NCBI GenBank assembly: GCA_021771265.1
Contig: JAETPK010000011.1
Span: 1 to 40,844, forward strand
Source: Oscillospiraceae bacterium
GTDB taxonomy: Bacteria > Bacillota > Clostridia > Oscillospirales > Oscillospiraceae
Direction of reading: 5' to 3'
DNA length: 40,844 nucleotides
The first letter of the stretch is position 1. Each line of letters starts with the position of its first letter. The position numbers were made by a program, and so were the translations under genes. The notes under the pieces were generated by a model. It did no database searches, had not been told where the DNA came from, and saw only the letters and a program-made list of their open reading frames with translations. This document shows positions 1 to 40,844 of the stretch, one piece after another.

Positions 1-8
1 GCGGGAGA

Positions 9-54
9 TTGACAGTGATAATTGGTTGTAGTATCATCTAAAATAGTTGATGCT
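9..54 (+). promoter_or_regulatory. Putative sigma70-type promoter (TTGACA at 9-14, 17-nt spacer, TATCAT at 32-37) overlapped by a dyad AGTATCA-N11-TGATGCT (30-54), a possible MarR operator
   Basis: Direct reading of -35/-10 hexamers and an imperfect inverted repeat just upstream of the MarR gene. Confidence 0.5.
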
Positions 55-84
55 TCATCTTTATGAGGCAAGGAGGGCACACAC

Positions 85-564
85 ATGGACGCATCCAAAC
101 GGCAGATCACGAAGATCGCCCGGGAGGTGAATAAGCTGGTCATCCGGACCATGAAGGACAGCGGCATCGGCTCCGGGGAAATGGACCTCATCCACTTGGT
201 GCGGCACCATCCGGGGATCTCGCAAAAGGAGGCGTGCCTCCAGCTGAATATGGACAAGGGCGCCGTGGCCCGGCGGACGGCCAATCTGGAGGTGAAGGGC
301 TACCTGGTCCGGGAGAGCAACCCGGCGGATGGGCGGAGCCAGCTGCTGTACGCCACGGAGAAGGCGGAGCGGCTGAAGACCTCCAAGGCGGCGGTGGAGA
401 CCGCGTTTTATGGGTGGCTGCTGGCGGAGCTGCCACAGGAGGAGAAGGCGGCCTTTACCGGAACGCTGAACAAGCTGTACCTGCGGGCAAAGGGGGAGAG
501 CCGCAGTGGATTTCCCCACATGCCGGCGCTGCTTGCGCAAGAAAGGGAGGGCGGGGATGCGTAA
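85..564 (+). CDS. MarR family transcriptional regulator
   Basis: 159 aa winged-helix protein (SQKEACLQLNMDKGAVARRTANLEVKGYLVRESNPADGRSQLLYAT); precedes ABC exporter genes. Confidence 0.85.
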   Translation: MDASKRQITKIAREVNKLVIRTMKDSGIGSGEMDLIHLVRHHPGISQKEACLQLNMDKGAVARRTANLEVKGYLVRESNPADGRSQLLYATEKAERLKTSKAAVETAFYGWLLAELPQEEKAAFTGTLNKLYLRAKGESRSGFPHMPALLAQEREGGDA

Positions 565-2290
565 GGTGGAAAAAGAGGATACCGGCCGCGTTGGCTTCTA
601 TTTCCGCAGGGAAAAGAGCCTGTTGCTGGTGGTGACCGTGACAGGCATCCTCTATAACGTGGGCATGGTGGCGGGCCCCTGGTTTGAAGGGCAGCTGGTG
701 CAGTATCTCTGCGACATCCTGGGAGGACGGCGGACACCCGCCGCCATGCTGCGGCTGGCCGCATGCTACGTGCTGACCATCCTCTTTGTGCAGCTCATGC
801 GCTGTATCAAGCGGCTGTATGTGCGGAAATTCGCCAACAATATCAGCAAACGCATGAAAATGACTCTGTACCGGAACCTGCTGTACGGGCGCCGGGCGGA
901 GCATGAGGGCGCCGGGGCCATGATGACAAAGCTCATCGCTGACGCGGACGCCTGCGTGGAGGGCATGCGGAAATTCACCACAGAAGTGTTTGACACCGGC
1001 GTGGTCATGGCGGCATATCTCGTCATGCTGCTGTCCTACGACTGGCGGTTGACGCTGCTTGCTATGCTTTTTCCGCCTGTTGCGTACTTTCTGGCGGAAC
1101 GGCTGAAGGGCGTTGTCACCCGAAACGCCGCCGCCAGCAAGGAGAGCGGCGGCCGGCTGAACGCGGCCACGCTGGAGCGGATCACCAATGCTTTGACGTA
1201 CCGGGTGTACGGACAAGAGGCGGCGCGAAACGCCGCCTATGAAGCGCACCTGGCGGACTATGAAAAAAAGGCCGTCATGGCCAATGTGTGGGAAAACGCC
1301 ATGCAGCCGGTCTACCAGGTGATCTCCATGCTGGGCACGGTGATGATCATCTGGTTCGGCGGCAGGAATGTGCTGGGCGCCGGCTGGACGGCCTGGAACG
1401 TGGCGGCGTTTTCCACGTTTTTCTCCTGCTATAAAAAGCTGGCGGTGAAATCCTCCAAGGCGGCGAAGCTCTTTAACGCCGTGCAGAAGGCCCGGGTGTC
1501 CTGGGGGCGTATCCGGCCGTATCTGGACTCCGTGCCGGAGGAGGCGGAGCAGCCTGTCCTTCCGCCGGCGCCGCTGACAGTCTCCGGCCTTTCCTTTTCG
1601 TATCCTGGGCGGAAGCCGCTGTTTACTGGCGCGGCCTTTCAAGCGGAGCCGGGGCAGATCGTGGGCGTCACCGGAGAGGTGGCCTGTGGAAAGTCCACGC
1701 TGGGCAGACTGTTCACCGGGGAGCTGCCGTACCAGGGGCGTATCGCCCTGGGGAATACGGTATTTTCGTCCGAAGGTGGACACTGGGGAAACCAAGTGGG
1801 CTATCTGGGCCACCAGCCGGAGCTGTTCAGCGGTACGGTGGAGGAAAACATCCGCCTGGGAAAGCCCGGGGATATCGGCCCGGTCCTCCGGGCCGTGTGC
1901 ATGGACCGGGAGGTGGCGGAGCTGCCGGATGGGCCCCGCACCCGCATCGGCAGCGGCGGCGTCCGCCTTTCCGGCGGCCAGCAGGCCCGCATCGCCCTGG
2001 CCCGGACCCTGTACCACAAGCGGCCGGTCATAGTGCTGGACGACCCGTTTTCCGCGGTGGATATGGAGACGGAGGCACAGATCTATGAAAATCTGCGCCA
2101 GTGGGGAAGAGACAGCGTCATTTTGCTGATCTCCCACCGGCTCACCCTGTTTCCGCAGCTGGACCAGGTGCTTTGGATGGAGCGGGGAAGCGTCCGGACC
2201 TCCACCCATGACGGTCTGATGGCGGGAGAAGAACGTTACCGAACACTGTACGAGACACAGAGGAAGGGGGCGGAGACGAATGGGGAGTGA
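557..2290 (+). CDS. ABC exporter, fused TMD-NBD, subunit 1 (non-canonical Walker B LDDP)
   Basis: Walker A GEVACGKST, signature LSGGQQ, VIVLDDPFSAVD, H-loop ISHR; ATG at 557 preceded by GGAGGGCGGGG. Confidence 0.88.
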   Translation: MRKVEKEDTGRVGFYFRREKSLLLVVTVTGILYNVGMVAGPWFEGQLVQYLCDILGGRRTPAAMLRLAACYVLTILFVQLMRCIKRLYVRKFANNISKRMKMTLYRNLLYGRRAEHEGAGAMMTKLIADADACVEGMRKFTTEVFDTGVVMAAYLVMLLSYDWRLTLLAMLFPPVAYFLAERLKGVVTRNAAASKESGGRLNAATLERITNALTYRVYGQEAARNAAYEAHLADYEKKAVMANVWENAMQPVYQVISMLGTVMIIWFGGRNVLGAGWTAWNVAAFSTFFSCYKKLAVKSSKAAKLFNAVQKARVSWGRIRPYLDSVPEEAEQPVLPPAPLTVSGLSFSYPGRKPLFTGAAFQAEPGQIVGVTGEVACGKSTLGRLFTGELPYQGRIALGNTVFSSEGGHWGNQVGYLGHQPELFSGTVEENIRLGKPGDIGPVLRAVCMDREVAELPDGPRTRIGSGGVRLSGGQQARIALARTLYHKRPVIVLDDPFSAVDMETEAQIYENLRQWGRDSVILLISHRLTLFPQLDQVLWMERGSVRTSTHDGLMAGEERYRTLYETQRKGAETNGE

Positions 2291-3935
2291 AGGCTCTGTG
2301 GCACGCATCATCGGCGGGACCATTCGCGGCAGCAAGGCTCTGAGCGCGCTGCTGCTGGCGGCCATCGCCGGCTCCGTACTGCTTGCACTGCTGCCGCCGT
2401 TGGTCCTGGAGCAGATTGTGGACGCCCTGGCGGAGCAGCGGCAGGTGACAGTATCCCTGGCGGCGGGATACTTTTTGCTGGTGGCGGCCTCCGGAGCGCT
2501 GGACGCGGCCAAGGAGAGCCTCATCACGGTGTTTGGGCAGAAGGCTACCCACCATGTCCGCTCCGCCATGAGCGCGAAGCTGCTGCGGCTCCCGGCCTCC
2601 TATTACGTGGAAACAGAGCCGGGGGTGACGGCCTCCCGTTTTGTCAACGATGTCAATACCGTGGACAGCCTTTTTGCCTCCGGCGTCATCAGCATGGCGG
2701 CGGATGTGTGCAGGCTGTTCAGCATCCTGCTGGTCATCTTCACCAGGAGCATAGGGCTGGGGCTGCTGCTTTTGGCGGCGGCGCCGCTGCTGTTCTGGAT
2801 GACCCGGGCCTTTCAAAAGCGGATGCTGGCGGCCCAGCTGGAAAGCCGTGTGGCCGTGGGCAGGACGAACCAGCAGATCCCGGAGACCCTGAAAAACATC
2901 CGCACTATCCGGGTGTTCCACCGGGAGGACTATATGCGGCGGCGCTACGGAGACGCCATTGAGCAGGGCTACCGGGCCCAGGAGCGGTCCAATTTTTATG
3001 ACGCCGTCTATTCCCCCATCGTCGTCACGGTCAGCGCGCTGCTCATCGGCATTGTGATGGCGGCCTCCGCCCAGGGCGGCGCGGTCCGGTCGTTTTTCGG
3101 GATGTCCGCCGGCACCGCCGCCGCGCTCATTGCCTATGTGGGCAGCTTTTTCGACCCGCTGGAGAGCATCGGCATGGAGATCCAAAATATCCAATCCGCC
3201 GTGGCGGGCGTCCGCCGCATCAACGAATTTCTGCGGGAGCCGGAGCGGGAGGAACGGACGAAGACGCCGGAGCCTGCGTCCGCCAAAGCGCCCGCTGTCC
3301 AGCTGTCCGGCGTTTCTTTCAGCTATGGAAAGGGAGAGCGGGAGATCCTGCGGGACTTTGACCTGACCGTACAGGAGGGGGAGTCCGTCCTTCTGGCGGG
3401 GCGCACCGGCGCTGGTAAGAGCACTCTGGTAAAGCTGATCCTGGGCCTGTATGAACCGGAGACGGGGCAGGTGCGGGTGTTCGGCATGCCGCCCGCCGCC
3501 ATCCCGGAGACGGAAAAGCGCCGCTGGTTCGGCTATGTGGAGCAGCAGTTCCACCAGATCCCCGGAACCGTGGGAGATCAGGTCTCTCTGAAGGATCCGC
3601 GGGTCTCGGCGGCGCAGATCCAAAAGGCTCTTGCCACTGTGGGACTTTGGGCCACGGTCCAAAGCCTGCCGGAGGGCATCCACACCCCCTGCGGCGAGGG
3701 ACTGTTTTCCCAGGGGCAGCTGCAGCTGCTCTCCATTGCCAGGGCCATTGTCCTGGAGCCGAAGCTGCTGCTGCTGGACGAGATCACCGCCAACCTGGAT
3801 TCCGAGACCGAGGGACAGGTGCTCGCGGCGCTGAAGGCGGCGTCTCTGCACCGGACGGTCCTCTCCATCTCCCACCGCCTGTACGAGGAAAACGGCGGCA
3901 GAAGGGTGGTCATCGGCGGGGAGGCGCCGTGGTAA
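2280..3935 (+). CDS. ABC exporter, fused TMD-NBD, subunit 2 (degenerate signature FSQGQ)
   Basis: Walker A AGRTGAGKST, LLLLDEITANLD, ISHR; overlaps the preceding ORF. Confidence 0.88.
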   Translation: MGSEGSVARIIGGTIRGSKALSALLLAAIAGSVLLALLPPLVLEQIVDALAEQRQVTVSLAAGYFLLVAASGALDAAKESLITVFGQKATHHVRSAMSAKLLRLPASYYVETEPGVTASRFVNDVNTVDSLFASGVISMAADVCRLFSILLVIFTRSIGLGLLLLAAAPLLFWMTRAFQKRMLAAQLESRVAVGRTNQQIPETLKNIRTIRVFHREDYMRRRYGDAIEQGYRAQERSNFYDAVYSPIVVTVSALLIGIVMAASAQGGAVRSFFGMSAGTAAALIAYVGSFFDPLESIGMEIQNIQSAVAGVRRINEFLREPEREERTKTPEPASAKAPAVQLSGVSFSYGKGEREILRDFDLTVQEGESVLLAGRTGAGKSTLVKLILGLYEPETGQVRVFGMPPAAIPETEKRRWFGYVEQQFHQIPGTVGDQVSLKDPRVSAAQIQKALATVGLWATVQSLPEGIHTPCGEGLFSQGQLQLLSIARAIVLEPKLLLLDEITANLDSETEGQVLAALKAASLHRTVLSISHRLYEENGGRRVVIGGEAPW

Positions 3936-4059
3936 GCGCGGATATGCGGCCCTTTTGCAGGGCCTTTGGGACAGTGGGGGATAATTGTCCCTTGCGTCCC
4001 GGAGCGGATGAGGGTAGACTGGTAAACATCATAAAAAACACGCGGAAAGAGGTGGAGGT

Positions 4060-5058
4060 ATGGCCCGAGATATTTCCCGCGCGCTGATCGAAGCCGTGGT
4101 CCGGAAAATGCTGCGGGAGGCAAAGGACGCACCGGAGCGGAGCATCCGGAATCTGGTGGACATGGCGCTGTATTTTTCCGACGGCCGCTTTCAGCGCAAT
4201 TTTTTCACCGTGGCCCAGGAGATGCTGCGCAATGAGCAAAGCGCTTATTATCCGCTGCTGCGGGACCTGTTGACCCATGTGGATGAGGAGCGGCTGCTGG
4301 ACCTGGGCATGGTCATAGGCTATCAGGGGTTTGTTCAGGGCTCCAAGACCATCCGGGCGGCGGAGACGGAACTTGCGTGCAATATTCCCTGGTTTTTGAC
4401 GCTGCATGTGGACAGCGGCGCCTATCCTGGCCAAAAAGCAGACTACCGAAGACTGCTGGAGCAGGCCCGGACCCTGGGGACCCATGGCGTCTTGCTGCTG
4501 GCGGACGGGGATCTCCGGGAGCTGACTGAGCTGGCGGCGGCCTTTCCGGACTGCTTTTTCCTGCTGGCCTGTGACGGAGCGCTTGTGACGGCAGCAGCGG
4601 CGGAGGAAGCGGAGCGCGTTCACAATCTGGTGTTCGCACCCTATGGAGAGCAGGCGGAGGAGGCCTGCGCCCTGCTGCGGAGCATGCGGTTTTTATACGC
4701 CCTGTCCATTCGCTGCGAAGAGGCGGAGACGGAGGACATCGTCAGCGGCGAGTGGTACAGCTGGGCGGAAAACTGCCACGCGCCTTTGACGCTGCTGCTG
4801 CCGGACAGAGACTGTCCGGCGCAGGAGAGAGAGCGGATCTATGGGTCCGTGCTTTCCCAGCGGAGGCAGCAGGCGTACCGCACTATCCCCTGGGAGGCGG
4901 TCCGGGATGGCCAACTGGTGGACAGCGTTCTCTCGGGGGCGCCCTGCACCGTTATCCTGGACAGCCGGGGCTATTTGGAGGGAACGGAGGAGAACGCCTT
5001 TGCGCTGGGGCTTCCGACACTGCTGAAGCGGAATTTTCCCAGGAAAACAAACAGATGA
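4060..5058 (+). CDS. Uncharacterised protein, about 332 aa, in the MarR-ABC-ABC cluster
   Basis: Long ORF with an AGAGGTGGAGGT-type RBS, followed by a strong hairpin; no family recognised. Confidence 0.7.
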   Translation: MARDISRALIEAVVRKMLREAKDAPERSIRNLVDMALYFSDGRFQRNFFTVAQEMLRNEQSAYYPLLRDLLTHVDEERLLDLGMVIGYQGFVQGSKTIRAAETELACNIPWFLTLHVDSGAYPGQKADYRRLLEQARTLGTHGVLLLADGDLRELTELAAAFPDCFFLLACDGALVTAAAAEEAERVHNLVFAPYGEQAEEACALLRSMRFLYALSIRCEEAETEDIVSGEWYSWAENCHAPLTLLLPDRDCPAQERERIYGSVLSQRRQQAYRTIPWEAVRDGQLVDSVLSGAPCTVILDSRGYLEGTEENAFALGLPTLLKRNFPRKTNR

Positions 5059-5059
5059 A

Positions 5060-5096
5060 AAAACAGCCTGTGGGGCATATCCCCACAGGCTGTTTT
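5060..5096. terminator. Bidirectional rho-independent terminator
   Basis: AAAACAGCCTGTGGGG-CATAT-CCCCACAGGCTGTTTT, perfect 16-bp stem between convergent genes. Confidence 0.9.
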
Positions 5097-5098
5097 CT

Positions 5099-5701
5099 TT
5101 AAAAGTCCGGACTTCGCTCCGCGGCGATCTGGATGCAGGAGCGGAGCAGCGCGATAAATTCCTCCGGCGGCATACTGCTTTTGCTGCGCAGCCACCGCTC
5201 CAGCGCACAGATGAAAGCGTCGGAGAAAAAATTGATGTGGAAATCCAGCACATCCTTTTCCGGCAGGATGTCCCGCAGGACCTCCTCCAGCACAGGCGCG
5301 ATCAGCTCCCGGAAGTGGTCGGAAAAGGAGTTTTGCCCCTGAATGGCCAGTACCTTGCAGTAAAAGCGCCGGTTCTCATAAAAGTAGACGCACAGGTCCG
5401 TGATGCGGTCCCAGCCGGAGGCATACTGCCTGCTGCGGGCCACGGAGATGAATTCCGTGTCATAGATCCAGTTGATAAGGTCATACTTGTCCCGGAAGTG
5501 GTAGTAAAAGCTCTTGCGGTTCATGCCGCATTTTTCGCAGATATCGGCCACGGTGATCTTGGCGAAGGGCATTTCCTCCATCAGCGCCTTCAAGGCGGAG
5601 GCCAGTGACCGTTTTGTAATGTTGGAATCAGACAACCCGCTCCCCCTTTCTCCATGGCTACGCCGATCCAGTGCGGCAGACAAACGCGGCGCGTTCCGCA
5701 T
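5099..5701 (-). CDS. TetR/AcrR family regulator (DhaS-like architecture)
   Basis: SNITKRSLASALKALMEEMPFAKITVADICEKCGMNRKSFYYHFRDKYDLINWIYDTEF; the true start may be internal. Confidence 0.82.
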   Translation of the reverse strand: MRNAPRLSAALDRRSHGERGSGLSDSNITKRSLASALKALMEEMPFAKITVADICEKCGMNRKSFYYHFRDKYDLINWIYDTEFISVARSRQYASGWDRITDLCVYFYENRRFYCKVLAIQGQNSFSDHFRELIAPVLEEVLRDILPEKDVLDFHINFFSDAFICALERWLRSKSSMPPEEFIALLRSCIQIAAERSPDF

Positions 5702-5719
5702 GACCGCCGGAAAGACGCC

Positions 5720-6061
5720 TTACTTGGAAAACTGCGTATACTTGGCGGCACTGCCCCAGGCCTTTTCCACCGGATACTTGGCTTCGTTTTTTGTGACCTT
5801 TTCGTTCATGATCTCGTCCAGGTCCAGCTCGCACACATCCGCCAGCAAAATGCAGTAGCTCAGCACATCCGCCAGCTCCTCCCGGAGCTGGGGCAGCTTG
5901 TCCCGGCATTCCAGATCCGTGCCGCTCCACTGGAACAGCTCCAAAAGCTCCGCCGCCTCCAGGCTCATGGAGATGGCCAGGTCCTTGGGGGTGTGAAACT
6001 GGCGCCAATTGCGCTCGTCCCGGAATTTTACCACCCGGGCAATGGTCTCGTCCCGCAGCAT
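5720..6061 (-). CDS. MazG-like nucleotide pyrophosphohydrolase
   Basis: FRDERNWRQFHTPKDLAISMSLEAAELLELFQW...EELADVLSYCILLADVCELDLDEI, the all-alpha NTP-PPase motif. Confidence 0.87.
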   Translation of the reverse strand: MLRDETIARVVKFRDERNWRQFHTPKDLAISMSLEAAELLELFQWSGTDLECRDKLPQLREELADVLSYCILLADVCELDLDEIMNEKVTKNEAKYPVEKAWGSAAKYTQFSK

Positions 6062-6073
6062 CGTGTTCCTCCT

Positions 6074-7111
6074 TTACGCGCGGATGGCCCAGCGCAGCTT
6101 TGTGGACCGGGCTCTGGGATTTTGGAAGCACTCCTGGGCGGAGGGGCGGATCACGTCCTGAGATACCTCTGAAAAAATGCCCTGCCGCAGATACTGGCGG
6201 AAGGCCTGCTTCACCAGCCGGTCCTCCCCGGAGTGGAAGGTCAGCACCGCCGCCCTGCCGCCGCTTTTCAGAATATCCGGCAGCTTTTCCAAAAAGCTGT
6301 ACAGCACTTCAAACTCGCTGTTCACGTCGATGCGGAGGGCCTGGAAGGTCCGCTGACAGGACTTTTTCACCGCTTCCTTCCGCTCCGACTGAGGCAGGAA
6401 GGAGAGGGCGCCTTCAATGACGGCAGCCAGCTGCTTCGTGGTCTCGATGGTCCCGCCGGCTTTGAACACGTTCCCGACGGCCTTGGCGATGGCCTCCGCG
6501 TAAGGTTCGTCGGCGTTTTCCACCAGCAGGGCGGTCAGCTCCTCCCTGTCCAGCTCCCGCAGCCGCTGGGCGGCGGGAACGCCTGACGAGGGGTCTAGCC
6601 GCAGGTCCAGAGGACCGTCGAACTTAAAGGTGAAGCCCCGCTCCGGGTTGTCGATCTGCATGGAGGAGACTCCCAGGTCCGCCAGCACGAAATCGAATTT
6701 CACGCCGGAGGCCACCTGGTCCGCCTGGGCGAAGTTCATGCGGCGGATGGTGAGGATATCCGGGCCGTAGCCCAAATCCGCCAGCCGCTTTCGGGTCTTC
6801 TCCGATTCGATGGGGTCCACGTCGGTGGCATACAGGTGCCCCTGGCCCTGCAGGGCCTCCAGCATCCGCCGGGTGTGGCCGCCGTAGCCAAGGGTGGCGT
6901 CATAGCCGGTCTGTCCCGGCTGGATCTGGAGAATATCCAGGATTTCCTTCACCATGATGGGGATGTGGGTCCCGGCGGGGGTCTTGCCGCTTTGGATGAT
7001 CTTTGCCACATCCGCCTGGTATTTTTCCGGATCCAGCTCCTTGTACTTTTCCTGATAGCTGCGGGGGTGGGTGCCTTTGTAGCGGACACGGCGCTTGTGC
7101 TCCTGCTCCAT
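6074..7111 (-). CDS. rsmH: RsmH/MraW-family 16S rRNA (cytosine-N4) methyltransferase, with a basic N-terminal extension
   Basis: HIPIMVKEILDILQ...DATLGYGGHTRRML...FVLADLGVSSMQIDNPERGFTFKFDGPLDLRLD...LTFHSGEDRLVK. Confidence 0.85.
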   Translation of the reverse strand: MEQEHKRRVRYKGTHPRSYQEKYKELDPEKYQADVAKIIQSGKTPAGTHIPIMVKEILDILQIQPGQTGYDATLGYGGHTRRMLEALQGQGHLYATDVDPIESEKTRKRLADLGYGPDILTIRRMNFAQADQVASGVKFDFVLADLGVSSMQIDNPERGFTFKFDGPLDLRLDPSSGVPAAQRLRELDREELTALLVENADEPYAEAIAKAVGNVFKAGGTIETTKQLAAVIEGALSFLPQSERKEAVKKSCQRTFQALRIDVNSEFEVLYSFLEKLPDILKSGGRAAVLTFHSGEDRLVKQAFRQYLRQGIFSEVSQDVIRPSAQECFQNPRARSTKLRWAIRA

Positions 7112-7191
7112 GGGATCAGCTCCTTTAATTCCTGGTGGGTATCATACCACAGTTTTCTCCAAAAGAGAAGACTGTGGGAAAATCTTGCCTT

Positions 7192-7220
7192 TTTTGACAA
7201 ACAGCGGTACAATGGCAAAA
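7192..7220 (+). promoter_or_regulatory. Putative promoter (TTGCCT, 17-nt spacer, TACAAT) for the 7235 CDS
   Basis: Direct reading of cttgccttttttgacaaacagcggtacaatgg. Confidence 0.4.
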
Positions 7221-7234
7221 AAGGGGGCGGTGTC

Positions 7235-7936
7235 ATGAACAAGCGGAAAAAGGCGGCGGTGGCGGCAGTCACCACGGCCGCGGCGGCCGGCATGGTCACC
7301 GGCGCCCTGTTTGATACCCCGGCGGAGCTGATGAGCGCGCCGGAGCCGGACGCCGTGGTGGAGGGCCTGTCCGATGACGGGGACGGCGCCGGAGCGGAGG
7401 AGACCCGGCGGAGCACACCGGCCTCCCGGGTGAAAAACTGGATCTGGAGCTTGCCGGCGGCGGTGCGGCTGCTGGTGGGCGTGCCGCTGTGGGCACTGGG
7501 CTGGGTACTGCTGTCGGCTCTGTCCCTCCTGTGGGGCGGCGCGGCGCCTGTGGTGGAACGGTTGCTCAGCTGGCTGTGCCTTTCCCTGGTGCTGCTGGCG
7601 GTGTTTGCCGCTTCCGTGAAGGCGGCCCTGCCGGACCTGCCGCTGAAGAAGCTCCTGCGGCCGGGGAACGTGGCGTTCATTCTGGCGGCGGCGCTGGCGC
7701 TGGGTCTTGCGGACCTGGCGCTGCCCACTGTGTGGCGGGGGTACGATGCCCGGACGCAGCTGGTGTGGCGGGCAGGCGCCACGTGCCTGCTGGCCTTTGT
7801 GTGCTGTGCCGCCCTGTCCCGCCACGGGACAGGCACCGTGAAGAAGGCGGAGGCCGTCCCGGAAACGCCCCGGCGGACCGAGGTGGAGCAGGCGGCCATG
7901 GCCTTGGCGGACAGCGTATGTCCCCCAAAACGCTGA
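7235..7936 (+). CDS. Hypothetical membrane protein
   Basis: ATG at 7235 (MNKRKKAAVAAVTTAAAAG), several hydrophobic segments. Confidence 0.65.
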   Translation: MNKRKKAAVAAVTTAAAAGMVTGALFDTPAELMSAPEPDAVVEGLSDDGDGAGAEETRRSTPASRVKNWIWSLPAAVRLLVGVPLWALGWVLLSALSLLWGGAAPVVERLLSWLCLSLVLLAVFAASVKAALPDLPLKKLLRPGNVAFILAAALALGLADLALPTVWRGYDARTQLVWRAGATCLLAFVCCAALSRHGTGTVKKAEAVPETPRRTEVEQAAMALADSVCPPKR

Positions 7937-7943
7937 ATTTGGA

Positions 7944-7971
7944 AAGCGCCCTGGGAACAGGGCGCTTTTTT
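7944..7971 (+). terminator. Rho-independent terminator
   Basis: AAGCGCCCTG-GGAA-CAGGGCGCTT followed by T-run. Confidence 0.88.
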
Positions 7972-8029
7972 GTTGCCAGAGCCTGATGGGCGCGGTATAC
8001 TGGAGACACAAACGTGAAGGAGAACCAAC

Positions 8030-8587
8030 ATGAAACAGCTTTTCAAAAAGAACTGGCTGGCGGGACTGCTGGCCCTGATACTGGCGTTGACATTGACTGC
8101 CTGCGGCGGCACCCAAACGCCCCAGTCTCCCCAGCCGGCGGAGCGGGAAACGGCACAGCCGGCGGAGCAGACCACCCCGGCGGAGGAAACGCAGGCACCG
8201 GAGGAACCGCCGGAGTCCCAGGAAGGCGGGGAAGCGGCGCTGCCGGAGGACGGCGCCTACACCACCAAGGAGGATGTGGCCCTGTACCTGCACCTGTATG
8301 GTCACCTGCCGGATAACTTCATCACGAAAAAAGAGGCGGAAAAGCTGGGGTGGCCCGGCGGCTCCCTGGAGCCCTACGCGCCGGGCAAGTGCATCGGCGG
8401 CAGCCGCTTTGGAAACTATGAGGGCCTGCTGCCGGAGGCGGAGGGCCGCGCCTATACGGAGTGTGACATCGACACGTTGGGGGCGGAGAGCCGGGGGGCC
8501 AAGCGTATCGTGTTCTCCAATGACGGCCTCATCTATTATACGGAGGACCACTACGCCTCCTTTGAACTGCTGTACGGGGAGGAATGA
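8030..8587 (+). CDS. Lipoprotein-anchored barnase-family ribonuclease
   Basis: Signal peptide plus lipobox LTAC, Pro/Glu-rich linker, then VALYLHLYGHLPDNFITKKEAEKLGW...APGKCIGGSRFGNYEGLLPEAEGRAYTECDID...SRGAKRIVFSNDGLIYYTEDHYASF, which aligns by eye with barnase (K27, E73, R83, R87, H102 equivalents present). Confidence 0.88.
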   Translation: MKQLFKKNWLAGLLALILALTLTACGGTQTPQSPQPAERETAQPAEQTTPAEETQAPEEPPESQEGGEAALPEDGAYTTKEDVALYLHLYGHLPDNFITKKEAEKLGWPGGSLEPYAPGKCIGGSRFGNYEGLLPEAEGRAYTECDIDTLGAESRGAKRIVFSNDGLIYYTEDHYASFELLYGEE

Positions 8588-8856
8588 CCATGCGCATCGC
8601 GGTATTGGACGGAGACGCCATCTCCACCCGGGAGGAGCTGCACGATGCCCTGGCCCGGGAGCTGGCGCTGCCGGCGTGGTACGGCAGGAATCTGGACGCC
8701 CTGTATGATTGCCTGACGGAGCTGGGAGAGGAGACGGTCCTCCGGGTGACAGACAGTGAGAAGCTGGCGGAAAAGCTGGGCCCCGTGGCCCGGAGCCTTT
8801 TCCAGGTGCTGAAGGACGCGGAAATGGAAAATCCGTGGCTTCGGGTGGAGAAGTGA
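8584..8856 (+). CDS. Barstar family RNase inhibitor
   Basis: ELHDALARELALPAWYGRNLDALYDCLTEL matches barstar [28 protein letters not shown]; ATGA overlap with the upstream gene. Confidence 0.92.
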   Translation: MTMRIAVLDGDAISTREELHDALARELALPAWYGRNLDALYDCLTELGEETVLRVTDSEKLAEKLGPVARSLFQVLKDAEMENPWLRVEK

Positions 8857-8870
8857 GGGGGATATCAGCC

Positions 8871-9533
8871 ATGGAGATCGAACGGAAATTCCTGGTGGAA
8901 GCGCTGCCGGAGCATCTGGAGCAATATCCCGTGCGGCACATCCAGCAGGCGTATCTCTCCACAGACCCTGTGGTGCGGGTGCGCCGCAGCGGGGAGGACT
9001 ATGTGCTCACCTGCAAGGGCCCCGGCCTCCTCAGCCGGGAGGAGTGGGAAACGCCCTTGACGGCGGAGGCCTACGGCCGCTTGCTGGCCAAGGCGGAGGG
9101 GGCGGTCATCACCAAGGACCGCTGGCGCATCCCCTGCGGTCCCTATACCATCGAGTTGGATGTATTCGCGCCGCCTTTTGCTCCGCTGGTGATGGCGGAG
9201 GTGGAATTTCCCACGGAGAGGGAAGCACTGGCCTTCCAACCGCCGACGTGGTTCGGCAGGGAGGTCACGGAGGACGGCGCCTATACCAACGCCACCCTGA
9301 GCCGCCGCTGCGGAGAGGACGCGGTGCGGCCCGGCCGCTACCGCCACTTCAAGGGAAAGGAATACCGGGTGCTGTACACGGCCATCCATTCGGAGACCCG
9401 GGAGCCCATGGTGGTGTACCAGGCGCTGTACGGGGACCACGGCATCTGGGTGCGGCCGGCGTCCATGTGGAATGAAGAGGTGACCCGGGACGGCGTCACG
9501 GACCGGCGGTTCACCTATATCGGGGAGGAATGA
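8871..9533 (+). CDS. CYTH domain protein fused to a C-terminal DUF1653-like domain
   Basis: MEIERKFLVE start motif; C-terminus PGRYRHFKGKEYRVLYTAIHSETREPMVVYQALYGDHGIWVRPASMWNEEV. Confidence 0.82.
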   Translation: MEIERKFLVEALPEHLEQYPVRHIQQAYLSTDPVVRVRRSGEDYVLTCKGPGLLSREEWETPLTAEAYGRLLAKAEGAVITKDRWRIPCGPYTIELDVFAPPFAPLVMAEVEFPTEREALAFQPPTWFGREVTEDGAYTNATLSRRCGEDAVRPGRYRHFKGKEYRVLYTAIHSETREPMVVYQALYGDHGIWVRPASMWNEEVTRDGVTDRRFTYIGEE

Positions 9534-9539
9534 GAGAAA

Positions 9540-10268
9540 ATGCCGCTTTTCTTTTTTGCCATGCCGGGATTTTACATCCTGGCGGTCTACATCCTGGCGG
9601 CGGTGCTGCCGGCGTGGTTTTTGCTGCGCTACATCTACCGCCACGACACGGTGGAAAAGGAACCCGCCGGTCTGCTGGCGTCGCTGCTGCTGATGGGCGT
9701 GGCCGCCGCCCTTTGCTCCGGTGTGCTGGAGGGAATGGGAGAGGCGGTGCTGTACCGTCTGGTGGACCCCGGCAGTCCGCTTTACACGGTCCTGCTGGCC
9801 TTTTTCGTGGTGGCGCTGGTGGAGGAGGGTACGAAATTTTTGTTCCTGCGCGCCAGGACCTGGCGGGATCCCAATTTCAACTATCGCTTTGACGGCATCG
9901 TATACGCGGTGTTTGTCTCCTTGGGCTTTGCCGCGTTTGAAAACATCCAGTACGTGCTGCACTACGGTTTGTCCGTAGCGCTGCCCCGGGCCCTCTTTGC
10001 CGTTCCGGGCCACATGTCCTTCGCGGTGTTTATGGGCCTGTTTTATGGCCGGGCCAAGCTGTATGAGGCCTGGGGGGACCGGCGCCGGTGCCGGGGAAAC
10101 CTGCTGCGGGCCTATGGTACGTCGGTGCTGCTCCATGGCTGTTACGATGCCTGCGCCATGCAGGGCACCGGCACGGCCATGGCGGCGTTCCTCGTTTTTG
10201 TGGTGCTGATGTTCCGCTCCGCCTTCAGGCATGTGAAACAGGAGTCCTTTACGGATGCGCCTGTATGA
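9540..10268 (+). CDS. PrsW family intramembrane metalloprotease
   Basis: VEEGTKF, FAAFENIQY, PGHMSFAVFMG motifs in a multi-TM protein. Confidence 0.85.
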   Translation: MPLFFFAMPGFYILAVYILAAVLPAWFLLRYIYRHDTVEKEPAGLLASLLLMGVAAALCSGVLEGMGEAVLYRLVDPGSPLYTVLLAFFVVALVEEGTKFLFLRARTWRDPNFNYRFDGIVYAVFVSLGFAAFENIQYVLHYGLSVALPRALFAVPGHMSFAVFMGLFYGRAKLYEAWGDRRRCRGNLLRAYGTSVLLHGCYDACAMQGTGTAMAAFLVFVVLMFRSAFRHVKQESFTDAPV

Positions 10269-10270
10269 AA

Positions 10271-10302
10271 TACCGCCGGGAAGCAGTCGCTTCCCGGCGG
10301 TA
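10271..10302. terminator. Bidirectional terminator
   Basis: TACCGCCGGGAAG-CAGTCG-CTTCCCGGCGGTA between convergent genes. Confidence 0.8.
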
Positions 10303-10305
10303 TCT

Positions 10306-11643
10306 TTATGAAAGTACGCTTCGGATATTATTCTGGATCCGGCTGCTGAACTGAGAGCAGGCATCCGCCTCCTCCTTCGTGAAGCCGGACAGGAGCTCCT
10401 GCCGCATATCCCGCAGGGCGCTGTCCAGATCCGCCAGTATGGGGTCTGCCGCAGGCAGGAAGGTGACGATCAGCCGCTTTTTCTCTGGTGTATTCTTGCG
10501 GGGCCCCTCTCTGCGGGTATCGTCCAGCTTTACCAGCTCCCGGGAAGAAAGACGCTGCAGGGAAAGCGTGACACTGCTGCGGGACTGGTTTGTAAAGTCC
10601 GCCAGGTCCTTCCGGGAAATGGAGGAGCCCATCTGGAACAGACACAGCAGCAGGCGGGTATCCTTCAAAGACAGGTCGTGCTTCAGGGCCACCAGCTCCA
10701 GATGGCGGTCCAGCAGCTTCCGCAGGCGGAAGCTGTCGTGCAGAGGTCCATCTCCCGCCAGAATATCCGGAGAGACCTGAAGCCGCTCGCTGCCAAGGCG
10801 GGTGGAGCCGGGGAGTATAGTGGGCGGAACCGCGCCGTCTCCGGCGGCGTCCACCAGGAAACGGTACACTTTCAGACGGCTTTTTTCGTATTCCTCCTCG
10901 TCCAGGACCGTTTTGAAAAACCGCTGGTAATACTCAAAGACCGTCAGCTTCATCCGCACGGTTTTGGAGATGCTGAGACCCTGGCTGTTCACCAGGGAGC
11001 CTTTGGTCTTCACATAGTAGTAAATGGGGACCTGGAGGGCATAAAAGCGCTGGGCGTGGCGGATATACTCCAAATTGAACATGAAGTCCTCGCACCAGCT
11101 GATCTTCGGGTCCATCCGCAGGTGGTAGCGCTCCACGATATCCCGGCGGTAGAGCTTGTTCCAAAGGACGCCGTAATAGAAATCCGCGGGATTTTCCATC
11201 ATGTGGGCGGCGTATTCCTCCCGGGTGAGCACAGAGTCCTCATCAATGTCTCCCTTGTGGGACACCCGCTCGCCCACCACCCGGTAAAAATCCGAGATGA
11301 CCAGGTCGCACTGATTGTCTTCCGCGGCCCGGACCAGGGAGAAGGTGGCCTCCGGCGTAATCCAGTCATCGCTGTCCAGAAACTGGAGGTAGGTGCCCTT
11401 GGCCTGGGCAAGGGCCAGGTTTCGGGCGTTGGAGACACCTGCGTTTTCCTTGTGGAACACCCGCACCCGGGAGTCCCGGGCGGCGTAGCTGTCACACAGG
11501 TCGCCGGAGGAGTCCGTGCTGCCGTCGTTGACCAGCAGCAGCTCCAGATCCTGATAGGTCTGGTTTAAAATGCTGTTTACGCAGCGGGCCAGGGTCTTTT
11601 CCGCGTTGTAAACAGGAACGATGATACTGACGGTGGGGGGCAT
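10306..11643 (-). CDS. Family 2 glycosyltransferase with C-terminal MarR-like winged-helix domain
   Basis: N-terminus VSIIVPVYNAEKTLARCVNSILNQTYQDLELLLVNDGSTD...LDSDDW; C-terminus SLKDTRLLLCLFQMGSSISRKDLADFTNQSRSSVTLSLQRLSSRELVKLDDTRREGPRKN. Confidence 0.83.
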   Translation of the reverse strand: MPPTVSIIVPVYNAEKTLARCVNSILNQTYQDLELLLVNDGSTDSSGDLCDSYAARDSRVRVFHKENAGVSNARNLALAQAKGTYLQFLDSDDWITPEATFSLVRAAEDNQCDLVISDFYRVVGERVSHKGDIDEDSVLTREEYAAHMMENPADFYYGVLWNKLYRRDIVERYHLRMDPKISWCEDFMFNLEYIRHAQRFYALQVPIYYYVKTKGSLVNSQGLSISKTVRMKLTVFEYYQRFFKTVLDEEEYEKSRLKVYRFLVDAAGDGAVPPTILPGSTRLGSERLQVSPDILAGDGPLHDSFRLRKLLDRHLELVALKHDLSLKDTRLLLCLFQMGSSISRKDLADFTNQSRSSVTLSLQRLSSRELVKLDDTRREGPRKNTPEKKRLIVTFLPAADPILADLDSALRDMRQELLSGFTKEEADACSQFSSRIQNNIRSVLS

Positions 11644-11655
11644 GACAGTCTCCTT

Positions 11656-12258
11656 TTACAGGCATTGAGAAGGGGTAGGGCTTGCGGGGAGCAGGGCGTC
11701 CAGGGTCTCGGCAATGTGCCGGGCAAAGGACTTGTGGCCGTCCTCTGAAAAGTGGACGCCATCGAAGGTCAGGCCAATCTTCCAGCGTTCGGCATCGGCA
11801 AAGGCGCAGCCCAGCTTTTGCGCCAGCGCCTCATAGCAGCCGGCAAGCCGGACGGACTCGGTGAGCAGGCGGTCCTCTGTTACCCAGGAGCCGGGCCGCA
11901 TGGCCGGCGGGGAGATCAGCAGGGTTCGAGGATGGGCCAGAATGGTGAGAAACGCTTCCATCCGGGCAGTCACACGCTCGGCGGTAAAGCCGGGGCGGCA
12001 GAGCAGGTCGTTGCTGCCCAGCATGACCGCGAACACGTCCGGATCTGCCTGGCGCAGCAGCGCCTGGGCCTCCTCCCACTGGCTGGGATGGGTGGGGATC
12101 TCCCGGCCGTTTTGACCGCAGCAGGTGACGGACCAGTCCGACACGCCGTCCAAAATGCCGGTCCAGCGGATGTCCTTGGCGTAGCGGTCGCCTAAGAAGG
12201 AACGGGGGTCGTAGCCGTATGTATTGGAATCTCCATAGCAGAGTACAGTCCGGGACAT
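11656..12258 (-). CDS. SGNH/GDSL hydrolase family protein
   Basis: TVLCYGDSNTYGYDP, VMLGSNDLL, DGVHFSEDGHKSFA blocks. Confidence 0.87.
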   Translation of the reverse strand: MSRTVLCYGDSNTYGYDPRSFLGDRYAKDIRWTGILDGVSDWSVTCCGQNGREIPTHPSQWEEAQALLRQADPDVFAVMLGSNDLLCRPGFTAERVTARMEAFLTILAHPRTLLISPPAMRPGSWVTEDRLLTESVRLAGCYEALAQKLGCAFADAERWKIGLTFDGVHFSEDGHKSFARHIAETLDALLPASPTPSQCL

Positions 12259-12352
12259 GGTAGCTTCCTCCTGTCTGAATTGTCGTGTGTCCGGCAGAGG
12301 CCTTGAGGGATGAAAAGCGGCAAAGCATACCGGCGCGTGGAATCAAGGGAAA

Positions 12353-12376
12353 CCGCCGCGGAAATGACCGCGGCGG
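12353..12376 (-). terminator. GC-rich hairpin downstream of the ribokinase, possible weak terminator
   Basis: CCGCCGCGG-AAATGA-CCGCGGCGG; the T-tract is poor. Confidence 0.4.
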
Positions 12377-12381
12377 CTGCT

Positions 12382-13386
12382 TCATGCGTTCAGTGCGTCC
12401 AGCAGGGACAGATCGAAGCCATCGTAATTCCGCTGCCGCAGCAGGGCCACCACCTCGTCCAGGGTGGGCAGAGAGGGCATGGCGCCCATGCGGGAAACGG
12501 TGATGGCGGCGGTGTGGCTGGCGAAAGCCAGCGCCTCCCGCTGGGAAAGCCCCGCGGTCAGACCCACGGACAGAGCGCCCACAAAGGAATCGCCGGCGGC
12601 GGTGGGGTCCGCCACATGGTCCATGTGGACACTGGGGATGTACTGGATGGAGTCAGCGCCTGCCACGGCGGAGCCCTGCCCGCCCAGGGTGATGATGACG
12701 TTCTCCACCCCCTTGGCCCGCAGGGCCTTGGCGATGGCCTGGAGGTCGGCGTCCTTCAAAAGACCGTTTTCCTCTGTCCGCAGAGGCAGGCCGGTCTCCG
12801 TGGAGGCCTCCTGCTCGTTGGGGGTCAGGTACGTGACAAGGTGCAGCAGCTGGTCATCCAAGTCGGTGGCGGGGGCGGGATTCAGCATCACCGGCACGCC
12901 GGCCGCCTTGGCCCAGCCTGCCACGGCGCGGTTCACTTCCAGGGGGACCTCCAGCTGGAGCAGCACCATGTCATAGGAGGCGATCTCCTCCCGGAGCCAT
13001 TCCACCTCCGCCACGGTCAGCGTCCGGTTGGCGCCGGGAATGACCACGATGCGGTTTTGGGCGGTGTGCTCCGTCACCTCCAGAGTCACATGGCCCACGC
13101 CGGAGCTGATGCCCTGACGCACCAGCACATGGCTGACATCCACGCCGGCCCGGCGGGGCGTTTCCAGCAGGGTCTGACCAAACAGGTCATCCCCCACGCA
13201 GCCCATCATGGTGACATCCGCCCCCAGACGGGCGCATTGGAGGGCTTGGTTGGCACCCTTGCCGCCGGGGGCCATATGGAAGGATAATCCATATACGGTC
13301 TGGGCGGAGGCGGGGATCTTTTCCGTGGTGGCGATCACGTCCATGACAAAGCTGCCAACAACTAAGATACGCGGTTTTCTCTGCAT
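12382..13386 (-). CDS. rbsK: Ribokinase (PfkB family)
   Basis: ILVVGSFVMDVIATTEKIP...GGKGANQALQCARLGADVTMMGCVGDDLFG...DPTAAGDSFVGAL; ATG at 13386 preferred over the 13617 ORF start. Confidence 0.88.
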   Translation of the reverse strand: MQRKPRILVVGSFVMDVIATTEKIPASAQTVYGLSFHMAPGGKGANQALQCARLGADVTMMGCVGDDLFGQTLLETPRRAGVDVSHVLVRQGISSGVGHVTLEVTEHTAQNRIVVIPGANRTLTVAEVEWLREEIASYDMVLLQLEVPLEVNRAVAGWAKAAGVPVMLNPAPATDLDDQLLHLVTYLTPNEQEASTETGLPLRTEENGLLKDADLQAIAKALRAKGVENVIITLGGQGSAVAGADSIQYIPSVHMDHVADPTAAGDSFVGALSVGLTAGLSQREALAFASHTAAITVSRMGAMPSLPTLDEVVALLRQRNYDGFDLSLLDALNA

Positions 13387-13553
13387 GATGCTGATAACTC
13401 CTGTTTTGCGAAGTAAGATATTACTGCTATTATAAAACTTCACAAAAAAATTACAAGAGCTTTTGGGAAAGTTAAAAGATAAACGATTAAACAGCGGCGA
13501 GAATATAGAAAAGATCCCGGCCATTTCCTTGCGCGGATGACCGGCGGCACAGG

Positions 13554-14750
13554 CTATGACAGCGCGACATATCCCGTTTTCTCCACGATGGACTGCCCCT
13601 GGGGGGATAGCATCCATTCCAGAAACGCGGCAATGTCCGAATTGGTCTCCTGGGGAGAGGGATAACCGGCAGGCGCGGCGGTGACGGCGTAAAACTCGGA
13701 GGAGATGGGGTAGCTGCCGTTCCGGATGGTCTCCCTGGTGGGAGCCACGCCGTTCAGCGTCAGCAGGCGGATGTCGTTGCTGGATACCATCTCCGTGGAG
13801 TAAAAGCGGAAGGAGAAGCCGATGGCGTTTTTATAATTGCGGTAGCTGGCCACCTGGCGGATGATGCCGTCCATGGCGGAGATGCGGTCCTCCGTTTCCG
13901 GCTCCAGCAGGGGGACATCCCCCATCAGGCGCTGGAGGGCGGACTGGCTGCCGCTGTTCTCCGCCCGCTGGAAGGGTCGGATGGGCCAGCTTTTGCCGCC
14001 CACCTGTCTCCAACTGGTGATCTCGCCGGAGTAGATGCTCCGCACCTCCTCCACCGTCAGCTCCGTCACCGGATTCCGGCTGTTGACGAAAAAGACGAAG
14101 GCCTCCCTGCCGATGGGGGTCATGTGCAGCGTCAGGCCCGCCCGCTCCGCGGCCGCCAGCTGCGCCTCGGAGGGTGCGGCGGCAAAGATGATGTCCACCT
14201 CCCGGTCCAGCAGCCGCTGGTAGGCGCCCACGGTGTTGGAGCAAGCCACCGTGCCGGAAAGGGGGTAGTCGCCCTCCGGATAGACGGCCTGGACAAAGCC
14301 GGCGTAAACAGGATACAGGGCGGTGGCTCCGTCCAGCCGCAGGTGCCGGGCGGTGAAGGAATCGAAGCGCAGGGTGGAGGGCTTGTCCAGCGTCACGGCC
14401 TTGGTGCCCTCTGTAAAGGGCTGATACTCCCGCAGCAGCAGGGCCCGGTCATCCAGAGTGGGGAGATGCTCCCGATAGGCCCCCCAGCCGCCCCAGGCCG
14501 CCGCCAGCACACAGACCGCCAGAAATCCGCACTTCACCCGGCGTTTGCCTGTGCTTCCCAGATACCCGGAGCCTGTCAGGATCAGCGCCAACAGGCCGGC
14601 ACCGCCCACAGCCAGCAGGGGCCAGAGGGCATACAGGGGAATGGCGCCGCTGAGCAGAGCCAGCAGAAGGGCAAAGAGAATGGCTCCGCCCAGGAAGAAA
14701 ATGAGCAGGATACTGTTGAGCAATGCCCGCAGAGCTTTTTTCCAGTTCAT
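13554..14750 (-). CDS. Membrane-anchored PstS-like substrate-binding protein
   Basis: Three N-terminal hydrophobic segments, then a PBP domain (SIYSGEITSWRQVGG...RAENSGSQSALQRLMG...FLEWMLSPQGQSIVEKTGYVAL). Confidence 0.83.
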   Translation of the reverse strand: MNWKKALRALLNSILLIFFLGGAILFALLLALLSGAIPLYALWPLLAVGGAGLLALILTGSGYLGSTGKRRVKCGFLAVCVLAAAWGGWGAYREHLPTLDDRALLLREYQPFTEGTKAVTLDKPSTLRFDSFTARHLRLDGATALYPVYAGFVQAVYPEGDYPLSGTVACSNTVGAYQRLLDREVDIIFAAAPSEAQLAAAERAGLTLHMTPIGREAFVFFVNSRNPVTELTVEEVRSIYSGEITSWRQVGGKSWPIRPFQRAENSGSQSALQRLMGDVPLLEPETEDRISAMDGIIRQVASYRNYKNAIGFSFRFYSTEMVSSNDIRLLTLNGVAPTRETIRNGSYPISSEFYAVTAAPAGYPSPQETNSDIAAFLEWMLSPQGQSIVEKTGYVALS

Positions 14751-15208
14751 CGTGCCGCCTCCCCTTGCAGAATGTCCAGTCTGCGGCGGACCTGGTCCAA
14801 CTCAAAAGAGGAGCAGACCCGCTCGTTTTCCTGATTCAGTGCCCGGTAGTGCTGGGAGATAATGTTCTGCTGGATCTGACAGCCTAGGTAGGTGTCCACC
14901 GTCCGCCACCAGACCTTGCCGCCCATGGTTTTGGGATAGTGGGGGGACAGGTCCTGAAATGCCAGGGCCAGCACCATGTCCCTGGCCTCGCCGCCCAGCA
15001 GGCCGGCCAGCACCTGACTGCCGGAGAAGATGGTGCAGAAGGCCACGGCGCCCGTCCAGCCCAGAGAGGAGCGGCCCTTTTCGATCTCCACCAGCGTTTT
15101 TTTCGAGATGCCCAGGGCCTTTGCCATGGCATCCTGGGTGAAGCCGTATTCCGTCCGTACCAGCTTTACCTGCTGGTTCAGGGCATGGATAAACTGGTCT
15201 CTGGTCAT
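14747..15208 (-). CDS. XRE/Cro-type HTH regulator
   Basis: LVRTEYGFTQDAMAKALGISKKTLVEIEKGRSSLGW; ATG overlap with the downstream PstS-like gene. Confidence 0.85.
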   Translation of the reverse strand: MTRDQFIHALNQQVKLVRTEYGFTQDAMAKALGISKKTLVEIEKGRSSLGWTGAVAFCTIFSGSQVLAGLLGGEARDMVLALAFQDLSPHYPKTMGGKVWWRTVDTYLGCQIQQNIISQHYRALNQENERVCSSFELDQVRRRLDILQGEAAR

Positions 15209-15259
15209 GGGGCCATCCTCCTGTTTCTTGAATAGTGTAATTTTACACTTTTTGAATAA

Positions 15260-15302
15260 AAATATCAATAAAAAATGGCTCCCGTCCAGATGGACGGGAG
15301 CC
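15260..15302 (-). terminator. Rho-independent terminator of the sigma/anti-sigma-like operon
   Basis: GGCTCCCGTCC-ATCT-GGACGGGAGCC plus ATTTTTTATT on the minus strand. Confidence 0.85.
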
Positions 15303-15310
15303 GGAGGGAT

Positions 15311-16309
15311 CTACTTTTCCAACAGAATCGCTGTGACCAGCCAGCGGCCCTCCGTGTAGGACAGCTCAATGGTGAGATAATCATAGGAGTCCTCCAGCTG
15401 CCGGAACCGGACGGAGATGGCGGCGCTGGTGGGGATCTGGTCGCTGTCAGTGGTGTAGTCGATGGCAGAGACGCTGAGTCCCGCTTCCGGAGGAAGGTCG
15501 ATGAGGGCGTTTTCCGCCAGGGCGTCAGCCACGCTGGCGAGGTCGTTGGAGAAAATGGCGGGGATCAGCTGATCGCCTAGGCTTCGCAGCTCCGTCAACC
15601 AGGCGGGCCCAACGTCCTCCGCCGTGACCGGCTGGAAGGTGGAGATCATGTCGGCAAAGCGGCTGCCGTGGCCTTCCGCTGCCTCCAGGAAGTACCGGGA
15701 CACCAGAATGAACACGCCTCCCTGCCGGTCCCCCACCAGATAGACCTCCGCCTGGGTGTCGTCCCAGGCTGTGCCGTTGCTGCCGGTGACCAGAAGTCCT
15801 TCGATAATGGAGGCGTTCGCGGGCTCGGAAACGGTGGCATAGGAGGCGCGCAGGGTCTCCGCGGCCAAGGCGGCGGCGTCCTCCACGGTGATGCCCACCT
15901 GGTGAGAGATCTCCAGGCTGCACAGGGGCAGGCCACTCATATCGGCAAGGGGCTCAATGGTGTAAACGCCGTCTTTCACCGTCTGCCGGTAGTGCGTCTC
16001 ATCCACGTAGAGGATAAAATCGGCACTGGTATCCGTGTCCCACCGGAGCTGATGCAGGGTAAAGGACCCCACATTGCCGCCGGAGAGATAGAGGGTCTGG
16101 ACAGGAGTCTCTGCCGTGCCGGGAGTGACGGGGGCAGGGGGGCGGACATCCTGGCGCAGATATAGAAGCCCGGCTGCCACCAGGACCAGACAGGCCGCGG
16201 CAGCCGCCAACGGCAGCCAAAGTCGCCGGCGGGCCGGATGCTGGCTGCGATGCAGCAGGGATTCGTCCGCCTCGCCGAGAGCCAGAAACAGGCGCTCTTC
16301 CCATGTCAT
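15311..16309 (-). CDS. Single-pass membrane protein, probable anti-sigma factor-like partner of the ECF gene
   Basis: Start MTWEERLFLALGEADESLLHR, one TM segment, extracellular domain; overlaps the sigma-gene stop. Confidence 0.65.
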   Translation of the reverse strand: MTWEERLFLALGEADESLLHRSQHPARRRLWLPLAAAAACLVLVAAGLLYLRQDVRPPAPVTPGTAETPVQTLYLSGGNVGSFTLHQLRWDTDTSADFILYVDETHYRQTVKDGVYTIEPLADMSGLPLCSLEISHQVGITVEDAAALAAETLRASYATVSEPANASIIEGLLVTGSNGTAWDDTQAEVYLVGDRQGGVFILVSRYFLEAAEGHGSRFADMISTFQPVTAEDVGPAWLTELRSLGDQLIPAIFSNDLASVADALAENALIDLPPEAGLSVSAIDYTTDSDQIPTSAAISVRFRQLEDSYDYLTIELSYTEGRWLVTAILLEK

Positions 16310-16862
16310 AAGATCCCCTCCTTTTCCAAATAACGCCGTAGCTTTTCCCGGCTGCGGTGCAGGCTGGTTTTCACGGCGCCGGGGGTCATGCGATACCGCC
16401 GAGCGATGTCTGCCGTCGGCTCTGCGTACCAGTACCGCCGCAGAAAGATATTGCACGCCTGCGCCGGCAGCGTGTGCAAAAAGCGGTTCACCATCTGCGC
16501 CAGCTCCGCGTCCTCCACGGCCTGGGCGGCACTGGGGGAGCAGGGGAGACACTCCGTCAGCTCATCCAGCACCAGCGGCAGCTCCCCGCCGCCCCGCTTT
16601 TCCGCCCGGCTGGCGGTCAGGCGGCTGCAAGCGGCGCGGCGGGTGATCTTCCCCAAAAACGCGCCCAGATATTGGGGCCGGTGGATAGGCATGGCGTTCC
16701 AGGCGCCTGCCCAGGTGTCATTGACGCATTCCTCGGCATCCTGCCGGCTGCCCAGGAGCGCAGGGCGATGGCGTGACAGTAGGAGCCGTATTTGGCGCTG
16801 GATTCCGCAATGGCGTCGGTGCTGCGCTGCCAGTACAGCTCCACGATCTGATCGTCCTCCAT
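16306..16862 (-). pseudogene. ECF RNA polymerase sigma factor, split by a single-base frameshift near 16756-16758
   Basis: MEDDQIVELYWQRSTDAIAESSAKYGSYCHAIALR then, one frame over, LGSRQDAEECVNDTWAGAWNAMPIHRPQYLGAFLGKITRR...IFLRRYWYAEPTADIARRYRMTPGAVKTSLHRSREKLRRYL. Confidence 0.85.
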
Positions 16863-16940
16863 GGGATCCCCTCCTTTATAAAAGTCTGTTCACCTGTCCA
16901 GTCGGGAAAAGCTTCAGAAGGTTACAATACATTTTTGAAA

Positions 16941-16974
16941 AAATTTGGAGCGGTCCGGGAGGACCGCTCCAAAT
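16941..16974 (-). terminator. Terminator downstream of guaB (end of the purine operon)
   Basis: GGAGCGGTCC-TCCC-GGACCGCTCC followed by AAATTTTTTC on the minus strand. Confidence 0.85.
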
Positions 16975-16989
16975 AAGAGGAGCTGCTAT

Positions 16990-17046
16990 TCAGCTTCTTT
17001 GACTGCCGTTGGTGGTATCTTTCAGCAGCACGTCATGCGCGCCGCC
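16990..17046. repeat. Direct repeat copy A: duplicated guaB 3' end
   Basis: 55/57 identical by eye to 17198-17254 (differences at CTT/CTC and GCGCG/GCGCA). Confidence 0.9.
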
Positions 17047-17197
17047 GCACCCCACGGGACAAGTCCCGCGGGGACCCCGCATGGGACTCAAATGGCCGGG
17101 CGGAGCCCGTCCATTTCAAGGTTTTGCCGGGACAAAACGCTTGGACGCGCAGACGCGCGGGGCGTGGAAGGCGGCGGATGGTGCAAATGGTGATGCG
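17047..17197. other. 151-bp hairpin-rich insert between the two guaB-tail repeats
   Basis: AAATGG-C-CGGGC-GGA-GCCCG-T-CCATTT (17090-17116) and GTTTTG-CCGGGA-CAAAAC (17121-17138) hairpins, plus GC palindromes. Confidence 0.7.
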
Positions 17198-17254
17198 TCA
17201 GCTTCTCTGACTGCCGTTGGTGGTATCTTTCAGCAGCACGTCATGCGCACCGCC
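17198..17254. repeat. Direct repeat copy B: current guaB 3' end
   Basis: Pair of 16990-17046, 208 bp apart. Confidence 0.9.
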
Positions 17255-18709
17255 TTCCACGATGGAGACGGAGGACACCAGAGTCAGCTTGGCCTTCTCC
17301 CGCAGCTCGGGGATGGTCAGGGCGCCGCAGTTGCACATGGTGGAGCGGACCTTGGCCAGAGTGGTGGCCATGCCGTCGGCCAGGGCGCCGGCGTAGGGAA
17401 CATAGGAATCCACGCCCTCCTCGAAGCTCAGCTTCGCGGCGCCGCCCAGGTCGTAGCGCTGCCAGTTGCGGGCACGGGCGCTGCCCTCGCCCCAGTATTC
17501 CTTCATATAGCTGCCGCCGATGAGGACCTTGCTGGTGGGAGATTCGTCGAACCGGGAGAAGTAGCGGCCCAGCATGCAGAAGTCCGCGCCCATGGCCAAA
17601 GCCAGGGTGATGTGGTAATCCTGAACGATGCCGCCGTCGGCGCAGATGGGCACATACACGCCGGTCTCCTCAAAGTATTTGTCCCGCTCCTGGGCCACGT
17701 CGATGACGGCGGTGGCCTGGCCGCGGCCAATGCCCTTGGTCTCCCGGGTGATGCAGATGGAGCCGCCGCCGATGCCGATCTTCACAAAGTCGGCGCCGGC
17801 GTCCGCCAGGAAGCGGAAGCCCTCGCCATCCACCACGTTGCCGGCGCCCACCTTCACGGTGTCGCCGTAGTGGTCCCGGATCCACTTCAGAGTGCGGGCC
17901 TGCCACTCGGAATAGCCCTCGGAGGAGTCGATGACCAGCACATCCACGCCGGCCTCCACCAGAGCGGGGACCCGCTCGGCATAGTCCCGGGTGTTGATAC
18001 CAGCACCCACCACATAGCGCTTCTGGGAGTCCAGCAGCTCCAGGGGGTTGCCCTTGTGGGAATCATAGTCCTTGCGGAACACGAAGCTCACCAGGTGCCC
18101 GTCCTCGGAGACGATGGGCAGGGCATTGAGCTTGTGGTCCCAGATGATGTCGTTGGCCACCTTCAGGCTGGTGCCCTCGGGGGCGGAGATGACCTTCTCC
18201 GCGGGGGTCATAAACTGGCTGACAGGGGTGGAGGGGTCCATGCGGCTGACCCGGTAGTCCCGGCTGGTGACCAGGCCCAGCAGCTTGCCGGTGCCGGTGC
18301 CGTCGTCGGTGACGGCCATGGTGGAGTGGCCGGTGCGCTCCTTCAGAGCCAGAACATCCGCCAGGGTGTCGTCCAGGCGCAGGTTGGAGTCACTGAACAC
18401 GAAGCCGGCCTTGTAGTTTTTGACCTTACGGACCATTTCAGCCTGCTGGTCGATGGGCTGGGAGACATAGATGAAAGCGATGCCGCCCTCCTTGGCCAGA
18501 GCGATACCCATCTTCTCACCGGAGACGGACTGCATGACGGCGGAGACCATGGGAACGTTCATGGTCAGGGGGCACTCCTCGCCCTTTTTGAACTTCACCA
18601 CCGGGGTCTTGAGAGAGACGTTGGCAGGAATGCACTCAGAGGAAGAGTAACCGGGAACCAGCAGATATTCACTAAAGGTATGAGAAGGTTCCTTGAAAAA
18701 ATACGCCAT
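17198..18709 (-). CDS. guaB: IMP dehydrogenase
   Basis: CBS-type insert region, [75 protein letters not shown]. Confidence 0.9.
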
Positions 18710-18781
18710 TGGGGCCACCTCATTTCAAAATATTCTGAAAAGTATTTTTACTATGTTACCACAAATATGCGGAAAAGCAAC

Positions 18782-21700
18782 TTAAATCGCAAAATAATCC
18801 TTGGCGGCCTCGAACAGGTGCAGGTCATAGTCACCGGGAACATTGCGGTACAGGCCGGGACCCACCCGCTCGGCGTGGCCCATTTTGCCCAGGATGCGGC
18901 CATCGGGAGAGGTGATGCCCTCAATGGCCCAGACAGAGCCGTTGGGGTTGAAATCCACATCCATGGTGGGAGCGCCGTCCAGGTCCACATACTGGGTGGC
19001 GATCTGGCCGTTTTCCGCCAGCTTGCGCAGCAGCTCCTCCCGGCAGAGGAAGCGGCCCTCGCCGTGGGAGATGGGGACGTTCACGATATCGCCCACCTGC
19101 ATCTTCGCCAGCCACGGAGAGCGGTTGGAGGCCACCCGGGTGCGGACGATTTTGGACTGGTGGCGGCCGATGACATTGTAGCTCAGAGTGGGACAGGTAT
19201 CATCGGTGTCAATGATCTCGCCGGAGGGCACCAGACCCAGTTTGATCAGGGCCTGGAAACCGTTGCAGATGCCCAGCATCAGGCCGTCCCGCTGCTTGAG
19301 CAGCTCCATGGTGGCGTCGGCCACCGCGGGGTTGCGGAAGAAGGCCGTGATGAACTTGCCGGAGCCATCCGGCTCGTCGCCGCCGGAGAAGCCGCCGGGG
19401 ACGAAAATGATCTGGCTTTGGCGGGCCTCCCTGGCAAATCGGGCGGCGGAATCGGCAACGCCCTGGGCGGATTGGTTGTTCAGCACCAGAATTTCAGGTT
19501 CCAGCCCTGCCCGCAGCACGGCGCGGGCACTGTCGTATTCGCAGTTGGTGCCGGGGAACACGGGAATGAGGACCTTGGGCTTTGCCATGCCCACCTTGGG
19601 CACGGCCCGGGTAAAGGCGGGGGCCTCCAGCACAGGGACGGTCTCGGCGGCGGTGGCGGTGCGGTTGGGATACACATCCTCCAGCACGCCCTCGTTGAGG
19701 GACAGCAGTTCCTCAATGGAGGCCCGGTCATCGCCGATGGCCACGGTGGGCTCGGCGGTGGTGGCGCCCAGACGGATGGCGGATTCGCCGGAGAGTTCCT
19801 CCGTTAGCTCCGCTACGATGGCGCCGGGCATGGCGCTGGAATACCAGATGTTGCCCACCCGGTCGGCGGCGAAGCCGATGCCGTTGCCGAAGGACATGTT
19901 CATAACGGCCTCCGCCAGACTGTTCTCCACAGCCCAGGCGGCTTTCACCTTTCCAGCCTCAGAGAGGGCGTGGAAGGCTTCCCACGCGGCCTGTTGGCTG
20001 TCGGCAGTACCGTCGCACAGGAACAGGTACACGGGATGGCCCGCCGCCTTGAACTCGGGGGACAGCACCTTGCCTGCCTTGGAGGGGGCGATGGCGAAGG
20101 AAATGAGAGTGGGGGGCACATCCATGTCCAGAAAGGAGCCGGACATGGAGTCCTTGCCGCCGATGGCGGCCACGCCCAGGTCCAGCTGGGCGTCCAGAGC
20201 GCCCAGCAAAGCGGCAAAGGGTTTGCCCCAGCGGGCAGGCTCCTCCCGGAGCTTTTCAAAGTATTCCTGGAAGGTGAGGTAAGCGGTGTGGTAGTCGCAG
20301 CCGGCGGCCACCAGCTTGGCCACGGAGGTGATGACGGAGCGGTAGGCGCCCACATAGGGGTCCACGCACATCTGCTCCGGGTCAAAGCCCCAGGCCATGA
20401 CGGAGCAGTCCTCCGTCTCCTGGCCCGGCAGCACCGGCAGCAGGGCGGCCATGGACTGGGCGGGGGTGCGCTGACTCTTTCCGCCGAAGGGCATGAGCAC
20501 GGAGCCGGCGCCGATGGTGGAGTCGAACCGCTCGGAAAGGCCCCGGCGGGAGGCACATTTCAGGCTGGACGCCATCTCCCGCAAAGAGGCGGCGCCGCTC
20601 TTGCCCAAGGCAGCGCGGTCCTTGGCCTCCACGGTCACGGCGGTGTGCTTGTCAGCGCCGTTGGTGTCCAGGAAAGCGCGGCTCAGGTCCACGATGGTAA
20701 CGCCCTTCCACTTCATGACCATGCGGGGACTCTCCGTGACCACGGCCACCTGATAGGCCTCCAGGTTCTCCCGCTCCGCGGCGGCGATGAAGGCGGCGGC
20801 ATTTTCTGCGGCCACCACCACGGCCATGCGCTCCTGGGATTCGGAAATGGCCAGCTCCGTGCCGTCCAGGCCCTCGTACTTTTTGCGGACCTGATCCAGG
20901 TCGATCTCCAGGCCGTCGGCCAGCTCGCCGATGGCGACAGACACGCCGCCGGCGCCAAAGTCGTTGCAGCGCTTGATGAGGCGGGTGACCTCGCCGTTCC
21001 GGAACAGCCGCTGAATCTTCCGCTCCTCAGGGGCATTGCCCTTCTGGACCTCGGAGGCCATGGTGGTCAGGGACTTGCGGTTGTGGCTCTTGGAGGAGCC
21101 GGTGGCGCCGCCGATGCCGTCCCGGCCCGTGCGGCCGCCCAGCAGGATGACCACGTCGCCGGGAGCGGGGCGCTCCCGCACCACGTTGTCCGCCGGAGCG
21201 GCGCCCACCACGGCGCCTACCTCCAGATGCTTGGCAACGTATCCGGGGTGATAGACCTCACTGACCTGGCCGGTGGCAAGGCCGATCTGGTTGCCGTAGG
21301 AGGAATAGCCGGCGGCGGCTGTTTGGGCCAGCTTTCGCTGGGGCAGCTTGCCGGGGATGGTGTCCGCCACGGGCGTGCGGGGATCGCCGCAGCCGGTGAC
21401 GCGCATGGCCTGATACACATAGGCCCGGCCGGACAGGGGGTCCCGGATACAGCCGCCGATGCAGGTGGCGGCGCCGCCGAAAGGCTCAATCTCCGTGGGG
21501 TGGTTGTGAGTTTCGTTCTTGAACATCAGCAGCCAGTCCTGTGCCTCGCCGTCCACCGTGGCGGCAACGTGAATGGAGCAGGCGTTGATCTCCTCGCTCT
21601 GGTCCAGATTCCGGAGCAGGCCCCGCTTTTTCAGAACTTTCGCGCCGATGGTGGCCATATCCATCAGGGTCTGGGGCCGGAGGGCGGCCTTTTCGGGGCC

Positions 21701-22471
21701 GTAGACCTCCTCCCGGGCGGCCAGATACCGCTCATAGGCGGCACGGGTCTCCTCGTCCAAAATCTCCACGGAGTCGATGTGGGTGGAGAAGGTGGTGTGG
21801 CGGCAGTGGTCGGACCAGTAGGTGTCCACCACGCGAATTTCGGTGATGGTGGGGTCCCGGTGCTCGTCATCCCGGAAGTGGGCCTGGAGGAACTTCAGGT
21901 CATCCAGGTCCATGGCCAGGCCCAGCTTGTCCAGCAGGGCGGAAAGGTCCGCCTCGTCCATGGTGGTAAAGCCATCCACCGTCTCCACGGAGGTGGGGAC
22001 GGCGTACTCCATTTGCAGGGTGTCCACTGTTTCCAGGCCTGCCTCCCGGGCCTCCACGGGGTTGATGACGTAATGCTTGATCTTGTCCACATCGCTGGGG
22101 GTCAGGTCGCCGGAGAGCAGATAGACCTTGGCGGTGCGGACCGCGGGGCGGTCTCCCTGGGTCATCAGCTGGATGCACTGACTGGCGGAGTCCGCCCGCT
22201 GGTCGAACTGGCCGGGGAGGTATTCCACCGCGAAGGCGATGTCATCCTCGGCGGGCAGGGCGGCGGTGGCATCGTCCACCTGGGGCTCCGAGAACACCGT
22301 CTGCACAGCCCGCTGGAAGGTCTCCGCGTCCAGGCCCTCCACGTCGTAACGGTTCAGCAGCCGCAGCCCTGTCAGGGAGGAGATGCCCAGCAAGGACCGC
22401 AGCTCATTCAAAAGGCCGGCGGCCTCCTGCCGGAGAGCAGGCTTTTTTTCCACGTAAATACGTCGTACCAT
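18782..22471 (-). CDS. purL: Phosphoribosylformylglycinamidine synthase (large single-chain type)
   Basis: DTYWSDHCRHTTF, FKNETHNHPTEIEPFGGAATCIGGCIRDPLSGRAYVY, C-terminal glutaminase PGGFSGGDEPDGSGK...GICNGFQALIKLGL. Confidence 0.95.
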   Translation of the reverse strand: MVRRIYVEKKPALRQEAAGLLNELRSLLGISSLTGLRLLNRYDVEGLDAETFQRAVQTVFSEPQVDDATAALPAEDDIAFAVEYLPGQFDQRADSASQCIQLMTQGDRPAVRTAKVYLLSGDLTPSDVDKIKHYVINPVEAREAGLETVDTLQMEYAVPTSVETVDGFTTMDEADLSALLDKLGLAMDLDDLKFLQAHFRDDEHRDPTITEIRVVDTYWSDHCRHTTFSTHIDSVEILDEETRAAYERYLAAREEVYGPEKAALRPQTLMDMATIGAKVLKKRGLLRNLDQSEEINACSIHVAATVDGEAQDWLLMFKNETHNHPTEIEPFGGAATCIGGCIRDPLSGRAYVYQAMRVTGCGDPRTPVADTIPGKLPQRKLAQTAAAGYSSYGNQIGLATGQVSEVYHPGYVAKHLEVGAVVGAAPADNVVRERPAPGDVVILLGGRTGRDGIGGATGSSKSHNRKSLTTMASEVQKGNAPEERKIQRLFRNGEVTRLIKRCNDFGAGGVSVAIGELADGLEIDLDQVRKKYEGLDGTELAISESQERMAVVVAAENAAAFIAAAERENLEAYQVAVVTESPRMVMKWKGVTIVDLSRAFLDTNGADKHTAVTVEAKDRAALGKSGAASLREMASSLKCASRRGLSERFDSTIGAGSVLMPFGGKSQRTPAQSMAALLPVLPGQETEDCSVMAWGFDPEQMCVDPYVGAYRSVITSVAKLVAAGCDYHTAYLTFQEYFEKLREEPARWGKPFAALLGALDAQLDLGVAAIGGKDSMSGSFLDMDVPPTLISFAIAPSKAGKVLSPEFKAAGHPVYLFLCDGTADSQQAAWEAFHALSEAGKVKAAWAVENSLAEAVMNMSFGNGIGFAADRVGNIWYSSAMPGAIVAELTEELSGESAIRLGATTAEPTVAIGDDRASIEELLSLNEGVLEDVYPNRTATAAETVPVLEAPAFTRAVPKVGMAKPKVLIPVFPGTNCEYDSARAVLRAGLEPEILVLNNQSAQGVADSAARFAREARQSQIIFVPGGFSGGDEPDGSGKFITAFFRNPAVADATMELLKQRDGLMLGICNGFQALIKLGLVPSGEIIDTDDTCPTLSYNVIGRHQSKIVRTRVASNRSPWLAKMQVGDIVNVPISHGEGRFLCREELLRKLAENGQIATQYVDLDGAPTMDVDFNPNGSVWAIEGITSPDGRILGKMGHAERVGPGLYRNVPGDYDLHLFEAAKDYFAI

Positions 22472-22475
22472 GTGC

Positions 22476-23756
22476 TTATCCCTCCATTGCGGCCAGCGCC
22501 CGCCGGCCGATGTCATGGCGCATATATTTGCCGTCAAACGTCACTGTCTCCGCGGCGGCGTAGGCGTCTTCCAGCGCCTTTTGCAGCGTGGAGGCCGTGG
22601 CGGTGACGCCCAGGACCCGGCCGCCGCTGGTGACCAGCCGGCCGTCCTCCGCCAGCTTGTCACCGGCGTGATAAATGGTGACGTTGGCGGGCAGTCTCTC
22701 AGGGAAGGTCATGACCTTGCCCTTTTCGTAGTGGCTGGGATAGCCGCCCGAAGCCAGAATGACGCAGGCGGCGGCGCCGTCGTGCCACTCCACATCCAGG
22801 TCCGCCAGCGTTTCGTTTTCCACGGCCTGCATGACCGTCAGCAGGTCAGTTTTCAGCAGCGGCAGCACCACCTGAGTCTCCGGATCGCCGAAACGGCAGT
22901 TGTACTCGATGACCTTGGGGCCGTTGGGGGTGATCATAAGGCCGAAATACAAACAGCCCTTGAAGGGGCAGCCCTCCGCCCGCATGGCGGCCAGGGTGGG
23001 CAGGAAAATGGTGTCCATGCACACCTGGGCCACCTCGGCGGTGTAGTAAGGATTGGGCGCCACAGTGCCCATGCCGCCGGTGTTGAGGCCGGTGTCGTTG
23101 TCCCCAGCCCGCTTGTGGTCCATGGAGGACACCATGGGGGCGATGGCGGTGCCGTCGGTGAAGGCCAGCACGCTGACCTCCGGGCCGGTGAGAAACTCCT
23201 CAATGACGATCTCGTTGCCAGAGTCGCCGAAGGCCTTGTCCTCCATGATGGTCTTGACGGCGGCCTCCGCCTCTGCCAGATCCTGGGGGATGAGCACACC
23301 CTTGCCCAGGGCCAGGCCGTCAGCCTTGATGACGATGGGGAAGGAGGCGCCCCGCAGGTATTCCAGCGCCTTGGCGGGGTCATCAAACACCTCGTAGGAG
23401 GCGGTGGGGATGCCGTATTTTTTCATCAGGTTCTTGGAAAAGACCTTGCTGGCCTCGATGCGGGCGGCCTTGGCGTCAGGGCCGAAGCAGGGGATGCCGG
23501 CCTCATGGAGCCGGTCCACACAGCCCAGGGCCAGGGGATCGTCCGGCGCCACCACGGCAAAGTCGATGGCGTGGGACTTGGCGAAGTCCACGATGGCGGG
23601 GATATCCTTGGCGTTGATCGACGGGACGCACACCGCGTCCCGGGCGATGCCGCCGTTGCCCGGCAGGGCGTAGATGGTCTCCACCGTGGGGTTTTCCTTT
23701 AATTTTTTAATGATAGCGTGTTCGCGGCCACCGCCGCCAACGACGAGGAGATTCAT
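22476..23756 (-). CDS. purD: Phosphoribosylamine-glycine ligase
   Basis: MNLLVVGGGGREHAI, GPDAKAARIEASKVFSKNLMKKYGIPTA, GGMGTVAPNPYYT. Confidence 0.96.
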   Translation of the reverse strand: MNLLVVGGGGREHAIIKKLKENPTVETIYALPGNGGIARDAVCVPSINAKDIPAIVDFAKSHAIDFAVVAPDDPLALGCVDRLHEAGIPCFGPDAKAARIEASKVFSKNLMKKYGIPTASYEVFDDPAKALEYLRGASFPIVIKADGLALGKGVLIPQDLAEAEAAVKTIMEDKAFGDSGNEIVIEEFLTGPEVSVLAFTDGTAIAPMVSSMDHKRAGDNDTGLNTGGMGTVAPNPYYTAEVAQVCMDTIFLPTLAAMRAEGCPFKGCLYFGLMITPNGPKVIEYNCRFGDPETQVVLPLLKTDLLTVMQAVENETLADLDVEWHDGAAACVILASGGYPSHYEKGKVMTFPERLPANVTIYHAGDKLAEDGRLVTSGGRVLGVTATASTLQKALEDAYAAAETVTFDGKYMRHDIGRRALAAMEG

Positions 23757-23777
23757 CAGATCAGAACCTTTCTGTTG

Positions 23778-23810
23778 AGATTGGAGATTGAAGAGTTAAG
23801 AGTGAAGATT
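23778..23810. repeat. Left arm of imperfect inverted repeat flanking the IVP ORF
   Basis: agattggagattgaagagttaagagtgaagatt; 27/33 matches to the reverse complement of 24165-24197. Confidence 0.85.
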
Positions 23811-23814
23811 TTTG

Positions 23815-24194
23815 TTAGCTGAAACGCTTTGTAGTTGCGGACAGAATGCGGCGAAGTTCTTCACAGTCTTGATGGAGAGATGCGTATTCTTCTGGAGTCA
23901 GATATTCTGTGGAATAGAGAAGTTCCAACCAATAAAAAGAGTCTCTGAGCACTCCTTCAGCGCAATATAAATTTTAGCGATAAAATCCTTGCGGCTGAAG
24001 CCGCAGCGGGCCTCGGCAATGTTTGCGCCGATGCTGGTACCGCTGCGAAGGACCTGTTTGGATAAAACATACTCCTGATGGTCAGAGCGAAGATGACGAC
24101 ACAATTGCACAATACGTTTTGCAAATTCCAGTGCTTTTTGATAAGCAATGCTCTCAGATGCCACAATCTTCACTCTCCAATCTCCACTCTTCAA
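23815..24194 (-). pseudogene. Four-helix-bundle protein of the 23S rRNA intervening-sequence (IVP/S23) family, apparently frameshifted in a T homopolymer
   Basis: IAYQKALEFAKRIVQLCRHLRSDHQEYVLSKQVLRSGTSIGANIAEARCGFSRKDFIAKIYIALKECSETL; after the T run the other frame continues YWLELLYSTEYLTPEEYASLHQDCEELRRILSATTKRFS*. Confidence 0.87.
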
Positions 24195-24197
24195 TCT
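24165..24197. repeat. Right arm of imperfect inverted repeat flanking the IVP ORF
   Basis: aatcttcactctccaatctccactcttcaatct; ends 3 bp before the purH stop codon. Confidence 0.85.
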
Positions 24198-24200
24198 GTA

Positions 24201-25379
24201 TCAGTGGTGGAACAGGCGCATCCCGGTGAAGCACATGGTGATGCCGTACTTGTTGGCGGTGGCGATGACATGGTCATCCCGGATGGAGCCGCCGGGCTCG
24301 GCGATGTACTGGACGCCAGATTTGCGAGCCCGCTCCACGTTGTCACCGAAGGGGAAGAAGGCGTCACTGCCCACGGTCACGCCGGACTGGGTGGCGATCC
24401 AGGCCTTCTTTTCCTCGGCGGTCAGGACTTCGGGTTTTACCTTGAAGGTATTCTGCCACACGCCGTCGGCCAGGATGTCCTCATATTCATCGGAGGTGTA
24501 GATGTCGATGGCATTGTCCCGGTCGGGGCGGCGGATGTTGTCCAGGAACTGCAGCCCTAAGACCTTGGGATGCTGGCGTAGATACCAGTTGTCCGCCTTC
24601 TGGCCCGCCAGACGGGTGCAGTGGATGCGGCTCTGCTGGCCGGCGCCCACGCCAATGGCCTGGCCATCCTTCACGTAGCACACGGAGTTGGACTGGGTGT
24701 ACTTCAAGGTAATGAGGGAGACGATCATATCGATCTTCGCCTGCTGGGGCAGGTCCTTGTTCTCCGTGACGATGTTGCCCAGCAACTCCTCGTTAATGGC
24801 GAAATTGTTGCGGCCCTGCTGGAAGGTGACGCCGAACACGTCCTTGTACTCCTGGGGGGCGGGGACGTAATCCGGGTCGATCTGGATGACATTGTAGCCG
24901 CCCTTCTTCTTGGTTTTCAAAATCTCCAGAGCCTCGTCGGTGTAGCCGGGGGCGATGACGCCGTCGGACACCTCGGCCTTCAGGTAGCTGGCGGTGGCGG
25001 CGTCGCAGACGTCGCTGAGGGCCGCCCAGTCGCCGTAGGAGCACAGGCGGTCGGCGCCCCGGGCCCGGATATAGGCGCAGGCGATGGGGGAGAGCTCTGC
25101 GCTGTCCTCCACAAAATAGATCTTTTTATCCACGTCACTGAGGGGCAGGCCCACGGCGGCACCGGCGGGGGAAACGTGCTTAAAGGAGGCGGCGGAGGGC
25201 AGACCGGTGGCGGCCTTCAGCTCCTTCACCAGCTGCCAGGAGTTGAGAGCGTCCAGAAAGTTGATGTAGCCGGGCTTGCCGTTCAGCACCGTGATAGGCA
25301 GGTCGGAGCCGTCCTTCATAAAGATGCGGGAGGGCTTTTGATTGGGGTTGCAGCCATATTTCAGTTCCAGTTCGTTCAT
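24201..25379 (-). CDS. purH: AICAR formyltransferase (PurH-like, AICARFT domain only, no IMP cyclohydrolase domain)
   Basis: LKYGCNPNQKPSRIF, SFKHVSPAGAAVG, QQSRIHCTRLAGQKAD, SDAFFPFGDNVERARKSGVQYIAEPGGSIRDD; about 393 aa. Confidence 0.92.
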   Translation of the reverse strand: MNELELKYGCNPNQKPSRIFMKDGSDLPITVLNGKPGYINFLDALNSWQLVKELKAATGLPSAASFKHVSPAGAAVGLPLSDVDKKIYFVEDSAELSPIACAYIRARGADRLCSYGDWAALSDVCDAATASYLKAEVSDGVIAPGYTDEALEILKTKKKGGYNVIQIDPDYVPAPQEYKDVFGVTFQQGRNNFAINEELLGNIVTENKDLPQQAKIDMIVSLITLKYTQSNSVCYVKDGQAIGVGAGQQSRIHCTRLAGQKADNWYLRQHPKVLGLQFLDNIRRPDRDNAIDIYTSDEYEDILADGVWQNTFKVKPEVLTAEEKKAWIATQSGVTVGSDAFFPFGDNVERARKSGVQYIAEPGGSIRDDHVIATANKYGITMCFTGMRLFHH

Positions 25380-25381
25380 GA

Positions 25382-25748
25382 AAAAGTCTCCATTCAAAAA
25401 TCCTTGATCATTTTTTCAAAAGAAAAGGGCGTTAACAGGGGCAGATTCTTCCGGGAGAGATTCAAGCCATATTCCGGCTTGCTGGTCTGTCCGGGCTGGT
25501 CATAGGAGTGATCCCGGAACAGCGGCGTCTCCTGCCGCCATGCGGCGGCAGGGATCAAATAAGGGGCCGGGAGCTTCTCTTGCTCAAACAAAAGCAGACA
25601 GAGCCACAGCTGCGGGTCGGAGATGTCAAACCGCGCTTTTTGCAGGTAAACGGATCCCGTCCCGGCCTGGATGGCCTTGACCTGGATCTTAGGCCCCGAA
25701 TTTCTGCCTGCTTTTACGGGAGAGCGCGGCCCAATCCGTGTTCGGCAT
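25382..25748 (-). pseudogene. Truncated remnant of a small PD-(D/E)XK/DUF4365-like protein gene
   Basis: ATG overlaps purN stop (TAATG): [19 protein letters not shown], then another frame: KIQVKAIQAGTGSVYLQKARFDISDPQLWLCLLLFEQEKLPAPYLIPAAAWRQETPLF...SKPEYGLNLSRKNLPLLTPFSFEKMIKDF*. Confidence 0.6.
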
Positions 25749-26362
25749 TACAGGGCCGCTTCTTCTGTGATTTGTTTACATAACATTTCGGCGGCCTGAG
25801 GCAACAGGACCCATTCCGCCTGCTCCATGACCCGGCGCTGCAGGATCTCCGCCGTGTCGCCGGGAAGGATGTCCACGGCCTTTTGCAGCAGGATGCGTCC
25901 GCCGTCGGGGATCTCGTTCACCAGATGCACCGTGGCGCCGGTGACCTTTACACCACGGGCCAAAGCTGCCTCATGGACCTTCAGCCCGTACATCCCCTTG
26001 CCGCAGAAGGAGGGGATGAGGGATGGATGGATGTTGAGGATGCGCTCCGGCCACTGGCGGACAAAGTCCTCGGACAAAATGGAGAGGAAGCCCGCCAGGA
26101 TGATAACGTCGATCTTGTACTCCGCCAGCTTCAAGGAGAGGGAGGTCTCAAAGGCCTCCTGACGCATCTGCTTTCTGGGGATAGCGACGCCGGGCACGTC
26201 ATGGTTGGCGGCCCGGGTCAGTGCGTATGCCGTTTCGTTGCTGGCGCAGACCAGAACGATCTGCCCGTGGGGGATGCGGCCCTCTTCCTGGGCCTTCAGC
26301 AGGGCCTCCAGATTGGTGCCGCCGCCGGAGACCAGCACGGCGATGTTGGCTTTTTTCAGCAT
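25748..26362 (-). CDS. purN: Phosphoribosylglycinamide formyltransferase
   Basis: [63 protein letters not shown]. Confidence 0.95.
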
Positions 26363-27381
26363 AGAGTCACCTGCTCGCCGCCTTCCGCGATCTCGCCGAC
26401 AACATAGGCACCGCAGTCCAGGGCGGCCACGGCCCGGTCCGCGTCCTCCTTGGGAACGATGACGGTCATGCCAACACCCATGTTGTAGGTGTTGAACATA
26501 TCGTGCTCGGAAATGCCGCCCATGCGCTGGAGCATGCGGAAGATGGGGGGCGTCTGGATGGCGGACTTGTCGATCCTGGCGGTGAGACCCTCCGGCAGGC
26601 AGCGGGGAATGTTCTCAAAGAAGCCGCCGCCGGTAATGTGGCTGACGCCGCGGACAGAGACGGCCTCCATACAGCGCAGGACGGGCTTGACATAGATGCG
26701 GGTGGGCTCCAGCAGCGCTTCGCCCAGGGTGCGGCCCAGCTCGTCGGAGTACATGTTCAGATTGGCGTGCTCCACGTTGAACACCTTGCGCACCAGGGAG
26801 TAGCCGTTGGAGTGGATGCCGGAGGAGGGCAGGGCGATGATGACATCACCGGCCTTCATGGCGGAGTGGTCCACCACCTTGGCCTTGTCCACCAGCCCCA
26901 CGGAGAAGCCGGCCAGGTCGTAATCATCGGCGGCCATCATGCCGGGGTGCTCGGCAGTCTCGCCGCCGATGAGGGCGCAGCCGGACTGGACGCAGCCCTC
27001 CGCCACGCCGGAGACGATGGCGGCCACCTTTTCCGGCTCGTTTTTGCCGATGGCGATGTAGTCCAGGAAGAAAATGGGCTTGGCGCCGCAGCAGATGATG
27101 TCGTTGACGCACATGGCCACGCAGTCGATGCCCACGGTGTCGTGCTTATCCAGCAGCTGGGCGATGCGGAGTTTCGTGCCCACGCCGTCGGTGCCGGAGA
27201 CGAGGACGGGCTCGGCCATGCCGCTCAGGTCGGGGGCGAACAGGCCGCCGAAGCCGCCGATATCGGACACAACGCCGGGGATCAGGGTGCGCTCCACATG
27301 CTTTTTCATGAGCTTCACGCCCTCATAGCCAGCCTCAATATTGACGCCGGCCTCACGATAGCTGTCAGAAAAACTACGCAT
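26356..27381 (-). CDS. purM: Phosphoribosylformylglycinamidine cyclo-ligase
   Basis: [73 protein letters not shown]. Confidence 0.96.
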
Positions 27382-28844
27382 TACGCTTTCGTCCTTTCAC
27401 TGATCTTGCACTCAAAACGGTCTTTGCCGCCATCCTGGGGGACGGGAGTGGGATAACCGCCGCCGAAGCATGCGGTGCAGAAGCCGCATTCAGTATTGTC
27501 CGCCAGCTTTACCACATCGTCCAGGCTGAGGTAGCCCAGGGAGTCCACGCCGATGATCTCGGCGATCTCCTCCACGGTGTGGTGGTTGGCAATGAGCTTG
27601 TTCTTGTCATCAATATCCGTGCCGTAGTAGCACTCGGAGACAAAGGGGGGCGCGCTGACCCGCATATGGATCTCCCGGGCGCCGGCCCTGCGCAGCAGGT
27701 CGATGGTCCGGCGGCAGGTGGTGCCCCGGACGATGGAGTCATCAATGAGGACCACTCGCTTGCCCTCCACCACGGACCGGATGGGATTGAGCTTGATATT
27801 GACCTCGTTTTCCCGCATGTCCTGGGTGGGGGAGATGAAGGTACGGCCGATGTACTTGTTTTTGATGAAGCCCATGCCGTAGGGAATGCCGGACTGGCGG
27901 GCGTAGCCCAGAGCGGCGTCCAGACCGGAGTCCGGCACGCCGATGACGATGTCCGCCTGGACCGGATGCTCCAGCGCCAGGAAAGCACCGGCCCTCTGGC
28001 GGGCGATGTGGACGCTGGAGCCGTCAATGACGGAATCGGGACGGGCAAAGTAGATGAACTCAAATACACACAGCTTTTTGGGCGCCTTGCCGCAGTGGCT
28101 GGAGTCGGATTTTATGCCGTTTTTATCCACCACGACGATCTCGCCGGGGCGGATGTCCCGCTCAAACTGGGCGCCGATGGCGTCCAGGGCGCAGGACTCA
28201 GAGGCGAACACGATGGAGCCGTCCTTCAGCTTGCCTATGCACAGGGGGCGGAAGCCGTAGGGGTCCCGGACAGCGATGAGCTTGGAGGGAGAGGAGATCA
28301 CCAGAGAGTAAGCGCCGATGAGCTTGTCCATGGCGGCGGAGATGGCGGCTTCGATAGAGGGAGCGTGGAGCCGCTCCTGGACGATGATGTAGGAGATGAC
28401 CTCCGAATCGGTGGTGGTATGGAAAATAGAACCCTTGCTCTCCAGTGACGCCCGCAGCTCATGGGAGTTGGTGAGGTTGCCGTTGTGGGCCAGCGCCATG
28501 CGGCCCTTATAATGGTTCACCAGGATGGGCTGGACGTTGCGCTTGTTGTCAGAGCCGGTGGTGCCGTAGCGCACATGGCCCACGGCGATGTTGCCGGTGC
28601 CCAGGGACTTGAGACGGTCCTTGGGGAACACCTCGCTGACAAGACCCACATCCCGCCAGGAGGTGAACAGGCCGTCATCGTTCACCACGATGCCGGCGCT
28701 CTCCTGCCCCCGGTGCTGCAGGGAATACAGGGCGTAATAGGCCATGGACGCGACATCGGCGGTGGTTTGGGAATAAATGCCGAAGACACCGCATTCTTCG
28801 TGGATGTGGCGCTCGGTGAGCGCGGTCAGATCAGTCTGCATCAT
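27381..28844 (-). CDS. purF: Amidophosphoribosyltransferase
   Basis: [68 protein letters not shown]. Confidence 0.96.
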
Positions 28845-29550
28845 GGGTCAGCAGTCTCTTCATGATCTCGGCGTAGGCGTCTTCCACGCCGCCCATGTCC
28901 CGGCGGAAACGGTCTTTGTCCAGCTTCTCATGGGTCTTGGAATCCCACAGGCGGCAGGTGTCGGGACTGATCTCGTCGGCCAGCACGATGGTGCCGTCGG
29001 GAGTCTTGCCGAACTCCAGCTTGAAGTCCACCAGGGTGACGCCGCACTCCGCCCAGAAGGCCTTGAGCACATCGTTGACAGCGAAGGAGTACTTCTTGAT
29101 AAGGTCAATCTCCTCCCGGGTGGCCAGCTTCAGGGCCAGGGCGTGATACTCGTTCAGCAGGGGATCGTGGAGATCGTCGCTTTTATAGGAGAATTCAATG
29201 GTGGGCTGCTCGAACACGATGCCCTCCTCCACACCGTAGCGGGAGGCGAAGTGACCGGCGGAGATGTTGCGGATGATGACTTCCAGAGGTACGATGGAGA
29301 CCTTCTTCACCAAAGTCTCCCGCTCGCTCAGCTCCTGGACGAAGTGGGTGGGGATGCCGGCCTTTTCCATCTTTGCCATCAGGCGGTTGGTCATCTGGTT
29401 GTTGATGACGCCCTTGCCCACGATGGTGCCCTTCTTCAGGCCGTCCAGGGCGGTGGCGTCATCCTTGTAGTCCACGATGACCAGGTTGGGGTCGTCGGTG
29501 GCGTAGACCTTCTTGGCCTTGCCCTCATAGATCTGTGCTAACTTCTGCAT
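28831..29550 (-). CDS. purC: Phosphoribosylaminoimidazole-succinocarboxamide synthase
   Basis: IYEGKAKKVYATDDPNLVIVDYKDDATA, VPLEVIIRNISAGHF, LVDFKLEFGKTPDGTIVLADEISPDTCRLWD. Confidence 0.96.
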   Translation of the reverse strand: MQKLAQIYEGKAKKVYATDDPNLVIVDYKDDATALDGLKKGTIVGKGVINNQMTNRLMAKMEKAGIPTHFVQELSERETLVKKVSIVPLEVIIRNISAGHFASRYGVEEGIVFEQPTIEFSYKSDDLHDPLLNEYHALALKLATREEIDLIKKYSFAVNDVLKAFWAECGVTLVDFKLEFGKTPDGTIVLADEISPDTCRLWDSKTHEKLDKDRFRRDMGGVEDAYAEIMKRLLTHDAD

Positions 29551-29638
29551 GGTATTCGTCCTCCTATGTCAAATTAAAATCATATGCTGTTCAAAATGTA
29601 TGCGGTCTCTTTGTACCGGAACGACCGGGCATCGGAGC

Positions 29639-30133
29639 TCACTTGCGCAGCTCCGCCTGGAGCTTGGTTTCTTTTTCAGCGATCTGCTTCGCCATATCCT
29701 CCCGGGCCTGGTCCAGCTTGGCGGCCAGGGCATCATCGCTGACGGCCAGGATCTGTGCCGCCAGGACGGCGGCGTTTTTGGCGCCATTGATAGCCACGGT
29801 GGCCACGGGAATGCCACTGGGCATCTGCACCGTGGCCAGCAATGCGTCCAGCCCGTCCATGGCGCCGCCCTTCATGGGGATGCCGATGACCGGGAGAGTG
29901 GAGTTTCCGGCGAAGGCGCCGGCCAGATGGGCCGCCATGCCGGCGGCGCAGATCAGCACGCCGAAGCCGTTTTGGCGTGCGCCTTTGGCGAACTCCGCGG
30001 CGGCGGCGGGGGTGCGGTGGGCGCTGAGGATGTGGGCCTCATAGGGAATGCCAAAGGCGTCCAGCTGGGCGCAGGCCCCCTTGACCACAGGCCAATCGGA
30101 ATCAGAACCCATGATAACAGCGACTTTTTTCAT
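29639..30133 (-). CDS. purE: N5-carboxyaminoimidazole ribonucleotide mutase
   Basis: VAVIMGSDSDWPVVKGACAQLDAFGIPYEAHILSAHRTP, GIPMKGGAMDGLDALLATVQMPSGIPVATVAI. Confidence 0.96.
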   Translation of the reverse strand: MKKVAVIMGSDSDWPVVKGACAQLDAFGIPYEAHILSAHRTPAAAAEFAKGARQNGFGVLICAAGMAAHLAGAFAGNSTLPVIGIPMKGGAMDGLDALLATVQMPSGIPVATVAINGAKNAAVLAAQILAVSDDALAAKLDQAREDMAKQIAEKETKLQAELRK

Positions 30134-30165
30134 TGCTTTGCTCTCCTTTTTCCGTAAAACGTTCG

Positions 30166-30900
30166 TCAGAGCTTTTTCCGCATGACGGTAAGGCGGAAAA
30201 TGCCATCCGCAAAATACTCATTGGAGCAGAAGACGGGGTTGCCGTCGATGTCAAAGTCCACCTCGTCCATGTTCAGCAGGGGGGTGCCGACAGGGACCTG
30301 GAAGATCTCCGCCAGGGCGGCATCCGCCGCGGCGGGGCGCAGGTCTGTCAGGTCCAGATACGGGTTGATGCCGCAAAACTGCTGGAGGAAATGGAAAATG
30401 GGGAGCTTCAGGTCCTTGAGAGTGTAGTTTCCCCGGGCCAGGGCCTTTTCCATCACGTCCTCACAGTAAATGGCCGGCCGGCCGTCGGCAGTGCACAGGC
30501 GGGACACCCGGATGATGGGCGTGCCCTCCTCAATGCGCAGCCGGGAGGCAATGGCCTCGTCAGCGGTGCTCTCGGTCACACGGACATAGGCCACAGCCGG
30601 TTCAAAGCCGCTCTCGCGGATCATGTCCAGAAACTCCTCTTCAATGTCCATGCGGGTCTGGACGTTCAGCACATGCCGGTTGATGATGGTGCCAACGCCG
30701 TGGCGGCGGGTAATGAAGCCCTCCCGCTCCAGGGAGGCCAGAATGTCCCGCAGCTGCGTGCGGCTGATGCCCAGCTTCTCCGCCAGGACGCTTTCCCGGG
30801 GAAGGCGCTGGCAGTCGGCGTAGGCGCCGTCCTTCATGTCAGAGAGGAGCTGGGCGCGGATGGTTTTGGACTGGGTGAGCTGAGTGCTCATACGATTCAC
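30166..30900 (-). CDS. GntR family regulator with UTRA-type effector domain
   Basis: YADCQRLPRESVLAEKLGISRTQLRDILASLEREGFITRRHGVGTIIN; first gene of the pur operon. Confidence 0.88.
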   Translation of the reverse strand: MNRMSTQLTQSKTIRAQLLSDMKDGAYADCQRLPRESVLAEKLGISRTQLRDILASLEREGFITRRHGVGTIINRHVLNVQTRMDIEEEFLDMIRESGFEPAVAYVRVTESTADEAIASRLRIEEGTPIIRVSRLCTADGRPAIYCEDVMEKALARGNYTLKDLKLPIFHFLQQFCGINPYLDLTDLRPAAADAALAEIFQVPVGTPLLNMDEVDFDIDGNPVFCSNEYFADGIFRLTVMRKKL

Positions 30901-30919
30901 CTCGGCACAATGTCAGAAT

Positions 30920-30944
30920 GGTACTACCATTGAAAGGTCATACC
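30920..30944. promoter_or_regulatory. Putative GntR operator dyad GGTACTACC-N7-GGTCATACC
   Basis: Inverted repeat (7/9) lying 1 bp downstream of a -10 element on the minus strand. Confidence 0.5.
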
Positions 30945-30945
30945 T

Positions 30946-30974
30946 ATTGTATCGGATTTGCGTGGGACACGCAA
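30946..30974 (-). promoter_or_regulatory. Putative promoter of the GntR-pur operon: TTGCGT, 17 nt, TACAAT
   Basis: Direct reading of the reverse complement upstream of 30900. Confidence 0.5.
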
Positions 30975-31084
30975 TTGACAAATTCGACAGTTTGCGCGGC
31001 GGATTTCGCGAAGACCCTTGTGGAGGCCACCGATGACAGCCAAAGCACCGGGAACATGGCTTTTTTCGTGTGATTTGACCGTGG

Positions 31085-31117
31085 ACATTTGTCCGCATCC
31101 TGCTATAATACCGTTAT
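31085..31117 (+). promoter_or_regulatory. Putative promoter of the dehydrogenase gene (TGGACA, 16 nt, TATAAT), with a small GGACA-N2-TGTCC palindrome over the -35
   Basis: gtggacatttgtccgcatcctgctataat upstream of 31147. Confidence 0.4.
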
Positions 31118-31146
31118 TGATATTGTGCCAAGGAAGCGATGTTATC

Positions 31147-32139
31147 ATGAAGATCCTGATTTTGGGCGCCCAGGCAAGGTATGAAAAATACCTGCCGCCG
31201 CTGCCCTTTATCCGCCAGCAGGAGCTGGTGTTCCGGGACAAGGATACGCCGGCGGAGCGGCTCCTTGCCCGCGACGGAGATGCGGATATCCTGTTCGTGG
31301 ACGCCATCACACCGGTGCCGGCGGAGCTGATGGCCGGCATGCCCAAGCTGAAGCTGGTCCACTCCGAAGGCGTGGCTTATGACAAGATCGACCTGGCGGC
31401 CGCCAGAGAGCGGGGCGTATACGTCTGCAACAACAAGGGCTGCAACGCCGGTGCTGTGGCGGAGCAGGCCATTATGCTGATGCTTATGCTCCTGCGCCGG
31501 GAGATCCCCGGCGACAGGGCCGTTCGGGAAGGGCGGCAGATGGAGGTGAAGGAGCGCAGCATGGTCGAGGGCATCCGGGAACTGTCGGACTGCCGGGTCG
31601 GCTTGGTGGGCTTTGGCGACATCGCCAGGGCCACTGCGGAGCGGTTGGCGCCCTTTGGCTGTGAGATCTACTACTATACAAAGCACCGCCGGGACCAGGA
31701 GGAGGAAGCGCGCTGCGGCGTCACCTATACGACGCTGGAGGAGCTGGCGGCCTCCTGCGATATCATCAGCCTCCACTGCGCCGTGACGGAGGAGACCCGG
31801 AATATTGTGAACGAAGCCTTCCTGGCCCGGATGAAGCCCACGGCGTACCTGGTGAACACCGCCCGGGGCGAGCTAGTGGACGGTCTGGCCCTGCGGAGGG
31901 CGCTGATGGAGGGGAGACTAGCAGGCGCGGGTCTGGACACCCTGGCGCCGGAGCCGGTGACGGCGGACAACCCGCTGGTGACCATGCCGGCCCCTGCCTG
32001 CGACCGGGTGGTGCTGTCGCCCCACCTGGGCGGCATCACGGAGGCCAGCTTCCGCCGTAGCCACCTGCACATGTGGCGGAACGCGGAGCGGATCGCAGAC
32101 GGCCATAAGCCGGACAACATCGTAAACGGATGGGAATGA
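31147..32139 (+). CDS. D-isomer-specific 2-hydroxyacid dehydrogenase (phosphoglycerate dehydrogenase-like)
   Basis: GLVGFGDIARATAERLAPFGCEIYYY, LVNTARGELVDGLALRRALMEGRLAGAGLDTLAPEP, VVLSPHLGG. Confidence 0.9.
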   Translation: MKILILGAQARYEKYLPPLPFIRQQELVFRDKDTPAERLLARDGDADILFVDAITPVPAELMAGMPKLKLVHSEGVAYDKIDLAAARERGVYVCNNKGCNAGAVAEQAIMLMLMLLRREIPGDRAVREGRQMEVKERSMVEGIRELSDCRVGLVGFGDIARATAERLAPFGCEIYYYTKHRRDQEEEARCGVTYTTLEELAASCDIISLHCAVTEETRNIVNEAFLARMKPTAYLVNTARGELVDGLALRRALMEGRLAGAGLDTLAPEPVTADNPLVTMPAPACDRVVLSPHLGGITEASFRRSHLHMWRNAERIADGHKPDNIVNGWE

Positions 32140-32143
32140 ACCT

Positions 32144-32656
32144 ATGAAAAACATCGTATTGATCGGCATGCCTGGCACGGGCAAAAGCGTGGTGGGCCGC
32201 GCTCTGGCCCAGCGGCTGGACTATACCTTCGTGGACCTGGACGACCTGATCGTGGAGGCCGCAGGCAAGACGCTGCCGGAGATCCTGCGGGAGGACGGCC
32301 TGGAGGAATTTTTCAGGATCGAGGAAACGATCGGCGTGGAGTTGGACCGGACGGACACGGTGGTGTCCACCGGCGGCAGTATGGTCCTCTACGAGGACGC
32401 CATGGAGCATTTGAAGGAAAACGGCGTCATCGTCTGGCTGGAAACGCCCCTCAGCCAGATCCTGGAGCGGATGCCGGCGGACCTCACCGACCGGGGCATC
32501 GCGGCCCCGGCGGGCATGACCATCCGCCAGATCTATGAGCAGCGGGAGCCTTTGTATGCCAAATATGCCGACCTCATTGTGGCCAGCCGGGACGGTGCCG
32601 ATGACACCGCCCGGCAGGTGTGGCAGATGCTGCGGACCGTGGGCATCGAGCTGTGA
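32144..32656 (+). CDS. aroK: Shikimate kinase
   Basis: NIVLIGMPGTGKSVVGRALAQRLDYTFVDLDDLIVEAAGKTLPEIL..GLEEFFRIEE, STGGSMVL. Confidence 0.87.
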   Translation: MKNIVLIGMPGTGKSVVGRALAQRLDYTFVDLDDLIVEAAGKTLPEILREDGLEEFFRIEETIGVELDRTDTVVSTGGSMVLYEDAMEHLKENGVIVWLETPLSQILERMPADLTDRGIAAPAGMTIRQIYEQREPLYAKYADLIVASRDGADDTARQVWQMLRTVGIEL

Positions 32657-32679
32657 GCGGCCCCGGAAAACGAAAACAG

Positions 32680-32722
32680 AAAAATGCTGTGCATTGGGCT
32701 TGCCCATCGCACAGCATTTTTA
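32680..32722 (+). terminator. Terminator after shikimate kinase
   Basis: AAAAATGCTGTGC-ATTGGGCTTGCCCATC-GCACAGCATTTTT. Confidence 0.82.
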
Positions 32723-32869
32723 TTTTGTAGTTGTATACACAGCCTTCATCAACAAAAAATGGAATGAGCTGACAGCCTTGCTCATGGAGAGCTTGAAGGC
32801 GGCTGGCGCTGTAGAGCCTGCCAGGGCCGGCCTTTTGGCAAATAAGGACGGCTTTGCTCCGAAAAAAGC

Positions 32870-33118
32870 GTTGTCACAGGAATCATCGAAAAAATCCGCG
32901 CTGAATATGTAACGATCGGCGAATTGGTCAGACTGACCAAGGTCAGATACAGCACATTAAAATACTATACAGAAGAAGGGATGCTGCCCTTTGAACAGGC
33001 GGAGGAAAACTTGACGAGACGCTATAAACAGAAGCAGAGCCTGACACAGATCCCAGAAATCAAAGCACTGCGGCAGGCGGAAAAGTCGATCCCTGAGGTC
33101 AAGGCGGCCTTGCAATAA
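32870..33118 (+). pseudogene. MerR-type HTH protein or its 5'-truncated remnant
   Basis: IIEKIRAEYVTIGELVRLTKVRYSTLKYYTEEGMLPFEQAEENLTRRYKQKQSLTQIPEIKALRQAEKSIPEVKAALQ*; no convincing ATG/RBS in frame. Confidence 0.5.
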
Positions 33119-33151
33119 CGGACTTTTCCGCGTAAGCGCAGAGCATAAGCC

Positions 33152-33181
33152 GCCGCTATGGAGTTACCCATAGCGGCGGTT
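33152..33181. terminator. Hairpin terminator
   Basis: CCGCCGCTATGG-AGTTAC-CCATAGCGGCGG followed by TTGTTTT. Confidence 0.75.
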
Positions 33182-33238
33182 GTTTTGCGCCGGTCGGATA
33201 TCTCTGCCCACGGAGCGTATCCGCTATGATATGCCGGC

Positions 33239-34144
33239 TTACACGTATTTGCAGTAATTGCAGGCGGCCAGGGCGGCCACGGCGCCGTCGGCGCAGGCGG
33301 TGGTCAATTGGCGGACGCCCTTGGCGCGGCAGTCGCCGGCGGCGAACACACCGGCGGCGGGGGTGACGCAGTCCTCCCCGCAGGGGATGAAGCCATCTGC
33401 GTCCACCGGCGTCAAAAGAGCGGACAGTGTTGTCTCCGGCAGTTGTCCCACGGCCTCAAACAGTCCGGAGACCGCCAGAGAGGACTCCATGCCGGTTACG
33501 GTGTTTCGCAGGGACAGCCCCGTTAAAGCATCACCGCCCAGAAGGGCGGTCACAACGGTGTCCATGGCGAAGGACACGTTGGCGCGCTGCTGAAGGGCCC
33601 GCACCAAAACGGGATCACCCCGGAAGGCGCCCCGGCGGTGGATGACAGTCACCTGGCGGCACAGGTCCGCCAGGAATAACGCATCCTGTAAAGCGGTGTT
33701 GCCGCCGCCGCACACCGCCACGTCCTTTCCCTGATAGAAGGAGCCATCGCACACGGCGCAGAAGGAAATGCCCGTCATGGCGTCCTCCCCGGGAAGTCCC
33801 AGGGTCCGGTGCTTCATGCCGGTGGCCAAAATGAGGGCGGAGCAGGTGTAGGCGCCGTAATCGGTGATCACGGTCTTGCAGGGGCCGTCCCGGACCTCCA
33901 GGACCTCCTCCAGCTCCAGCCGGGCCCCCAGGGCTTCCGCCTGGTCGTACAGCCGGTCCGCCAGCTCCGCACCGGAGACGGACATGAGTCCCGGGAAATT
34001 CTCCACTCGGGGAGAGGAGGCGATCTGTCCGCCAAAGCCCTCCTTTTCCAGCAGCAGCACGGACCTGCCCGCCCGCCGGGCATAGATGGCGGCGGTGAGG
34101 CCCGCGGGGCCGCCGCCTGCGATGACGATGTCAAAATGCTCCAT
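33239..34144 (-). CDS. Thioredoxin reductase-like FAD-dependent disulfide oxidoreductase, with an extra C-terminal CNYC
   Basis: MEHFDIVIAGGGPAGLTAAIYARRAGRSVLLLEKEGFGGQIASSPRVENFPG, SFCAVCDGSFYQGKDVAVCGGGNTALQDALFLA. Confidence 0.9.
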   Translation of the reverse strand: MEHFDIVIAGGGPAGLTAAIYARRAGRSVLLLEKEGFGGQIASSPRVENFPGLMSVSGAELADRLYDQAEALGARLELEEVLEVRDGPCKTVITDYGAYTCSALILATGMKHRTLGLPGEDAMTGISFCAVCDGSFYQGKDVAVCGGGNTALQDALFLADLCRQVTVIHRRGAFRGDPVLVRALQQRANVSFAMDTVVTALLGGDALTGLSLRNTVTGMESSLAVSGLFEAVGQLPETTLSALLTPVDADGFIPCGEDCVTPAAGVFAAGDCRAKGVRQLTTACADGAVAALAACNYCKYV

Positions 34145-35012
34145 CACAGAATCTCTCTTTCCGGCCGGGATAGCGGACCTTGGCCACGGCGGTGCTGTCC
34201 TCGCTGTCGAATTCCCGGGCACGGCGGTAGTAGTCCAGCACGGCCTCGCCCATCGGCAGGGTCATGCCGTCCGCCAGCGACATGGCCAGCTCCAGGTCCT
34301 TCCGCATCAGGGCCACGGTGAAGCCGGGGGTGTAGTCCCCGGAGCGGATCTTGGGGAAGGAGGCCCGCAGGGCGGCGGAATCGCCGCTGGAGGCGGACAC
34401 GGCGTCAAAAAACGCGTCCGGGTCCACACCGTGGGCCTCCGCCATCCGCCAGGCCTCCCCCACGGCGGTTTTATTGACGGCGCTCAGGAGGTTGTTCAGG
34501 GACTTGATGATCTTGCCCTGGCCGGGCCTGCCGCCCACATAGCACAGCTTCCCGGCAATGTTCCCCAGCACCGGCGCCACATGATCGAATACCGCCCGGT
34601 CGCCGGCGCACAGCATGGACATGGTGCCGCTGGCGGTGCCCTTGACGCCGCCGGACACCGGCGCGTCCAGCAGGGAAACGCCGTGGGCGGCGCAGAGGGC
34701 GGCGGCTTTCTCCGCGGCTGCCGCGGAGGCGGAGGTCATCTCCACCACCGTGCTGCCGGCGGGCAGGGCGGACAGGAAGGCGTCACTCAAAAGGCCCAGC
34801 AGGGCGCTGTCATCGGGGACGATGGTGAAGATCAGCTCCGCACCCCGCAGAGCCTCCTCCGGAGAGGCGGCGATGTGTCCGCCCAGCTCCTGAAGCCGCA
34901 GAGCGGGGGAGGGATCCCGGTGAACGGCAGTGGTGACGCTGTGGCCGGCCTTCAGCAGGTTGGCGGCAATGGGAAAACCCATGTTGCCCAGACCGAAAAA
35001 CGCGATTTGCAT
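34131..35012 (-). CDS. NAD(P)-dependent beta-hydroxyacid dehydrogenase (3-hydroxyisobutyrate dehydrogenase-like)
   Basis: MQIAFFGLGNMGFPIAANLLKAGHSV, LLDAPVSGGVKGTASGTMSMLCAG, NNLLSAVNKTAVGEAWRMAEAHGVDPD. Confidence 0.9.
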   Translation of the reverse strand: MQIAFFGLGNMGFPIAANLLKAGHSVTTAVHRDPSPALRLQELGGHIAASPEEALRGAELIFTIVPDDSALLGLLSDAFLSALPAGSTVVEMTSASAAAAEKAAALCAAHGVSLLDAPVSGGVKGTASGTMSMLCAGDRAVFDHVAPVLGNIAGKLCYVGGRPGQGKIIKSLNNLLSAVNKTAVGEAWRMAEAHGVDPDAFFDAVSASSGDSAALRASFPKIRSGDYTPGFTVALMRKDLELAMSLADGMTLPMGEAVLDYYRRAREFDSEDSTAVAKVRYPGRKERFCDGAF

Positions 35013-35075
35013 GCTGGCACATCTCCTCACATTGAAAATTGAAAAAGGAGGGACCCGGTCCCTCCTTTTGATTGG

Positions 35076-37469
35076 TTAATGGGCGGTGGATGCGTATTTT
35101 TTGATGACGGAGGCATTCACCAGCTTTTCCACCTGACCGCCGCGGCGGACGATGAGGGTGGGTGCCTGCTGGATTCCATACTGGTTCACCAGGTCCAGAT
35201 GCTCGCTGACATCCATGGCGGTATAGGCCATCCCCGCCTTTTCCAGCTCGTGCTTGGCAATCTTGCAGTTGGGGCAGGTTTTGGTGGTGAACAGGAACAG
35301 CCCGTCCTCTTGGGCCGTGTCGCCGCCGGTCACGCTGGCATCGCCGGTGTCAGCGGTGGTCTGCGCCCGGTCGCAGAGGCGGCGGCCCTCCAGCCGGGAG
35401 TTTTCCAATTCATATTCCCGGCGGTCCTTGTACTCCTGGACCTTGCCGTCGTTCCAGTTCTGGACAGGGCGGTAATAGCCGGTGATGCGGCTCCACACCT
35501 CGCAGGGCTTGCCGCAGGTGGGACAGACGGCGTGCTCGCCGGAGATGTAGCCGTGGTCCTGGCAGATGGAGTAGGTGGGAGACATGGTGTAGTAGGGAAG
35601 CTTGAAGTTTTCCGCGATCTTGCGCACCAGGTCGGCGGCCGCCTTCCAGTCCGGCAGCTTCTCACCCAAAAAGGCGTGGAACACCGTGCCGGAGGTATAC
35701 AGAGTCTGGAGCTCGTCCTGAATGGACAGGGCCTCGAAAATATCCTCCGTATAGCCCACAGGCAGGTGGGAGGAGTTGGTGTAATACGGCGTGTCGCCGG
35801 GGTGTTTGGCGGCGGTGATGATGTCGGGATACTTCTCCACATCGTGCTTGGCCAGGCGGTAAGTGGTGGACTCGGCGGGGGTGGCCTCCAGATTGTACAG
35901 GTCGCCGTACTGCTCCTGATAGTCGGAAAGGCGCTCTCGCATATGGTTCAGGACGTCCTTGGCAAAGGCCTGGGTCTCCGGGTGGGTCAGGTCCTTCCGC
36001 AGCCACTTGGCGTTGAGACCCACCTCGTTCATGCCGATGAGGCCGATGGTGGAGAAGTGGTTGTCGAAGGTGCCCAGATAATACTTGGTGTACGGATACA
36101 GCCCCGCGTCCATGAGTCGGGTGATGACGGTGCGCTTGGTCTTGAGACTGCGGGCGGCGATATCCATGATGTGGTCCAGGCGCTCATAAAACTCCTCCGG
36201 CGTCTGGGAGAGATACGCGATGCGGGGCAGGTTGATGGTGACCACGCCCACGGAGCCGGTGGATTCGCCGGAGCCAAAGTAGCCGCCGGATTTTTTCCGC
36301 AGCTCCCGCAGGTCCAGCCGCAGCCGGCAACACATGGAGCGCACATCAGAGGGCTCCATGTCGGAGTTGATGTAGTTGGAGAAGTAAGGTGTGCCGTATT
36401 TGGCGGTCATTTCAAACAGGAGGCGGTTGTTTTCCGTGTCGCTCCAGTCAAAATCCCTGGTGATGGAATAGGTGGGGATGGGATACTGGAAGCCCCGGCC
36501 GTCGGCGTCGCCCTCGGTCATGACCTCGATGAACGCCTTGTTCACCATGTCCATTTCCTTCTTGCAGTCGCCGTAGGTGAAATCCTGCTCCTTGCCGCCC
36601 ACGATGGCCGGCAGATGCTCCAGGTCCTTGGGCACGGTCCAGTCCAGGGTGATGTTGGAGAAGGGGGCCTGCGTGCCCCAGCGGGAGGGGGTGTTCACGC
36701 CGAACACGAAAGACTGGATGCACTGCTTGACCTCTTTCTGGGAAAGGTTGTCCACCTTGACAAAGGGAGCCAGATACGTGTCAAAGGAGCTGAAGGCCTG
36801 GGCGCCGGCCCACTCGTTCTGCATGATGCCCAGAAAGTTTACCATCTGGTTGCACAGGGTGCTCAGGTGGCTGGCAGGCGTGGAATTAATCTTGCCGGGG
36901 ATGCCGAGACCCTGCTGGATGAGCTGCTTCAGGCTCCAGCCGGCGCAGTAGCCGGTGAGCATGGAGAGGTCATGGAGGTGGATGTCGCCGCTTTTATGGG
37001 CGGAGGCGATCTCCGAATCGTAGATCTCGCTGAGCCAGTAGTTGGCGGTGATGGCGCCGGAGTTGGATAAGATCAGGCCGCCCACCGAATAGGTGACGGT
37101 GGAATTCTCCTTGACCCGCCAATCGCTGATCTGCAAATAGTTGTCCACCAAGTCCTTGTAATCCAGCACGGTGGATTTCAGATTGCGGACCTTCTCCCGC
37201 TGCTTTCGGTAAAGGATATAGGCCTTTGCGACATCGGCATAGCCGGTCTTGCTGAGGACGTTTTCCACACTGTCCTGGATATCCTCCACGGTGATGAGTC
37301 CGTCCCTGATCTTTTTTTGATAGTCGGCGGTGACTCTCAGGGCCAGCAGGTCGATGATGTCCGGATTGTACTCCATATGGGTGGCCTCGAAAGCCTTGGT
37401 GATGGCAACACTGATCTTGGACAGGTTGAAGTCTGTGACATTCCCGTCCCGTTTTACCACTTGATACAT
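35076..37469 (-). CDS. nrdD: Anaerobic ribonucleoside-triphosphate reductase with C-terminal fused redoxin domain
   Basis: ATP-cone N-terminus (YQVVKRDGNVTDFNLSKISVAITKAFEA), NrdD core, CPTCGKPCEVWSRITGYYRPVQNWNDGKVQEYKDRREYEL, then LFLFTTKTCPNCKIAKHELEKAGMAYTAMDVSEHLDLVNQYGIQQAPTLIVRRGGQVEKLV. Confidence 0.93.
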   Translation of the reverse strand: MYQVVKRDGNVTDFNLSKISVAITKAFEATHMEYNPDIIDLLALRVTADYQKKIRDGLITVEDIQDSVENVLSKTGYADVAKAYILYRKQREKVRNLKSTVLDYKDLVDNYLQISDWRVKENSTVTYSVGGLILSNSGAITANYWLSEIYDSEIASAHKSGDIHLHDLSMLTGYCAGWSLKQLIQQGLGIPGKINSTPASHLSTLCNQMVNFLGIMQNEWAGAQAFSSFDTYLAPFVKVDNLSQKEVKQCIQSFVFGVNTPSRWGTQAPFSNITLDWTVPKDLEHLPAIVGGKEQDFTYGDCKKEMDMVNKAFIEVMTEGDADGRGFQYPIPTYSITRDFDWSDTENNRLLFEMTAKYGTPYFSNYINSDMEPSDVRSMCCRLRLDLRELRKKSGGYFGSGESTGSVGVVTINLPRIAYLSQTPEEFYERLDHIMDIAARSLKTKRTVITRLMDAGLYPYTKYYLGTFDNHFSTIGLIGMNEVGLNAKWLRKDLTHPETQAFAKDVLNHMRERLSDYQEQYGDLYNLEATPAESTTYRLAKHDVEKYPDIITAAKHPGDTPYYTNSSHLPVGYTEDIFEALSIQDELQTLYTSGTVFHAFLGEKLPDWKAAADLVRKIAENFKLPYYTMSPTYSICQDHGYISGEHAVCPTCGKPCEVWSRITGYYRPVQNWNDGKVQEYKDRREYELENSRLEGRRLCDRAQTTADTGDASVTGGDTAQEDGLFLFTTKTCPNCKIAKHELEKAGMAYTAMDVSEHLDLVNQYGIQQAPTLIVRRGGQVEKLVNASVIKKYASTAH

Positions 37470-37553
37470 CATGATGACCTGCTTTCTATTTAAAATCAAA
37501 ATTGTTACCTTTACTCCGAAAGAAATGGGCGCCAGTGGCGCCCCACGACTTCC

Positions 37554-37581
37554 ATTGTACCATGCATCCGGAAGAAGTCAA
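37554..37581 (-). promoter_or_regulatory. Putative nrdD promoter: TTGACT, 16 nt, TACAAT
   Basis: Direct reading of the reverse complement. Confidence 0.55.
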
Positions 37582-37591
37582 TTAGATAGAA

Positions 37592-37607
37592 ACACCATAT
37601 ATTGTGC
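37592..37607. promoter_or_regulatory. NrdR-box-like site ACACCATATATTGTGC
   Basis: 14/16 to the consensus ACACWATATATWGTGT, just upstream of the nrdD -35. Confidence 0.7.
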
Positions 37608-37632
37608 TTTTTTTGTAAAGAATGCCGAATGG

Positions 37633-37648
37633 GCGCAATATTTAGTCG
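37633..37648. promoter_or_regulatory. Second, weaker NrdR-box-like site GCGCAATATTTAGTCG
   Basis: 11/16 to consensus; start-to-start distance 41 bp from the first site (about four helical turns); overlaps the nrdG stop. Confidence 0.35.
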
Positions 37649-38337
37649 ACCCCCCGCAGCTCCGTCTGACGGAAGAAAGGACGGGCGATGTCGGCAAAGC
37701 CTTGCAGCTCTAGGGTTGTGAAGCCGTGCCAGCCCTCTTGGATCAAGTTTCCGGAGTCCGCGAAGTTTTGCAGGAAGTACCGGGGCGCTCCCCGGAGCCA
37801 CTGGCCGATGGCCTCTACATCAGCGGCGGTGTGCAGTTCCCGGACAAAGGTGGTGCGAAACTCATGGTCCACGCCGCTTTTGGCCAGCAGGCGAACGCTC
37901 TCCTCCACCGGCGCGGTGTCAAAACCGGGAATGCCGGTGGTCTGCGGATAGTTTTCCCGGCTGTTTTTGATGTCCATGGCCACATAGTCCGCCAGTCCCG
38001 CTTCCAAAATAGCGGCCAACCGGTCCGGAAAGCAGCCGTTGGTGTCCAGCTTGACAGAAAAGCCCATGTCCCGGACCGCCCGCAGGAAGTCCGCCGCGTC
38101 CGGCTGCAGCAGCGGCTCTCCGCCGGAGAGCACCACGCCGTCCAGAAGCCCCCGCCGCCGTGCCAAAAACGCCAGCACCTCCGCTTCCGGCAGCTCCGGC
38201 GTTTCATGCAGGCGCGTCACCAGCAGGGCGTTGTGGCAGAAGGGGCACCGCAGGTTGCATCCGCCGGTGAACACCGTGGCGGCCAGCTTGCCGGGATAGT
38301 CCACCATAGATAACTTTTGCAGTCCGCAGAGATACAT
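37642..38337 (-). CDS. nrdG: Anaerobic ribonucleoside-triphosphate reductase activating protein (radical SAM)
   Basis: KLSMVDYPGKLAATVFTGGCNLRCPFCHNALLV, VVLSGGEPLLQP, VKLDTNGCFPD. Confidence 0.92.
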   Translation of the reverse strand: MYLCGLQKLSMVDYPGKLAATVFTGGCNLRCPFCHNALLVTRLHETPELPEAEVLAFLARRRGLLDGVVLSGGEPLLQPDAADFLRAVRDMGFSVKLDTNGCFPDRLAAILEAGLADYVAMDIKNSRENYPQTTGIPGFDTAPVEESVRLLAKSGVDHEFRTTFVRELHTAADVEAIGQWLRGAPRYFLQNFADSGNLIQEGWHGFTTLELQGFADIARPFFRQTELRGVD

Positions 38338-38443
38338 GCGCCCACCTCCAAATCACAAGATATTGTTATTATAACGCGATGGGACCACAAGAACAAGAGG
38401 AAAAAGAAATAAATGGAACCATTCTTTCCAATCTGCCGTCTAT

Positions 38444-39466
38444 ATGGTAAAATGGACCAAAAAGGAGGGATGCGGGGTGAGGCGGACGCTGGCGGCCTGC
38501 TGTACGGGGCACTTTTTGGTGGACTTTGCCTGCGCCTTCCTGCTGTTTCGCGCTTTGTGGGGGGAAGCGGACTGGAATGGCCTGCTGCTGACCTACAATT
38601 TCTGTGCCTTTGCCGTTCAAATGCCCCTGGGCCTGCTGGCGGACCGCTGGGAGCGGGATGGCCTGACGGCCGCCGCCGGCACGGCTGCGGTGGCGCTGGC
38701 CTATGGACTGGCAGACGCTCCCTGGCTGGCCGTGGTCCTTGCGGGGCTGGGGAACGCCGCGTTTCATGTGGGCGGCGGGCTGGAGGTCCTGTCTCTGTCC
38801 GGGGACCGCGGGGGTCCGCTGGGGCTTTTCGTCTCTCCCGGCGCCGTGGGGCTGTTTCTCGGGAGCCTTCTTGGCAAGGGGCGAAGCTTTCCTCTCTGGC
38901 TGGTGCCCGTCCTGCTGCTGTTTGCCGCGGGCGCTCTGCTGTGGGCGCGGCAGGAGCGCCCGAAGCGGGCTGCCGGTCACTTGGAGCCATGCCCAGCACT
39001 GCCCTTACTGCTGCTTTTGGCGGTGGTGGTGCTCCGCTCTTACGTGGGCATGACGCTGACGTTTCCCTGGCGAGGGACAGGGCAATGGGCGCTGCTTTTG
39101 ACTTTGGGCATGGCCCTGGGTAAAGCCGCCGGGGGATATTTGGCGGACCGATTTGGCCCACGGAGGACCGCCGTTGGCTCTTTGACGGTATCTTCGGCGC
39201 TGCTGCTGGCCTCCTCCATCCCGGCCTGCGGCGCGGCGGCGGTGCTCTGCTTCAACATGACCATGCCGCTGACATTGTGGGCCGCCGCCCGGCGTTTGCC
39301 GGATGCCCGGGGTTTTGCCTTTGGCCTTTTGACCTTCGGCCTGTTTCTGGGGTTTCTGCCTGCCGCCTTCGGCGCGCAGGCCCTGTCCGGAACGGCTGCT
39401 GCGATCTGGGCGGCGGTATCGCTGCTCCTGCTGCTGCCGGGGCTGGGAAGGGCGGTGGACAAGTGA
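38444..39466 (+). CDS. MFS-like multi-TM membrane protein
   Basis: About 12 hydrophobic segments; MPLGLLADRWERDGL and YLADRFGPRRTAVGSL, MFS-like cytoplasmic loops; GTG at 38477 is an alternative start. Confidence 0.75.
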   Translation: MVKWTKKEGCGVRRTLAACCTGHFLVDFACAFLLFRALWGEADWNGLLLTYNFCAFAVQMPLGLLADRWERDGLTAAAGTAAVALAYGLADAPWLAVVLAGLGNAAFHVGGGLEVLSLSGDRGGPLGLFVSPGAVGLFLGSLLGKGRSFPLWLVPVLLLFAAGALLWARQERPKRAAGHLEPCPALPLLLLLAVVVLRSYVGMTLTFPWRGTGQWALLLTLGMALGKAAGGYLADRFGPRRTAVGSLTVSSALLLASSIPACGAAAVLCFNMTMPLTLWAAARRLPDARGFAFGLLTFGLFLGFLPAAFGAQALSGTAAAIWAAVSLLLLLPGLGRAVDK

Positions 39467-39774
39467 GTCTTTCAACTTTTGCCGTCTCCCTGGGGCTGAC
39501 GCTGTTGCTGGAAGTGCCCTTCGCCTGGGTGTGGGGCCTGCGGAGCCGCCATGATCTAACGGTGGCCGTCCTGGCCAATGGACTGACCAATCCAGCGGTG
39601 GTCTTGCTGCATGGGCTGGGCGCTCCCGTTTTACCGCTGGAAGCGGCGGCTGTCGCCGTGGAGGCGCTGTGTTACCGTGCCTGCGGCGAAAGTGTCCGCT
39701 GTCCGCTCTTGCTGGCGCTCTGTGCCAACGGATGGTCTTACAGCATCGGAGCCGCGCTGAATCTGATATTTTAG
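39463..39774 (+). CDS. Small hypothetical membrane protein
   Basis: GTG start overlapping the upstream stop (GTGA); VSLSTFAVSLGLTLLLEVPFAWVWGLRSRHDLTVAVLANGLTNPAVV. Confidence 0.65.
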   Translation: MSLSTFAVSLGLTLLLEVPFAWVWGLRSRHDLTVAVLANGLTNPAVVLLHGLGAPVLPLEAAAVAVEALCYRACGESVRCPLLLALCANGWSYSIGAALNLIF

Positions 39775-39785
39775 GAGGGATACAC

Positions 39786-40619
39786 ATGAGAGGACGGAAC
39801 TGTCTGCTGTCTCTGCTGCTGGCCGCATGGCTGCTGTCGGTCCCAGCTCAGGCGGATGTCATCTGGGAGCCGTCAAACAGCTTCTATAAGGACCATGCGG
39901 ACCAGTGTGAGCTGGAGGAGCGGGTCTACTGGATCAACGGCCCGGAGGGATATGTTACATTGCGGGAGGCGCCTGACGGCCGCCCCATCGCCAATGTGAA
40001 AAACGGAAGTAAATTTTATGTAAACTGGGTCTGGAAAAAGGGAAACGACCGCTGGGGCGTGGTGAACTGCGATCTGACCGGGGAACCGGACAAATACCTG
40101 GCCGTGGCGGACGGCACGGAAGCAGGCTGGCAGGAGCTCTGGCTCCCGCTGGAGGAAGCAGTGCTGTATTATGACACCCAGTCCTTTGAAGAGGACCACA
40201 GAGGAGAGCTCTCTCCGGAGCGCAAGACCTTTGCCGTGGCGGACAAGGCCCTCTGCTTTTACGAATACCCCGGCGGGCCGCTCATCTGGCAGATGGACCC
40301 TGCGGACACCCGGGACGAGAACAGCGTGGAAACCGCCGTTGTATATACGGACCCGGCGGGCCGTGAGTGGGGCAAGGTGGGCTACTGGTATGGGAACCGG
40401 AACATCTGGTTCTGCCTGTCCGACCTGGAGAACCCGGACCTTCCCGTGGAAGACCACACGCCGGACCTGTACCCGGCGGCGGAGGGAGAAGCCGGGGCCG
40501 TGCTGCCGGCATATACCGGGGCCGGGCGCGTCACGGCCCCGATATACGCGGCGGTGGGCCTGGTCTGCGGCGTGACGGCGGTGCTTTTGCTCCGCATGAA
40601 AAAGAGAAAGGCCGCATAA
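39786..40619 (+). CDS. Secreted/membrane-anchored protein with SH3-like region and C-terminal TM
   Basis: Signal peptide MRGRNCLLSLLLAAWLLSVPAQA; YVTLREAPDGRPIANVKNGSKFYVNWVWKKGNDRWGVVNC; TM near the C-terminus followed by RMKKRKAA. Confidence 0.75.
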   Translation: MRGRNCLLSLLLAAWLLSVPAQADVIWEPSNSFYKDHADQCELEERVYWINGPEGYVTLREAPDGRPIANVKNGSKFYVNWVWKKGNDRWGVVNCDLTGEPDKYLAVADGTEAGWQELWLPLEEAVLYYDTQSFEEDHRGELSPERKTFAVADKALCFYEYPGGPLIWQMDPADTRDENSVETAVVYTDPAGREWGKVGYWYGNRNIWFCLSDLENPDLPVEDHTPDLYPAAEGEAGAVLPAYTGAGRVTAPIYAAVGLVCGVTAVLLLRMKKRKAA

Positions 40620-40623
40620 AAAA

Positions 40624-40657
40624 GGAACTCCGAAAGCAGCTGCTTTCGGAGTTCCTT
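40624..40657. terminator. Bidirectional terminator
   Basis: GGAACTCCGAAAGCAGCTGCTTTCGGAGTTCC flanked by A and T runs between convergent genes. Confidence 0.9.
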
Positions 40658-40666
40658 TTATGTTCT

Positions 40667-40844
40667 TCAATTCTGGAGGAAGCGGGAGAGGAAATCTTTT
40701 GTCTCCTGACGCTGGGGGCTGCCGAAGACCTGGACGGGACTGCCCTGCTCGCAGATGACGCCCTGGTTCATGTATACCACATGGTTGCTGACATCCCGGG
40801 CAAAGGCCATCTCGTGGGTCACCACCAGCATGGTCATGCCCTCC
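40667..40844 (-). CDS. Polar amino-acid ABC transporter ATP-binding protein, C-terminal part (runs off the window)
   Basis: EGMTMLVVTHEMAFARDVSNHVVYMNQGVICEQGSPVQVFGSPQRQETKDFLSRFLQN*. Confidence 0.9.
   Translation of the reverse strand, partial: EGMTMLVVTHEMAFARDVSNHVVYMNQGVICEQGSPVQVFGSPQRQETKDFLSRFLQN

Follow-up and report, generated by a model that had tools for sequence, protein, structure and literature searches.

The 420-bp unit that lies between purH and purD in an Oscillospiraceae bacterium is a decayed T1-type member of a class of elements in which a gene for an S23 protein stands between inverted arms made of short boxes at a 7-nt period. The heptad-armed S23 class is well supported both as an architecture and as mobile DNA, an S23-dependent mobilisation system is moderately supported, and the chemistry of transposition that we propose is weakly supported. 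We consider it probable that the unit is a mobile element without a transposase, that a pentameric S23 protein recognises its five-box arms, and that the ORF-less hairpins carrying the same arms are MITE-like derivatives of it.

S23 (or IVP) proteins have been known for decades from intervening sequences (IVSs) of rRNA without a function, and over-represented intergenic heptanucleotide repeats have been reported in bacteria without an explanation. The presence of a five-box grammar beside a pentameric protein makes both the function of S23 and the heptanucleotide excess experimentally approachable. The element would be a mobile unit without a recognisable catalytic protein that has repeatedly entered operon junctions, including that between cas2 and cas1. 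In the open-access literature we found no description of the five-box arms, of the ORF-less relatives or of their link to S23; the subscription literature was outside the scope of our search, which leaves priority uncertain.

The unit between purH and purD

The window, by which we mean the whole stretch of 40,844 nucleotides that was analysed, contains the unit in the orientation of the pur operon (Table 1). A preliminary description made from the letters alone had recognised a 420-bp unit with imperfect 33-bp inverted ends that starts 3 bp past the purH stop and ends before the purD ribosome-binding region, and our analysis agreed with it: the terminal inverted repeats (23778-23810 and 24165-24197) are 33 nt long and complementary at 27 of 33 positions (82%), and the gap from the end of the unit to the AGAAAGG ribosome-binding site is about 5 bp. 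The 3' arm is predicted to pair with the 5' arm in the pur mRNA, and the predicted RNA fold of the unit is the expected long hairpin closed by the inverted ends (z = -3.2, with none of the shuffled sequences equally stable). In the 5' arm, the heptad pattern has matches at 24165, 24172 and 24179. The unit thus has the composition by which the class is defined, an S23 gene between inverted arms with five ARTK-like boxes each at a 7-nt period. The rRNA location of known IVSs is not shared, because the unit lies between purH and purD, outside the 23S and 16S rRNA genes.

Table 1. Positions in the window of the S23 unit, its parts and the adjoining pur genes
Feature	Position	Strand	Remarks or basis
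Whole S23 unit, 420 bp	23778..24197	-	purH-purD intergenic junction of the pur operon
purH, upstream gene	24201..25397	-	stop codon (24201-24203) 3 bp from the S23 unit
purD, downstream gene	22476..23756	-	
purD ribosome-binding site AGAAAGG	23767..23773	-	close form common to all S23-bearing junctions and the G056 allele
5' arm (pur mRNA sense)	24164..24197	-	boxes ATTG/AGTG/ATTG/AGTG/ATTG starting at 24195, 24188, 24181, 24174, 24167; 7-nt period
3' arm	23778..23811	+	boxes ATTG/ATTG/AGTT/AGTG/ATTT starting at 23780, 23787, 23794, 23801, 23808
S23/IVP coding region (PF05635, TIGR02436), frameshifted	23839..24155	-	profile matches in two frames
T5 run, site of reading-frame shift	23934..23938	-	sequence and two PF05635 frames

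The encoded protein had been assigned to the family known from IVSs. This assignment was correct, since the first frame alone scored 73.4 bits against PF05635 (curated cut-off 33.8) and 80.7 against TIGR02436 (cut-off 24), but the gene is not intact. The match to PF05635 is split between two frames separated by a stop, with positions 3-72 at 23940-24152 and positions 59-105 at 23839-23979; an assembly error or programmed slippage at the T5 run may account for the shift instead of true decay. The intact frame of about 110-125 aa that is present in other members of the genus is absent from the window copy, and a profile search of the genome revealed no second S23 copy. No Pfam match other than PF05635 was found in the gene of the unit, in which S23 is the sole ORF: there is no transposase, we found no catalytic domain, and S23 itself has no recognisable nuclease. 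The gene flanked by the arms is a PF05635 gene and not a REP-flanked Y1 tyrosine transposase; likewise, no reverse transcriptase or template/variable repeats stand beside it, its neighbours being purH and purD. Elsewhere in the window, at 8584-8856 on the plus strand, a small ORF resembles, as judged by eye, a barstar-family inhibitor.

The heptad grammar of the arms

Two features were absent from the preliminary description, namely the tandem heptads in the arms and five smaller ORF-less hairpins elsewhere in the genome. The heptad pattern of the window arms has 32 matches in the genome; when reversed, it has 2. Each arm carries about five tetranucleotide boxes of the form A-R-T-K (A-R-W-K in some types), 7 nt apart, and the 3-nt spacer between them is specific to the locus and is repeated through both of its arms. 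When arms were pooled, the four box positions were A in 98%, R in 97%, T in 95% and K in 98%, followed by a free triplet. The heptad consensus is identical in the two arms at 44 of 66 loci, and its distance is 0.73 within a locus versus 3.28 between loci. Among 111 S23 loci, five boxes formed a sharp mode (89 of 220 arms, with four boxes in 21 and six in 25), while at the control periods of 5, 6, 8 and 9 five or more boxes were found in at most 8 of 220 arms. The same mode was seen in S23 units and ORF-less hairpins alike. In several members of the genus, a GGAG-like sequence lies within the 5' arm, just upstream of the S23 start.

Distribution of armed S23 units in bacteria

In a sample of public genomes that comprised 80 S23 loci, of which 79 could be tested, the terminal inverted repeats exceeded all 60 shuffles at 69 loci and period 7 was the best period at 61, in a sample that is biased because the query profile was built from heptad-bearing S23 proteins. 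At least four boxes on both sides were found at 24/43 loci in Bacillota, 21/25 in Bacteroidota, 2/3 in Pseudomonadota, 1/1 in Lentisphaerota and 1/1 in Cyanobacteriota. Among plasmid-borne S23 genes, 12 of 14 had period-7 inverted arms; such armed genes come from Nostoc, Dolichospermum, Aulosira, Euhalothece, Planktothrix, Bernardetia, Monoglobus and others. Comparable inverted ends, which the preliminary description had suggested looking for at other IVP ORFs, are therefore present at most of those examined. The upstream gene was co-oriented with the unit at 42 of 58 callable loci of the 80-locus sample, and most such units start about 20 bp or less past its stop codon.

The arms are not universal, being absent from many S23 loci of other families in the window's order. 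Three armless loci from these families (L018, L025 and L257) are flanked by GCTAAAT/TTTAGCT repeats that alternate with small, variable hairpins and may represent another style of arm. Of 149 relatives searched for one further heptad pattern, just four contained it, all of them S23 carriers and each with few copies; outside the genus, matching patterns were rare.

Several plasmid copies have neighbours of separate interest. On Nostoc and Anabaena plasmids (L451 and L453), the gene for the four-helix-bundle S23 protein lies between cas2 and cas1, on the strand opposite to both, and the Nostoc copy has period-7 inverted arms. S23 units also lie in defence clusters, between hsdS and hsdR on a Monoglobus plasmid (L462) and between DISARM drmD and an MmeI-like gene on a Planktothrix plasmid (L459).

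Exchange of units at the purH-purD junction

The purH-purD junction holds an S23 unit in 10 of the 11 genus genomes with a clear unit; G063 has a heptad-ended S23 unit at another locus. In G070, the contig ends before purD, and G041 shows no more of a unit than its 3' end. At the start of the G041 contig (L050), upstream of purD, this T1 unit 3' end is present twice in tandem, either as a duplication or as an assembly artefact. In three further genomes (G082, G051 and G047; loci L057, L069 and L100), what stands at the junction is another insert, about 415 bp long, that has a small ORF of its own beginning close to the purH stop.

Relatives that lack the unit do exist, as the preliminary description had anticipated. 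In the sister species G056, the purH stop codon is followed directly by the same purD leader, GAAAGGCTGTGACAACATG, and the unit is absent from the orthologous site in G056 and in many other members of the genus. The allele of G056 may be the ancestral state or the result of a loss. No cleanly defined target duplication, for which such a comparison had been suggested, was found: none is evident between the window junction and G056, nor could one be defined at the ORF-less hairpins, where the flanks are too divergent between species.

The units of the genus have four end types, T1 (AGAGTGR), T2 (AATTAGG), T3 (AGATAGG) and T4 (AGATAAR), each of which corresponds to one clade in the S23 protein tree. 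In this tree the S23 proteins of the genus form one branch. In the purH tree, the S23 carriers are spread over several distant clades, and the two phylogenies conflict: G058 (T1) is nested with G017 and G045 (T2), and G024 (T2) with G012 and G070 (T4). When the S23 genes of G058, G017 and G045 were forced together, the topology was rejected with both DNA (p-AU 0.0026) and protein (0.012); forcing those of G024, G012 and G070 together was rejected with DNA (0.013) and not with protein (0.08). Conversely, T1 and T2 as clades were rejected by purH (p 1e-58 and 6e-11, respectively). G058 shares an identical purD leader with G017 and G045, though its unit has been swapped in type. The tree conflict and the identical adjoining leader indicate that the S23 protein and its ends move together and are exchanged near-exactly at the unit edges.

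An alternative explanation is that the purH-purD unit is now immobile, an old allele of the genus whose spread is confined to homologous recombination between purH and purD, with the hairpin kept for operon processing or mRNA stability. The occupation of one junction in 10 of 11 genus copies, the single branch of the genus S23 clade and the ample homology of the purH and purD flanks all agree with this scenario. However, G058 has a unit that differs in type and clade from those of its purH sisters, yet it matches the sisters exactly in the purD leader 0-20 bp away, and recombination would need to have its crossovers exactly at the unit edges. The heptad-ended unit at another locus in G063 and the like arms around S23 in many other gene contexts also argue against it, and we regard an old recombining allele as improbable. 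The reading of the unit as a mobile, IVS-like element outside rRNA is supported by the G056 allele, by the inverted ends at most other IVP ORFs examined and by the tree conflict. The accompanying idea, that the unit moves between transcribed intergenic sites, holds as far as movement is concerned; the sites are not random, purH-purD being a recurrent target of the S23-bearing unit in the genus.

ORF-less hairpins and their co-occurrence with S23

Hairpins of 54-128 bp that have the same arms and no ORF are abundant in the S23-carrying genomes of the genus and almost absent elsewhere in it. In G000, the genome that contains the window, six inverted pairs account for all matches to the T1 pattern apart from a few with two mismatches; these pairs are the S23 unit and five ORF-less intergenic hairpins of about 66-118 bp, at sites that include gyrB-gyrA, ruvC-ruvA and tyrS-ABC-F. 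The second type (AATTAGG, T2) is found at about fourteen further sites in G000, with the qualification that the T2 pattern also picks up some T1 arrays in another register. Some hairpins are compact (54-90 bp); others have a conserved core, composed of two GC-rich stem-loops, that is shared between hairpins with T1 arms and hairpins with T2 arms. In the core and arms, pairing has been kept through compensatory double changes at 10 of 31 pairs. No known RNA family was recognised in the hairpins, the sole match being a T-box that scored below the gathering threshold and lay outside the hairpin.

Orthologous junctions were found with and without hairpins. At gyrB-gyrA, ruvC-ruvA, aconitase-isocitrate dehydrogenase and tyrS-ABC-F, the hairpin is missing in several relatives, and two of these junctions contain a hairpin of another type, ruvC-ruvA in G061 and tyrS-ABC-F in G049. 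These absences and the presence of other types at the same junctions point to repeated independent arrivals.

Some single hairpins are of note in their own right. G045 contains a hybrid hairpin (L159, 1406-1533) whose intact core stands between one T1 arm and one T2 arm, which may be the result of recombination or of nested insertion. At L214 and L207, a T2 hairpin has one arm of about nine heptads and another of the usual number, followed by T4-type heptads, which suggests that an array can expand in one arm alone and come to lie against arrays of other types. An AATTAGG hairpin in G000 (C145:3679; L238 near 1501) apparently provides the TAG stop codon of the upstream gene.

To relate arrays to S23, we counted the four searched array types over 86 genus genomes. 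Matches were present in all 11 carriers (12 to 289 each), and most other genus genomes had almost none. Heptad-rich genomes, with 10 or more matches, comprised 11/11 carriers versus 4/74 others (Fisher 6e-11); there were only 5 phylogenetically independent contrasts, of which 3-4 agreed and none disagreed, a result that is not significant alone. Arrays were also present without a detected S23 gene in G002, G023, G048 and G056; the G002 assembly is 56% complete, and the other three have S23 carriers as sisters. A further type, AATKGAY, is present in the carriers G012 and G070 and is also abundant in G030 (84% complete) and less so in G061, in neither of which an S23 was detected; with this type counted, the comparison becomes 11/11 carriers versus 6/74 others. 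The strict claim that there are no arrays without S23 was accordingly rejected in a falsification test, through G030, G061 and a few others. A strict match of hairpin type to the type of the resident S23 was rejected as well: it is a tendency only, with mismatches in G000 and G070.

These counts bear on the hypothesis that the heptad hairpins are MITEs or slippage repeats that owe their movement to replication errors or to some unrelated transposase, and that S23 is a passenger caught between two such hairpins. Slippage requires no transposase, the ORF-less hairpins far outnumber the S23 genes, and some array-rich genomes have no detected S23. Against this, matching five-box arms with different spacers at S23 loci in several phyla would not be expected of a passenger, the four searched array types are almost absent from most S23-less genomes of the genus, and the end type tracks the S23 clade. 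We therefore give a passenger role for S23 only a slim chance.

The unit might also be a post-transcriptional regulatory cassette, in which S23 binds RNA and controls its own hairpin (autoregulation) as well as dispersed ones through which operon expression is tuned, and movement is incidental. The placement described above, with the upstream gene co-oriented at 42/58 loci and most units within about 20 bp of its stop codon, would suit such a cassette, as would the GGAG-like sequence near the S23 start in some 5' arms and the conserved structure of the hairpin core. However, the distribution is patchy, types have been replaced at one junction and hairpins are missing in close relatives, which together suggest little conserved regulatory function; in addition, the protein has been lost in the window copy. 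Primary regulation is rather unlikely, though it deserves more weight than the old-allele and passenger explanations.

A possible mechanism

The reading that we prefer remains that of an S23-dependent mobile element. A structure search returned two S23 structures, 2gsc and 2rld, with five chains each, and the Xanthomonas S23 protein Xcc0516 has been described as a homopentameric toroid (PMC4990558). The number of boxes in an arm, five, equals the number of subunits in a ring, which suggests that a ring-shaped pentameric S23 would bind one arm with approximately one box for each subunit. The arms would fold the transcript into a hairpin, and their recognition may allow the unit to be copied into transcribed intergenic junctions just past stop codons; at purH-purD, the junction has been occupied repeatedly by related units. 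ORF-less derivatives with the same arms would be mobilised by S23 in trans.

The sense polarity of the boxes, the hairpin and the placement after co-oriented stop codons favour recognition at the RNA level, though selection against insertion elsewhere could also cause this placement. Our leading guess is that the DNA copy would be made via an RNA intermediate and a resident reverse transcriptase, a guess encouraged by the reported homology with Avd (PMC10053308). In its widest form, the proposal would be that S23 ring pentamers read a five-box 7-nt code on RNA or DNA and mobilise transposase-less elements bacteria-wide, and that these elements, which would include the 23S rRNA IVSs and the ORF-less hairpins, are the source of the intergenic heptanucleotide excess; we offer this generalisation tentatively, as somewhat more doubtful than not.

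Comparison with known systems

The IVSs of 23S rRNA in Coxiella and Leptospira resemble the window unit in protein family, in length (about 420-440 bp) and in complementary ends that form a long stem, and they share with the S23 units analysed here a sporadic distribution and the reuse of the same insertion sites. Unlike them, the window unit occupies an mRNA intergenic junction and has dispersed ORF-less relatives, and neither the five-box arm grammar nor its breadth is described for 23S rRNA IVSs in the open-access literature that we found. Upstream of its ORF, the IVS of Coxiella carries GACAGAT heptamers in varying copy number (PMC4990558), which can be read as AGAT-GAC boxes at 7-nt spacing and fit the arm grammar. 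REP/REPIN sequences and their RAYTs (PMC2817692, PMC3116915) likewise combine dispersed short intergenic hairpins with a single-copy gene flanked by the same repeats; however, RAYTs are tyrosine transposases whereas S23 has no recognisable nuclease, and REPs are tetranucleotide-tagged hairpins whereas the arms described here are tandem heptads. Avd (4DWL), the accessory protein of the diversity-generating retroelements, and the PF05635 structure 2GSC have been reported to be homologous (PMC10053308). Unlike those retroelements, the window unit has neither template/variable repeats nor a reverse transcriptase.

The trp RNA-binding attenuation protein (TRAP) is a ring that binds regularly spaced short repeats, approximately one per subunit. 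It serves as a working analogy only for the putative binding by S23, as its fold is unrelated and its repeat and spacing are different.

Tandem intergenic repeats with a 7-nt unit have been described from Xanthomonas (GGGAATC) and Nostoc (GGGGATT; both PMC4692102) and from Beggiatoaceae (TAACTGA; PMC4679880). Many of the Xanthomonas sites form convergent inverted pairs and lie nearer the 5' neighbouring ORF (PMC4692102). Neither report names a protein or a mobile element with these repeats. When rotated, the Nostoc repeat reads ATTG-GGG and the Beggiatoaceae repeat, in reverse complement, AGTT-ATC, both of which fit the grammar, whereas the Xanthomonas repeat reads AATC-GGG and departs from K at the fourth box position. 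From their sequences, we infer that the heptanucleotide repeats of these three groups may be linked to S23.
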